Assembly: GCA_030710605.1 (NCBI GenBank)
Contig: CP092868.1
Location: forward strand, 25,157,337 to 25,221,336
DNA: 64,000 bases
Direction of reading: 5' to 3'
DNA from: Cordylochernes scorpioides
Lineage: Eukaryota > Arthropoda > Arachnida > Pseudoscorpiones > Chernetidae
Part shown: one piece after another, positions 1-64,000 of the stretch
How positions within the stretch are numbered: the first letter of the stretch is position 1
Layout of the letters: every line of letters starts with the position of its first letter
Translations under genes and position numbers: made by a program
The notes under the pieces: generated by a model
What the model was told of the DNA's origin: nothing
The model's database searches: none
The model's input: the letters and a program-made list of their open reading frames with translations, nothing else

Positions 1-59
1 AATTTCAGCAACTATTTACGCAAATTTCTTCATGATAATGAAACAAGGTAATACACAAA

Positions 60-716
60 GCTTTATTAAGACCACCGGTCTTATACAGATTCACCACAGG
101 AATGAAACATAGATGGAGCTCCTATACTCCAGGCAGCACAGAACCCAACAACAGCCTCCAGGTCCGGGGTATTGTACCCACACACATACAGCTTTATTAA
201 GACCACAGGTCTTATACAGATTCACCACAGGAAGGAAGCTTAGATGGAGCTCCTATACTCCAGGCAGCACAGAACCCAACAACAGCCTCCAGGTCCGGGG
301 TATTGTACCCACACATATACAGCTTTATTAAGACCACCGGTCTTATACAGATTCACCACAGGAAGGAAGCTTAGATGGAGCTCCTATACTCCAGGCAGCA
401 CAGAACCCAACAACAGCCTCCAGGTCCGGGGTATTGTACCCACACATATACAGCTTTATTAAGACCACCGGTCTTATACAGATTCACCACAGGAAGGAAG
501 CATAGATGGAGCTCCTATACTCCAGGCAGCACAGAACCCAACAACAGCCTCCAGGTCCGGGGTATTGTACCCACACATATACAGCTTTATTAAGACCACC
601 GGTCTTATACAGATTCACCACAGGAAGGAAGCATAGATGGAGCTCCTATACTCCAGGCAGCACAGAACACAACAACAGCCTCCAGGTCCGACACATGTCC
701 AGTGGCCACACCGTAC
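60..716 (-). repeat. 131-bp tandem repeat, about five units
   Basis: Five head-to-tail units of 131 bp, with starts near 113, 244, 375, 506 and 637. Units differ by only a few substitutions. On the minus strand each unit holds an AATAAA signal next to GCTGTATG, so this looks like the polyadenylation end of a retroelement duplicated in tandem. The same family lies in opposite orientation at 47268-47625, where the flanking sequence also matches 717-775. Short open frames inside the units are a by-product of the repeat. Element class unknown. Confidence 0.9.
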
Positions 717-769
717 ATACATCAAGGTTAACATATCATTGAAAAGACGAGTGTGGAATCAGCCATGTT

Positions 770-847
770 CTAGTCTTCACTTCCCTCATCCAAATGGACC
801 ACGACATTCAGCGATTCTATTAATCTCCTCCGAACGGTGACTGCGGC
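770..847 (-). pseudogene. exon-like C-terminal coding segment of an unclassified retroelement
   Basis: On the minus strand a pyrimidine-rich stretch ending in AAG precedes 25 codons and a TAG stop (770-772). The reading contains AAVTVRRRLIE and ends EGSED. A related segment with the same AVTV-RRLIE core follows a similar acceptor-like sequence on the plus strand at 39474-39510. The homology continues through 717-775 into the 131-bp repeats and recurs at 47268-47330. I infer the 3' coding end and trailer of one retroelement family, class unknown. A host exon carried along is an alternative. Confidence 0.4.
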
Positions 848-929
848 CTTGAAACAAGGTAATAAAATCAAATCCAAATAAATTGATAGAATGGAAAGTT
901 CATTTAACAAAGCTGTTACTGTGTAATAT

Positions 930-1190
930 TGTTGCACCAGGCTGCGGGTTGGCAGATTCTTCAGTCTTGATTCTCTCCTCAGACGCATCTTTCCAGAACG
1001 TGTCTCAACCATTCTACAAGGTTAAACCAGTCAATAATAAGACAACTATATATTTAGTAACACCTAGAATGTATCTTTATTTATCACATTAAAGTTTAAA
1101 GCAGGTGGGGTATTTAGTGTATCAAAATACAAATGTTTTATAGTACATAATATTTTATAGTAATATTCTGTTTTATTCTACAGGTAAACT
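930..1190 (-). mobile_element. diverged Gypsy LTR relic with gag start
   Basis: Starts TGTTGCACCAGG like the LTR at 50843-51169 and contains, on the minus strand from 1012, the codons MVETRSGKM that begin the gag of the full-length element at 50843-56011. It diverges after about ten residues. The outer end is not clear. A diverged LTR or LTR fragment of the same Gypsy lineage, in the same orientation. Confidence 0.65.
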
Positions 1191-1209
1191 CCGTATAATT
1201 AGTATAAAC

Positions 1210-2178
1210 GTATAACGAATCTAAAGTTTTACGAAGGAGCCTCTTTTATTATACTTTTGCAAGCTTTCGAACCTTTCGGTTCTTCCACAGGCGTGGCTAG
1301 TATGACTACACTAACAGGGTATAAGCGCGCTTGAGCCATTATATACAACATATAAATTTACATTCGGAGTGATATTTCAAACGTAATAAAATGGAAATAG
1401 GAATTATGACTATAAAAATAAAAATAAAACTATGTAAATGAACTAATAGATTTTTAAAATTTAGATAAAATTATGGCCAAAAACTTTTAAATACGATAAA
1501 AGTTAAGTAAAATAATGATATTCACTGTATGTAAGCCGTGTGACACTTTAAAATTTCGTAACATTTAAAACCAGTAAAATTTTAAAACATCTCAACACAG
1601 AAAAACCAAGCGGGGGTCCACTCCAACCCGACCACACACCCGAGTATATCACGGTATAACTATTGAGATATTATATGATATATTTCCGGTAGATCTATTT
1701 TCCTATTAATGCTGTTTGTTTGTGTTGATATGATGGATTCCAGTACCAATCTGTGCTGCTTATTGTTTATGTGCTGATATAGGATTTTAGGATGATCTAA
1801 GTTGAAGTTATGGCCAGTGTTTGAAATATGTTGGTATATAAGTGATTTCGGGTCTCTATTGTTTATGTTTCGTTTGTGTTCGGTGATTCTGATATACGCG
1901 GTTCTGCCAGTCTCCCCCACATAGGAGGCTGGGCAATCCTATAAGTTCATTTACATAGTTTTATTTTTATTTTTATAGTCATAATTCCTATTTCCATTTT
2001 ATTACGTTTGAAATATCACTCCGAATGTAAATTTATATGTTGTATATAATGGCTCAAGCGCGCTTATACCCTGTTAGTGTAGTCATACTAGCCACGCCTG
2101 TGGAAGAACCGAAAGGTTCGAAAGCTTGCAAAAGTATAATAAAAGAGGCTCCTTCGTAAAACTTTAGATTCGTTATAC
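1210..2178. mobile_element. Penelope-like element relic with long inverted termini
   Basis: Arms 1210-1443 and 1945-2178 are near-perfect inverted repeats of 234 bp. Between them lies a GIY-YIG relic (1660-1920). Each arm carries a segment of the type TTCCACAGG near GAACC and CGAAAGCTTGC, typical of hammerhead-derived PLE termini. Inverted or direct pseudo-LTRs are a known PLE feature. The reverse transcriptase is absent. Confidence 0.75.
1660..1920 (-). pseudogene. PLE GIY-YIG endonuclease domain, C-terminal fragment
   Basis: The reading begins GETGRTAYIRITEHKRN, the middle of a GIY-YIG endonuclease of Penelope-like elements (usually YIGETGR), and ends with the conserved NSINRKIDLPE block. 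Compare the fuller copy at 42241-42633 with the same order. The GIY and YIG strands upstream are not in frame here and the RT is missing, so it is a fragment. In an intact element this nuclease nicks the target for reverse transcription. Confidence 0.8.
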
Positions 2179-2448
2179 ATTCTGTTTTATAAAAATAAAT
2201 ATATAATTTTAAATTAAAAAACAATAGAAAAAAATATTTTGTTATATTCAATGGGGAGAAACAATGGTTGCCTGTAAAGTCGGTTTTACGGGCGAAGATT
2301 TTACGTGACAACGGTAGAATATTTATTGATATGAATATAATTAAATTGCACAATAGGAACAAGGAATTGAATGAAAATAAGAATTGCACAAATTTTAACT
2401 ATAGAAATATATTTTGTTTACTAAAACATTGTACATGTAAACTTAAAC

Positions 2449-2997
2449 TTAACTAATTCCTATTTGAGTGATTTTGTTGAGGATAGGACGATGATAGGAG
2501 AAATATGAAATGAAAGGAAGTGTTTCTGCTGTAATGTGTCTTGCGAAAGTCAAGTCGATAGTTGTTCCTTTTAACGTAGTTGACTTAGAAACGTTTGATA
2601 CGCAATCAAGATTATACGTATTTTTCATGAAATTAAGAAACGAGTTGTCAGGCTTTACGTTTTTGTTAAAATCACCACACAGAAGAATCGGTATACTAGA
2701 ATCAACTTGCACGAACGGTGGCACGTACTGGCTGTTGTGAATGTACGGACCGAGTCCTTGCCATAGTAACATTCCAATATCCTGCATACTAGCTCCTGGA
2801 TGAATATATACAGCACCGAGTATAAACTTGAAGCTAGTATTAGCGGCGAAGCAAGTAACTTCAGTCATGCACATGTCACCCTTGGTTTTAATGACACGAG
2901 TTACGTCTGTAATCGCAACTTGGAACACTTCCGCCGTAGATGTCGATGATAATTTACGATAGATCGCCACTCCACCAGCCGCGTTGGTATTTGAAAA
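2449..2997 (-). pseudogene. endonuclease/exonuclease/phosphatase (EEP) domain fragment
   Basis: A minus-strand reading of about 180 residues. It opens AAGGVAIYRKL, then has ILLCGDFNKNV (the GDFN motif that binds the catalytic metal), TTIDLTFAR (the T-D pair before the C-terminal strand) and SYFSYHRPIL (the S-H pair of the active site). These are the ordered motifs of EEP nucleases. The N-terminal catalytic N and E motifs are missing, so it is roughly the C-terminal half. The SYFSYH wording resembles EEP proteins found beside Helitron-type helicases rather than LINE endonucleases; that link is inference. Confidence 0.65.
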
Positions 2998-3260
2998 TCA
3001 AAACACTTATTCAGATCGAAGGTTCAAATTTTTGCTAAATAAATTTGAAATTAAATAAAATTTGTAATTGTGAATGATGAAGTTAAAAATTAAAACATTT
3101 ACTTAAATTAGATGTTAAAATTCTTGCTCAACACAGTTTAAATAAAGTTTTCTTATATCTGCCACTTTTTCTTAATATTTGTAATTTTAAAGAATCAATT
3201 CGAATATCAAAACATTTATTCAGATCGAAGGTTCAAATTTTTGCTAAATAAATTTGAAAC
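2991..3260. repeat. 60-bp direct repeat
   Basis: About 60 bp containing TTCAGATCGAAGGTTCAAAT at 2991-3051 recurs in the same orientation at 3199-3260 with few changes. The spacer is AT-rich with no recognised gene. Confidence 0.8.
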
Positions 3261-3380
3261 TATTTAAAATATGTAAAATAATAATTAATTAATTAATTAA
3301 TTTTAAACTAATAATTTACTTAACACTATCAACATGCGCCGATCAAGCATGCGCCGATTCAATGCGCCTAATTCTCTAGC

Positions 3381-3406
3381 GCTGCGCGCGCAGCTGCGCG
3401 CGCAGC
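3381..3406. repeat. doubled GC palindrome
   Basis: GCTGCGCGCGCAGC occurs twice, overlapping by two bases, giving a 26-bp perfect palindrome in otherwise AT-rich DNA. It sits in a GC-rich stretch 3330-3490 with three ATGCGCC motifs, probably part of a transposon end. Confidence 0.8.
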
Positions 3407-3506
3407 ACTCTCGTTCGGTGACTCATCGTAACGTTACCGGGCGTTACACTTTTTCATAAGTGACTCCCAGCCGCAACCTAATTTAAGACGTTGTCACGTC
3501 AAAAAA

Positions 3507-3708
3507 TTGATATACATATATTTATATTATGGACAAAATAATTTTTGTAAAATATAGGTGTGAATATTTTGAAAATTAACAATAACGCCTATTTTATATT
3601 TCAAATAATTTTAAAATATAAAATAGGCGTTATTGTTAATTTTCAAAATATTCACACCTATATTTTACAAAAATTATTTTATCCATAATATAAATATATG
3701 TATATCAA
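3507..3708. repeat. foldback palindrome, 92-bp arms
   Basis: Arms 3507-3598 and 3615-3708 are inverted copies with one visible mismatch and a loop of about 16 bp. No coding potential. Confidence 0.9.
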
Positions 3709-3715
3709 TTTTTTT

Positions 3716-3890
3716 CTCCCCATTGAATATAACAAAATATTTTTAAAAAAACTTAATGTTGTTGACGTTATGTGGCGCTGAGTTTGTTGTTGACACACTT
3801 TAAAATGTTATAACACCTTGATAAAGGTTGGCGCTCAGCCAACTGAATTATTGGTAAAATAAATGATTTTTTGATCCAAAATATGCCTTT
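3716..3890 (+). mobile_element. PLE terminus with degenerate hammerhead
   Basis: Contains CCTTGATAAAGGTTGGCG, then CAGCCAACTGAATTATTGG, the same unit as the tandem array at 32190-32700. It reads as a hammerhead core in which CUGAUGA has become UUGAUAA, so the catalytic G8 is lost; stem II (GTTGGC/GCCAAC) is kept. Probably dead. Confidence 0.6.
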
Positions 3891-3940
3891 TTAATTAAAT
3901 AAATACCTTTATATTATGATGCATTAGCGCGCCATCTGTT

Positions 3941-4118
3941 ATCATAATTCGAAACTATTATAGACGCTTATGATTCTTTTTTAAAATAAACAATTTCTAC
4001 TGTCCTTACTGCAATGAAAAAAAATATAAAATACTATTTTTTCATTGCAGTAAGGACAGTAGAAATTGTTTATTTTAAAAAAGAATCATAAGCGTCTATA
4101 ATAGTTTCGAATTATGAT
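3941..4118. repeat. foldback palindrome holding a structured-element end
   Basis: Arms 3941-4021 and 4038-4118 match as inverted repeats of about 80 bp. Each arm contains TTCTACTGTCCTTACTGCAA, the outer end of the structured family described at 31846-32061, so two truncated ends face each other. Confidence 0.9.
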
Positions 4119-4247
4119 AAATACCTCTTGTATATAATTTTATTGGAGATCTAAAAGGTAAATACCACCTTTATAATAAATTAATTATTCCCAAATTTGT
4201 CCTTGATTTATTTATCTCAGAGACAATATGTTATAGAACGAAAATTT

Positions 4248-4490
4248 CAATTATACCGTGAATGTTTCTTTTGAACGAAAAATCGAAACTTATTTTAAGG
4301 AGAAATAACGATTATTTCTAACCTTAGGGATGAAGTATGAAAGGATGAATTGTGAAGAGTAATGATAAACGGAAAAATAAAAATAATAATTCATCCTTTC
4401 ATACTTCATCCCTAAGGTTAGAAATAATCGTTATTTCTCCTTAAAATAAATTTCGATTTTTCGTTAAAAAGAAACATTCACGGTATAATT
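4248..4490. repeat. foldback palindrome, about 105-bp arms
   Basis: Left arm 4248-4355 and right arm 4388-4490 are near-identical inverted copies around a loop of about 32 bp. They contain CGTGAATGTTTCTTTT, a sequence that also flanks structured-family copies elsewhere. Confidence 0.9.
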
Positions 4491-5221
4491 GCAAATGTCG
4501 TTTTACAATCATAAGCCGCATTATATTGTATTATAAATTACAATATGTTATACAAACACAAAAATGTTATCAAATATTTTCACCTTGATTCATTCAATAA
4601 GTTTGTCAATACATCAAAGGCAATTGGAGTTACCAGAAAAAAAGACCTTAAATCTCTATTAAGGGAATCTAAGGATTGTTTCCAATTACAGTAGCAACGC
4701 TATAACTTATCCTGAAGGTTCCCAGGATGTTGTCTGGATTTTCTCTGTTAGGGCTAATTGGCCAAGATTATCTATAAAAATGATTGCATTGAGAATGGTG
4801 GGTTTGATGTCTTCTTCTTCTTTCTTATCTCCACTCAAACATATCAGTGATCAAGTTGTGACCCTTGATGGTGTCTGTTTGACAACCATTATAACTGGGT
4901 GAAGTAGAATGTGTCTGCCTTTGTCATTATGACTGGAAGCACTACTCAGTGGCAGGGCGACTTAGCTCCAAAAGAAATGGCCGCCAGTGACATGAGGAAC
5001 AGACGCCATGTATAGCCGCTCCTAACATGGAGTACAAACGCTGCTCATCCCGTATCCCTGGATTAGGAGCCCTTACAGGGTACTATCAGCCGGGCCAGCT
5101 CAACCCAGGTTGTTTAGTGAGCTTGTTACTGCTCCCCTCCTCTTTTTTCATATGGGCTTGGGACCGGCAAAGGCGGAGTTCTGGTTTGATGTCTGAACTA
5201 TTTCACAATTCGTGAATTTTC
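4491..5221. other. no recognised gene
   Basis: Mostly AT-rich DNA, with a more GC-rich stretch near 4900-5200 that reads open for 62 codons on the plus strand (5027-5215) but matches nothing I know. No inverted ends or splice pattern seen. Confidence 0.5.
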
Positions 5222-6035
5222 AACCTAATTTATTCTAAATAAAGTTAACACAAAGCAATAACGCGCCATCTATAATTATGTGGCGTAATAAATAATTTAT
5301 ATTTAAATTAATTTAATTATTCACAGAAAATATTTAAAACAGATTATTCTATTAAGAAAAAGGCATCTTTTTATCGTGAAACTGAAAGTTACTGATGGCT
5401 TGCGCCCTCTATCGGAATAAATATAAACTTTTCATTTACTTTTAATTATTCCAGAATTTGCCAAATACCCATTCTTGATTAATCAAGAAAAGCTAACCAC
5501 GTACGCGTTTTGGGCTGTTGGCCCTCATCAGCGTGGTGCAAGCTGTACCTCAACGACCAAAAACTGGCCATTCCGATGGATGGCGGAAACCATCAGCAAC
5601 TTTCAGTTGCACTATAAGGAGATGCCTTTTTCTTAATTTATGCACCTTATCTCAGTACAATATCACATTTGTACTTCTTTTCACATTGTGTCGCGGTCTC
5701 ACGCAATTCTGGTCTTAACTACCCGTTTAATGATTTTTCAGGATGCCTGAATGACCCGTTCTTTGGTCGTTGAGGTACAGCTTGCACCACGCTGATGAGG
5801 GCCAACAGCCCGTAACGCGTCCGTGGTTAGCTTTTCTTGATTAACCAAGAAGGGATATTTGGCCAATTCTGGAATAATTAAAAATCAACGAGAATAGTTG
5901 ATATTTACTCCGATAGATGGCGCAAGCCATCAGCAATTTTCAGATGCACGATAAGGATATGCCTTTTTACTTTCTTAATTTATGTACCTTATCCCAGTAC
6001 AATATCACATTTGTGCTATTTTTTCATATATATAT
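5222..6035. mobile_element. inverted pair of H1-type PLE termini with mutated hammerheads
   Basis: A minus-oriented unit (about 5370-5660) and a plus-oriented unit (about 5665-6035) of the H1 family. Shared marks are a TTGATTAATCAAGAA palindrome, GATAGATGGCGCAAGCCATC and a GAGATGCC-type end. The hammerhead on the minus strand at 5493-5537 has CAAAAC in place of CGAAAC (G12 lost). The plus one at 5764-5813 has GTAAC in place of GAAAC (A13 lost). Both are probably inactive. Confidence 0.75.
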
Positions 6036-6038
6036 ATA

Positions 6039-6531
6039 CAGTTAAACCTGTCTATAATGCTCCTTCTTGGGACTCTCCAAAATAGGGTGCTATAGAGAGG
6101 GGGTGCTATAGACAGGTCACTTTTAATGTAAATCACATCGTACTACGTACAGTTAAACCTGTCTATAGCGCTCCCTCTTGGGACTCACCAAAATAGGGTG
6201 CTATAGAGAGGGGGTGCTATAGACAGGTCACTTTTAATGTAAATCACATCGTACTACGTACAGTTAAACCTGTCTATAGCGCTCCCTCTTGGGACTCACC
6301 AAAATAGGGTGCTATAGAGAGGGGGTGCTATAGACAGGTCACTTTTAATGTAAATCACATCGTACTACGTACAGTTAAACCTGTCTATAGCGCTCCCTCT
6401 TGGGACTCACCAAAATAGGGTGCTATAGAGAGGGGGTGCTATAGACAGGTCACCTTTAATGTAAAATGTTTACATTTTAATCTTTAAAATCGGGCGCTAT
6501 TTAGAGGGGGCACTATAGACAGGTTTACCTG
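6039..6531. repeat. pogo-type MITE with internal 111-bp tandem units
   Basis: Begins TA then CAGTTAAACCTGTCTATA and ends ACTATAGACAGGTTTACCTG then TA, so it has terminal inverted repeats and TA flanks. Units start at 6039, 6150, 6261 and 6372 (period 111), each with its own TIR-like hairpin. The same family in reverse orientation fills 25549-26711. Confidence 0.85.
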
Positions 6532-6699
6532 TATAAAGTTGTTTGTAACGTTACCTATATAGAAATAAGGGAGATAGTCACAATACTTTGTGTTTTAATA
6601 TTTAAACAAAACAAGGTTAACCTTAATATAAAAACAACAAAAATATCTTATGCAAAATTAGAGAAAGAAAAGTACAGTGTTATCGACTACCTAACTATG

Positions 6700-7075
6700 A
6701 AGAAAAATAAAAGACTTCAACTCATACCTGTTTAAAATTGGCAAAGCTGAATCACCTGGATGCTCGTGTGGAGGCGAAGAACAGAACCCCAGACACTTAT
6801 TAACTGACTGCCCGCTGACCTTAGGGAACTAAATCAACTTCCCATAACAAACATCTGGTCTACACTAAGGACATACACCAAAGATTCAACAAATTCTGCA
6901 GAATGTACTTAACTAAATAAGTGACTACTAATGTAATCAATTTGCATACTGATATGTAAATATGTATATATCCCTTTAAACTAATTTTTCTTTTTCTTTA
7001 ATTCAAATGTACACACGCAAATATCCGATTTGTGGATATAGCGTGTACTCTGCAATTGTTAAATAAAAAATATTT
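6700..7075 (+). pseudogene. LINE ORF2 C-terminal fragment and 3' UTR
   Basis: Plus-strand reading with YLFKIGKAESPGCSCGGEEQ and then HLLTDCPLTLGN: the C-x-C....H....C zinc-like tail after RNase H in Jockey/I-group LINE ORF2 proteins. The upstream part is gone (5' truncation) and stops follow soon after. A 3' UTR with AATAAAAAATATT follows. Confidence 0.7.
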
Positions 7076-7163
7076 TAATATTTTAGTAAATTAAATTTTA
7101 TTGCCCTCTATCGTTAAAATTTTACACAAATAAATTTACTGGCAATGCGTTTCTTTTTTAAAT

Positions 7164-7372
7164 CTCTACAGACCTTACTGCAATGATATGATTTAATGAA
7201 TGAGAGGGCTTCGCTCATCAGTAGTGAACCCTCTCAGCGGTTTCGCCAAATTAATCTCTAGACCGCTCTACTATTGTATTGGACTGGTTTTGTTATATAC
7301 CCAGCATTTTCTATGGAAGGCAGCTAAATGGTGTTTAGTGAACTATGGACATAAGCTTATAGGTCTGTAGAG
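7164..7372 (-). ncRNA. structured hammerhead-core element, copy A
   Basis: Ends CTCTACAGACCT and AGGTCTGTAGAG are perfect inverted repeats. Inside (minus strand) are AGCGGTC, TTGGCGAAACCGCT, GAGAGGG, CTGATGAG and CCCTCTC in that order. Stem II is broken here (GCGAA instead of GCCAA). See the copy at 31846-32061 for the model. Confidence 0.6.
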
Positions 7373-7531
7373 GTACATACATATAAATTTCAAGGTATTG
7401 CATCGAGCAAAGCTCTTCCGCGCAAAACATGTTTTCATAACCATTATATATTAGTAAATTAAATTTTATTGCCCTCTATCGTTAAAATTTTACACAAATA
7501 AATTTACTGGCAATGCGTTTCTTTTTTAAAT

Positions 7532-7740
7532 CTCTACAGACCTTACTGCAATGATATGATTTAATGAATGAGAGGGCTTGGCTCATCAGTAGTGAACCCT
7601 CTCAGCGGTTTCGCCAAATTAATCTCTAGACCGCTCTACTATTGTATTGGACTGGTTTTGTTATATACCCTGCATTTTCTATGGAAGGCAGCTAAATGGT
7701 GTTTAGTGAACTATGGACATAAGCTTATAGGTCTGTAGAG
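7532..7740 (-). ncRNA. structured hammerhead-core element, copy B
   Basis: Same as copy A but with GCCAA restored, so TTGGC/GCCAA pairs fully. Terminal helix CTCTACAGACCT/AGGTCTGTAGAG and inner helix GAGAGGG/CCCTCTC are perfect. Confidence 0.65.
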
Positions 7741-7857
7741 GTACATACATATAATTGTAATGTACATGTAATTTACTAATATATAATGGTTATGAAAACA
7801 TGTTTTGCGCGGAAGAGCTTTGCTCGATGCAATACCTTGAAATTTATATGTATGTAC

Positions 7858-8066
7858 CTCTACAGACCTATAAGCTTATGTCCATAGTTCACTAAACACC
7901 ATTTAGCTGCCTTCCATAGAAAATGCAGGGTATATAACAAAACCAGTCCAATACAATAGTAGAGCGGTCTAGAGATTAATTTGGCGAAACCGCTGAGAGG
8001 GTTCACTACTGATGAGCCAAGCCCTCTCATTCATTAAATCATATCATTGCAGTAAGGTCTGTAGAG
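7858..8066 (+). ncRNA. structured hammerhead-core element, copy C (inverted)
   Basis: Inverted copy of B, opposite strand. The pair B plus C makes a long hairpin from about 7447 to 8108. Confidence 0.65.
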
Positions 8067-8350
8067 ATTTAAAAAAGAAACGCATTGCCAGTAAATTTAT
8101 TTGTGTAAAATTTTAATATTTTATAAAAATAAATACAAAGCATGTTACAGTATACTTATGTATGTGTATATTGTACTTGATATATGTTCAATTAAAACCA
8201 TTGTTATACTGGGAGAATCCTGTATGGGACTTGTCACTAATAGACAATTTGACAATTTAAACAATTTTATTGATTCTTTTAATCAAATGTTACAAAGGTG
8301 GAAAAATATAAAGTGTAGGGGAATATATATATAGTTGTGTACAAATATCT

Positions 8351-8566
8351 TCAGCAAGGAAGGCTTCCCCACCTTGAGAGAGTCCAGACAAGGTCTTCAC
8401 TCCTCAGTTCCACATCGAGGAAGTACCTATAGATGTGTGTCTTTGTAGACATCAGGATGGCCAGGGCGTCATCGTCTAGGCCATGCCAGAAGACCTGCAG
8501 GTCAGGGGGAATGATGGTAAATACCTCCCGGATGAGAGGCCTGATGTAGCGGCAGGACCATGATCC
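8351..8566 (-). CDS. candidate terminal exon, unknown protein
   Basis: A 71-codon minus-strand frame ending in TGA (8351-8353), preceded directly by an AG acceptor at 8567-8568 (an in-frame TAG marks the limit). It includes YIRPLIREVFTIIPPDLQVF, DDDALAILM, THIYRYFLDVELR and a TLSRWG end. Composition is protein-like, with no low complexity, and GC is higher than in the surroundings, unlike nearby repeats. I do not recognise the family. It could be the last exon of a host gene continuing beyond 8566 on the minus strand, or an exon remnant. The pyrimidine tract upstream is weak. Confidence 0.4.
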   Translation of the reverse strand, partial: GSWSCRYIRPLIREVFTIIPPDLQVFWHGLDDDALAILMSTKTHIYRYFLDVELRSEDLVWTLSRWGSLPC

Positions 8567-8825
8567 CTAATAGAGGTTTGTTTGTGTGTGTGTGTATTGT
8601 TGCGCTGGTGACCTGAGGAACTCGGAGAAAACATCCGAAAAGCCTTTTGACGTTTATTCAAAAACTGATTTTTCGAAAAAACACTTTCTAACTAAAGTTT
8701 ATTGTGTCTTAAATAATCGATGAGAACAAAAATATGCAAATTTAACTAATGCAAAAAGTATGCAAAATAGTTATCAAAACAAAATTATGTGAAATATAAA
8801 TTTATATGAAAAGTTAATAAATGTA

Positions 8826-9009
8826 TGTTGTATTTCTATAGGTGTGAAAAAGAATTAACAGTCGTTTGTGGCTGTCTCCACCTCCATAAACATCTCTTTA
8901 TTTTTTTCAAATCTTTTTTAAACAAAACAAAAATTTACATACTCCATTTAGTTAAATCTTCAGTAAAAAAACAAAATAAAATTTACATTCTATCATTCAA
9001 AATGTATCA
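8826..9009 (-). repeat. 3' LTR of the 8826-11377 element
   Basis: 184 bp, TGTTGTATTTC to AATGTATCA on the plus strand (TG...CA). It differs from its partner by three substitutions and one T-run indel. Confidence 0.9.
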
Positions 9010-9356
9010 CTACCCCCCACAAAAAAAAATGGTATTAATTTTTTTCTCAACGGAGGTTGGGAGGGGATGGAAGGTAAAGGATAAGATACATTGCAAAAAT
9101 TATATTACACAAGTAACCATATTGTTAGGGGAAAATAACAGGAAAAGGTGGCCATACAAAACCTAACTAACAATAGGCAGGGAAAAAAATGATATTTTAA
9201 AATTTGGACATTACATGTCTATGGAGACACTCTCCATGTAGAATCCCATTCCAGGGCAACTTTTTGTTATTTTCCCAATGAACCGCACCCCAGTTCTTGG
9301 AATGTATATGACTTTTTCACCTTTGGAAAACCTCACAGGATACAACTGGTTCCGAT

Positions 9357-9776
9357 TCAGTTTGGGTGTCTACCGAAACCAGCAGTAGTTTCTCCAGGGA
9401 CTCTGTGGGGTGATCTGGATTTTTTTTTAATGGAAGAGAACAAAACCTGAGGACTATCGTTGGAAGCTTGCTTGTTAGGTTCGACACCCAAGCATCCCTC
9501 CAAATCCTCTTCTTCCTGAAATGGGAATGGTGGTTCAGTATTATCTTCAGTTACCGGATCCCAGAGCTTTACTTTAGAAATATTAACTATTGTTGCATGC
9601 TTATTTTCGGGTTGGCATGGCTTATCTATTTCTATGGTTTGTGGTGAGGGTATGGAAATTATGGTGTATGGTTCTGGATAAAAGGCTGGCATGAGCTTAC
9701 CTTGACCTGATTGGTAAGGGTAAGGGTCGAAAGTTTGGTTGGTAAACGAGTTTAGATTTAAAACAAGAGGGGACAT
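9357..9776 (-). pseudogene. integrase C-terminal tail fragment
   Basis: Contains FYPEPYTIISIPSPQTIEID and then HATIVNISKVKLWDP, the GPY-like and terminal strand pattern of Gypsy integrase ends, followed by an acidic low-complexity tail. The zinc-binding and DDE domains are absent, so it cannot integrate DNA itself. It joins the protease region directly across the pol deletion. Confidence 0.65.
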
Positions 9777-10698
9777 TTATGTTATATTGATCAATAGTTT
9801 TATCTAAAAGAGGTAACTTTTTTATGTGATTACATTTTCCTGAAAGTTTTAAACAATAATTAGGTTTTTTACAATATTTAACATTATTAGAAACACCAAA
9901 ATATTTTTTTGAGTTATCACAATATTGCAAAGCATTGAGTTCATCTTTAGAAAATGTATATTGAAATTTGGATAAAAACACATTATTTTGCATAATAACA
10001 TTCTCATCAAAATCAATCTTTAGGTTAAAATATTTCAGGTACTTAGTGGATACTATCAGAAATTTCAAATTTGGATTATCAATAATATAGAACAACATAT
10101 TGTTAGTTATATCTCCAATTATGATCGTTAAACAAATTTGTCCAAATATTCCAATACGATTAGATACAGTGCTAATCATATTAGGTGTGTTTGTGTGTTG
10201 TTTGCTAGAGTTATTTATCTTATCTAAAAGGCATTCAGGTAATAGGTGTACGGAAATAATATTAATGTCACTGCCTGAATCAAAAAGTACTAAATAGGTT
10301 CCCAAGAGTAATGAATCTACCCCAACGTCACTCATCACTCCTGGGCACCACCATTGTTGCCCTACATTACCTCGAAAGTCTTGGTAAAACTGCTTTCGCC
10401 GGGTTTCTTGTCGGTCGCCAACCTCTCTGCTGGGGCGGGCACCTGAAGGAAGAGAATCCTGTGAAGGCGCTGCATTCCTTGAGTCGATATTTTGAAAGTC
10501 CCGTCGATATCTGGGGCCATTAAATGGTGAAGATGTCTCTTCATGTCGAAATCCTTCTTCCAGGGAAGATGCAATCTTAATCCACATGTCCAGATTAGCT
10601 GGATTGGCAGCGATCAAAAATGGTCTCAGCTTTGCGTTTACATTCGAAGAAAGCGCTTCCAGGGTCTGCTCCGAACTTATATTCAATATTTTTGCCAA
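9697..10698 (-). pseudogene. gag C-terminal part and protease
   Basis: 333 residues. The first third is gag-like, basic and rich in S/R with no CCHC knuckle seen. Then comes LVLFDSGSDINIISVHLL, the DSG aspartic protease motif. The rest is protease-like with runs of N and K. It lies in a different frame from the upstream gag (break near 10700-10750), so the polyprotein is broken. Confidence 0.7.
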
Positions 10699-10708
10699 CT
10701 TCAGTTTA

Positions 10709-11119
10709 TTAAGATAGAGGTTGCGATGATAGCTTCTTTTCAGTCCAAAATTGCTTCATCAATCCACTTGTCGATACCGGGAAAAATATATTCATAGCTT
10801 GGTGAAGTTCACCCAACGTAAACACGTCCTGGCACATCGAGGCGTATATCTCTAACGCTTTTCCTTTAAAAATGCTCGGGATCATTGATAGAGCATCATT
10901 TTCTGAAATACATTGAAGCTTGACTATCCTTTCAAAAATATTTCGCCATTCTTGATACGTAAGGCCTGTATCAGGGTTGAAAATCGGCAAAATTTCCTTA
11001 ATTGAAATGTCGACTTTCGCTCCGGTAACAACCTCTTCTTTCTGTAAAGTTTTCAAGTCTTTCTTCGATGTCATTTCGAATTTAATTATTTTCCCTTTCT
11101 TTTTAAATATTCCTGGCAT
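10709..11119 (-). pseudogene. gag N-terminal part
   Basis: 136 residues starting MPGIFKKKGKI. The block DTGLTYQEWRNIFERIV and ALEIYAS resembles the capsid-like core of mag/Gypsy gag proteins. The ATG lies 75 bp inside the 5' LTR boundary. A frameshift near 10720 separates it from the rest. Confidence 0.65.
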
Positions 11120-11194
11120 GAACCCTGCTTTGATCTTGACAAAATATAAGATATTCTTGGGATCCTCCCGTAGGCAGCGATCCTGTCGACTAGC

Positions 11195-11377
11195 TGTTGT
11201 ATTTCTATAGGTGTGAAAAAGAATTAGCAGTCGTTTGTGGCTGTCTCCACCTCCATAATCATCTCTTTATTTTTTTCAAATCTTTTTAAACAAAACAAAA
11301 ATTTACATACTCAATTTAGTTAAATCTTCAGTAAAAAAACAAAATAAAATTTACATTCTATCATTCAAAATGTATCA
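11195..11377 (-). repeat. 5' LTR of the 8826-11377 element
   Basis: 183 bp, TG...CA ends, followed outward by target duplication TGTA. Confidence 0.9.
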
Positions 11378-11390
11378 TGTATATATATAT

Positions 11391-12060
11391 ATATGTCATA
11401 ATTTGTATATACCAAGATGTAACCCCACCACAATATACGCAATGTATGATCCAAAAAGTTTTAATAAAAGTTAGGCCTCGCGAACTAGAGAGAACAACCA
11501 TTACCAGGATTTCATTATCCAGGAAGTAAAGGTTATTACCCAGGAACTATAAAACTAAGTTCAAAGACCTTCCTGGAGGATGGTAATCATGAAAAGACAA
11601 TGGAGGTACCAATATCCAATCAGAGTTCAGCATGAAAAACTAACAGCCAACCAAATGTAACCACGTAGACGATTTCAACCAATGAGAGCAATAGAGAGTT
11701 AACGAGGAAAATCTCGGACTCAAAGTTAGTCAGTAGGGAGCTCGACCTGATGAGAAGCAAGACGTGCTTAAGCCCTTCTCACCAAGGTAACATATTCTTT
11801 TCTCCGAGCATGTGAAAGTCAAGTACTCCATTAGTCAAAAAACCTTCTCTCCCTTAATCGCGAGGTCCTATTTTCAACCCCATCCTGTGTTCCCCCTCGT
11901 TATTTCCCCTGTGAAAAACCTACCATTTCGACCAAACGACTGCGCCATCAACCACCACAAGTCACCAATCCTACAGTAAGTCAATATAGTCTTACATAGG
12001 AAGAACAAACAAAAAAGGGTCCAAACAATTAAACCAAATCGAATAATATTATATATATAT
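11391..12060. other. possible solo LTR or unclassified repeat
   Basis: Starts TGTCATAATTTG, like the LTR at 21203 (TGTCATAATATATG), and has an AATAAA near 11464. No matching second end was found. Purine/pyrimidine-rich sequence without recognisable protein. Confidence 0.3.
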
Positions 12061-12309
12061 TGTGGCAAAGAAATAATTTATTATTTAATTTAATTATTCA
12101 ATGAAAATAATCGACAGATTATATGAATATATATTACTCTGTTTATATAAAATAATGATCAAAATATTTCTTAGCTTGTTTGTTCAAGATTCTCTAGCTG
12201 TAGATAGTTTTGTTGAGTTGTTGATAATTGTCGACTAGTCGTTCTGACGTCATCAAAAATACTTTCACATCCCCAGATATAAAAAGAACTTAATTTTCTA
12301 CGCTACAAT

Positions 12310-13175
12310 ATGATGTAAAGTTTCACTATTAGAGCTCTAATACTGTATTGGATCATTCTGCTTATATATGTTACACTGAAGGGTGGAATCTTAGAAATGG
12401 TATTTAAGTAAACTATGGACATAAGCTTTTAGGACAGATTACATAAATAAATTTGCATCGAGCAATGCTCTTCCGCAAACAACTGATGAGCCAAGCCCTC
12501 CCAATATATTTTTTCATCGAAGTAAGGCCAGTAGAAGTTTGTATTGTGTATATATTGTAACATGAATGGCAAGATACTAGAGTAAAGTTGGGGAAAGAGA
12601 GGTGGACTCTAGCTGCCATGTGGCAGGAGCCAAAACACCATTCCTGTGTGGGGAAGGACAGAGTCTGGTTACATCTGCGGTGAGGAGAAGACGTGGCGAC
12701 TTGTCTCCTGGCGTGTGAATGATCCTACAAGACGGTGCCAGGAGAGCCTGACATCGGAGCGGTCTACAAGGCGGTGTAGTCCAGGCTGTACAGTGTGGAG
12801 CGGAACACAAGAGTGACATCCACGGCGCCAAGGATTCTTCTGACGGGAAGGTTGAAGACAAGCCCAACTCATTGTATTCCTTCTGTTAAGTGAGATACAA
12901 TAAAGCGCTAACTTTAGCTGCAATCCCTTCGAACTCACGTGTGTATATTTGTGGCATCCTGAGTAGACAAAGTACAGCGTCTGGGTACGTCGTAACAATA
13001 TATTTGCATCGAGGAAGGCTCTTCCGCAAACAACTGATGAGCCGAGCCCTCCCAATATATTTTTAATCGCAGTAAGGATAATAGAAGTTTGTATTGTATA
13101 TATATATTTGCATCGAACAATGTTTTTCCTCAAACAGCAAACTTTTCATCGCAGTAAGGACAGTAGAAGTTTATA
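12310..13175. mobile_element. tandem remnants of the structured family, split by a solo LTR
   Basis: 12317-12435 matches the outer half of the structured element (CTAATACTGTATTGGATCAT, ACATAAGCTTTTAGGACAG). Then about 110-bp pieces with GCATCGAGCAATGCTCTTCC, CTGATGAGCC and GTAAGG..AGTAGAAGTT repeat head-to-tail on both sides of the LTR at 12556-12997. Confidence 0.7.
12556..12997 (+). repeat. solo LTR, 442 bp
   Basis: TGTAACATGAAT to CGTCGTAACA with a 4-bp duplication ATAT on both sides (12552-12555, 12998-13001). An AATAAA at about 12899 supports plus orientation. It contains TGACATCCACGGCGCCAA, a segment also found at 34623, 35058 and 35153. Confidence 0.8.
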
Positions 13176-13796
13176 TTGTATAGAAAAGAAACATTTGTGC
13201 TCAAAACCTTATAATAATTAATTACTAGAGACTAATTACAGAATACAAATACAGATTTGACAATTAAGTCCAAAATGTATTAAGTAGAGCGAGTAGACAG
13301 CCATCCAACAAAATTAACCACCAACAGATTACACCAGATAATTGGAATGTAAATTGCTGCCCTAAATTCCTTTTTCTTCACCATTTAAATAAAGATACAA
13401 ACAATCTAAAAAGTAGTGACCAAAAAGATCCCATTCTTTCACTCTTAATTTTTATATTTTAAATTAAACAACTTATCATTAAAAGTATAAGATAACAGAT
13501 TATTATTATACACCAACCGAATGATCTAGTTTCGTCTGCTTTTACCAGAATGAATATTTTGTAGAGAATATTATTATTATTATTATTTTTGCTCATCCCC
13601 CTAGTACACGTGGTACAGGCCATGATAATCATTTTTACTGTAAGTACACCACATGTCTACACATGTGAAAAGCAGCTCGACTTTGCACTTACAAATATGC
13701 CAGAGCCCCGTTTGGTTACTTGCACTCGCTGGTGGGGTTGGACTTTTGCAAGAATCGGGGGCCATTGGACCATTTTTTTTTAAACATAAAAAAGTG
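13176..13796. other. no recognised gene
   Basis: AT-rich sequence with a TTA run near 13570. Nothing coding or repetitive that I can support. Confidence 0.5.
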
Positions 13797-13873
13797 TCCA
13801 ATGCGGGAATCGAACCCGGGTCGTAGTGGTCGAAAACCAAACGGTTTAACCAGCCTTCCACCGACCCCCCATA
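13797..13873 (-). repeat. tRNA-like SINE head
   Basis: The minus strand has GGTTCGATTCC (B box) with an upstream GGTGGAAGGCTGGTTAAACC (A-box-like) and a TTTTCGA loop resembling tRNA-Glu(TTC). The acceptor and anticodon stems pair badly, so it is not a working tRNA. The trailing GCATTGGA is shared with 47194-47268 and 58660-58712. Confidence 0.55.
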
Positions 13874-13886
13874 TTATTTTACCAAT

Positions 13887-15005
13887 GTTATTAGGCGTAC
13901 AAATAAGTTCTAAGAGATTTTTTAATAAATTCGAAGCTTTATTCAGAGAAATCAGTACAATATATTTCATTCAAAGTATTGTCCATCTTTAGCTACGACT
14001 TTTTCTCATCTTTCAGGCAGCATACGGATTCCGTGTCGAAAAAATTCCTCATCTTTTGAGGCGATCCAAACATCGACCCAATTTTTCGCCTCTTCGTAAG
14101 AAGTAAAGTGCTGCTCGGCCAGGCCATGTGTCATCGAACGGAACATGTGGTAGTCTGAAGGAGCAATGTCTGGTGAATACGGCGGGTGGGGTAGGACATC
14201 CCATTGAAGCGCCTCCAAAGTCTCCTTGACAACTTTTGCAACATGTGGCCGAGCGTTGTCGTGTTGATAGATCACCTTGTCATGTCTTTTGGCATATAGT
14301 GGCGTTTGATCTTCAATGCTCGGCTTAATCGCATCAATTGTTGTTGGTAACGTTCTCCAGTGATGGTTTCGTTTGGCTGAAGTAGCTCATAGTAGATCAC
14401 TCCGAGCTGATCCCACCAGATGCACAGCATTAGCTTCTTGCCATGAATATTCGGTTTGGCCGTTGAAGTTGATGCATGACCGGGCTTAACCGACGATTTT
14501 CTGCGCTTTGGGTTGTCGTAGTGAATCCACTTTTCGTCCCCCGTCACGATTCGATGCAAAAAAAACCCCTTCCGAATTTGTCTTTTGAGCACTAGTTCGC
14601 ACGTGCAAATACGGCGCTCGATGTTTCCTGGCTTGAGTTCATATGGAACCCAATTTCCTTGTTTTTGCACCATACCCATGACCTTGAGACGGTTCGAAAT
14701 CGCTTGTTGAGTCACTCCCAAGGTTTCAGCGAGCTCTTCTTGAGTTTGGCTTGAATCTTCGTCCAATAAAGCCTCCAACTCAGCGTCTTCGAACTTTATT
14801 GGCCTCCCTCCGCGTTCTTTGTCTCTGGTGTCAAAATCGCCACTTTTGAAACGCCGAAACCAGTACTCACATGCTTTTATTGATAGAGCATGTTCCCCAT
14901 ATGCCTCACACAGCAATCGATGTCCATCAGCTGCACTTTTCTTCAAATTAAAACAAAAAGCAGCGCTTCCCGCAAATTGTGTTTTGTTGGCACAAAGGTT
15001 GACAT
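13887..15005 (-). mobile_element. truncated mariner transposon
   Basis: The left end TTAGGCGTACAAATAAGTTC after TA looks like a mariner terminal repeat. No inverted partner is found beyond 15005, so the 5' end is lost. It carries the broken transposase described next. Confidence 0.8.
13977..15005 (-). pseudogene. mariner transposase, frameshifted
   Basis: It begins MSTFVPTKHNLREALL (15005), then a one-base loss in a T-run shifts the frame. The helix-turn-helix part includes YWFRRFKSGDFDT and GRP. Catalytic D1 is in TGDEKW, D2 in HDNARPH, and D3 in YSPDIAPSD, which matches the DD34D mariner triad. A second frameshift falls near 14275 between D1 and D2. A W-to-stop change ends the frame after MLPER, with the remaining tail still readable to about 13977. 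All three acidic residues survive but the gene is dead. Confidence 0.9.
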
Positions 15006-15129
15006 GGTTAGATCACCAAAAAAAAAAATGTTCCTTACACTTGAGTGAAAAGATTCCTTCTGTTTAATGCGATAGATTGCATTTGAATTTTAATAAGATA
15101 AAATATTTAGATAAAAGATAAAATATGCG

Positions 15130-15545
15130 AAATAAATTCTGAAAGAAGAATTACAAAAACTATAACAAGACTCAGAACGAAACACTATACCAGGAATGGC
15201 AATACATCCAGATGGCACAAGAACCTATAAGACATGTAGCAATTATTCTGGTGTGGAACTAACACCTACCCACATATTCTCATGCCCAGCAACGGACAGG
15301 ATAACAACAACAGAAAATTGACATGGACCCAGAACAGCAGCTTTACACACCCAAGATAGAGGACATTGCTGTGATAGAGATGTATGGAGACATCTGACGC
15401 TCTTCATTGGACACGACAACAACAACCAAAATTGGCAAGGACCCAGAACAGCAGCTTTACACACCCAAGATAGAGAACATTGCTGTGATAGAGATGTATG
15501 GAGACATCTGAGGCTCTTCATTGGACCCGACAACAACAACAACCC
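15130..15545 (+). pseudogene. LINE ORF2 end with duplicated 3' units
   Basis: The reading passes GVELTPTHIFSCPAT, the C-terminal zinc-like tail of a Jockey/I-group ORF2, then units of about 118 bp with GACATGGACCCAGAACAGCA repeat. Same family as 60278-60792. Frameshifts lie upstream of the tail. Confidence 0.7.
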
Positions 15546-17822
15546 TCGGTAGAGTAAGACATTGAAGGACGGAGATATGGAGAGACCATGTGGTCACCCT
15601 CAGTAGAGGAAGGCATTGAAGGAGGGAGATATGGAGACACCATGAGGCCCACCCTCAGTAGAGGAAGACACTGAAGGAGGGAGATATGGAGAGACCAGGT
15701 GGCCAACCCTCAGTAGGGGAAGACACTGAAGGAGGGAGATATGGAGAGACCATGTGGCCCACCCTCAGTAGAGGAAGACATTGAAGGAGAGAGATACGAA
15801 GAGACCATGTGGCCCACCCTCAGTAGAGGAAGGCATTGAAGGAGGGAGATATGGAGAGACCATGTGGTCCTACCTCAGTAGAGGAAGACACTGAAGGAGG
15901 GAGATATGGAGAGACCATGTGGCTTACCCTCAGTAGAGGAAAACATTGAAGGAGGGAGATATGGAGACACCATGTGGCCCACCCTCAGTAGAGGAAGGCA
16001 TTGAAGGAGGGAGATACGGAGAGACCATGTGGCCTACCCTCAATAGAGGAAGACATTGAAGGAGGGAGATATGGAGACACCATGTGGCCCACCCTCAGTA
16101 GAGGAAGGCATTGAAGGAGGGAGATACGGAGAGACCATGTGGCCCATCCTCAGTAGAGGAAGACATTGAAGGAGGGAGATATGGTGAGACCATGTGGCCC
16201 ACCCTCAGTAGAGGAAGGCATTGAAGGAGGAAAATATGGAGAGACCATGTGGCCCACCCTCGGTAGAGTAAGGCATTGAAGGACGGAGATATGGAGAGAC
16301 CATGTGGCCTACCCTCAGTAGAGGAAGACATTGAAGGAGGGAGATATGGAGAGATCATGTGGTCACCCTCAGTAGAGGAAGGCATTGAAGGAGGGAGATA
16401 TGGAGAGACCATGTGGCCCACCCTCGGTAGAGTAAGACATTGAAGGAGGGAGATATGGAGAGACCATGTGGTCACCCTCAGTAGAGGAAGACACTGAAGG
16501 AGGGAGATATAGAGAGACCATGTGGTCCACCCTCAGTAGAGGAAGGCATTGAAGGAGGGAGATATGGAGAGACCATGTGGCCCACCCTCAGTAGAGGAAG
16601 GCATTGAAGGAGGGAGATATGGAGAGACCAGGTGGCCCACCCTCAGTAGAGGAAAACATTGGAGGAGGGAGATATGGAGACACCATGTGGCCCACCCTCA
16701 GTAGGGGAAGACATTGAAGGAGAGAGATATGGATAGACCAGGTGGCCCACCCTCAGTAGAGGAAGACACTGAAGGAGGGAGATATGGAGAGAACATGTGG
16801 CCCACCCTCAGTAGAGGAATACACTGAAGGAGGGAGATATGGAGAGACCAGGTGGCCCACCCTCAGTAGAGGAAGACATTGAAGGAGGGAGATATGGAGA
16901 GACCATGTGGCCCACCCTCAGTAGAGGAAGACACTGAAGGAGGGAGATATGGAGAGACCAGGTGGCCCACCCTCAGTAGGGGAAGACACTGAAGGAGAGA
17001 GATATGGAGAGACCATGTGGCCCACCCTCAGTAGAGGAAGGCATTGAAGGAGGGAGATATGGAGAGACCAGGTGGCCCACCCTCAGTAGAGGAAGACACT
17101 GAAGGAGGGAGATATAGAGAGACCATGTGGCCCACCCTTAGTAGAGGAAGGCATTGAAGGAGGGAGATATGGAGAGACCAGGTGGCCCACCCTCAGTAGA
17201 GGAAGACACTGAAGGAGGGAGATATGGAGAGACCATGTGGCCCAACCTCAGTAGAGGAAGGCATTGAAGGAGGGAGATATGGAGAGACCATGTGGCCCAC
17301 CCTCAGTAGAGGAAGACACTGAAGGAGGGAGATGAGGAGAGACCATGTGGCCCACCCTCAGTAGGGGAAGACACTGAAGGAGGGAGATATGGAGAGATCA
17401 TGTGGCCCACCCTCAGTAGAGGAAGGCACTGAGGGAGGGAGATATGGAGAGACCAGGTGGCCCCCCTCAGTAGAGGAAGACATTGAAGAAGGGAGATATG
17501 GAGACACCATGTGGCCTACCCTCAATAGAGGAAGAGATTGAAGGAGGGAGATATGGAGACACCATGTGGCCCACCCTCACAAGAGGAAGACATTGAAGGA
17601 GGGAGATATGGAGCGACCATGTGGTCCACCCTCAGTAGAGGAAGACATTGAAGGAGGGAGATATTGAGAGACCATGTGGCCCACCCTCAGTAGAGGAAGA
17701 CATTGAAGGAGGGAGATATGGAGAGACCATGTGGCCCACCCTCAGTAGAGGAAGGCATTGAAGGAGGGAGATATGGAGAGACCATGTGGCCCACCCTCAG
17801 TAGAGGAATACACTGAAGAAAG
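15546..17822. repeat. 55-bp minisatellite, about 41 units
   Basis: Unit AGTAGAGGAAGACATTGAAG, then GAGGGAGATATGGAGAGACC and ATGTGGCCCACCCTC. Units vary at a few fixed sites (gaagacact or gaaggcatt; ccatgtgg or ccaggtgg), giving higher-order mixing. It is not a gene, although some frames stay open. Confidence 0.95.
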
Positions 17823-17825
17823 AGA

Positions 17826-18100
17826 ATATATATATTAGAAATTAAAAAAAGATATATCCTGACCACGAGCACACGAACATTTCGATAGCAGAGCGCCATC
17901 TAGTGGAAAATAAATCAAGTAAACATTGATATAGCCTGTTCCCTGATATTTGGCAAACCCATTATTCTGCAATAATCAAGAAAAGTTAACCACGTACACA
18001 TTTCAGGCTGTTGACCCTCATTAACGTGATGCAGTTTGTACCTCTTTGGCCAAAAATTATATCCCAGAGGCTTCTTGAGAGATCAACTAAAGCCAAACTT
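17826..18100 (-). mobile_element. degenerate PLE terminus (H family)
   Basis: Has AGAGCGCCATCTAGTGG, AATAATCAAGAAAAG and a decayed hammerhead (minus: TTAATGAGGGTCAACAGCC then TGAAATGTG). Core bases are changed, so it is inactive. Confidence 0.6.
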
Positions 18101-18239
18101 GTATAAATACGCTAAACCTGTAAAAATATAATTACAAAAATATTATTTTTTTGTTATTATCACATGGTTCAAATTCACATTAATAGGTACCGCTCAGCAA
18201 GAGCAACCTAGTTAATGATAATTGAAAGAGTGAATAATA

Positions 18240-18830
18240 TGTGAAGGTTATTTATATATTTATTATCACATGTTTAACGTATTCACGCAAGTTTGGCCTT
18301 AAATACCCATTTCTTGTTTTCTCAAGAAAAATAGATTCCCTACATATCAAGGAACAGGTTAAATTAACGTCTTCCACTAATCAGGAAAAGCTAGACAGGC
18401 TGTTGTTTTTCGTCGGCGTGGTGCATGCTGTACCTCAACGACACAAAAACTGGTCATTCAGGCATCCTGAAAATTCATGAAACGGGTAGTTAAGGACAGA
18501 ATTGCGTCTAAACACAAAACAATGTGAATAAAACAGTACAAATGTGATATTGTACTGGAATAAGGTGCATAAATTATGAAAAAAAGGCATCTCCTTATTG
18601 TGCAACTTTCAGTTGTCCGATAAGGAAATGCCCATTTATTTTTTCATAACTCATAAATATATATGTGAAAAAACAATAGAAAAAAAAAGTGGCTCAGGTG
18701 TTGATATTAAAAATAAAGAAGGCATTTCCTGACCACGAGCATATGTACTTTTTAGATATAGAGCGCCATCTAGTGGAGTAAAAATAAACTAAACGTTTAT
18801 TTAACTTGCCCCGTGCCTTCTTTATTTTTA
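18240..18830. mobile_element. degenerate H-family PLE pieces
   Basis: Several fragments in both orientations. 18396-18440 keeps TCGGCGTGGTGCATGCTGTA from the hammerhead flank without the core. 18715-18830 carries AGAGCGCCATCTAGTGG. The block between is AT-rich. Confidence 0.55.
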
Positions 18831-18834
18831 ACTA

Positions 18835-19745
18835 GCGGATGTGTACCCGGCTTCGCCCGGGTTTTATCCGAGTGAAAGTTTGCCTAACGAATATTATTGA
18901 TAATAATATTCGGGAACACACAGAATATTATGATAATAATGATAATATAATTCGTTACGTCATATATTTATATAATACTAGCCGAATGACCCGGGCAACG
19001 CCCGGGTTTTACCCTATTAAATGTACCCTGTTTCATCCGTGGTCTCTGTTTTTTGGAATTTTTCCCGAAATAATTTTGTATCTGATAATCAAACATGATA
19101 CAGCAAAATTTTTAAAAAGCAAAATTTTTAAAATAGCCTATCGTCTTCCCAGTATTCTTTTACCTATGTATGGAAATTTTGGTTTGAATTAGTGAACTAC
19201 TGCGAATTTGTAGACGAATGACCCGGGCAACGCCCGGGTTTACACGATTAAATGTATATTACATATGGAAGATGGACGTAGTTCCCGGAGGGCACCCGCG
19301 AGGTCACTCTGCCCCCGCGCAACTGTCCAACTGGGAGCGCCCCGCGCCGTCAAAATCGTCACGCGTTCTAGAGGGCGCTGCTCGTGAGCGCAACCGGCCG
19401 TCAGCCGGGAGATCTCATTTACTCGGCGGGGGGGCAGGGGGCAGGGAAGTCACGTGCTGCGCCGGCAGCCAATCGTCGCGCGCCGCCATCGCCCGCCTGA
19501 GTGTTCTAGAGGGCGCTGCTCGTGAGCTAAGTTGAATAATTTGAATATATAGTTTTAATAAATGATTTATATATATTTTAAAATAGCCTATCGTCATCCT
19601 CGTTATTTTTTACCTATGTATGGAAATTTTGGTTTGAATTAGTGATCTACTGCGAATTTGTATAGGAGTCATACAAACCAACATACAAACAAACAAACAT
19701 ACAATCACACAAACATACAAACATTCATTTTTATATATATAGATA
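18835..19745 (+). mobile_element. CCCGGG-hairpin repeats ending in an RTE-like tail
   Basis: Three hairpin modules, CCCGGCTTCGCCCGGG at 18848 and CCCGGGCAACGCCCGGG at about 18989 and 19222, each after ACTAGC or TAGACGAATG. 19620-19745 has GAATTTGTATAGGAGTCATA, ACAAAC runs and a final TTTTTATATATATAGAT, the classic RTE-clade LINE 3' end. The same hairpins occur at 34680, 35222 and 57042. Confidence 0.65.
19266..19530. repeat. GC-rich insert between 25-bp direct repeats
   Basis: About 260 bp far richer in GC than its surroundings. GTTCTAGAGGGCGCTGCTCG and TGAGC occur at 19365-19389 and again at 19503-19527. The middle (GGCAGGG...CACGTG...GGCAGCCAAT) is related to 57712-57800. No protein recognised. 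Confidence 0.75.
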
Positions 19746-20095
19746 TCAACACCTGACCCACTTATCTTTTATTTTTTCTATTGTGTTTTCATGTGTTAAG
19801 CGAATTAACGCAAATTTGGCCTTAAATACCCATTTCTTGGTTTTTCGGGAAGCCACTGGGACCAAAAATCTTTTTGGTCGCAGTGGTTACAGCCTACTCC
19901 ACGCTGACGAGCGCCAACAGCGCGAAACGCGTTCGCGGATGGCTTTTCTTGATTTATCAAGAAATTGGGTTGGCCAAATATCACGGAGCAAGTTAAATAA
20001 ACGTTTAGTTTATTTTTGCTCCACTAGATGGCTCTCTGCCATCTAAAATGCACATGTGCTCGTGGTCAAGAAATGCCATCTTTATTTTTAATATA
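19746..20095 (+). mobile_element. H3-type PLE terminus
   Basis: Contains TGGCCTTAAATACCCATTTC, a hammerhead (19890-19945), a TTGATTTATCAAGAA palindrome and CCACTAGATGGCTCTCT. Related to the minus-strand copy at 33680-33964. Confidence 0.7.
19890..19945 (+). ncRNA. hammerhead ribozyme, type I (H3), nearly intact
   Basis: CTGACGA at 19904-19910, stem II CGC..GCG, GAAAC, tiny stem III closed by GCGT, and cleavage predicted after T19933. Stem I CCACG pairs with CGCGG with one mismatch. Core bases needed for catalysis are present (position 7 may vary). Confidence 0.65.
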
Positions 20096-20120
20096 CATAT
20101 ATATTAAGAAAAAGGCTTCT

Positions 20121-20339
20121 TTAAAACAATAACAAACATCAAGAGGAGCTTCTTGTGTAAATTTCTTTATTACCGCAAGCTTTCGAACAAAACGTTCTTC
20201 AACGGGCGTGGATAGTAAAAACGTACTAACTTAGTACGTTTTTACTATCCACGCCCGTTGAAGAACGTTTTGTTCGAAAGCTTGCGGTAATAAAGAAATT
20301 TACACAAGAAGCTCCTCTTGATGTTTGTTATTGTTTTAA
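20121..20339. repeat. perfect 219-bp palindrome with one-base centre
   Basis: Arms of 109 bp around C20230 are fully complementary. Each arm has a PLE-type end (GTTGAAGAACG, then CGAAAGCTTGCGG). A head-to-head duplication of one PLE end with practically no spacer. Confidence 0.95.
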
Positions 20340-20345
20340 TGATCG

Positions 20346-21202
20346 TGATTTTAAGAGTTTAATTTCTACAAAAAGGCTTCTTCTTATCGAGCAACTGAAA
20401 GTTGCTGATGGCTTGCGCCATCTATCGGAATAAATATCAACTATTCTCGTTGATTTTTAATTATTCCAGAATTGGCCAAATACCCATTCTTGATTAATCA
20501 AGAAAAGCTAACCACGGCCGCGTTTCGGGCTGTTGGTCCTCATCAGCGTGGTGCAAGCTGTACCTCAACGACCAAAAAATTGGTCATTAAGGCATCCTGA
20601 AAAATCATGGAACGGGTAGTTAAGGCCAGAATTGCGTGAGAACGCTACACAATGTGAAAAAATAGTACAAATGTAATATTGTACTGGGATAAGGTGCATA
20701 AAATAAGAAAAAGGCTTCTTCTTATCGAGCAACTGAAAGATGCTGATGGCTTGTGCCATCTATCGGAATAAATATCAACTATTCTCGTTGATTTTTAATT
20801 ATTCCAGAATTGGCCAAATACCCATTCTTGAGTATTACATTTGTACTATTTTTTCACATTGTGTAGCGTTCTCACGCAATTCTGGCCTTAACTACCCGTT
20901 CCATGATTTTTCAGGATGCCTTAATGACCAATTTTTTGGTCGTTGAGGTACAGCTTGCACCACGCTGATGAGGGCCAACAGCCCGAAACGCGTCCGTGGT
21001 TAGCTTTTCTTGATTAATCAAGAATGGGTATTTGGCCAATTCTGGAATAATTAAAAATCAACGAGAATAGTTGATATTTATTCCGATAGATGGCGCAAGC
21101 CATCAGCACCTTTCAGTTGCTCGATAAGAAGAAGCCTTTTTCTTAATTTATGCACCTTATCCCAGTACAATATTACATTTGTACTATTTTTTCATATATA
21201 AA
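20346..21202. mobile_element. inverted pair of H1-type PLE termini
   Basis: The minus-oriented unit up to about 20700 has a hammerhead at 20505-20555 with GGC in place of GUC at the cut site. The plus-oriented unit (20835-21202) has the intact ribozyme below. Both share GATTAATCAAGAA, the CCGATAGATGGCGC motif and GAGATG/GAAGAAGCC ends. Confidence 0.8.
20951..21007 (+). ncRNA. hammerhead ribozyme, type I (H1), intact core
   Basis: Stem I CCACG (20960-20964) pairs with CGTGG (20995-20999). CUGAUGA spans 20965-20971, stem II GGGC/GCCC has loop CAACA, GAAA spans 20985-20988, stem III is AC/GU with a GC loop, and H17 is C20994 with the predicted cut between 20994 and 20995. Every universally conserved base is present. 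Short stem III ribozymes of this kind are known in PLE ends. Confidence 0.9.
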
Positions 21203-21500
21203 TGTCATAATATATGCTCTTCCAGGAATAATAAAGCAAACCTACAGTCAACCCAGAGAGAGACGGGCGGGTAAGGACCGGTCACTTTAGACCTCAGCGA
21301 CATTCCAAGAGGCGACTACTGGGGCCCGTTACTTGGAATCTGGACGATTAAGACAGTTGGGGGATTGTGTGGACACAAACGGCCGCCCGGCTGAGGCCGG
21401 GCCCGTCTCTCCCCTTCTCTCTCTGGTTCCCTGGGTTCTTCTTCCAAACTTGTGGTGTCCTTATTTCTCTTTCCCCACCACATTATTATATTATACCACA
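21203..21500 (+). repeat. 5' LTR of the 21203-25054 element
   Basis: 298 bp, TG...CA ends, containing a GC-rich hairpin GGCCGCCCGGCTGAGGCCGG. Confidence 0.85.
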
Positions 21501-22089
21501 TTAAAAGTCGACAGGATAAGACCTGGCCGGGAAACCAATTCCCATACCTACTAGAATATGAAGAAAAAAGAAGCACAGCCATGGAGATCGGACAAACCCA
21601 CAGCCAAGCTCCACAATAATTTACAACCAACCCAACTCTAGCCACTCCTCTTCGAGCTCTCACCCTCTTTCTCGCCAACTTTTAAACCGTGAATCGGAAG
21701 AGGTGATCAACTACGACGGTGATGAACCTGCCGCACGCTTCTACCAGCACTAGATCTGCCCAAGAACGATCACCGCGCCAGAGCAGGACACCTTCCATCA
21801 TCATGGACTCCGCCATATCCCTGACACTACTGTGGCGGACAACAATGCCCCGTACAATATCAGCAGAAAGAACCCTCCCTCAATGAACTTAATGAATCTA
21901 CTTGCGCCCTCAACCAGCATAACCTGTGAGTGTAATTGTTTCCACCCCTAGCATTTATTCTTTAAATTAGTCTTTCCTTGTAGACTCTGGTGCCAATATT
22001 TACATAATTAGTTCAATTTGTGTGAATATGTATAAATGTTTAATAGTTCCATTTATTCTCTCCACCCCTATTAACAGTGATCTTATTAG

Positions 22090-22288
22090 AAAGAAGGAAT
22101 CATATATCGCCGCAACTCTTTTTATTATTATAGCGGTTAAGGAAGCTTTCGGGCAAGCCCTTCTTCAGCTAATTATATTGTACAATTAAAGAGAGATTAT
22201 ATATCGTTTTTAATATAAATCAAAATAAACGAAAAGAAATTTACCACGCCCCTATCGCCCTCGTTTCAATAGCACCGCGTGGCCACAG
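22090..22288 (-). mobile_element. short PLE-end insertion with 13-bp TSD
   Basis: Flanked by AGTGATCTTATTA at 22077-22089 and 22289-22301. The inside has AAGCTTTCGGGCAAGCCCTT then CTTCAGC (minus: CTGAAGAAGGGC...GCCCGAAAGCTT), a hammerhead-like PLE end with a changed core. Confidence 0.8.
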
Positions 22289-22322
22289 AGTGATCTTATT
22301 ATCCATACTACATCTAGCTATG

Positions 22323-23046
22323 CGTGGTAAGGACAAAATACTCAGGAGATAAGTTTCTTCATTAATTTATTAGGACATCAAGCTTTCGGGCACAGCGTGG
22401 CCCTTCTACAGGATCAATTGTATAAGAAAAATGATACACTATATACACGAAGAATAAATCTGCATATGTATTATTAGAAATTAGTTGTAAAATTTTGAAA
22501 TAATCGGTAATACTTAGGATTTTTGTTTAAAAAGAACATCGGGACATAAGCAAATTAATAAAATTTGTTAAGAAGAAAAATATACGAATATTACAAGGTA
22601 TTAAGATAAAGGCGTAATAAGACAGAAAGGACGTTCCTACGATTCGACGGAAACTGTGATAAAATTATGAGTATTTTATCACAGTTTCCGTCGAATCGTA
22701 GGAACGTCCTTTCAGTCTTATTACGCTTTTATCTTAATACCTTGTAATATTCGTATATTTTTCTTCTTAACAAATTTTATTAATTTGCTTATGTCCCGAT
22801 GTTCTTTTTAAACAAAAATCCTAAGTATTACCGATTATTTCAAAATTTTACAACTAATTTCTAATAATACATATGCAGATTTATTCTTCGTGTATATAGT
22901 GTATCATTTTTCTTATACAATTGATCCTGCAGAAGGGCCACGCTGTGCCCGAAAGCTTGATGTCCTAATAAATTAATGAAGAAACTTATCTCCTGAGTAT
23001 TTTGTCCTTACCACGCATGTAATTGGGAAGATTTTACCTTGTTTAG
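22323..23046. mobile_element. PLE foldback insertion, 345-bp arms, 13-bp TSD
   Basis: Arms 22320-22664 and 22674-23018 are near-perfect inverted copies around a 9-bp loop. ACATCTAGCTATG flanks it at 22310-22322 and 23047-23059. Each arm has CTGCAGAAGGGCC then GTGCCCGAAAGCTTGATG. No coding sequence: a dimeric terminus inserted as one unit. Confidence 0.9.
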
Positions 23047-24762
23047 ACATCTAGCTATGTGAAACCCACTGGATTAGTAACCTTACCATTCTAATTTAAT
23101 ATAATTGTCTTTTTATTGTGTGAAATATTTTTATTTTAATGTCATTCCTTAAAATTGGCATTCTATCTATGCATGCTTTAGGATTTTTAATAACAATCAA
23201 TTTTCATAATAGTGCTCATTCACAATAGGACTCCAGTACCTAAATATTTGCACCACTTTGTATATGACCTTCTCTCCTACTTGTAAGCACGGCTCAGGAA
23301 ATATAATTTCTTGCCCCAAACGACTTATAATTCATTCTGTTAGCTCAGGCGTCGAAGAATTCCAACCACCAAGTGAGCCTTGCTTACAACCAACCCTTAG
23401 TAACCTTATCAATCTTCCCCTGAATGTCCACTCATCCTTACAACTTTTACAACCTTCTACCAGTCCATGCCCCTCTTGAGAATTAATGAGTTGTCAATTA
23501 TCGAACTACTTTTGCCACTAATCTCCACTCTTCATTTACGATAATATATTTTGTAGAATTTCTCTCTAGCATATTCACCGACCCACACCATCTAGCCACT
23601 GGTGTGTTCGTCACAGGATGCAGATTGACTAACTGCTAGATGTTTATCAACTCCTTTTTGTTCACACTGGAACAATCTGCATCGAGCGGCACAGTTCGCT
23701 CCTTCTCCTCGCGCCACACATTCGCCACACTGACCCTGTCTTCAAATTTATGTTTGTCCCTTGTCCTTACCAGCACGATATAACCTACGTCCGATATTTC
23801 CCACGGAAGTACGTTAAACATCGTCGCTGATTCTGTCCGGTCCGTCATTATTTCGCGCAGACATGGGTTTTACGTTCAACCCTTCGCGAAATCATCTCCT
23901 CGCACAAGCTCCCACGACGGTTCAAACACCTCGTGTACGAGAAGCTTGTCACCTGTAAAGGACAACACCGTCCTCGTCTCAATTTTTTTTGGCACTGAGC
24001 GCGCATTCTATTAGTCCTTCAATTAGCTAAAACTACTAGAGTCTCTTAGTATCGAAATAATTAAGGTGGAAAGGCCCAAAGCAAGTTTACCCTCGCTCTG
24101 TTCGCCTATATACTATTTATCTTCTCAAATTAACTATAAGTCCACGCGACTTCCTCACCTACACACGGGACTTTTTCCCTTGGACTCGCTACACGAGTAA
24201 CTGCGTAGATAAAGTAGAATGGCCCAAAGCAAGTTTCCCCTCGCTCTGTTCGCCAAAATTCTAACATTGTATGTAGTTCTATATTAACCTCAGTCCTGAG
24301 CTCACACAATTTCCAACCTCAACCTCATTTTCGTACTCTACACCTATATCATAGAAAGCCCATGCCAAGTTTCCCCTTGCCATGTCCGCCTGAAAAATAT
24401 CTTAAAGTGTAGATTTCCTCAGTCTTAATGACCTTCAGAATTTCATCATGTGTATGTGACTCCCTTTCTCGTTGTTCACACTCCTCCATAGCATTTCCCT
24501 TATAATACATTAGATGTTATTGTATATAGCCTTTTATAACTTTGATATTATCAAAATTTCCCTTAAATATCAAACTCTTCCGTGTTGTAAAACTGCTTGT
24601 AAATAATATTTACTTGTGTACTATACAATATTTTATTTACATAAAAGTATGTCACAATAACCTTAATTAATTTCAACTAAAACAATATTTTTTTTTTATT
24701 CCTGGCTTCACCAGCTTTAAGTATACTCAAACCATGTTCAGCCTTCTTCAACGGGGGCCATA

Positions 24763-25054
24763 TGTCATAATATATGCTCTTCCAGGAATAATAAAGAAAA
24801 CCTACAGTCAACCCAGAGAGAGACGGGCGGGTAAGGACCGGTCACTTTAGACCTCAGCGACATTCCAAGAGGCGACTACTGGGGCCCGTTACTCGGAATC
24901 TGGACGATTAAAACAGTTGGGGGATTGTGTGGACCCGAACGGCCGCCCGGCTGAGGCCGGGTCGTCTCTCCCCTTCTCTCTCTGGTTGCCTGGATTTCTC
25001 TTCCAACTTGTGGTGTGATTATTTCTCTCCCCACATTATTATTATTATACCACA
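24763..25054 (+). repeat. 3' LTR of the 21203-25054 element
   Basis: 292 bp partner of 21203-21500 with small differences. Confidence 0.85.
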
Positions 25055-25069
25055 TATATATATATATTA

Positions 25070-25540
25070 ATTGAATAGCATATTTTGGATCAAAGATAAA
25101 ATAAATATTTTATTTAATAATAATGCCAATATTTCAATAGGCTATACGCCTAACTTCGTCAGGGCTTTTCTTGTTTTTGAACTGCTTTGGTTCATCACGT
25201 GTTGCCTTCACGCGACGATATATAAATATTTGTAACTCTGTGGGGATAAAATTTAAAATATATACACACAAAAAATATTAATAAGAATAGACTATATATG
25301 TACATTTATAAAAATTAAAAAATAATATATGATTCCTAATAAGTATAATAAAATAATTTTAAATCGATTTGAACTGTAGATATAACGGAGGTATGTCAAT
25401 TTTTCTATTAATACTGTTGGTATCTTTCATTGAGGTCCAACTTTCTAAAAAGAGTCTTGAATGTTTATCTTGAATGTTGTTATATATAATTTCTGTTTTT
25501 TAAAAATTTGGTATATGGTCCTGTTTGAGTGCGTGATCTA
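25070..25540 (-). mobile_element. PLE relic
   Basis: Minus strand: a GIY-YIG C-terminal scrap, then UTR, then a terminus with CCTGACGAAGTTAGGCG, TATAGCC, TATTGAAATATTGG, a decayed hammerhead related to the 32190-32700 family. Confidence 0.65.
25362..25440 (-). pseudogene. GIY-YIG C-terminal scrap
   Basis: About 26 codons with DTNSINRKIDIPPLYL, the conserved end of PLE GIY-YIG proteins. The rest is degraded. Confidence 0.6.
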
Positions 25541-25548
25541 TATATATA

Positions 25549-26711
25549 TAATTAAACCTCTCTATAACGCACCCTCTAAATAGCGCCTTCCTTTCTATAG
25601 CACCCGATTTTAAATACGTAGTACGATGCGATTTACACTAAAGGTGACCTATCTATAGCACCCTATTTTGGTGAGTCTCAAGAGGGGGCGCTATAGACAG
25701 GTTTAACTGTACGTAGTACGATGCGATTTACATTAAAAGTGACCTGTCTATAGCACCCCCTCTCTATAGCACCCTATTTTGGTGAGTCTCAAGAGGGGGC
25801 GCTATAGACAGGTTTAACTGTACGTAGTACGATGCGATTTACATTAAAAGTGACCTGTCTATAGCACCCCCTCCCTATAGCACCTTATTTTGGTGATTCC
25901 CAAGAGGGGGCACTATAGACAGGTTTAAATGTACGTAATACGATGTGATTTACATTAAAAGTGACCTGTCTATAGCACCCCCTCTCTTTAGCACCTTTTT
26001 TTGGTGATTCCCAAGAGGGGGCTCTATAGACAGGTTTAACTGCACGTAGTACGATGTGATTTACATTAAAAGTGACCTGTCTATAGCACCCCCTCCCTAT
26101 AGCACCTTATTTTGGTGATTCCCAAGAGGGGGCACTATAGACAGGTTTAAATGTACGTAGTACGATGTGATTTACATTAAAAGTGACCTGTCTATAGCAC
26201 CCCCTCTCTATAGCACCCTATTTTGGTGAGTCCAAAGAGGGGGCGCTATAGACAGGTTTAACTGTACGTAGTACGATGCGATTTACATTAAAAGTGACCT
26301 GTCTATAGCACCCCCTCTCTATATCACCCTATTTTGGAGAGTCCCAAGAGGGGGCGCTATAGACAGGTTTAACTGTACGTAGTACGTTGTGATTTACATT
26401 AAAAGTGACCTGTATATAGCACCTCCTCTCTATAGCACCTTATTTTGGTGAGTCCCAAGAGGGGGCGCTATAGACAGGTTTAACTGTACGTAGTACGTTG
26501 TGATTTACATTAAAAGTGACCTGTATATAGCACCTCCTCTCTATAGCACCTTATTTTGGAGAGTCCCAAGAGGGGGCGCTATAGACAGGTTTAACTGTAC
26601 GTAGTACGTTGTGATTTACATTAAAAGTGACCTGTATATAGCACCTCCTCTCTATAGCACCTTATTTTGGTGAGTCCCAAGAGGGGGCGCTATAGACAGG
26701 TTTAACTGTAT
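25549..26711. repeat. 111-bp MITE array, about ten units, inverted relative to 6039-6531
   Basis: Starts after TA with ATTAAACCTCTCTATAACGC and ends CTATAGACAGGTTTAACTG then TA. Units carry GTGACCTGTCTATAGCACCC, CTATAGCACC, GAGGGGGCGCTATAGACAGG and GTACGTAGTACGATG. Each unit is itself a hairpin. Confidence 0.9.
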
Positions 26712-27264
26712 ATATATATCCGAAAAGTGTACCTATTCTATATTAAAATGCATAAAAAACAATGGGTCATCGATAGTGCACTCTCTTAGTCAAATACAGA
26801 ATCAGAAAACACAAGTCGAGACATCAGCAGTGGTCCAATCCTTTACAAGCAATCAATGAAGACAAAAATTTATTCTTCGAATCTCAAGAAACCGATCCAA
26901 GTAAAACTGAAATAAATCCAAATTAAAATTTCCAGTAAAAATGATGACGCACGTGAAAGGTATCTCTGGATGAATTCAACCTGACTTGAGAAAATTGAAA
27001 TAGAGATCCTATTACCTTATTGAATTTTTGTTTCTTATTGAAAAATACAATTTATAAAATGTCTTGTTGCTAATTTGAGCAAAATAATTAACTGTAATTT
27101 AATCCGTCTTTATTTATTATTAAAAAATTAATTATAAAAGGGATTGTTTTCACTTTTAAGTAAAAAACAAACACAAAAAAAAAAACGTTTATTTGGCTGC
27201 TTTGTTGACTAACATCTATTTATGGGGATATTTAACAACTTTTTTTATAGGGGAGGATATTCAT
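26712..27264. other. no recognised gene
   Basis: AT-rich DNA with A-runs. Stops occur in all frames and there is no clear repeat. Confidence 0.5.
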
Positions 27265-27792
27265 TTATCAAGGTATCCTCTCCCGTCAAAATAGACGTTA
27301 AAACTAGACGCCATCTATTGACCGTCCCCGCAAACTAGCGGCCTCGGGTCGGTGACAAAGCCACAGCACCAGCTTTGGCAACCTGAGAAGCCTCCACCTA
27401 GAGACCATGGTTTCGGGCTAATGGCCCTCATCAGCCTAGGGCGGGCTTTATTCCATGAGATCCACACGGGATCTAATTATCTCTTTAGATCAAAATCCTC
27501 GCGGCAAAAATTTCCATGTATATTTTAGCCATAGATTTGGCCCAGCCACTTTACCAGCAAAACACCTCTTTGGTAAATTGTCAAGATTCCATTAGATCCC
27601 GTGTGGATCTCATGGAATAAAGTCCGCCCTAGACTGACGAGGGCCATTAGCCAGAAACCATGGTCTCTAGGTAGACACTTCTCAGTTTTCCAAAGCTGGT
27701 GTTGTGGCTTTGTCACCGACCCGAGGCCGCTAGTTTGCGGTGACGGTTAATAGATGGCATCTAGTTTTGACTTCTATTTTGACGGGAGAGGT
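27265..27792. mobile_element. H2-type PLE foldback
   Basis: Minus-oriented arm (27265-27510) and plus-oriented arm (27570-27792) share CTCTCCCGTCAAAAT, GCCATCTATTGACCGTC, CGGTGACAAAGCCAC and the ribozyme. The loop contains CCATAGATTTGGCCCAGCCA. The right-arm ribozyme has GCCAGAAAC in place of GCCCGAAAC, which breaks stem II closure. Confidence 0.8.
27385..27445 (-). ncRNA. hammerhead ribozyme, type I (H2), intact core
   Basis: Minus strand: stem I CCTAGG/TCTAGG (one G-U), CUGAUGA (27434-27428), stem II GGGC..GCCC with ATTA-containing loop, GAAA, stem III ACC/GGU with AU loop, H17 = C at 27403, then UCUAGG. All invariant bases kept. It differs from H1 in every helix, so it is an independent family. 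Confidence 0.88.
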
Positions 27793-28200
27793 GGCCTTTA
27801 TCTTTATTGGACTTTTCTTATACTTATGATAATTCATTTAATTCATTTCGAGGGCCCTATTTGAGAATTTTGTATCTTCAAAATGATTCGGTCTCAGGCA
27901 ATTCTGGCCTTGACTCCCCGTTTCATGATTTTTCAGGATGCCTGAATGACCCGTTCTTTGGTCGTTGAGGTACAGCTTGCACCACGCTGATGAGGGCCAA
28001 CAGCCCGAAACACGTCCGTGGTTAGCTTTTCTTGATTAATCAAGAATGGGTATTTGGCCAATTCAGGAATAATTAAAAATCAATGAGAATAGTTGATATT
28101 TATTCCGATAAATGGCGCAAGCCATGGATATGCCTTTTTCATAATTTATGCACCTTATCCCAGTACAATATCACATTTGTACTATTTTTCACAAAGAGTA
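27793..28200 (+). mobile_element. H1-type PLE terminus
   Basis: Plus-oriented unit with ATGATTTTTCAGGATGCCTG, ribozyme, TTGATTAATCAAGAA and GATAAATGGCGCAAGCC. It ends near a run that matches other H1 ends (CAGTACAATATCACATTTGT). Confidence 0.75.
27970..28030 (+). ncRNA. hammerhead ribozyme, type I (H1), intact core
   Basis: CCACG (27982-27986), CUGAUGA (27987-27993), GGGC/GCCC stem II, GAAA (28007-28010), stem III AC/GU with AC loop, predicted cut after C28016, and CGTGG following. The single change from the 20951 copy is in the stem III loop. Confidence 0.88.
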
Positions 28201-28289
28201 CTATTTATTAACGTACACATTATATAGCATTTCTTAGAGGGGTAATTAGCAATTGTGTTTATTGATACACAGTCAATTATTAAAAATAA

Positions 28290-28436
28290 AAAAATACATA
28301 TTCTGACCAAGGGCACATTTGCTTTTCAGATGGTAGAGCGCCATCTGGTGGAACAGAAATCAACTAAACGTTGATTTAACCTGTTCCCTGATATTTGGCC
28401 AACGCCATTTCTTGATAAATCAAGAAAAGCCATCCA
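28290..28436 (-). mobile_element. H3-type PLE fragment
   Basis: AGAGCGCCATCTGGTGG, TGATAAATCAAGAAAAGCCA and the stem I side CATCCACG remain. The ribozyme core is cut off by the LINE end at 28437. Confidence 0.6.
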
Positions 28437-28543
28437 CGAGCCATACCAAATAATTTCCCAAAGTTTCACGGCGATTGGATGTATGGTTTTTGAATCTATC
28501 GAGTACAGACAGATACACATTCATTTTTATATAGAGTAAAACT
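28437..28543 (+). mobile_element. RTE-type LINE 3' end
   Basis: AAAGTTTCACGGCGATTGGA then GGTTTTTGAATCTATCGAGT, ACAGACAGATACACATTCAT and TTTTATATAGAG follow the usual order of an RTE-clade 3' UTR. No ORF remains. Confidence 0.6.
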
Positions 28544-28860
28544 ACCTCTCTGTAAAGGACACCTAATTTAAGAGCCAAAGTATCCTTTATGGAGAGGTGT
28601 CCTCTTACCAGAGAGTTGCTACAGTAGAACCTCCCTGTAAAGGACACCTAATTGCAGAGCCAAAGTGTTCTTTAGGGAGAGGTGTCCTCTTACCAGAGAG
28701 TTGCTAAATACAGTAGAACCTCCCTATAAAGGACGCCTAATTGCAGAGCCAAAGTGTTCTTTAGAGAGAGGTGTCCTCTTACCGGAGAGTTGTAAATAGT
28801 GAAAAAGGTAATTTTGTAAATGAAAACTGTCCTTTGTAGAGAGGTGTCCGCTAAATGAAG
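28544..28860. repeat. MITE-type array, about 90-bp units
   Basis: Units with CAGTAGAACCTCCCTGTAAA, GGACACCTAATTGCAGAG and GGAGAGGTGTCCTCTTACC repeated about three times. Each unit folds (GGACACC/GGTGTCC). Same family as 49690-50395. Confidence 0.8.
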
Positions 28861-29118
28861 AATATAGATTAGGTAGGAGACGGCTCATTTCTTCTTTTCT
28901 TGAAAGTGTTTTCCAGTTATTACACTCTCAGCGACAAAAAATGTCAACGACAAACACATTTATTTCTTATCTTCAGAGAGGTCGTGGAAATATCTTCAAG
29001 TAACACCTCAAGAATTTGTCTTATCAGATTCTGATAAGATATAATGGCGACAGCTATGGGACTAGAATAGAATTGTACATTTCTATCACGCTAAAATAAA
29101 TAAAACACAAGATAATAT

Positions 29119-29743
29119 TGCCAAGTGGAAAATTAGGGAAGACCAACTTCGGGATGAGACAACAATTTATTTCAGACAAGAACAAACTATGAGTGATAAA
29201 CAAAAAATAAGCAAAAGAGGGAAGTGTACAGAGTATAGCAAAATGTAAACATAAAAAATAATACTTTGTTACATAGCTCCTTCCCTATGGGAGCTGTGAC
29301 CCACAGCTATCAATTATTGTAGTTACTGACATGGATCTGACGTGCTTCTGCCAAGGATTCCATCGAAGTCTTGGAACTTTGTCCCTAGTACCTTTGCGTC
29401 CTTTTTCTTGCGGCTTTGTCGTCGTATCGTCTATAGAGACATCTTCATCTTCGAGGGAAGTCTTGGCTTTTACACGTCGGTGGAATCCTGGAGCCAGTTT
29501 CCAAAAATGTAGATCACAGCACCCATGACCTCTAGGTCTTTTCGGCGATCTTCAGTTTGTCTTCCCTAATTTTCCCAGCACCTCCACCAAAATGCCACGT
29601 GGAAAATTAGGGAAGACTAACTTCGGGATGAGACAACATTTTATTTCAGACAAGAACAAACTATGAGTGATAAACAAAAGATAAGCAATGAGGGAAGTGA
29701 ACAGAGTGCAAAATGTAAACATAAAAAATAATACTTTCTTACA
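29119..29743 (-). mobile_element. TRIM (miniature LTR retrotransposon)
   Basis: LTRs 29119-29273 and 29593-29743 begin TGCCA(A/C)GTGGAAAATTAG and end GTTACA/CTTACA, flanked by ATAT on both sides. On the minus strand the primer site TGGTGGAGGTGCTGGG follows the 5' LTR after TTT and equals the complement of a metazoan tRNA-Ala 3' end with CCA. A purine tract AGGGAAGGAGCTA precedes the 3' LTR. The 319-bp interior has no retroviral-type protein. Solo LTRs of this family lie at 39145-39322 and 58191-58369. Confidence 0.88.
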
Positions 29744-29759
29744 ATATTAATACAAAACA

Positions 29760-30415
29760 ATAACACGCCATCTATATATAACAAATGAAGACATTAAGAC
29801 GCGAATGTTTCTTTTCTCAAATGAATCCAACTTCTACTCTCCTTACATACAATATTTCTGATGGAAAATTTACCGGGAGGAAATTAATCCATAGAAGCAT
29901 AGGGCGCCTCTCCCGTCAAAATAAACGTCAAAAACTGACGCCATCTATTGACCGTCGCCGCAACTAGCGGCCTCGGGTCGGTGACAAAGCCACAACACCA
30001 GCTTTGGCAAACTGAGAAGCGTCCATCTAGAGACCATGGTTTCTGGCTAATAGCCCTCGTCAGTTTTTGACGGTAGAGGCGCCCTATGCTTCTATGGATT
30101 AATTTCTTCCTGGCAAATTTTCCATCTATATTCTAGCCATAGATTTGGCCCAGCCACTTTTGCAGCAAAACACCTCTTTGTCAGATTGTGAATATTCCAT
30201 TAGATCTTGCGTGAATATCTCATGGAATAAAGTCCGCCCTAGACTGACGAAGGCCATTAGCCAGAAACCATGGTCTCTAGGTGGACGCTTCTCAGTTTGC
30301 CAAAGCTGGTGTTGTGGCTTTGTCACCGACCCGAGGCCGCTAGTTGCGACGACGGTCAATAGATGGCGTCAGTTTTTGACGTTTATTTTGACGGGAGAGG
30401 CGCCCTATGCTTATA
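29760..30415. mobile_element. structured-family start cut by an H2 PLE foldback
   Basis: 29762-29865 reads ACGCCATCTATATATAACAA through CGAATGTTTCTTTTCTC to CTTCTACTCTCCTTAC, the start of a structured-family copy. It is then cut by two H2 units, minus (29905-30080) and plus (30120-30410). Both ribozymes have GCCAGAAAC and are likely inactive; the left unit also loses stem I. Confidence 0.65.
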
Positions 30416-30814
30416 TACAATATTTCATATTGAAGTGAATTTAGTAAAGGAGAATTGTTGAATGTAACTATGCAAGTTTTTAAACAGAGCATACAAGTGT
30501 CTCCCACCTTTCTAAAATTAAATTTGAAATGATTTGAAAATGTCTTCACTAAGGCTAAAGCTTTGGTGGTAAAATCTATCTCCCCACATTGCTGATTATT
30601 GGCAGTTGTAAAATTTGATCCTTAATTTTGATTTAAGTGAATTTAACCTTAGGTTATCACGACCTAATGAAGCCATAAAACATCACTACAAACATTCAAA
30701 TTACACTTAAAATGGAGTAGAAATCAACTTAGTGTTTCTCACTTAACACTGAAGTGGATACTTAGCATATAAATTAGCAGGTTTTTCTGTACAAATTTTG
30801 GTGAAATTTTCATA
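30416..30814. other. no recognised gene
   Basis: AT-rich with scattered stops. A short T-free stretch near 30500 has no family match I can name. Confidence 0.5.
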
Positions 30815-30823
30815 CTGTCCTTC

Positions 30824-31026
30824 CTGCGATGAAAAAAATATTGGGAAGGCTTGACTCATCAGTGGTGAACCCTCCCAGCGGTTTCACCAATTCAATCTAC
30901 CAGACCGCTTCTTTAGAGCTCTAATACTGTATTGGATCATTCTGTTTATATATGTTACACTGAAGGGTGGAATCTTAGAAATGGTATTTAAGTAAACTAT
31001 GGACATAAGCTTTTAGGACAGTAGAA
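30824..31026 (-). ncRNA. structured hammerhead-core element, copy D
   Basis: Outer helix ACTGTCCTT/AGGACAGTAG is imperfect. Core order as in 31846-32061: AGCGGTC, TGGTAGA, TTGGTGAAACCGCT, GGGAGGG, TTCACCA, CTGATGAG, TCAAG. Stem II pairs through G-U (TTGGT/GTCAA). Stem I has one A-C mismatch. Confidence 0.6.
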
Positions 31027-31089
31027 TTACATTTAAATATTTACATCGAGCAATGCTCTTCCACAAACAATAAAGACAAGTTAGGTATA

Positions 31090-31640
31090 AATTAATATAA
31101 AACAATAACACGCCATCTATATATAACAAATGAAAACATTAAGATAATGTCTTGACGTTATTACACATAGCCGACATACAATTGGAAATAAAAATGTGAA
31201 AGAATAGTAATAAAATACTACATTTGAAAACCATATAAATGAAAAATTATACAAAAGTGAATTTGTACTTGGATCAGGTGGATAAATTAAGAAAAAAAGA
31301 CATTTCCTGGTCGTGTAACTGAAAGTTGCTGATGGCTTACGCCATCTATCGGAATAAATATAAACTAATCGTTGATTTTAAAATTATTCCAGAATTGGCC
31401 AAATACCCATTATTTGATTAATCAAGAAAAGCTAACCACGTTTCGGGCTGTTTTTTTTTTTAGTCGTTGAGGTACAGCTTGCACCACTAATTCCAGAAAT
31501 GGCCAAATACCCATTCTTGATTAATCAAGAAAAGGAGGGCCAACAGCCCGAAACGCGTATGTAGTTATCTTTTCTTGATCAATATCAATATTGTTTTGAA
31601 AATAGAGCAATCCACAAATAAATCTTTAATTAAAAAGACA
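31090..31640. mobile_element. scrambled H1 PLE pieces
   Basis: Contains AACTGAAAGTTGCTGATGGC, ATTAATCAAGAAAAG twice and a rearranged ribozyme in which GGAGGGCCAACAGCCCGAAA lacks the CUGAUGA half. Several internal deletions. Confidence 0.6.
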
Positions 31641-31800
31641 TATATTGGATCAAAATATCATTTATTTTACCTATATTTCAGTTGGCTGAACGCCAAATGT
31701 TTTCTTCCCGTTGAATATAGACAAAAAATATTTTAAACCTTAATTCTATTGACGTTATGTGACGCTGAGTTTGTTATTGACACATATTAATATAAAATGA
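31641..31800 (-). mobile_element. PLE terminus of the 134-bp family, minus orientation
   Basis: TTGGATCAAAATATCATTTA, then TTTCAGTTGGCTGAACGCCA, in inverse orientation to 32190-32700. The two flank the structured copy at 31846-32061. Confidence 0.6.
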
Positions 31801-31845
31801 AAGAATTTAAAAGCACGAATGTTTCTTTTATACATAATACAAACT

Positions 31846-32061
31846 TCTACTGTCCTTACTGCGATGAAAAATATATTGGGAGGGCTTGGCTCATCAGTGG
31901 TGAACCCTCCCAGCGGTTTCGCCAATTTAATCCACCAGACCGCTTCTCAAAGCTCTAATACTGTATTGGACGATTCTGCTTATATACGCAGCACTGAAGG
32001 ATGGAATATCAGAAATGGTTTTCAAGAGAACTATGGACATAAGCTTATAGGACAGTAGAAT
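31846..32061 (-). ncRNA. structured hammerhead-core element, reference copy E
   Basis: Outer helix TTCTACTGTCCT (31846-31857) with AGGACAGTAGAA (32050-32061). On the minus strand, in order: AGCGGU (31945-31940), C, UGGUGGA (31938-31932), UUAAA, UUGGC (31926-31922), GAA, ACCGCU (31918-31913), GGGAGGG (31912-31906), UUCACCA (31905-31899), CUGAUGA (31898-31892), GCCAA (31891-31887), G, CCCUCCC (31885-31879). Pairs: AGCGGU/ACCGCU, UGGUGGA/UUCACCA, UUGGC/GCCAA, GGGAGGG/CCCUCCC. These give the three helices and core (UC, CUGAUGA, GAAA) of a hammerhead, but strands run III-I-II-III-I-II, not a circular permutation. The plus strand may instead be the sense strand; an open frame over it looks incidental. 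Confidence 0.6.
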
Positions 32062-32189
32062 TACATTCAAATATTTGCATCGAGCAATGCTCTTCCGCAA
32101 ACAATAAATACAAGGCCAGTTAGGCATAAATTGTCACAAAGCAATAACGCGCCATCTATACATATAAAATAAAATGTCAATATGACACA

Positions 32190-32700
32190 TTAAATATGTT
32201 ATAATACCTTGATAAAGGTTGGCGTTCAGCCAACTGAAATATTGGTAAAATAAATGATATTTTGATCCATTTATATGCCTGTTTAATTAAAGATTTATTT
32301 ATGGATTGCTCTATTTTAAAAACATTAATATGTTATAATACCTTGATAAAGGTTGGCGTTCAGCCAACTGAAATATTGGTAAAATAAATGATATTTTGAT
32401 CCATTTATATGCCTTTTTAATTAAAGATTTATTTATGGATTGCTCTATTTTCAAAACATTAATATGTTATAATACCTTGATAAAGGTTGGCGTTCAGCCA
32501 ACTAAAATATTGGTAAAATAAATGATATTTTGTTCCAATATATGTCTTTTTAATTAAAGATTTATTTATGGATTGCTCTATTTTCAAAACATTAATATGT
32601 TATAATACCTTGATGAAGTTTGGCATTCAGCCAGCTGAAATATTGGTAAAATAAATGATATTTTGATCCAATATATGTCTTTTAAATTAAATATTACAAT
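32190..32700 (+). repeat. 134-bp tandem array of PLE termini, four units
   Basis: CCTTGATAAAGGTTGGCG starts at 32207, 32341 and 32475, and a variant CCTTGATGAAGTTTGGC lies near 32608. Each unit carries GTTGGC/GCCAAC stem II and TGAAATATTGG. Three units lose G8 of the hammerhead (UUGAUAA); the fourth keeps it (UUGAUGA) but still lacks C3. Head-to-tail termini are usual for PLEs. Confidence 0.85.
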
Positions 32701-32722
32701 ATATAAAAGATATATATATTAT

Positions 32723-32986
32723 TTAAGCTTTGCGATCATGTTTTAACAGATGTAATAGATAAAAAAAGAGAGTCGAAAATAGGCCTAGCTGTAGTGTTTT
32801 CTTGCGGAATGAAATTAATCTGCTGCAATGTTCGTTTGGAATGTTAATTGGCCACGATGGCATTCTGGGGCAGTCTGGTTTATAGCACAAGATGACCGTC
32901 TGCCTTATTACTTCTCTCGTCTGCTTCAGATCTTCACCAGGTGTCGCTTGTGGGTTAATTACAAAATGGCGTCCATTTAGCTTCAT
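32723..32986 (-). CDS. unassigned frame, 87 residues
   Basis: Begins MKLNGRHFVINPQATPGEDL, middle QTVILCYKPDCPRMP, ends with a hydrophobic stretch LGLFSTLFFYLLHLL. The first 60 residues look protein-like and the surroundings are not repetitive here. No family recognised and no splice or promoter evidence, so chance is possible. Confidence 0.2.
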   Translation of the reverse strand: MKLNGRHFVINPQATPGEDLKQTREVIRQTVILCYKPDCPRMPSWPINIPNEHCSRLISFRKKTLQLGLFSTLFFYLLHLLKHDRKA

Positions 32987-33257
32987 TTATCTTCTGCTTT
33001 ACTAATGAATTTCTATATCAAATTATTACGATATATTGCGATAAATTATGCAATATGGGTATGTATTTGGTATTTCTGTCTTTTGGTATACATGCTAGTT
33101 GAGAATAGAAAGACATTTCTTACTTGAAGATATGAAGATAGCTAGGAATAATTTTGTTCTGTTTAACAGTATATTCCCGTAATATCCGGGAAAAGACGCT
33201 ATCATTAGAAATAAAAAGGCTAAATTTAACTAATTCACGCATAGAAACATCAAGTGT

Positions 33258-33500
33258 ATATATATAAAAAGACAAGGGTCGCCTCTCCTGTCAAAATTGA
33301 CGTCTAAAACCAGACGCCATCCATTGACCGTCGCCGCAAACTAGCGGCCTCAGGTCGGTGACAAAGCCACAACACCAGCTTTGGTAACCTGAAAAGCGTC
33401 CACCTAGAGACTATGGTCTCGGGCTAATAGCCCTCGTCAGCCTAGGGCGGACTTTATTCCATGAGAATCACACGGGAGATAATGGAATCTTGACCATCTG
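33258..33500 (-). mobile_element. H2-type PLE terminus, mutated ribozyme
   Basis: CTCTCCTGTCAAAATTGACG, CCATCCATTGACCGTC and GGTGACAAAGCC identify H2. The ribozyme (minus, near 33400-33440) has CGAGAC in place of CGAAAC. It ends in the AT microsatellite. Confidence 0.7.
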
Positions 33501-33501
33501 C

Positions 33502-33630
<129 letters not shown>

Positions 33631-33679
33631 ACGAAAGAAAAAATAAAAGATAAAAAGATCAGGTGATGAAATCAATATT

Positions 33680-33964
33680 AAAAATGGCATATCCTGACCA
33701 AGAGCAGAGGTGCTTTACAGAAGGCAGAGCGCCATCTGGTGGAACAGAAATCAACTAAACATTGATTTAGCCTGTTCCCTGATATTTGGCCAAACCAATT
33801 TCTTGATAAATCAAGAAAAGCCATCCACGAACGCGTTTCGCGCTTTTTGGCGCTCGTCAGCGTGGAGTAGGCTGTACCAATGCGACCAAAAATATTTTTT
33901 GGTTCCAGTGGCTTCCTGAAAAACCAAGAAATGGGTATTTAAGGCCAAACTTGCGTAAAAAAAA
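33680..33964 (-). mobile_element. H3-type PLE terminus
   Basis: AGAGCGCCATCTGGTGG, TTGATAAATCAAGAA, ribozyme, and TGGGTATTTAAGGCCAAACT, matching 19746-20095 in reverse. Confidence 0.75.
33821..33870 (-). ncRNA. hammerhead ribozyme, type I (H3), intact core
   Basis: Minus strand: CCACG (33865-33861), CUGACGA (33860-33854), stem II GCGC/GCGC, GAAAC (33839-33835), tiny stem III, H17 = U at 33830, and CGTGG (33829-33825) closing stem I perfectly. It keeps the bases that 19890-19945 has partly lost in stem I. Confidence 0.82.
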
Positions 33965-34230
33965 AACTTTGGCCTTAACTACCCGTTTCATGATTTTTCA
34001 GGATGCCTTAATGACCAATTTTTTGGTCGTTGAGGTACAGCTTGCACCACGCTGATGAGGGCCAACAGCCCGAAACGCGTCCGTGATTAGCTTTTCTTGA
34101 TTAATCAAGAATGGGTATTTGGCCAATTCTGGAATAATTAAAAATCAACGAGAATAGTTGATATTTATTCCGATAGATGGCGCCAGCCATCAGCAAATTT
34201 CAGTTGCACGATAAGGAGATGCCTTTTTCT
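33965..34230 (+). mobile_element. H1-type PLE terminus, ribozyme with weakened stem I
   Basis: Ribozyme at about 34040-34095 has all core bases, but stem I CCACG faces CGTGA, costing one pair. Then TTGATTAATCAAGAA and GATAGATGGCGCCAGCC. Confidence 0.7.
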
Positions 34231-34267
34231 TAATATATATATATGTAGTATTATATGTGTGTGTGGG

Positions 34268-34340
34268 GGGGGGGTGGTCTAAACCATGGTTTCCTAAAAG
34301 GTCTTAATAAAGCTTTTTATTGTTGTTTGTTTGTTATTTA
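34268..34340 (+). mobile_element. LINE 3' end
   Basis: TCCTAAAAGGTCTTAATAAA, GCTTTTTATTGTTGTTTG: an AATAAA followed by a TTGTTG tail like 59880-59921. It stops just before the LTR element. Confidence 0.45.
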
Positions 34341-34426
34341 TATACTGTGCAGAGTATTAGGCTCATAGATTGTTGAGCTCTGGAAACCAAAAGGAATAAT
34401 ACTCTGCTAGTGATCTCTTTTGACTT

Positions 34427-35264
34427 GTATATAATCTACTTATATATTTGCCTTATTCTGTCTGTTTGTCTGTTTGAAGCTCACGGATGGGATTTTTCAT
34501 AACCATCGGTGGTTCAGTGGTAGAATGCTCGCCTGCCACGCGGGCAGCCCGGGTTCGATTCCCGGCCGATGCATTTTTTTTTTTTTACAATTTTTAAAAC
34601 TCATTTATATATTATACAAGAATGACATCCACGGCGCCAATTTATAATTGTAACGAATAGTATTTGAATAAAAGCATTTAATCGGGTAAAACCCGAGCGT
34701 TGCCCGGGTCATTCGTATATAATAATTGTATAAACGAATGCAAGACAAAATCACCGCGAATGTTTCTTTTTTTTAAGGCAATTTCTTTTTAAGGCAATTA
34801 TCGTTATTTATCGTTAATTTTTGCTTCGATTTATTAAAAAAAACGATATGGTGCCTTTAAAAAATGATCTTTATTACTATGCAGTTTTCTATTTAGTCAA
34901 TATACCTAAGTTCATGTTGCAAATGTAATTATCTCTATCGATTTAGTAGGTGAAATGCAAAAAAAAATCGACATGATGAAATCTTTATGAAAATTCACAT
35001 TTTTATTTTTATATTTTCAAGACACACACAGTTTGGGGCGGGACGTTTCACAAGAGAGACATCCACGGCGCCAATTTATAATTGTAACGAATATTATTTT
35101 AATTGAAACATTTTAAAAACACACAGTTTGGAACGGGACGTTTCACAAGAGTGACATCCATGGCGCCAATTTATAATTGTAACGAATAGTATTTGAATTA
35201 AAACGTTTTTAAAATATATACGCACTCTGGTAAAACCCGGGCGTTGCCCGGGCCATTCGTCTAG
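34427..35264 (-). mobile_element. insertion inside the 5' LTR
   Basis: Splits the LTR between GACTTGTATAT and AATATATAATATAATAGG, which are contiguous in the 3' LTR. It contains a tRNA gene, three copies of GACATCCACGGCGCCAATTT and ATAATTGTAACGAAT, and two CCCGGG hairpin modules (minus strand) near 34690 and 35230. The right edge TTCGTCTAG matches other hairpin elements. Confidence 0.7.
34503..34573 (+). tRNA. tRNA-Gly (GCC)
   Basis: 71 nt with canonical D, anticodon, variable and T arms: A box TGGTTCAGTGG, anticodon GCC at 34535-34537, B box GGTTCGATTCC, discriminator A34573, then a run of T as polymerase III terminator. Base 1 is C instead of G and so does not pair with C72; otherwise it equals the usual animal tRNA-Gly-GCC. 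It may be functional or a very recent pseudogene. No intron. Confidence 0.9.
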
Positions 35265-35339
35265 TAATATATAATATAATAGGAAATAAACTAATGCTTA
35301 GTTAATCTTGCCTCGTCTCGGATAACAACACATGGTGGC

Positions 35340-35630
35340 AGCGGTAAACTGAATTCATAAAGAAGGTCGTTGTTCGAAGAAAATTTGAAATTCGACATCA
35401 AGCAAGCTTAGAAAGCGGTAAACTGAATTCATAAAGAAAGTCGTTGTTCGAAGAAAATTTGAAATTCGACATCAAGCAAGCTTAGAAGCGGTAAACTGAA
35501 TTCATAAAGAAGGTCGTTGTTCGAAGAAAATTTGAAATTCGACATCAAGCAAGCTTAGAAAGCGGTAAACTGAATTCATAAAGAAAGTCGTTGTTCGAAG
35601 AAAATTTGAAACTTGACATCAAGCAAACTT
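35340..35630 (+). repeat. four leader repeats, about 61 bp each
   Basis: GCGGTAAACTGAATTCATAA and AGAAAATTTGAAATTCGACA occur four times between the primer site and gag. They lie in the untranslated leader where packaging signals usually sit; that role is only a suggestion. Confidence 0.85.
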
Positions 35631-35668
35631 TTTGGTAAGTTATATTATATTATAAGTAAATCTTTATA

Positions 35669-36376
35669 ATGTCCCAAAATTATAATTGTGTAGCCCCAGA
35701 ACCTTTTAATTTTTCAAATCCAGGTGATTGGCCAAAATGGACTAGGAGATTTGAACGTTTTAGGCAGGCAAGCGGGTTAATTAATAACCCAGAAAATGAG
35801 CAAGTTAATATGCTCGTGTACTGCATGGGTGATAATGCAGATGACATTTTGTTGTCATGTAAAATAGCAAGTGACCAACTAGAAAATTATGATAAAGTTA
35901 TTGAATGCTTTGAAAGTCACTTTATTCCAAGACGTAATATAATTTATGAAAGGGCAAGATTTAATCAAAGATGTCAGCAGGAAGGGGAAAAGGTGAATGA
36001 ATTTATCACAGCACTCCATAGCCTAGCTGAGCACTGCAATTTTGGGATGTTACATGATGAGTTGATTAGGGATAGGATAGTTGTTGGAGTAAGGGATAGA
36101 GCATTATCTGAAAGAATGCAACTTGATACAGACTTGACCTTAGTAAAAGCCACACTAATGGCAAAGCAATTAGAAAGTGTCAAAGAACAGCAGTCTAGCC
36201 TTTACCAACAAGATTCTATAGATCAAATAAAGAAAATGCCTAATCATATAAAAGAAGCAAAAAGGCACGAACAAAAAATAAGACAATTCAAGTCAAACCA
36301 GTTGGATGGGTCATCACATGGATGCACCAGGTGTGGCATTCAAATAATCATGATTGGAAAATTTGTCCAGCTATGA
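35669..36376 (+). CDS. gag-like protein
   Basis: 235 residues. WPKWTRRFERFRQASGL near residue 23, MGDNADDI near 53, IIYERARF near 92 and RDRIVVGVRDRALSERMQLD near 132 match the gag of the 60793-63665 element closely. It ends just as a zinc knuckle begins (CTRCG). The continuing knuckle (CSKCKKKGHYAKVC, about 36385-36430) is in another frame, so a one-base shift truncates it. Gag forms the particle that carries the RNA. Confidence 0.75.
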   Translation: MSQNYNCVAPEPFNFSNPGDWPKWTRRFERFRQASGLINNPENEQVNMLVYCMGDNADDILLSCKIASDQLENYDKVIECFESHFIPRRNIIYERARFNQRCQQEGEKVNEFITALHSLAEHCNFGMLHDELIRDRIVVGVRDRALSERMQLDTDLTLVKATLMAKQLESVKEQQSSLYQQDSIDQIKKMPNHIKEAKRHEQKIRQFKSNQLDGSSHGCTRCGIQIIMIGKFVQL

Positions 36377-36469
36377 ACTCGTATTGTAGTAAATGCAAGA
36401 AAAAGGGCCATTATGCCAAAGTATGTAGATCAGAAGCCATAAATGAAATAAAATCAGAGATAGCTTTTT

Positions 36470-37564
36470 TTGGGATCTGTAGAGGATAATTCCAAGAAAT
36501 GGATAGTACCAATTAAGGTAAATAATAGACAAATTAATTTTAAAATTGACACCGGAGCTGATGTCAACGTGCTCCCCCTACAATATTATTATCAAAGTTT
36601 CCAAAGAATAAAACTGGAAAAATCTGATAAAATATTACAAGGTCCAAATGGAATACCCTTGGAAACAGTTGGAATGATCCACGTAAAACTTCAAAATAAA
36701 GGCCAGCACTTAAACTCGAAAATATACATTGTTGATAAACTAAAGCAGCCACTTCTCTCTGGGGAGAAAAGTGAAAAATTAAACATTGTGAGAATGATTC
36801 AGCAATTTTCATCAGGAGGCCGCGGCGGACAGCGTGGTAGACTCGGAAGTGGAGATAACAGAGGCTGCTACAACTGCGGGGAAGAAGGCCACCGCAAGTT
36901 TGAATGTACCAAACCTGCCCGTGGCCGTGGACAGAGCCGTGATGGAGGCAGCAACAACACCTGCTACAACTGCGGAGAAGTTGGCCACCGTAAATATGAG
37001 TGTACCAACAACACGGCTGAAGATGGAGGACAGGAGGAGAACCAGCGCAAGTCCAAGAAGGCTTGCTACACCTGTGGGGAGTTTGGCCATAAGAAGGACG
37101 ACTGCCCCAAATCTGGAACTCAAGAGTCCGGAGATGAGGAGGAGTCCTCTGACAATGAGGAGGAAGAGACTCCCCAGAAGAGGAAGCAAGCTGAGGACAG
37201 TGAGGAGGAGGAAGTAGAAGCTGAAGAACCTCCCAAGAAGAAATCTAAGAAGCCCAAGTCCAAGAAGAAAGAAGAAGATTGCTATCTGACTCTTCAAGCA
37301 TATAGGACGATGCCCCTGGAAAGCGCCAGGAGCAGAGAAATGAGGAGACCCCCACTTCGACATCAACCTGGCTCTCAAGGAGATGCAAGGATGACCAGGA
37401 GCAAGAGACTGAGGAGGATTGCCCTACACCAACGGCCTCATCTACAAGAGATGGAAGGATGCAGAGGGACAACCAAGACCAGGATCCAGAGAAGAGCCTC
37501 CCTTCAATGCCAGCTGTGCATACAAGATGGAAGGGCAGTCAAGATACCTCGAAGGTCCCTGTAA
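36470..37564 (+). pseudogene. protease fused to a captured three-zinc-knuckle segment
   Basis: Residues 1-112 are a Gypsy aspartic protease (IDTGADVNVLP at 26-36) ending LNIVRMIQQF. Where the related element continues into RT, this one switches to a glycine/arginine-rich linker and three C-x2-C-x4-H-x4-C knuckles at about 133-146, 165-178 and 199-212. A strongly acidic then lysine-rich tail runs to 270. Residues 271-285 (CYLTLQAYRTMPLES) look like the late integrase core. After that the frame becomes basic and odd. Frame +2 instead reads PHFDINLALKEM and GLIYKRWKDAEGQPRPGS, so further foreign sequence with a shift may follow. The knuckles resemble CNBP-type RNA-binding proteins; the host source is unknown. 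Confidence 0.65.
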
Positions 37565-37579
37565 AGTTAAGGGAGGAGA

Positions 37580-37736
37580 TGTGCAGAGTATTAGGCTCAT
37601 AGATTGTTGAGCTCTGGAAACCAAAAGGAATAATACTCTGCTAGTGATCTCTTTTGACTTGTATATGATAATATATAATATAATAGGAAATAAACTAATG
37701 CTTAGTTAATCTTGCCTCGTCTCGGATAACAACACA
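37580..37736 (+). repeat. 3' LTR of the 34347-37736 element
   Basis: 157 bp, TGTGCAGAGTATTAGG to GGATAACAACACA. AATAA-type signal in ATAGGAAATAAACTAATG. Confidence 0.9.
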
Positions 37737-37814
37737 TATACTATGCTTCGAACAATCGTTCTTCCGCAAATATCAAAACTCAATTTGATATTAATTTATA
37801 AGTGTTATCAAATA

Positions 37815-38104
37815 CACCTATCCCCTGATTTACACGGTAGATACGTTCCTGAGAAAAACGTGTAAATCGAAAATTAAAAATGTTCGCGAAATTTTTATGA
37901 GAAGAAATACAGACACGGTGTGCGTGTGCAGCAAGTCAGCACATAAGCTCAGGATTCCTCGTGAGATGTGTACACAGCGCATGCGTTCAATCACAGTAGC
38001 ATTTAGTATAGTGCGATAAAAACAAAAAAAAAACAACTTATTTGGAAAACCGTGTAAAAGCGAAAACGTGTAAAACAAGTACCGTGTAAATCGGGGGATA
38101 GGTG
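37815..38104. mobile_element. pogo/Tigger-type MITE, 290 bp
   Basis: TIRs CACCTATCCCCTGATTTACA and its inverse at 38080-38104, with TA on both sides. Inner repeats of CGTGTAAA...CG. No transposase. Confidence 0.88.
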
Positions 38105-38680
38105 TATATATATATATTTCACATTGGGAAAAACTTCACCAATGATGGCATTACACAACTCTAGAAGACCATGGAGTTTGATATGCGAACAATAGCGTAT
38201 TTGGTGAAACAGACGACATGCGGACAATGGAAGGTGTGGACAACCCAGAGACATAGAATGGTCTCCTTAGGCTAATTTGTAAGATAAATAGTATTCTTTG
38301 ATATATCTTAGTAAAGATTTTTTTTATGTTTTTCAAATTATTTTGAATATACTACAGTTATTTATAAACGTTAATAAAAGTTATTTTAAACGCGTAAGAT
38401 TCTTTTTGAGGTTTCGCAAGTTTAATCTGCCATAGCGCTTTTATATTGCATTTTTGGAACTTCCTTTTATAGTGATACTGTTGCTAGACTCTTTGAATGG
38501 GTATTTAAAATAGTTTCGAATTTTGACTTCAGTTATTATAAAATAAATAAAGCTTCCAGGGTTAAGTTTCTTGTGCAACCTTTTATTTTCAAACTTTCGG
38601 ACTTATCAGTCCTTCAACAGGAATATCACGTTAACAAATTAATAATAAATACTATTTTTATATATACACGTTATTATATA
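38105..38680. other. no gene; diverged repeat ends
   Basis: 38395-38440 resembles the structured family (GAGGTTTCGCAAGTTTAATC). 38545-38640 has CTTTCGGACTTATCAGTCCT and TCAACAGGAATATCACGT, a hammerhead-like PLE end on the minus strand. The rest is unassigned. Confidence 0.4.
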
Positions 38681-38960
38681 CACCCATACCTCGCTTTGCG
38701 TCGGGGTTACGTTCCAAAAAAAAAAACACGACGCAAATTGAAACGACGCAAAGTGAAAATAAAATTTTGATGGCATGGCTCAATCAAAAACAAAAGTGTT
38801 GCCATATTTTAGGAAAAAAATTTCAAAAAAAAAATTAAAGACTTGAATCCAAAACAACGCAACTTCGAAAATCTAACGACGCACAGTGAAAATCAGTATA
38901 CAAATTAAGCAGCGACGCAACTTCGAAAAAAACGAAACGACGCAAAGCGAGGTATTGGTG
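38681..38960. mobile_element. pogo/Tigger-type MITE, 280 bp
   Basis: TIRs CACCCATACCTCGCTTTGCG and CGCAAAGCGAGGTATTGGTG flanked by TA. Contains many ACGACGCAAAGTG-like inner repeats. No coding sequence. Confidence 0.88.
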
Positions 38961-39144
38961 TACATATTTTAAATATTTATTATATATTGAGAGAAATATA
39001 TTACAATATTTGTGTGTTAAAAACAATTTTTTGAAAATTACGTGCTGGTTGAATGATATCTCGAGACTTCAAATTAAATTTAATAAATTGGTGAACTATT
39101 GTGTTATATATAGAAGACATCTATGGGATAGTATTTGTCCATAT

Positions 39145-39322
39145 TGCCACGTGTAAAATTAGGGAAGACCAACTTCAGGATGAGACAACAATTTATTTCA
39201 GGCAAGAACTAACTATGAATGATAAAAAAAAAGATAAGCAAAAGAAGGAAGTGTACAGAGTATAGCAAAATATAACCATGAAAAATAATACTCTGCTAAT
39301 AAAATAATAAATACTTTTTACA
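39145..39322 (-). repeat. solo TRIM LTR
   Basis: 178 bp TGCCACGTGTAAAATTAG to CTTTTTACA with ATAT duplications (39141-39144, 39323-39326). Same family as 29119-29743. Confidence 0.85.
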
Positions 39323-39439
39323 ATATTATAATATTCGAAACTATTTTAAAGGTGTACGATTCTTTTTGAAATTAAACAATTTCTACTGCCCTTACTGCAA
39401 TGGAAAAAGTAATGCTAGTGTGAATCATAATATAATATA

Positions 39440-39520
39440 TTTATATATAATTTTATAACAATTTATTCTACAAAGCTGCGGTCACCGTTTGGAGGAGATT
39501 AATAGAATTTCAGAATTTGG
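39440..39520 (+). pseudogene. exon-like segment related to 770-847
   Basis: After TTTATTCTACAAAG comes CTGCGGTCACCGTTTGGAGG, giving AAVTVWRRLIEF, the same core as on the minus strand at 770-847. It is then interrupted. 39345-39420 just upstream contains the end CAATTTCTACTGCCCTTACT of the structured family. Confidence 0.4.
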
Positions 39521-40199
39521 CAGTCTATATTTGGATAATGAAAGGGTTATGTTCCTAAATAGCTTAATTAGGAATTGCTCGAAAAGAGCAACTTAGTTCA
39601 TGATATTTACAACAATGAATAATATTTTGAAAAATAAGACTTATTTTGGATTGTAATAATATATATAATATGGTTTATCGCCCAATAAGTTTGGAAGACG
39701 TCTGGTGTCTCACCTGGGGCACGCGACCTGCTACGTGCTTCACGGCAAAATACCTCGAAAAAGATGGAAGATTGGTCCATCGAAATATCGGATTAATAAA
39801 TAATCTTATTACAACTATAATATTCTTCTTGGTAAGATTCAGACGACAAGACGAAATAAAAGAAGAAGAGTTTCTTTAATAGAAATATATCGAAGCAAGC
39901 TTTCGGGCAAAAAAAAAAAACCCTTCTGCAGGCGTAATTACAGCAACAAACGTGACACTATAATGCAGGTACAATGGCTAAAAAGAGAATATATACACAT
40001 AACTATTTACATATTTGCGGAATAAATTATGTAAATGAGGATTTGCATTTGTTATGACTATTTTATAATTAGAGAGATAATAAGTAAACAAGGAATTTTT
40101 ATGTTTGGAGTTTGAAACTATAGGGGAATCTGCTAATGTAAAATACTGTATATGTGATTATTCAAGTAATATTGATTTCTGGCTATCTTGTTGAGGTTA

Positions 40200-40433
40200 T
40201 TACTGCAAGGCCAGGAGAGCGCGATATGCATCTGGAAGTTCTATTTTACGGTTAATGCTGTTATGTCTGTGGGATTCTATTGACTCGAGAACTAATCGTT
40301 GGTGCTGGTTATGAATGTGTCTGTAATGTATGGTGGGGTGGTTGGTGTTAAAAGAATGGCCAGTATTGAGTGTGTGCTGATAAAGGAGGAACCTGGTGTC
40401 CTGATTGGAGATGTTTCGAGAATGCTCAGACAT
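40200..40433 (-). pseudogene. GIY-YIG C-terminal fragment in the inverted 5' end
   Basis: Begins MSEHSRNISNQDTRFLLYQH and ends RKIELPDAYRALLALQ. Inverted duplicate of the C-terminal part of 42241-42633, a few residues different. The GIY strand continues in minus sense to about 40504 (CEQCSATYIGETGR equivalent). Confidence 0.8.
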
Positions 40434-40504
40434 TCTGATGGCAATGGATCTACCTGTCTCGCCAATGTATGTGGCAGAGCATTGCTCACACGAGACAGAG
40501 TAGA

Positions 40505-41335
40505 CCGCGCCATCATCAGTGAGTTAACTGCCATGAATCCCGCTCCACATTTTACAATGTGTTCCTTTGATGTAACCTCCCTTTACCTCAGTCTTCCCCA
40601 CAGTCTCATCACCGATAGTCTGGAACGGTTCCTTAGATCACAGAATGTAGATCCCCATACAACTTCTTCTATAACACAACTGACCAAACTCTGCTTAAAC
40701 ATGAACTCCTTCACATTCCTTAAAGATCACTACAGACAGATTAAAGGCTCCCCAATGGGCAGCCCTCTATCCTCTATTGTTGCAGAAATAGCCATGTCCG
40801 AAATAGACCACTGGATTACCCGTACCCTCCCCACAGATATACAAATATGGCGCCGATATATTGATGACGTTTTTTGCATATGCAGAAACGGCCAGGAGAG
40901 CACCATACTTGCAGCCCTCAATAGTTATAACCCCAACATCTCCTTCACTATGGAAATAGAGTCAAACCAGGTCATCCCATTCCTTGACATACTAATAATA
41001 CGTACCGCATCCACATTCCACACCACAGTTTATTATAAAAAACAATGTCCCCCCAGTTATACCCATTTCAATTCACACTGTCCTATTTCCCATAAAATTA
41101 ACATAATAAAAACTCTCACTAAAAGAATATTTACTCACTGCTCACTCGATATATTTAAAGAAACTGAGAGAGATCTCATCATATCGCACCTTTCTAAAGC
41201 ATCATTTCCACTTGAATATATCAACAGATATTCATATACACCTGGTCCCTCCAATCTACCTATAATTTATATATCATTATGTTTCCTGCCCTACTCCCCC
41301 TCCTCAGTCGATATAGCTAGAAGCCTCAAGACATA
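40505..41335 (+). pseudogene. PLE reverse transcriptase, N-terminally truncated
   Basis: Motif A FDVTSLYLSLPH, motif B GSPMGSPLSSIVAEIAM, motif C YIDDVFCI (catalytic DD) and the following IPFLDILI are in order; then a thumb-like region with CPISHKINIIKTL. These are PLE-specific wordings. The first RT motifs are replaced by the inverted terminus, and the end meets the mariner at 41336. It would copy the element RNA at a nicked or telomeric 3' end in an intact element. Confidence 0.85.
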
Positions 41336-42240
41336 CGAGGTGTGTTCAAAAGGTATCGCGACTTTTGAATTTTCGCGGGTTACGTATATTCGAATTTCGA
41401 TCTTTTTGTGGCTTTATGTTGGTACTCATGTCTCTCACCTATGCCGACAAGCTCGGCCATTTTGAATGTTCACTTGATTGTTGACAGCTGCTTTGCTTGC
41501 AGGTGTTTTGGATCGTCTTCGATATTTACCTATTAAAAAAATGGATCAAAGAACCTGTATCAAATTTTGTGTGAAAAACGAAATTAAGTGCGCCGATGCA
41601 TTCCGAATGTTGACTGTGGCATACGGAGAAGCTACATTGGACCGAAGCAACGTTTATCGGTGGTACAAAATGTTCTCAGAAGGCCGAGAATATGTGAACG
41701 ACGAAGAGCGTGCCGGACGCCCGAGCACTTAAACAACAGACGAAAATATTAATGAAGTGGAGAAAATGATATTGGCCAATCGTCGAATCACCGTTAGAGA
41801 AGTTGCTGAGGACCTAAACATATCGATTGGCTCGTGCCATTCGATTTTTATCAATGATTTGGGCATGAGACGGGTCGCCGCGAAATTCGTACCAAAATTG
41901 CTCAATTGCAACCAAAAACAGCATCGCATGGACATTGCTAATGAGATGTTGGACTCTGTCCGCGACGACCCAAATTTACTCCAGAGGGTCATAACTGGTG
42001 ACGAAGCGTGGGTTTATGGTTATGACGTGGAAACCAAAGCTCAATCATCTCAATGGAAGCTGCCGCACGAACCAAGACCGAAAAAAGCGCGCCAAGTTCG
42101 GTCGAATGTGAAAGTTTTGCTGACAGTTTTCTTCGGTTGCAGGGGCGTGGTGCATCATGAGTTCTTGCCACAGGGTAGAAAGGTCAATAAGGAATATTAC
42201 CTGCAAGTTATGCGCAATTTGCGCGAAGCAATCCGCCAGA
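41336..42240 (+). mobile_element. mariner transposon, 3' truncated, inside the PLE
   Basis: Left end CGAGGTGTGTTCAAAAGGTA. Transposase from ATG 41541: a helix-turn-helix region (VYRWYKMFSEGRE), an in-frame TAA at 41730 and catalytic D1 in ITGDEAWVYGYD. Sequence stops after NLREAIRQK, before D2 and D3, where PLE coding resumes. The right terminal repeat is missing. Different mariner subfamily from 13887-15005. Confidence 0.85.
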
Positions 42241-42633
42241 AACAGAACTCCTCCAACCTGCTCACATCCTTCCGTCACCCATACTAAATCGCATGCCCCC
42301 CCAGATCCCCTCCATTCTGCTGGCGCGGTCTACTCTGTCTCGTGTGAGCAATGCTCTGCCACATATATTGGCGAGACAGGTAGATCCATTGCCATCAGAA
42401 TGTCTGAGCATTCTCGAAACATCTCCAATCAGGACACCAGGTCCCTCCTTTATCAGCACACACTCAATACTGGCCATTCTTTTAACACCAACCACCCCAC
42501 CATACATTACAGACACATTCATAACCAGCACCAACGATTAGTTCTCGAGTCAATAGAATCCCACAGACATAACAGCATTAACCGTAAAATAGAACTTCCA
42601 GATGCAAATCGTGCTCTCCTGGCCTTGCAGTAA
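42241..42633 (+). pseudogene. PLE GIY-YIG endonuclease domain
   Basis: AVYSVSCEQCSATYIGETGRS gives the GxY...YIG block with the CxxC insertion, R at IRMSEHSR, then HTLNTGHSF and NSINRKIELP, to a TAA at 42633. Complete for this domain except for upstream linkage, because the mariner separates it from the RT. Confidence 0.85.
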
Positions 42634-43035
42634 TAACCTCAACAAGATAGCCAGAAACCAATATTACTTAAATAATCGCATATACAGTATTTTACATTAG
42701 TATATTTCCTTATAGTTTTAAACTCCAAACATAAAAATTCCTTGTTTACTTATTATCTCTCTAATTATAAAATAGTCATAACAAATGCAAATCCTCATTT
42801 ACATAATTTATTCCGCAAATATGTAAATAGTTATGCGTATATATTCTCTTTTTAGCCATTGTACCTGCATTATAGTGCCACGTTTGTTACTGTAATTACG
42901 CCTGTAGAAGGGTTTTTTGCCCGAAAGCTTGCTTCGATATATTTCTATTGAAGAAACTCTTCTTATTTTATTTCGTCTTGTCGTCTAAATCTTATTACAA
43001 TCCAAAATAAGCCTTAATTTTTAAAATAAACATAT

Positions 43036-43600
43036 TGTTACGTGTAAGGCCTCCAAACGATTACAACCTCCACCAATAGATGGCGCTTTCGCCTTTTTCC
43101 CTTGCTGGCTGATGTGGGAGTCGCCGACAGCTCTGTTCCCGTTTCCTGGGGAGGTTAGCTGTAAATACACTTTTATGTTGGCCCCAGGATGTAAAATAAT
43201 GTAAATACCCATTGGTTGTTGTCTAATTTAGATGTAATGTTTGGTAGTGGATGACAATAAAAAAAAGTGCTTACCAGAAGAGTAGCAGCAGCCTGGCGAT
43301 GATGGCAATGGCGAGAGTAACGACAGAAGGCCGTGCCGCCTTCTGTCGTTACTCTCGCCATTGCCATCATCGCCAGGCTGCTGCTACTCTTCTGGTAAGT
43401 CTCTCGTGTCCCCCCACCAGTGGTAAGGCCGAGAGATACTGCCAGAGGAAGGGAGTTTCCACTGGAGAGGTGGAACTCAGGACGTCTTTGGGTGGTCTGC
43501 GGGGAAAAGCTGCAGGGAAGAGCAACGGGAGTCTGAGTAGGTGAACCACGAAGGAGGAAGCGGCGTTGTCGCAAAGAACCGGTAGGGTACAGACGCGACA
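43036..43600 (+). repeat. LTR1
   Basis: 565 bp, TGTTACGTG to GACGCGACA. Contains a perfect hairpin: arms of about 62 bp at 43269-43330 and 43336-43397 around CGTGCC, the right arm ending at TCTGGTAAGT, a good splice donor. Also CAATAGATGGCGCTTT near 43075. It differs from LTR2 by several substitutions in the first 170 bp. Confidence 0.93.
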
Positions 43601-43713
43601 ACTGGTGTCAGAAGTGGGATTCTTCTTCGTGGAGGTCACCAGGAGGCCTTTTTTCTTTTAAAGTTTTTTTTAGTTGCTTAAAAAAAAGGCCCATTGACGT
43701 GAGAGGCCAAGGA

Positions 43714-43965
43714 ATGACCTCTGAACAGGACTCGCAGGCCGAAATTGTCCGGAGGATACAGGGATATCAGGAGGAGAGGGACAAATTAAAGCGTCGAACA
43801 GAGGAAGAAAGACTTCGGATAGAAAAAGAGTTCGAAGATAAAAGGCTTCTCAGAAACAAAGAAATTGAGAAGCTGCTGTCTCAAATGAAGGCCCACTTGC
43901 AGAATGAGACAGGTACGGCCGAGACAGCTTTGAATGATGTCAGCGAGGACCGGGTAGAATCCTGA
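43714..43965 (+). CDS. coiled-coil gag-like fragment, copy 1
   Basis: 83 residues from MTSEQDSQAEIVRRIQGYQE through a charged heptad-type helix (KRRTEEERLRIEKEF, KLLSQMKAHL). Starts about 110 bp after the LTR. No capsid fold, knuckle, protease or RT follows. It may supply only oligomerisation or packaging; function unknown. Confidence 0.5.
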   Translation: MTSEQDSQAEIVRRIQGYQEERDKLKRRTEEERLRIEKEFEDKRLLRNKEIEKLLSQMKAHLQNETGTAETALNDVSEDRVES

Positions 43966-44074
43966 GGACTGGAAGTCGAGCCGGGTCACATGGGGGAATT
44001 GCGTGGAGTGGAGGGCCTGAATGAGGAGCCTCCTGGACAGACCCTGAATCTACTTCACGCGGACCCGCGAAGGA

Positions 44075-44750
44075 AGCGGCCCCAGCGAGGGAAGCGGTGC
44101 CGGCGAAAGAAGCGGTGCCCTCGGGAGAAACGATACCGGCGAGAGAAGTGGTCCCGGCGAGAGGAATGGTCCCGGCGAGAGAAGTGGTCCCGGCGAGAGA
44201 AGTGGTCCCGGCGAGAGAAGTGGTCCCGGCGAGAGGAGTGGTCCCGGCGAGAGGAATGGTCCCGGCGAGAGAAGCAGTACCGGCGAGAGAAGCGGTCCCG
44301 GCGAGAGAAGTGGTCCCGGCGAGAGTAGTGGTCCCGGCGAGAGAAGTGGTCCCGGCGAGAGGAGTGGTCCCGGCGAGAGGAATGGTCCCGGCGAGAGGAA
44401 TGGTCCTGGCGAGAGGAGTGGTCTCGGCGAGAGAGGTGGTACCAGCATAAGAGGCGGTGCCGGCATGAGAAGCGCCTCCGGCACGAAAAGCGGTACCGAT
44501 ATAAGAAGCGTAATCGTCATAAGAGGCTGAGTCAGCATGAGAGGTGCCTCCGGCGAGAGAAGCTGCTCCGGCGTGAGAAGCATAACCGGCGAAAGGGGAG
44601 GCTCCGGCGAGAGGGACGGCTCCGGAGAAAGGGGCGGCTCCGGCGAGAAAGATTGGCTCTGGCGAGATAGGCGGCTCCGGCGAGAAAGGCGATTCCAGCG
44701 AGATGGGCAGTTCCAGCAAAAGAGGCGGCACCAGCGAGAAGCGTGACATC
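44075..44750 (+). repeat. 18-bp minisatellite, copy 1
   Basis: GGTCCCGGCGAGAGAAGT repeated with variants (ggaatg, ggagtg, agcagt). Several frames on both strands are open because the unit is a multiple of three, giving GPGERS-, REKWSR- or LAGTTS-type hexapeptides. Confidence 0.92.
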
Positions 44751-44806
44751 TGGGCGACGGAAGCGATGAGGCCGGATCGGGACGATCCGCCTTGAGGGAG
44801 AGGCAG

Positions 44807-45371
44807 TGTTACGTGTGAGGCCTCCAAACGATTACAACCTCCGCCAATAGATGGCGCTTTCGCCTGTTTCCCTTGCTGGCTGATGTGGGAGTCGCCGACT
44901 GCTGTGGTCCCGTTTCCTGGGGAGGTTAGCTGTAAATACACTTTTATGTTGGCCCCAGGATGTAAAATAATGTAAATACCCATTGGTTGTTGTCTCATTT
45001 AGATGTAATGTTTGGTAGTGGATGACAATAAAAAAAAGTGCTTACCAGAAGAGTAGCAGCAGCCTGGCGATGATGGCAATGGCGAGAGTAACGACAGAAG
45101 GCCGTGCCGCCTTCTGTCGTTACTCTCGCCATTGCCATCATCGCCAGGCTGCTGCTACTCTTCTGGTAAGTCTCTCGTGTCCCCCCACCAGTGGTAAGGC
45201 CGAGAGATACTGCCAGAGGAAGGGAGTTTCCACTGGAGAGGTGGAACTCAGGACGTCTTTGGGTGGTCTGCGGGGAAAAGCTGCAGGGAAGAGCAACGGG
45301 AGTCTGAGTAGGTGAACCACGAAGGAGGAAGCGGCGTTGTCGCAAAGAACCGGTAGGGTACAGACGCGACA
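44807..45371 (+). repeat. LTR2
   Basis: 565 bp, almost identical to LTR3 over the first part. Same internal hairpin. Confidence 0.93.
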
Positions 45372-45486
45372 ACTGGTGTCAGAAGTGGGATTCTTCTTCG
45401 TGGAGGTCACCAGGAGGCCTTTTTTCTTTTAAAGTTTTTTTTAGTTGCTTAAAAAAAAAAGGCCCATTGACGTGAGAGGCCAAGGA

Positions 45487-45738
45487 ATGACCTCTGAACA
45501 GGACTCGCAGGCCGAAATTGTCCGGAGGATACAGGGATATCAGGAGGAGAGGGACAAATTAAAGCGTCGAACAGAGGAAGAAAGACTTCGGATAGAAAAA
45601 GAGTTCGAAGATAAAAGGCTTCTCAGAAACAAAGAAATTGAGAAGCTGCTGTCTCAAATGAAGGCCCACTTGCAGAATGAGACAGGTACGGCCGAGACAG
45701 CTTTGAATGATGTCAGCGAGGACCGGGTAGAATCCTGA
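45487..45738 (+). CDS. coiled-coil gag-like fragment, copy 2
   Basis: Same 83 residues as copy 1. Upstream A-run is two bases longer than in copy 1. Confidence 0.5.
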   Translation: MTSEQDSQAEIVRRIQGYQEERDKLKRRTEEERLRIEKEFEDKRLLRNKEIEKLLSQMKAHLQNETGTAETALNDVSEDRVES

Positions 45739-45849
45739 GGACTGGAAGTCGAGCCGGGTCACATGGGGGAATTGCGTGGAGTGGAGGGCCTGAATGAGGA
45801 GCCTCCTGGACAGACCCTGAATCTACTTCACGCGGACCCGCGAAGGAAG

Positions 45850-46500
45850 CGGCCCCAGCGAGGGAAGCGGTGCCGGCGAAAGAAGCGGTGCCCTCGGGAG
45901 AAACGATACCGCGAGAGAAGTGTTCCCGGCGAGAGGAATGGTCCCGGCGAGAGAAGTGGTCCCGGCGAGAGAAGTGGTCCCGGCGAGAGGAGTGGTCCCG
46001 GCGAGAGGAATGGTCCCGGCGAGAGAAGCAGTACCGGCGAGAGAAGCGGTCCCGGCGAGAGAAGTGGTCCCGGCGAGAGTAGTGGTCCCGGCGAGAGAAG
46101 TGGTCCCGGCGAGAGGAGTGGTCCCGGCGAGAGGAATGGTCCCGGCGAGAGGAATGGTCCTGGCGAGAGGAGTGGTCTCGGCGAGAGAGGTGGTACCAGC
46201 ATAAGAGGCGGTGCCGGCATGAGAAGCGCCTCCGGCACGAAAAGCGGTACCGATATAAGAAGCGTAATCGTCATAAGAGGCTGAGTCAGCATGAGAGGTG
46301 CCTCCGGCGAGAGAAGCTGCTCCGGCGTGAGAAGCATAACCGGCGAAAGGGGAGGCTCCGGCGAGAGGGACGGCTCCGGAGAAAGGGGCGGCTCCGGCGA
46401 GAAAGATTGGCTCTGGCGAGATAGGCGGCTCCGGCGAGAAAGGCGATTCCAGCGAGATGGGCAGTTCCAGCAAAAGAGGCGGCACCAGCGAGAAGCGTGA
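45850..46500 (+). repeat. 18-bp minisatellite, copy 2
   Basis: As copy 1 but one unit shorter and with a one-base loss (CGATACCGCGAG), so the frame differs from copy 1. No selection for one frame is apparent. Confidence 0.92.
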
Positions 46501-46560
46501 CATCTGGGCGACGGAAGCGATGAGGCCGGATCGGGACGATCCGCCTTGAGGGAGAGGCAG

Positions 46561-47125
46561 TGTTACGTGTGAGGCCTCCAAACGATTACAACCTCCGCCA
46601 ATAGATGGCGCTTTCGCCTGTTTCCCTTGCTGGCTGATGTGGGAGTCGCCGACTGCTGTGGTCCCGTTTCCTGGGGAGGTTAGCTGTAAATACACTTTTA
46701 TGTTGGCCCCAGGATGTAAAATAATGTAAATACCCATTGGTTGTTGTCTCATTTAGATGTAATGTTTGGTAGTGGATGACAATAAAAAAAAGTGCTTACC
46801 AGAAGAGTAGCAGCAGCCTGGCGATGATGGCAATGGCGAGAGTAACGACAGAAGGCCGTGCCGCCTTCTGTCGTTACTCTCGCCATTGCCATCATCGCCA
46901 GGCTGCTGCTACTCTTCTGGTAAGTCTCTCGTGTCCCCCCACCAGTGGTAAGGCCGAGAGATACTGCCAGAGGAAGGGAGTTTCCACTGGAGAGGTGGAA
47001 CTCAGGACGTCTTTTGGTGGCCTGCGGGGAAAAGCTGCAGGGAAGAGCAACGGGAGCCTGAGGAGGTGATCCACGAAGGAGGAAGCGGCGTTGTCGCAAA
47101 GAACCGGTAGGGTCCAGACGCGACA
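46561..47125 (+). repeat. LTR3
   Basis: 565 bp; small differences from LTR2 near the 3' end (GGTCCAGACG for GGTACAGACG, TTTTGGTGGCC). Confidence 0.93.
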
Positions 47126-47193
47126 ATATATTATGGATTGCTCTATATTCAGAATAAATAATATGTGAAGGTTATTCACATATCAAAACGAAG

Positions 47194-47268
47194 GTTCCAA
47201 CGCGGGATTCAATCCCGGTTCATGGCTGTCGGGAATCGAGGGTGTTACCTACTCGTCCACCGAGTTCT
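47194..47268 (-). repeat. tRNA-like SINE head
   Basis: Minus strand AACTCGGTGGACGAGTAGGT (A-box-like), GGGATTGAATCCC (B box) and GCGTTGGAA end. Stems are incomplete. Related to 13797-13873 and 58660-58712. Confidence 0.5.
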
Positions 47269-47625
47269 TTTTGGATAAGTAAAGTGAAGAATAAAACACG
47301 GCTGATTCCACACTCGTCTTTTCAGTGATACGTTAACTTATGTACGGTGTGGCCACTGGACATGTGTCGGACCTGGAGGTTGTTGTTGGGTTCAGTGCTA
47401 CCTGGAGTATAGGAGCTCCATCTATGCTTCTTACCTGTGGTGAATCTGTATAAGACCGGTGGTTTAATAAAGCTGTATGTGAGTGGGTACAATACCCCGG
47501 ACCTGGAGGCTGTTGTTGGGTTCTATGCTGCCTGGAGTATAGGAGCTCATCTATGCTTCCTTCCAGTGGTGAATCTGTATAAGACCTGTGGTCTTAATAA
47601 AGCTGTATGTGTTTTGTATAATTTT
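47268..47625 (+). mobile_element. unclassified retroelement 3' end with two 131-bp units
   Basis: Inverse copy of 60-785: GGCTGATTCCACACTCGTCT, then GGCCACTGGACATGTGTCGG, then units with GTATAGGAGCTCCATCTATG and TTTAATAAAGCTGTATG. The plus strand holds the polyadenylation signal. Confidence 0.75.
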
Positions 47626-47639
47626 ATGTAACAATTCAT

Positions 47640-47945
47640 TTATTAGTTTATATTGAAAACTAAAAAGGCGTATCCTGACCTCTCACATGAGCATTTAAGA
47701 TTATAGAACGCCATCTAGTGGAACAAAAATTAACTAAACGTTGATTTGGCTTGTTCAATAAAAGTTTTCAACCCAATTTATTTATAAATAAAGAAAAAGC
47801 CAACCGGGTATGCATTTCGGGCTGTTGACCCTCGTCACATTGTTTCAGGCTGTACCTCTACGAATAAATATTTAGTCCAAAAGGCATCCTGAGAAATCAA
47901 GAAATATCAAACCCAAATATTTGTATAATTACGCTTTAAACAAAA
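47640..47945 (-). mobile_element. degenerate H-type PLE terminus
   Basis: AGAACGCCATCTAGTGG, TTATAAATAAAGAAAAAGCC and a decayed ribozyme (minus: GTGACGAGGGTCAACAGCCC, GAAATGCATACCCGG) with stem I lost. Confidence 0.6.
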
Positions 47946-48724
47946 TAATAAATTTATAAATATATTTATTTATATAACAGTTGCAAACAAGACACGCTAT
48001 ATCCGATCTGGATAATTGCGCGTAAAACTATTTACAATAATTGTAGTAGAGTACGTAACAGAATTGTCAAAAAGAAAATACACAATTAAGAAAAAGAGCA
48101 TTGAATAAACATATACATTAAACAAATAAGCAACAACATAAACAGATAGAAGAAACCACAAGGTAGTTATTTACAATAGGTTAAGCAATGATGGAAGTTG
48201 ATTTAATGAAGTTATCTGTAATAATTAGTATCGTGGAGAGAGAAAGTTGATCAAGTTGAGTTATTTACAATCAGTTATTTTCTAAGTAACTTATTAATTA
48301 TTTACATTGATACAAGTCGCATAGTAGTGTAGTTCCTCAAGCTGCATGGAACTGTCTATTTATAATAAAAAGTCTGCAGAACCTATTAAATTTCATATAT
48401 CTTTCCCTATTATAAACTATTTGACCCAGATAGGTTCTTTCCATCTTGATCTGTTGATTAAAAATATATTACTTTTTTGATTATATTTTTTAGGTTCCAA
48501 TATATTGTCAAGTGGCTCTGCGACTCCGGTCACAAGAGACCCGATGGGATACCTGTCAATCATCCCTGGACTCGGGGGGGACAGATGTGAGGGGTTCTCG
48601 GAATCTTATCGGCAAATAAGGAAAACGGGACGGTGGCTGACCACTCTCATTATTTTTACCTTGGGATAAGTTGTTTTTATCATCTGACTCTTTCTCCCTA
48701 TTAAATACCTCTAGTAGATAATTT
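47946..48724. other. no recognised gene
   Basis: AT-rich to 48490, then a more GC-rich stretch 48510-48660 (GGCTCTGCGACTCCGGTCAC, GACTCGGGGGGGACAG). I cannot assign it. Confidence 0.45.
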
Positions 48725-49275
48725 TATTGGAGAACTAGAAGATAAATATACACATTTTTATAATAAATTAATTATTCCCAAATTCCCCAGAGCAGCAGCT
48801 TTATACACCCAAGATAGTGGACATTTCTGCTGCTGTGATGGAGATGTATGGAGACATCTGAGGCTCTTCATTGGACACGACAAAAACAACAGAAAATTGA
48901 CATGGACCCAGAACACCAGTTTACACACCCAAGATAGAGGACATTGCTGTGATAGAGATATAGAGACATCTGAGGCTCTTCATTGGTCACAACAACCACA
49001 ACAGAAATTTGACATGGACCCAGAGCAGCAGCTTTACACACCCAAGATAGAGGACATTGCTGTGATAGAGATGTATAGAGACATCTGAGGCTTTTCATTG
49101 GACACAACAACAACAGAAAATTGACATGGACCCAGAACAGCAGCTTTACACACCCAAGATAGAGGACATTGCTGTGATAGAGATGTATGGAGACATCTGA
49201 GGCTCTTCACTGGACACAACAACAACATTCTCAAATTTGCCCTCGCTTTATTTATCTCCGCGACAATATTATGAT
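48725..49275 (+). mobile_element. LINE 3' array inserted in an older repeat
   Basis: 48725-48789 and 49229-49275 together match 4141-4225 (TTTTATTGGAGA, ATAATAAATTAATTATTCCC, TTTATTTATCTC). Between them are four LINE 3' units (about 118 bp) with GACATGGACCCAGA. CAAATT flanks the insert as a possible target duplication. Confidence 0.75.
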
Positions 49276-49689
49276 TAAAAATATAATCAGAAAATATATT
49301 TATAAAGTTTTTTTTATCTAGATGACCTAGAAGTGTTCAATAACGTTATTTTAGGTAAGGTACATGTAGATTAGTTGTAGATGAAGGAGGTTCTACAGAG
49401 CTGTTAGTAGGGACGTGACTCAGAAGCACCTGGAAGGATCTCCATTGATCACCCTGAAGCCATTTCATTAGCTAAGTGGCTGTGTGGTATTTATGATCTC
49501 ATATATCTTGAGGTAAAATGGAACATTTTACAATTTATCTTCGCTATGATTTATTAAAACTAATTTAGATGATGACAGGAAATCTTAAATACCGTCTATT
49601 TGACATTAAATATTCCAAAATATTCTATAGTAAATTGCTATAAAATGTACATATTTGAATTAATGTTTAGCGCAATAACGTACCATCCA
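49276..49689. other. no recognised gene
   Basis: AT-rich, with a segment near 49380-49500 of balanced composition. No frame or repeat match. Confidence 0.45.
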
Positions 49690-50395
49690 TAAATATAGTG
49701 GAAACTCCCTGTAAATGACACCTAATTGCAGAGATAATTTGTTCTTTATAGCGAGAGGTGTCCTCTTACTGGAGAATTGCTACAGTAGAACCTCTCTGGA
49801 AAGGACACCTAATTGCAGAGACAATTTGTTCTTTAGCGAGAGGTGTCCTCTTACCGGAGAGTTGCTACAGTAGAACTTCCCTGTAAAGGACATCTAATTG
49901 CAAAAACAAAGTGTTCTTTAGAGAGAGGTGTCCTCTTACTAGAGAGTTTCTAAATACAGTTGAACCTCCCTGTAAAGGGCACCTGATTACAGAGACAAAG
50001 TGTTCTTTAGGGAGAGGTGTCCTCTTACTGGAGAGTTGCTACAGGAGAGCCTCCCTGTAAAGGACATCTAATTACAGAGACAAAGTATTCTTTAGGGAGA
50101 GGTGTCCTCTTACAAGAAGTTGCTACAGTAGAACTTCCCTGTAAAGGACATCTAATTGCAAAAACAAAGTGTTCTTTAGGGAGAGGTGTCCTCTTACTAG
50201 AGAGTTTCTAAATACAGTTGAACCTCCCTGTAAATGGCACCTAATTACAGAGACAAAGTGTCCTTTAGGGAGAAGTGTCCTCTTACCAGAGAGTTGCTAA
50301 ATTGTAAAAATGATAATTTTGTAAATTAAAACTGTCCTTTTTAAAGAGGTTACCTTTAGAGCGAGTGTCGTGTCGTGTAGGTTCTACTGTATATG
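49690..50395. repeat. MITE-type array, about 90-bp units, seven or so
   Basis: Same family as 28544-28860: GTAAAGGACACCTAATT, GAGAGGTGTCCTCTTAC, CAGTAGAACCTCCCTG. It ends GGTTCTACTGTA, the inverse of its start, so the array as a whole has MITE ends. Confidence 0.85.
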
Positions 50396-50842
50396 TTATG
50401 ATAAAGTGATATTGAGATAAATTATTTTCTTGTTTTTTATTTATTTATGAGTATTGTGCTAAAATTTGGAATACATGAGTATTTATGGTAATGTTATTTA
50501 TATATTTAATATCAAATCAGACGCGATTTCCCAACAAAGAATGCTTACGTCAAGCAACAACACCAAAATCAGAGAACTATTTAACAAAAACTATTGAAAA
50601 AACAAACAATGAAACATATAAAAATATATACATATTATGGTGTATTTAGGTTGATTTAAAAGTAGAAATATATTTTAGACTTTATTTATTTAAATGACTT
50701 TTATTATATTACACCGTTGTAGATGCAAGCTTAAAAATTACAAGTTTACAATCGAATTATATGATGATAAATTATATGTTATGATATATACAATATATCG
50801 CAGAGAATCTGTGGATTTAATATTATTATTATAATAATATAT
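50396..50842. other. no recognised gene
   Basis: Very AT-rich. Nothing supported. Confidence 0.5.
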
Positions 50843-51169
50843 TGTTGCACCAGGTTGCGGCTTGGCAGACTCTTCAGGCATTATTCTCTCCTGTGCTGGG
50901 TCTTGCATCTTACCAGAGCGTGTTTCAACCATCCTACAAATTTATATAAGGGAATAATGAGATAAGTCTACTTTAAGTAGCCTCCAGAATCATTTATTTA
51001 TTTTCTCACATCAAAGAGAGCAGTGAAGTCACACGTGTAACTAAATACAAATGATGATAATCTAAATAATCTGTTTTAAATAAATATCATAGAATATAAA
51101 AATATATAATTTAAATTTCAAATATAATAAAAATAATATAAGAAATACGCCATTAATCATGATGTAACA
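50843..51169 (-). repeat. 3' LTR of the 50843-56011 element
   Basis: 327 bp. It also contains the first 30 gag codons (MVETRSGKM from 50932), as expected if gag begins in the LTR. Confidence 0.95.
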
Positions 51170-51222
51170 CTTCCCCCTCTCCAGAGGTCGTCACGTCCTC
51201 GTGAGTTACCTCATCAATTCTC

Positions 51223-52191
51223 TCAAAAATAGGGTTTGAGTCTTGAGACATGGACAATCAGTGGGTCTTGGCCAGGATTATCTTTCGGCTCAATTAAGTA
51301 ATTTACGTTAGACAGCTTCTTTAATATTCGATATGGGCCAAAATATTTTCTCAATAGTTTTTCACATTTTCCGATTTTCCTGACTGGTGTCCAAACTGCC
51401 ACTAAATGTCCTGGTTCATAGATTTTCTCATTGTGTTTTTTGTCATAGTTTCTTTTCATCCTTTCCTGAGTCTTCTCTGTGTTGTTAATGACTACCTGTC
51501 TCGTCCTTGCTATTTTATCTAAGTAGTTTTCTATATATTCGTCGTAATCGTCCATGTTACTGTCCGTTGGGATATTCTCGTCGTCTAAGAGGGACATGGG
51601 TTCCCTTCCAAACAACAGGAAAAATGGAGAATAGCCTGTGGTTTCTTGAATCGTGGTATTATACGCGTGGGTGATAAAAGGGAGGATTTCATCCCAGTTC
51701 TTTTGGTCTGTGTTCACATACATGCTGATCATATTGATTAAAGTTCTATTTAGCCGTTCCGTTAGTCCGTTAGTCTGGGGGTGGTAGCTCGTTGTGAAGC
51801 AGTGTTTCACTTTGCACATTTTCATTACCTCCTTCATCAAATTGCTAGTGAATTGTGAACCTCTATCGCTAATAAGAAATTTTGGGGCCCCGTGACGTAA
51901 AATAATATGTTCGATTAAAAATGTAGAGACTTCTTTCACGGTTGCTTCTGATACTGCCTTTGTTTCAGCATACTTGGTATAATAATCAGTCAACACAATT
52001 ATCCACTTCGTTCTTCTTTTCGTTGATGGCAAGGGGCCAACAAAGTCAATTCCGATTCTTTCAAAAGGGTAGTTAGCTGGGGGAATAGATTGTAGAAGTC
52101 CAGAAGGCAAGTGATTTGAACCTTTCCGACTTTGGCAAAGGTGGCACACGTCTTTACAAATTCTGAAACATCTTTCAACATGGAAGGCCAA
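51223..52191 (-). pseudogene. integrase
   Basis: Catalytic triad residues: D in IGIDFVGPLPS, D in ISDRGSQF, E in HPQTNGLTERLN. A GPY-type end RKYFGPYRILKKL follows, then HVSRLKPYF before the stop. The zinc-binding H-H of HHCC lies in the previous frame (52000-52706), with CHLCQSRKG here after a shift near 52135. It would insert the cDNA into chromosomes. Confidence 0.88.
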
Positions 52192-52706
52192 TAGAATTTA
52201 TTCTTCAATCGGTAAGTGGTTCTGGCGACGCCCAGATGGCCATTCAGCATATGGTTGTGGTATTCACTCATGGCTTCCTTCCTTCTCTTCTTTGGCACTA
52301 CCAGCAACCATGCCCTACCTTCAGGATTTGGATTTTTCTTGTAGAGACACCCATTTTCTTCTTTGAAGTTCTGTGTAATTGAACGCTTGTTTCCACTGAG
52401 TTTCTCCTTAATATTCTCAATAAAATCATCCTTTTCGTCTATTATTTGATTCAGAAATAGTCTTTCATAATCTTCGTCCCATTCGTTTTCAGGTAAGGGT
52501 CCTCTAGATAGACCATCAGCGTCTAGATGTTTTTTACCCGATTTGTGTATAATTTCGAAATTATATTCCTGAATCTTCAGTGCCCATCGTGCTAATCGGC
52601 CGGTCGGATCTTTCAGATTCTTAAGCCAGCATAGTGCGTGATGATCAGTTACGATTTTGAAGTGCCTTCCATATAGGTAGGGTCGTAACTTGGACATTGA
52701 CCACAC
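51999..52706 (-). pseudogene. RNase H end and integrase zinc domain
   Basis: Starts WSMSKLRPYLYGRHFKIVTD (late RNase H), then the tether ADGLSRGPL and the HHCC part YHNHMLNGHLGV...FVKTC. A frameshift follows after TCATF. Separated from RT by a shift near 52740. Confidence 0.82.
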
Positions 52707-52711
52707 AACAG

Positions 52712-54217
52712 CTAGACATTCTTTTTCGGTAGTCGAATAATTTTGCTCAGTGTTCGACTTAAATATGAGATAACTTTTTCTTTATCGCCGAACTTTTGGA
52801 CTAATGTTGCACCCAGGCCGATGTTAGATGCGTCAGTATGAATGTAAGTAATTGCATTCGGGTCAAAGTGCCCTAAGATTGGAGGATTTATCAATGCTAC
52901 TTTAAGGGTTTGAAATGCTTTTTCTTGATTTTCTGTCCAGGTAAAAGGTACATTCTTTTTTATAAGACTGGTTAATGGATCGGCAATTTTTGAAAAACCT
53001 TTGATAAATTTTCTATAATATGAGCACATTCCTAAAACTGATTGAACTTCTTTTATCTTTTTGGGCCGAGGAAAATCTCTAATAGCCTTGATATTATGCT
53101 CCGCTGGTTTTATTCCATGTTGATTAGTTATATGGCCAAGAATCTCTAGTTCTTCGAAAGCAAATTGGCATTTTTTGTTGTTCAATTTTAAATTAGCCTC
53201 GCGAAAACATTTTAAAACAGCTTCTATTCTTTTGAGATGTGTTGAAAAATCCGAGCTATAAATGATTACGTCATCTAGATAACATAAGCAAATTTGCCAT
53301 CTAAGATTACCAAGCATATTTTCCATGTTCCTCTCAAATGTAGCAGGGGCATTGCATAGACCAAAGGGCATTACGTTGAACTCATATAGGCCATGTGCTG
53401 TAGTGAAGGCTGTCTTTTCTTTATCTTTCTCCTCAACCTCTACTTGCCAATATCCTGATTTAAGGTCAATTGCTGAAAAGTATTTGGATCCTTGAAGTGT
53501 ATCCAATACTTCATCAATTCTGGGAATTGGGTAAACATCCTTCACTGTTACATCATTCAATTTTCTGTAGTCAACGCAAAATCTGTACTTACCATCTCGC
53601 TTCTTGACCAAGATTACAGGGAAGGACCATGGACTCGAGGATGGTCTAATTATGCCGTCTCTGAGCATTTCATCAATTTGTTCTTTTATGATTTCTCGCT
53701 CTTTCGCGCTCACCCTATACGGCTTGTGTTTGATCGGTTTCGCGCCTTCTGTATCGATCCGATGTTTCGCTAAGTTGAATCTTCCTAATCCCGACGAAAA
53801 CAAATCCTCGTACCTTTCCAAAACTTTTTTCAATTGCTCCTTTTCCTTATATGCTAAATTTTCGTTTATCTGAAATTGGGGTTCTTCATGCTCTTTTTGT
53901 TCACTTTCTTCCATAAGATTCACTTCGGCTGGCTGACTTCCAAAGCACAATGTTTGGTTTTTTAATATTTTTAATGGTCGAGGGTAATGGTTTGTTATCC
54001 AGATATATGTTTCCTTATTCACAACATTTATTAAGCTTCTCGCTAGTCGAAGTCCATTTGTTTGAAACATTTTATGGTTCTCCTCGATGATGTATTCGCC
54101 ATCCTCTGCTTCTACAAATGCATTAATCAATTTAATAGAAAGTTCTGGTATAATGGCATCCTTTGCACTTTTTATTTTCTTCTGTTGATATTTGATTACG
54201 TCACGATTTTCTGTCAA
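52712..54217 (-). pseudogene. reverse transcriptase and start of RNase H
   Basis: 501 residues. RT motifs in order: FPVILVKKRDGKYRFCVDYR, FSAIDLKSGYWQ (catalytic D), MPFGLCNAPATFE, CYLDDVIIYS (YLDD), LEILGHI. RNase H begins HTDASNIGLGATL (catalytic D). A shift near 52740, in or beside AGCAAAATTATT, ends the frame. It is joined to protease by one extra A in an A-run at about 54250-54255. Confidence 0.9.
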
Positions 54218-54245
54218 GTCATATTTGATTATTTCACGCTGACAA

Positions 54246-54613
54246 TCAATTTTTTGCGTTCATTTTCTTAAGAAAATCACTTCCAAGTATAAATATTCGC
54301 AAATGTGTTCTCATTATCACAAATTGATGTGTAATTGTTTTGTCATCAAATTTTATATTTAAAATAATATTTCCTACGATATCTAATTCTTTGCCATCGG
54401 GTCCGGAGCACATTTTATCAGGATTTATTATTTCAAGACCTGTGTTAAGAGCTGTACTAAGGTCGACCACTGAAAGATCGGCGCCTGTATCAATCAAAGC
54501 TTCGCAGATACCGATTCTATCCACGTTAATGTTCATTTTATATTTGGGGTCCAACTTTTTAATTCCATTTATGGTCGACTTGCTTTGATTGACGGACTTA
54601 GGCGCGATGTTTA
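54246..54613 (-). pseudogene. aspartic protease, entered by -1 frameshift
   Basis: The frame overlaps the gag end and reads through CEALIDTGADLSVVDLS (DTG active site) and FILGSDFLKKM. No start codon of its own is needed: the -1 frame is open from the gag shift site. It stops after an A-run where one extra base breaks the link to RT. Confidence 0.82.
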
Positions 54614-55774
54614 GTTTAAATCTTCTAATGCGGCATATCTATTCCTTGTAGGGATACTCGAGTACGGGCTATTACTTACGTCAGCGTAGAGCAGAGGTCT
54701 CGACTTCTGAGTTCCATTATCCATTCGGATTTCTTCTTCGACCTTGTCTTGTGTAACTATGGGGTCCTCTTCCACAATTCTTACAAACCTGACTCTGCAA
54801 TACCGCGCTACGTGTCCTGGCTTGTTACACTTGAAACATATTGGTCTCCCGTCTTCTGTCCTATTCCTATTTGAATTTGGATTCTTATTGTATGTTTTAC
54901 TTGGGTAGACCGGTTTTGGCTCAGGATTGGGAGTGTAAGATCGTCTAGGGGCAGATACCTGGGGCAGAGGCTTGTTCTGGTAATACCTCGGAGTGGGGGC
55001 CTGGGGCTTGGAGGTGTTCTGGTAGTACCTCGGAGCGGGGGCCTGGGGCTTGGAGGTGTTCTGATATGGTCTTCTGAACGACGTAGCATTCTTCCATTGC
55101 TCTTGATGATGGGGACGAGGAGAGCGTGGTCCATTATAAAGAGCTTTTGATTTTTCTGCACGTTCTTGGTAGTTCTTTTCGAACAAATCCAGCTTTTTAC
55201 AAATTTCTAGAAGTTCATTGGTATTTTTAGGAGGGTTTAGGTGAAGGGCAAAAGAGTATTCTTTCTTTAACCCTCCAATAACCCAGTTTATTTTAGTCTC
55301 TTCTTCCATTTGGGGGTCGACCTTGTTGCACAGTACAAGGATATCCTCTGCGAACCTGATTGCAGGTTCATTCCACTGCTGCATTCTGTTTAGCCTCATC
55401 TTCATTTCTTCTTTGTTGGCGTCTGAGGCAAAATCCTGAATTAGGCGGCTCTTGAAATTTTCCCAGCTGGTGAAACTTATCTTGTGTAGGTTCAGCCAGG
55501 TTTTGGCGCTACCAATCATATTCATGGCAGCATAACGAGAGATAAGGTAGTCTGCCCAATGGTACAGGAAGCCAATTTCTTCAAGAGATTCAATCCATGG
55601 GCGAGGGTCTTCCGTTCCATCATACTTGGGGATGTCGATGTTGGGATTCAGGACAACTGGGTCGGAACTAGCATCTCTACCAATTGTTGCACCAGGTTGC
55701 GGCTTGGCAGACTCTTCAGGCATGATTCTCTCCTGTGCTGGGTCTTGCATCTTACCAGAGCGTGTTTCAACCAT
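54611..55774 (-). CDS. gag polyprotein
   Basis: 387 residues, intact. Residues 1-30 (MVETRSGKM...) are encoded inside the 5' LTR, and the frame reads on across the LTR edge and primer site. A capsid-like core runs about 45-200 (PKYDGTEDPRPWIESLEEI, GGLKKEYSFALH). Then a proline-rich duplicated stretch and one zinc knuckle CFKCNKPGHVARYC near 326-339. It ends at the shift site. Packages the element RNA. Confidence 0.88.
   Translation of the reverse strand: MVETRSGKMQDPAQERIMPEESAKPQPGATIGRDASSDPVVLNPNIDIPKYDGTEDPRPWIESLEEIGFLYHWADYLISRYAAMNMIGSAKTWLNLHKISFTSWENFKSRLIQDFASDANKEEMKMRLNRMQQWNEPAIRFAEDILVLCNKVDPQMEEETKINWVIGGLKKEYSFALHLNPPKNTNELLEICKKLDLFEKNYQERAEKSKALYNGPRSPRPHHQEQWKNATSFRRPYQNTSKPQAPAPRYYQNTSKPQAPTPRYYQNKPLPQVSAPRRSYTPNPEPKPVYPSKTYNKNPNSNRNRTEDGRPICFKCNKPGHVARYCRVRFVRIVEEDPIVTQDKVEEEIRMDNGTQKSRPLLYADVSNSPYSSIPTRNRYAALEDLN
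54614..54620 (-). promoter_or_regulatory. -1 ribosomal frameshift heptamer UUUAAAC
   Basis: In the gag frame the codons are GAU UUA AAC UAA: the heptamer U UUA AAC is directly followed by the gag stop (54611-54613). Slipping one base back opens the protease frame. This is one of the strongest known -1 slippery heptamers. A stimulatory fold downstream was not assessed. Confidence 0.85.
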
Positions 55775-56011
55775 CCTACAAATTTATATAAGGGAATAAT
55801 GAGATAAGTCTACTTTAAGTAGCCTCCAGAATCATTTATTTATTTTCTCACATCAAAGAGAGCAGTGAAGTCACACGTGTACCTAAATACAAATGATGAT
55901 AATCTAAATAATCTGTTTTAAATAAATATCATAGAATATAAAATTATTTAATTTAAATTTCAAATATATTAAAAATAATATAAGAAATACGCCATTAATC
56001 ATGATGTAACA
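55685..56011 (-). repeat. 5' LTR of the 50843-56011 element
   Basis: 327 bp, TGTTACATCATG to GGTGCAACA on the minus strand. Confidence 0.95.
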
Positions 56012-56072
56012 ATATTATATACAATATTATATTATATAATTAAAATATAAATATACGACACATATTTAGCAA

Positions 56073-56290
56073 TTAACGTTTTTTTTTCCAAAAGAGAAAA
56101 TCATAGATATAATTATAGAGTTTTAAATATAAGTCCTTACTGTTTATAAACATAAAAAGATCCTTGTATTCAATGTCTTCCTGTAGTTCTGGAAGACATT
56201 CAATAAGCAAGTGACAGGAATCCTGTCTTCTCTCTTCACACACTGGATCGTCTATAGCTCCTATTGGAAACAGAGAAATCGATGAAATTT
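56073..56290 (-). pseudogene. LINE ORF2 C-terminal fragment
   Basis: Minus-strand reading with IGAIDDPVCEERRQDSCHLL and IECLPELQED: the C...C....H....C tail of LINE ORF2. Stop at 56073-56075. Upstream is lost. A different LINE family from 60278-60475. Confidence 0.65.
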
Positions 56291-56599
56291 ATGAGTATTT
56301 TATGATAGTGTAGTTGTGGTATTAATAATAAAAACAGTTTTAATCACAATTTACTTCAATTGATATGATAACATATTTGAGGATAAAACAATACCTGGCT
56401 TAAGACGAGTAGAATAAAGAAATCAAAAGATTACATATTTACATATCCACAGAAAGAGCCAGCCAACAGGAAACAACACAACAATAGGTTTATATAGGGA
56501 AATCCGCGATATCTGGCTGTCGATTTTACAGAGTAGATTTTACTAGAAGTAATATTTTTAAAATAAAATAATTTTTAAATAGCATAAATATAATGTAGG
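56291..56599. other. no recognised gene
   Basis: AT-rich DNA between the LINE end and the structured-family pair. No support for any feature. Confidence 0.45.
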
Positions 56600-57035
56600 T
56601 ATTTAGGCACGGGCGGTTTCACCAATTTAATCTACCAGACCACTTCTTAGAGATCTAATACTGTATTGGATCATTCTGTTTATATATGCTACACTGAAGG
56701 GTGGAATCTTTGAAATGGTATTTAAGTAAACTATACACATAAGCTTTTAGGACAGTAGAATTATGTATAATTATTTGCATCGAGCAATGTTTTTCCACAA
56801 ACAAGATTCCATTTCTGAGATTCCACCCTTCAGTGTAGCATATATAATTAGAATGATCCAATACAGTAATAGAGATCTAAAGAAGCGGTCTGGTAGATTA
56901 AATTGGTGAAACTGTTGGAAGGGTTTACCACTGATGAGCCAAGCCTTCCCAATATATTTTTCATTGCAGTAAGGACAGTATAAGTTTGATTTATTTGTGA
57001 GAAGAAACATTCGCGTCTTAATGTCTTCATTCGTT
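56600..57035. mobile_element. inverted pair of structured-family copies F and G
   Basis: Copy F (minus, 56600-56770) lacks the CTGATGAG half. Copy G (plus, about 56800-56990) is complete in the core: AGCGGU (56884-56889), C, UGGUAGA, UUGGU, GAA, ACUGUU, GGAAGGG, UUUACCA, CUGAUGA (56931-56937), GCCAA, G, CCUUCCC. Here stem I has A-U where copy E has G-C, and the inner helix has A-U where E has G-C. Confidence 0.7.
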
Positions 57036-57039
57036 ATAT

Positions 57040-57800
57040 ATAGACTAGACGAATGGCCCGGGCAACGCCCGGGGTTTGCCCGAGTGCGAATATATTTTAA
57101 AAACGTTGTCTTGGGTGGTCGCTATTGACAGGGTGGTCTGTATAGACAGGTGAATGTATCACACAGCTGATAACAGGGTTGTCTAGAGTGGTCGCTATAG
57201 ACAGGGTGGTCTGTATAGACAGGTGGATGTATCACACTGCTGATAACAGGGTTGCCTAAGGTGACCGCTATAGACAGGGTGGTCCGTATAGACAGGTGAA
57301 TGTAACACACTGATGATAACAGGGTTGCCTAAAGTGACCGCTATAGACAGGGTGGTCTGTATAGACAGGCAGCTGATAACAGGGTTGTCTAGAGTGGTCG
57401 CTATAGACAGGGTGGTCTGTATAGACAGGTGTATGTATCACACTGCTGATAACAGGGTTGCCTAAAGTGACCGCTATAGACAGGGTGGTCTGTATAGACA
57501 GGTGAATGTAACACACTGATGATAACAGTGTTGTCTAGAGTGGCCGCTATAGACAGGTGTATGTATCACACAGCTGATAACAGGGTTGTCTAGAATGGCC
57601 GCTATATACAGGGTGGTCTGTATAGACAGGTGGATGTATCACACAGCTGATAACAGGGTTGTCTAGAGTGGCCGCTATAGACAGGTGTATGTATCGCACA
57701 GCTGATAACAGGGTTGTCTAGAGGGGGGCAGGGAGGCCACGTGTTCGCTGGCAGCCAATGGGCGCGCATTCTATCCGTGAGCTTCAGACATACAGACAGA
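57040..57800 (+). repeat. hairpin element with about 73-bp tandem units
   Basis: Starts AGACGAATGGCCCGGGCAAC with the CCCGGGC/GCCCGGG hairpin. Then about nine units of CTATAGACAGGGTGGTCTGT, ATAGACAGG, GATAACAGGGTTG. It ends with GGGGGGCAGGGAGGCCACGT and GGCAGCCAATGGGCGCGC, related to 19430-19490. Confidence 0.8.
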
Positions 57801-57911
57801 AAAAGGCAATTATATAGGTAGATGGCGTGTTATTGCCTTATATTAATTTATTCCTAACTTGTCCTTATTGTTTGATGAAGAGCATTGCTCGATGCAAATA
57901 TATAAATATAA

Positions 57912-58124
57912 TTCTACTGTCCTAAAAGCTTATGTCCATAGTTTGCTTAAATACCATTTCTAAGATTCCACCCTTCAGTGTAACATATATAAACAGAATG
58001 ATCCGATACAGTATTAGAGTTCTAAAGAAGCGGTCTGGTAGATTAAAAAAATTGGTGAAACTGGGTTCACCACTGATGTGCCAAGACCTCCCACTATTTT
58101 GTCATCGCAGTAAGGACAGTAGAA
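57912..58124 (+). ncRNA. structured hammerhead-core element, copy H (degraded)
   Basis: Ends TTCTACTGTCCT and AGGACAGTAGAA pair perfectly. Inside, AAACTGGGTTCACC lacks most of the GGGAGGG arm and CTGATGAG is CTGATGTG. The longest flanks of the family are seen here: AGATGGCGTGTTATTG at 57822 and CGAATG-like TTCTTT to 58185. Confidence 0.55.
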
Positions 58125-58190
58125 GTTTGATTTATTTGTGAGAAGAAACATTCACATCTTAATCTTTACATTTGTTATACATTTGTATAT

Positions 58191-58369
58191 TGTAACAAAG
58201 TATTTATTATTTTATTAACAGAGTATCATTTTTGATGTTTATATATTTTTCTTCTCTATAAACTTCCCTCTTTGTTTATCTTTTTTTTTATCATTCATAG
58301 TTTGTTGTTGCCTTAAATAAAATCCCTGTGTCATCTTGAAGTTTGTCTTTCCTAATTTCTCATGTGGCA
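58191..58369 (+). repeat. solo TRIM LTR
   Basis: 179 bp TGTAACAAAGTA to TCTCATGTGGCA with ATAT duplications (58187-58190, 58370-58373). Opposite orientation to 29119-29743. Confidence 0.82.
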
Positions 58370-58373
58370 ATAT

Positions 58374-58764
58374 TATGTTGTTTTTAAAAAAGAAGTTGTA
58401 TAGTTGTCTTGTCCCCAGTTAAATAGGATTGAGTACCAAATCCCGTGGGGTCGGGATATTTGCGACTGTTGTCCCAAAAACCAGGAAGAATGGTAGTTCA
58501 TCTTAATATAGGACTTTGTCATTTTATAGTCCGTAATGTTTTATGTGGAAAGCTCTTTCTAACATTAACACCAGTTATTCATTCTTTTACAATTTATTTA
58601 TTTTAACCTAAATTTGAAAAATCGTGTTAGAACGCCTTTGTAATCTCAGAATATTTATTTATTTTATTGGGTTTTGACCCGTCATGACCCGGGATTGAAT
58701 CCAGCATTGGAATTTTTTTTTCTGATTACAAATTTTTATTTAAGTTTGATTATTGCATTAAATT
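58374..58764. other. no gene; SINE-like B box at 58690
   Basis: 58660-58712 has GACCCGGGATTGAATCCAGC and CATTGGAA then a T-run, the tail of the tRNA-like SINE seen at 13797 and 47194. The rest is unassigned. Confidence 0.4.
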
Positions 58765-59325
58765 TTATGAAAAAATAGTACAAATGTGATATTGTACTGG
58801 GATAAGTTGCATAAATTATGAAAAAGGCATCTCTTTATCGTGAAACTGAAAGTTGCCGATGGCTTGTGCCATCTATCGGAATAAATATCAACTATTCTCG
58901 TTGATTTTTAATTATTCCAGAATTAGCCAAATATCCATTCTTGATTAATCAAGAAAAGCTAAACACGGACGCGTTTCGGGCTGTTGGCCCTCATCAGCGT
59001 GGTGCAAGCTGTACCTCAACGACCATAAAAACAGGTCATTAAGGCATCCTGAAAAATCATGAAACGGGTAGTTAAGGCCAGAATTGTGTGAGACCGCGAC
59101 ACAATGTGAAAAAAATAGTACAAATGTGATATTGTACTGGGATAAGGTGCATACATTTTTGAAAAAAAAGGCATCTCCTTATTGTACAACTGAAAGTCTG
59201 TGGTTAGCTTTTCTTGATTAATCAAGAATGGGTATTTGGCCAATTCTGGAATAATTAATAAGATGACGCAAGCCATCAGAAACTTTCAGTTGCACGATAA
59301 GGAGATGCCTTTTTCATAATTAAAT
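58765..59325. mobile_element. inverted pair of H1-type PLE termini
   Basis: The minus unit (58765-59110) has a ribozyme near 58965-59010 (minus) with a complete core (CUGAUGA, GGGC/GCCC, GAAAC, GUC) and stem I CACG/CGUG, one pair short. The plus unit (59190-59325) lost its ribozyme. Confidence 0.72.
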
Positions 59326-59329
59326 TTGA

Positions 59330-60150
59330 TGTTTATATTTTAAAGTTATATATCATTATAAAACACGTTTTTCGTACTGTTATAATATCAACTAATATAT
59401 TTATTTTTTCAAAATTACAAATATTTTCTCACAATGAGTTTCTTTTTATTTTTAATTTCTAGCTTTCAAGTGATAAACGCTCTTCATCAGGTTTAATATA
59501 AAACATCGACTATATCTTACAAGATATATTTTCAGATATATGCGTATACGCACGCAGCGCTCTTCATTGAACGTGGATATTTACAACTGAAATTTTAAAT
59601 TTGAAATGTAAATTAACAATGTTATTGTTCAAATTTTAGAAGACGGCTGAAGAGAAGGGGAAGCTATATACATAATCTAATTGATATAAATAATTATATG
59701 TAAAAATTCTTTTTCAGGATTAGAATCACGAATCCTGCATGGGACTTTGATTCCAGTAAAAGGCTTGTTGCTGCTGTTGTATATAGTCACAGTGTAGAAA
59801 ATACTATACTATACCTACTACTTATATCTCTGTATTCTTAGTTCTCTTCTCTTCAATTACTCTGTAAACTGGCGAATCCTTTATAGGACGAGAGGCCCTC
59901 AATAAAGGCTTTTGTTGTTGTTGTAAATTAACAATGTTATGGAATATGTTTTCAATTTTAAAATTTCAGGTGTAAATATTCACACTGCGTGAGTTTGTAT
60001 TTAGAAATATTTCTTGTAAGATATAGTCAATGTTTTTTATTAAGCCCGTTGAAGAGCGATTATCGCTTGAAAGCTAGTGTTTTGTAATAAAAAGAAACTC
60101 ATTGTGAGGAATATATTTTGTAATTTTAAAAGTTTTTTCACAATATCATC
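59330..60150. mobile_element. PLE foldback split by a LINE insertion
   Basis: Left arm (59400-59625) and right arm (59941-60145) share TCACAATGAGTTTCTTTTTA and CTTTCAAG...ATAAACGCTCTTCA (minus: CTGATGAAGAGCG..., TTGAAAGC), a diverged hammerhead-like end. Confidence 0.65.
59626..59921 (+). mobile_element. 5'-truncated LINE with 19-bp target duplication
   Basis: TGTAAATTAACAATGTTAT lies at 59607-59625 and 59922-59940. The insert ends CCCTCAATAAAGGCTTTTGT then TGTTGTTG. No coding part left. Confidence 0.85.
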
Positions 60151-60277
60151 ATGAATATATATTTTTTGAGTAAAATTAACCATTCCTCCAGGGAAAAGTA
60201 TCTTTTCAAAACATTTTTGTTATTCTCTAGCTTTTGGGAATGGATGTCCTACTACAGGAGAAAACCTGGTATAATGA

Positions 60278-60475
60278 TTCTCCATTAGAACACGAGGCAC
60301 AATAACCTATAGGGCATGCAAAAACTGTCCTGGTGTGGAGCTAACACCTACCCACATATTCTCATGCCCAGCAATGGCCGCAGCCGTGCAGAAAATTGAC
60401 ATAGACCCAGAACAGCAGCTTTACACACCCAAGATAGAGGACAATGCTGTGATAGAGATGTATGAAGACATCTGA
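60278..60475 (+). pseudogene. LINE ORF2 C-terminal fragment
   Basis: 65 codons after an upstream stop: TYRACKNCPGVELTPTHIFS, CPAMAAAVQKIDIDPEQQ, to a TGA at 60473. C-x2-C...H...C tail of a Jockey/I-group ORF2. The following repeats duplicate the last codons. Confidence 0.8.
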
Positions 60476-60792
60476 GGCTCTTCATTGAACACAACAAAAG
60501 AAAATTGACATGGACCCAGAACAGCAGCTTTACACACCCAAGATAGAGGACATTGCTGTGATAGAGATGTATGGAGACATCTGAGGCTCTTCATTGGACA
60601 CGACAACAACAACAGAAAATTGGCATGGACCCAGAACAGCAGCTTTACACACCCAAGATAGAGGACATTGCTGTGATAGAGATGTATGGAGACATCTGAG
60701 GCTCTTTATTGGAAAAAACAAAATAAAATTGACAAGGACCCAGAACAGCAGCTTTACACACCCAAGATAGAGAACATTGCTGTGATAGAGAT
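60390..60792 (+). repeat. LINE 3' tandem units, about 118 bp
   Basis: Units of GACATGGACCCAGAACAGCA, GATAGAGGACATTGCTGTGA, GAGGCTCTTCATTGGACAC. Each repeats the last ORF codons (DPEQQLYTPKIEDIAVIEMY) plus a short UTR. Related arrays at 15297, 48790 and 63666. Interrupted at 60792 by the Gypsy element; continues at 63666. Confidence 0.9.
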
Positions 60793-60914
60793 TGTTTTAA
60801 TGTCCATCCATAGAGAGCAAAACAACAACTGACTCACCCGTGCAGCCAAGGTCACGCTCCGCTGCGTCACGTGGGAAAACATACGTAGAGGTTCTCGTCC
60901 ATGTTCTCAGCACA
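60793..60914 (-). repeat. 3' LTR of the 60793-63665 element
   Basis: 122 bp, TGTTTTAATGTCC to CTCAGCACA on the plus strand. Confidence 0.95.
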
Positions 60915-60974
60915 TCCCCCTTTTTAAGATTTGAAATATATATATACATTACAAACTTTAAATGCATAATATAA

Positions 60975-63461
60975 TTAATAATGAAGGCGATCCACAGGTT
61001 TAACAATTCGTCCACTCCGGGTTCTTATCTGGCCGTCTTCTGAGTCGTTAGAGGGATAATCCACAACTGGGGTCTTTTCATTTTCAACCAGTTCCTCCCC
61101 CGAAAAGGTCGGCGTCGATGGGTCGGCTGGATATTGCACTGCATATCCTTTTCGTAGATGGAACCTGTTTCGACGTAAAGTCCCAACTGGAGTATCAACC
61201 ATATACGACCTTGGTGTCGATGCTTTCTTCTTTACAATCCCCCAGGTTCGCATATCTGTAATCCAAACCGTGTCACCTTCGGATAGCTCCTCCATGTCCG
61301 TAGCTCCGCAGCGTCGATCATATCTGGATTTCATATCCTTTCTCCTTCTCCCTTCCTTTCTTTTCAGGGTCTGAGAGTCCACCAACCTTGGATTAAGATT
61401 CTCTGGTGCAATTGGCAAGGTCGTTCGGAGTTTACGTCCCAGATGGTTCACCATGCCAAGAAATCTTCTTACGCCATGAACATCGGTCGGAGCAGGCATC
61501 TTCGCCACTGCTTCGATTTTCGCTGGATCTGGTCGAATACCGTCTTCATCCAGTATGTGCCCAAGAAAATTAATTCTTGGCACGCCGAAGACACACTTGG
61601 CCTTGTTTAGTGTAACTTTCGCCTCTTTCAGTTTTCGGAGCACTAAACGAAGAATTCGATCGTGAGTCTTGGAGTCGGAGGCAAATATCAGGATATCGTC
61701 CAGGTAACACATTACACCGTCCATGCCTTGCAAGATTATTGACATAACTCTCTGAAAATACTCTGGGGCGAGTGAGATTCCAAATGGCATTCTGCAGTAT
61801 TTATATCTCCCAAAAGGAGTGATGAAGGTCGTTAAATGCTGGCAGTCCGGGCTCAATGGAATCTGGTGAAAGCCACTGGTCGCGTCCAGTTTCGAAAAGA
61901 ATCTTGCTTCCCCCAGTTGCCCCAGCATGTGCTCCACCACTGGCATGGGATGCACTTCGCGCTGTACATGTTCGTTCAGCCTTGAGAGATCCACACAGAG
62001 TCGTATGTCGCCATTCGGTTTACCAGCAATCACAGTCGGTGCACACCATTCAGTCGCAACGTTAACTTGTGCTATGATTCCCGCCTTCTCGAGCTCTTCC
62101 AACCTTGTTTTGAGCTTTTCCATCAAAGGTATTGGTACCCGTCGAGGAGTATGCACAGCATATGGTTTTGCTCCAGGTTTCAATTTGATTTCGTAAGGGT
62201 TTCCTATCTGTCCCAGTCCTTCAAATACTTCAGGGAATTCCTTGATTGGGTTAATTCTCGTCGCAACCACTTCAATCCGCCTCACCAGGTTCAAGAGCTC
62301 ACATGCCCGGCGACTCAGAAGAGGTTCACTCAAACGACGAATGACATAAATCTTCTCCTTGATTTCATAATTGCCATTTCGCAGCGTTGATATAAACATA
62401 CCCACAGTCTGAAGTTCGGAAAATTCAGCAGCTCTAAGGTTGATATCACTTTTCACTAGTCGTTGCTGTCCCATTATCTTCTTGAAGAGACACAGAGGAA
62501 CACATGTAACATCCGCCTGGGAGTCGAGCTTGAACTTCACCTTTTTCCCGTTCACTTGGATTTCTGCTGTCCATCGCCTCCTGCACTCGCCTTCATCATC
62601 ATCGCGATTAGATGAATCCTCCACAGCTGAGACCTCCAGGAGAAAACCAATTTCTTCATCAAGTTCAGAAACAAGTTTGACTTCCGCAGTCTTCGCCTGC
62701 TTATCTGGGCAGCAATTTGCAAAATGGCCAGTTTTTGAACATAGGTTACATCTTTGTCCTTCAGCACGGCAAGCCTGTCCTTCCCTGTGGGTGAAACCTC
62801 CGCACTTTGGACATCGTGATCTTGTTTTGGCTGACTTCTCCTTCTTCCTCGAAGGTTGCTGTTGTTGTTTCGGTGATTGTTTATTCGAGTTGAACTTCAC
62901 CTGATTGACCTTTTGGTTTGTTGAGGGACGCTGCAGGTCGACTTGCTGCTGTCGAACGGCTTCCTGCTGTCGAACCATTTTCACCGCCTTTTCCAAAGTC
63001 AGTTCGCTGTCCAACTGCATTCTTTCAGATAAAGCTTTGTCCCTCACTCCAACCACTATTCGGTCACGGATCAACTGCTCATGAAGACCCTCAAATTCGC
63101 AACTATCAGCCAATTTGTACAATGAAGTGATGAATTCGTCCACTGGCTCCCGATCCTCTTGGATTCTTGAATTAAATTTCGCACGTTCGTAGATAATATT
63201 CTTTATGACACAGAAGTGGCTGTCGAACGCCTTGAGGACGGAATCAATTTTCGTTGCCTCTTCCTCCTTTTCGAACTTGAAGGTCCTGAATATATCATCC
63301 GCGCGGTCACCCATCAAGTACATGAACAAATCGATCTTGTCCGCCTCCTCTTTCTTCTTCATTCCACTGACCACGATGTATCGTTCGAATCTTTTCCTCC
63401 ATTTGGGCCATTCGTTGGGAGTCGAGAACTCGAAAGTTTCTGGAGGTTGAATCTGAGCCAT
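60975..63461 (-). CDS. gag-protease-RT polyprotein with deleted RNase H and integrase core
   Basis: 828 residues, uninterrupted. Gag 1-215 (WPKWRKRFERYIVVSG near 18, RDRIVVGVRDKALSERMQLD near 132). Knuckle-like cysteines at 217-231 and CNLCSKTGHFANCC at 238-251. Protease site at 313-317 is DSQAD, with Q where DSG/DTG is expected. RT: LCVDLSRLN near 488, FSKLDATSGFHQIPL (catalytic D525), MPFGISLAPEYFQ, CYLDDILIF (586-589), INFLGHIL. At about residue 675 RT is joined to integrase tail sequence (RKLRTTLP), removing RNase H and the DDE core without breaking the frame. It ends RSGRIVKPVDRLHY. It needs integrase from elsewhere. Confidence 0.92.
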   Translation of the reverse strand: MAQIQPPETFEFSTPNEWPKWRKRFERYIVVSGMKKKEEADKIDLFMYLMGDRADDIFRTFKFEKEEEATKIDSVLKAFDSHFCVIKNIIYERAKFNSRIQEDREPVDEFITSLYKLADSCEFEGLHEQLIRDRIVVGVRDKALSERMQLDSELTLEKAVKMVRQQEAVRQQQVDLQRPSTNQKVNQVKFNSNKQSPKQQQQPSRKKEKSAKTRSRCPKCGGFTHREGQACRAEGQRCNLCSKTGHFANCCPDKQAKTAEVKLVSELDEEIGFLLEVSAVEDSSNRDDDEGECRRRWTAEIQVNGKKVKFKLDSQADVTCVPLCLFKKIMGQQRLVKSDINLRAAEFSELQTVGMFISTLRNGNYEIKEKIYVIRRLSEPLLSRRACELLNLVRRIEVVATRINPIKEFPEVFEGLGQIGNPYEIKLKPGAKPYAVHTPRRVPIPLMEKLKTRLEELEKAGIIAQVNVATEWCAPTVIAGKPNGDIRLCVDLSRLNEHVQREVHPMPVVEHMLGQLGEARFFSKLDATSGFHQIPLSPDCQHLTTFITPFGRYKYCRMPFGISLAPEYFQRVMSIILQGMDGVMCYLDDILIFASDSKTHDRILRLVLRKLKEAKVTLNKAKCVFGVPRINFLGHILDEDGIRPDPAKIEAVAKMPAPTDVHGVRRFLGMVNHLGRKLRTTLPIAPENLNPRLVDSQTLKRKEGRRRKDMKSRYDRRCGATDMEELSEGDTVWITDMRTWGIVKKKASTPRSYMVDTPVGTLRRNRFHLRKGYAVQYPADPSTPTFSGEELVENEKTPVVDYPSNDSEDGQIRTRSGRIVKPVDRLHY

Positions 63462-63543
63462 GTTGAATTATCTTCCAAGGTACGCAAAAATCGATATTTT
63501 GCAATATACGGGTTCGTATTTTATCCAGCTATCGCTGCCACCA

Positions 63544-63665
63544 TGTTTTAATGTCCATCCATAGAGAGCAAAACAACAACTGACTCACCCGTGCAACCAA
63601 GGTCACGCTCCGCTGCGTCACGTGGGAAAACATACGTAGAGGTTCTCGTCCATGTTCTCAGCACA
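63544..63665 (-). repeat. 5' LTR of the 60793-63665 element
   Basis: 122 bp, one difference from its partner. Confidence 0.95.
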
Positions 63666-64000
63666 GAGATGTATGGAGACATCTGAGTTTCTTCATTGGA
63701 CACAACAACAACAGAAAATTGACATGGACCCAGAACAGCAGCTTTACACACCCAAGATAGAGGACATTGCTGTGATAGAGATGTATGGAGACATCTGAGG
63801 CTCTTCATTGAACACAACAGAAGAAAATTGACATGGACCCAGAACAGCAGCTTTACACACCCAAGATAGAGAGCATTGCTGTGATAGAGATGTATGGAGA
63901 CATCTGAGGCTCTTCATTGGACACAACAACAACAACAGAAAATTGACATGGACCCAGAACAGCAGCATTACACACCCAAGATAGAGAACATTGCTGTGGT
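63666..64000 (+). repeat. LINE 3' tandem units, continued
   Basis: About three units of the 118-bp LINE 3' repeat, continuing past the window edge. Confidence 0.9.

Follow-up and report, generated by a model that had tools for sequence, protein, structure and literature searches.

Hammerhead ribozymes can be split into three blocks, S, G and C, and Eckert et al. 2023 (PMC10085705) describe a non-circularly permuted type, SGC, in which the blocks follow one another in the order S-G-C and an extra helix ties stems I and II together. They show with disruptive and compensatory mutants that SGC RNAs cleave at the predicted site, and they predict 583 sequences; the motifs of the study are almost all metatranscriptomic, and the authors found none of type SGC in a known organism's genome. 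The authors note that in a few of their sequences stem III and the fourth helix are joined through ends that are widely separated in the classic crystal structure (PMC10085705). Metazoan retrozymes, as presented by Cervera and de la Pena 2020 (PMC7229834), are non-LTR elements of 150–450 bp tandem repeats that carry type I hammerheads and are expressed as linear and circular RNA. They lack LTRs, PBS and PPT, and their target-site duplications, where they occur, exceed 4 bp. With the S-G-C order itself known, what is new here is its occurrence in an animal genome, that of the pseudoscorpion Cordylochernes scorpioides, at high copy number and in a mobile-looking repeat.

Within the 64-kb window (the whole stretch of DNA analysed, whose numbering is used throughout), the minus strand from 31944 to 31878 holds all conserved hammerhead nucleotides and the three core helices, their strands running III, I, II, III, I, II as read from the sequence (Table 1). 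From 31944 onward come the stem III 3′ strand, C17, the stem I 5′ strand, a 5-nt linker and the stem II 3′ strand; then GAAA, the stem III 5′ strand, GGGAGGG and the stem I 3′ strand; and last CUGAUGA, the stem II 5′ strand, a single G and CCCUCCC. Stem III is AGCGGU/ACCGCU. Position 17 (H) may be A, C or U. The first-pass annotation had placed the motifs and the pairings of stems III, I and II, helix IV and a closing helix here on the minus strand, and all are found where it put them. Its claim that the strand order is no circular permutation of the ribozyme and that the helices cross is borne out by the sequence; S-G-C is not a circular permutation of S-C-G, and the locus falls outside the classical types I–III. 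On the minus strand UC precedes the predicted cut, which by analogy with the published constructs would fall after C17, between 31938 and 31937 (PMC10085705). Rfam returned no hammerhead match at the locus at gathering or relaxed thresholds. What did not stand is the statement that this order is not known for the ribozyme; PMC10085705 had already published and tested it as the type-SGC hammerhead.

Table 1. Positions of the core strands, the surrounding element, its relatives and hammerhead-like matches in the window.
Feature	Position	Strand	Remarks
Block S: stem III 3′ strand AGCGGU + C17	31938..31944	-	sequence
Stem I 5′ strand UGGUGGA	31931..31937	-	pairs with 31898-31904; second pair G-C (family A) to A-U (family B)
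Stem II 3′ strand UUGGC	31921..31925	-	pairs with 31886-31890; C-G in place of U-A in family C
Block G: GAA + A15.1 + stem III 5′ strand GAAACCGCU	31912..31920	-	
Helix IV 5′ strand GGGAGGG	31905..31911	-	abuts stem III, 0-nt spacer
Stem I 3′ strand UUCACCA	31898..31904	-	
Block C: CUGAUGA	31891..31897	-	
Stem II 5′ strand GCCAA	31886..31890	-	
Helix IV 3′ strand CCCUCCC	31878..31884	-	
Closing helix 5′ strand	32049..32060	-	12-nt perfect inverted repeat with 31845-31856; two U-A/A-U compensatory pairs, A vs B
Closing helix 3′ strand	31845..31856	-	12-nt perfect inverted repeat with 32049-32060
Whole inserted element	31794..32182	- (ribozyme strand)	389 bp: about one unit plus short overlap
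Paralogous empty site	3706..3899		without the 31794-32182 stretch
Left copy, imperfect ~16-bp target-site duplication	31778..31793		overlap of two flank alignments at 3791-3806
Right copy, imperfect target-site duplication	32183..32198		
Fragment with tail-to-head unit junction, family A	29740..29860	-	read by eye
Family A core, second in window	30843..30909	-	
Family A core, third in window	56884..56950	+	
Family A core, decayed	58029..58092	+	A9 replaced by U; III and IV partly deleted
Family B, two tandem units	7078..7757	-	period 368 bp; cores 7202-7267 and 7570-7635
Family B unit, head-to-head inverted	7809..8116	+	core 7963-8028
Sub-threshold HH9 matches, plus strand	20949-21014, 27971-28036, 34036-34101, 19888-19953	+	Rfam
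Sub-threshold HH9 matches, minus strand	33810-33876, 27380-27450, 58948-59013	-	Rfam

The likeness to published SGC hammerheads (the HRIMA-1 motif and SGC variants of PMC10085705) extends to the S-G-C order, the conserved core nucleotides, stems I, II and III, the fourth helix tying I and II, and a short linker between stems I and II, although this linker is 5 nt in the commonest family A core and typically 3 in that study. Stems III and IV abut with a 0-nt spacer in the most frequent core of all three families (A, B and C, see below), as they do in some published cases, and published constructs of the same layout cleave (PMC10085705). The zero-nucleotide link is sterically puzzling, both by our own estimate and by the crystal-structure statement of PMC10085705. 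Unlike the SGC sequences of that study, the present ones lie in an animal genome, in a mobile-looking repeat with tens of thousands of copies. The open-access papers listed as citing or resembling that study (preprints and most subscription papers fall outside the collection searched) deal with structure-comparison tools, the glmS ribozyme and an unrelated phage, with no report of an SGC ribozyme in an animal among them, and hammerhead ribozymes in arachnids were not mentioned among the open-access matches listed.

Folding predictions for the 216-nt domain place helix IV at a pairing probability of ~1 and helix IV, the inner five pairs of stem III and the closing helix together at 0.95–1.0; within stem III the inner five pairs reach 0.95–0.99 and the outermost pair 0.37. 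Because these hairpins are predicted so strongly, the pseudoknot would need only loop-loop pairing. In 400,000 trials that left the hairpins intact and shuffled the letters of the loops, complete pairing of both stem I and stem II arose 4 times.

A strict descriptor (stem I ≥5, II ≥4 and III ≥5 bp, within 120 nt, all six block orders accepted) found two places in the 64-kb window, both in S-G-C order and both copies of the focal repeat. Dinucleotide-shuffled windows gave 0 matches in 150 shuffles and, in a second run of 2,500, five matches over all orders, one of them S-G-C. A looser descriptor recovered six cores of the focal repeat in the window and two further matches that are probably chance. 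The strict descriptor had no match in 570,720 bp drawn from 74 loci of viral and prokaryotic collections. Pattern scans of the viral collection with four core patterns gave 0, 19, 0 and 0 matches, and with an 18-nt flank word 2; one scan of the prokaryotic genome collection gave 53. With a relaxed descriptor, an SGC core was found around the match in none of 72 viral or prokaryotic loci. Neither flank-word locus has a strict-descriptor match, and one viral locus of the two (L073) looked on reading like chance.

Genome-wide, the core is abundant. In the assembly of 2,619,359,433 bases (2.62 Gb, 24 contigs), the pattern GCGGTC-N14,26-GAAACCGC-N14,26-CTGATGA has 33,660 exact matches (17,014 + 16,646), and a second pattern with the outer base of stem II changed has 12,849 (6,365 + 6,484); the reversed control gave 0 for each. 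Two of 100 listed second-pattern matches begin with GCGGTC and could fit both; the two patterns are nearly disjoint, and the SGC-order cores sum to near 46,000. Since exact patterns miss diverged copies, the family must be at least that large. A DNA query with family B returned nothing, but that search skips very common words and carries no information on rarity. Three families can be told apart among the fetched copies: A, which includes the focal element; B, at 7202-8028 in the window; and C, which has A17 and stem II as CUGGC/GCCAG. Family shares are not genome-wide estimates, as loci L105–L164 all come from the start of contig 1. The conserved core nucleotides (CUGANGA, GAAA, U16.1-H17) are intact in six of the seven window copies, and the seventh carries A9 to U. 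Among 29 distinct ungapped copies, between 21 and 29 retain any given core position; the minimum falls on position 17, for which A and U are likewise valid as H.

To assess the helices, we combined shuffle controls on aligned copies with targeted genome counts. The large set comprised 168 full-length cores from the window and loci L075–L164, partial matches dropped and some copies counted twice where loci overlap, of which 68 are distinct. Loci were chosen by likeness to the focal element (L075–L104), with most of stem III fixed (L105–L134), or with a changed outer base of stem II (L135–L164). Across the 68 distinct cores, paired cells number 408/462 in stem I, 314/340 in stem II, 426/471 in helix IV and 386/406 in stem III, the last with part of the loci chosen with most of stem III fixed. 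Double-changed, still-paired cells total 48 against a shuffle mean of 17.6, and 0 of 1,000 shuffles, which take no account of relatedness, reach that number. By helix (III, I, II, IV), the counts are 1, 11, 23 and 13, the shuffled means 0.6, 3.0, 9.1 and 5.0, and the shuffles reaching the observed count 463, 0, 0 and 0 of 1,000. Pairing survives in only 113 of the 258 changed cells, which means that many copies are free to decay. Stem I pair 5 is mostly broken (paired in 25 of 67 distinct cores). In the window this pair is G-C in the focal copy, A-U in the copy at 56884 and unpaired in four of six distinct rows as aligned.

Among the seven window copies of families A and B, pair 2 of stem I and pair 2 of helix IV both change from G-C to A-U. 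The covariation score of these copies is equalled by 2 of 500 shuffles, and two of the five shuffle measures are unexceptional (177 and 492 of 500 as high). In the closing helix, two pairs are switched A-U/U-A; its score is equalled by 3 of 500 shuffles and two other measures by 461 of 500.

In the targeted tests one base was changed and its partner left free, so the bias of locus choice does not apply; the first 100 matches listed, on contig 1, were counted by eye. For the stem II outer pair, 94 of the 100 are still paired (93 C-G, 1 G-U) and 6 unpaired, mainly one family-level event, since the rows of one family are related by descent. For helix IV pair 2, the search for A/C-type copies with the G changed gave 3,226 matches (1,569 + 1,657; control 0), and the 100 listed comprise 58 A-U, 34 A.C and 8 U.C. 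Changing stem III pair 3 gave 869 + 862 matches, the 100 listed being 6 U-A, 1 A-U, 58 U.G and 35 unpaired. Stems I, II and IV are supported by a small number of clear compensatory events, and the closing helix by compensatory changes among families; the family-level compensations are few independent events. Stem III is backed by conservation, without convincing compensation. The crossing helices, the crux of the observation, are among those that the alignments support. Covariation of the three core helices, the check that the first-pass annotation had proposed, thus came out positive for stems I and II, while stem III yielded one cell and 7 of 100 targeted rows; the fourth helix that it had drawn, GGGAGGG/CCCUCCC, is upheld by its pairing, its double changes and the compensated majority of listed rows.

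The repeat is larger than the 216-bp element first delimited. Homology continues past both ends, and a paralogue at an empty site, which lacks the inserted stretch, sets the insertion borders of this one insertion 52 and 121 bp outside the 216-bp ends (Table 1). Judged from these alignments, the 216 bp make up the interior of a larger unit, roughly 370 nt long, which occurs in tandem arrays. The head-to-tail period is 368 bp in the window and 371–373 in other A and C copies; family B rows in the genome listing have periods of 368 and 378.

We mapped unit ends in 66 deduplicated family A fragments of ≥150 nt (loci L075–L134), a sample in which some loci may be segmental duplicates. The 3′ ends lie in unit positions 260–312 in 57 of the 66, the 5′ ends in 6. 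Seventeen fragments exceed 380 nt, that is, over one unit, the longest reaching 965 nt, and 49 measure ≤380 nt. One fragment starts near the cleavage site, and 34 have a head-to-head inverted neighbour. With 3′ ends clustered, 5′ ends scattered and some copies spanning several units, the pattern fits priming at a preferred place on circular or multimeric RNA. A search for target-site duplications in 31 isolated copies (duplicates kept) gave a weak result: a shared flank word of ≥10 occurs in 6 copies versus 65 of 922 with swapped flanks, the means being 6.1 and 5.9.

Head-to-head inverted pairs of SGC units also lie at 7482-8116, 12333-12552 and 56613-57039 and at many other loci; they might arise through twin priming, through template switching or from some trait of the reverse transcriptase. 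The word AAGCTTATGTCCATAG at 32031-32046 (minus strand), near the 5′ strand of the closing helix, occurs at eight places in families A and B at ≤3 mismatches and is identical at seven of them. A 134-bp satellite array (32187-32695) adjoins the element, which seems to be inserted in a relative of that satellite. About 70 bp from the empty site, a small palindrome at 3970-4089 is built from the element's 3′ end, present twice in opposite orientations; Rfam gives it a miRNA match below the gathering score. We considered TATATAA, which precedes the ribozyme by 32–43 nt in all seven window copies, as a promoter and set it aside; among fetched loci, 38 of 46 A-type copies, 4 of 6 B-type copies and 0 of 11 of family C have it at a single shared spacing.

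Taken together, the repeat is probably a retroelement of the retrozyme-like, non-autonomous kind; its units measure ~370 nt, and their RNA carries a predicted type-SGC hammerhead. We say retrozyme-like because its size, tandem layout and hammerhead content match and its hammerhead is of type SGC. Like the metazoan retrozymes of PMC7229834, it has units within ~150–450 bp, single or in tandem, a hammerhead per unit and presumed mobilisation in trans; unlike theirs, its hammerhead is not the classical type I, and by sequence it looks like an animal retrozyme with SGC in that place. In such an element, the loops of hairpins III and IV would pair through stems I and II and rebuild an ordinary hammerhead core, which would cleave the RNA just past C17 (in family C, A17) and release unit-length molecules from multimeric transcripts. 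A host ligase would presumably circularise this RNA, a reverse transcriptase acting in trans could copy it from a preferred 3′ position, sometimes for more than one round, and the copied unit would insert at new sites. Cleavage, circular RNA and the moving enzyme are the steps that we infer.

Several other readings bear on this model. Hairpins III and IV abut within a unit and turn their loops away from each other; for this reason the core might form mainly, or even only, between units, with the III-loop of one unit kissing the IV-loop of the next within a dimer or a tandem transcript. Tandem transcripts would then be cut and monomer circles left unable to recut themselves, which would solve how circles escape their own ribozyme, a problem noted for animal retrozymes in PMC7229834. 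The missing spacer in the commonest A, B and C cores, the near-certain prediction of helix IV, the occurrence of tandem units and the distance between the joined ends in the classic crystal structure (stated in PMC10085705) all speak for such assembly. Published SGC constructs, however, cut as single units during transcription (PMC10085705), and we estimate that fraying of two to three stem III pairs, of which the outermost is weakly predicted, might bridge the gap. We hold a core formed mainly between units, and one confined to neighbouring units with monomer circles shielded from re-cutting, each to be a minority possibility. The fold could also be a relic, active in an ancestor and now passive cargo of the repeat. 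Many individual copies have clearly decayed, with broken pairs or core changes such as that at A9 in the copy at 58029, and fewer than half of the changed cells are still paired; yet the commonest core is intact in each of the three families, compensation is seen in B (stem I, helix IV, closing helix), in C (stem II) and again in helix IV of some A/C-type copies, and exact cores number in the tens of thousands. A passive relic is accordingly unlikely, and for the family as a whole the earlier suggestion of a relic of a rearranged ribozyme is improbable in view of the compensated variants and the copy number. The in-trans arrangement that the first-pass annotation also raised keeps some plausibility.

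Two further readings dispense with the SGC core. A foldback or MITE-like DNA element, with the closing helix as terminal repeats around two plain, non-catalytic hairpins, would account for the 12-bp inverted termini, for the two hairpins that RNAalifold gives without pseudoknots and for the frequent head-to-head pairs (34/66). It is nonetheless very unlikely: homology runs past both termini to the borders seen at the empty site, the distribution of ends (3′ clustered, 5′ scattered) and the copies of several units agree with reverse transcription, and plain hairpins leave the hammerhead core and the I/II loop pairing unexplained. Tandem arrays would likewise permit a classical-order hammerhead spread over two or three units (G from the first, say, joining S and C from the second), but this would require a stem III with strands ~370 nt apart where a local hairpin III is strongly predicted, most sampled fragments (49/66) are at most about one unit long, and helix IV conservation would go unexplained. 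We consider it scarcely credible.

If the retrozyme-like reading is correct, a non-circularly permuted RNA enzyme published in 2023 from hostless environmental sequences gains a nameable animal host, and the SGC hammerhead a very-high-copy genomic form and a plausible function in a mobile element's life cycle. Its thousands of natural variants would allow real covariation and activity maps and could show how the fold copes with the zero-length III–IV link. Hammerhead surveys limited to the three classical topologies would then be missing an abundant class. The origin of the permutation would also become testable in a genome that holds classical hammerhead repeats as well. Seven sub-threshold Rfam HH9 matches in the window (Table 1) read as classical type I hammerheads, three of the alignments having been seen, and a type I descriptor (classical C-G-S order, stem III of 2–3 bp) finds four places in the window and 0 matches in 300 shuffles. 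Type I hammerheads thus occur in at least one other repeat family here. These repeats and the SGC element are short repeats with a hammerhead core in the same genome, and sequence searches of the window revealed no similarity between them. Similar motifs lie near 5792 (+), 5531 (-) and 20546 (-).

The window also contains a gypsy-type open frame with at most 98% identity to annotated Cordylochernes scorpioides proteins. A reverse-transcriptase frame at 40296-42633 (+; Pfam RVT_1), Penelope-like by eye, is a candidate mover of the hammerhead repeats; a mariner-type transposase frame lies beside it at 41733-42287.
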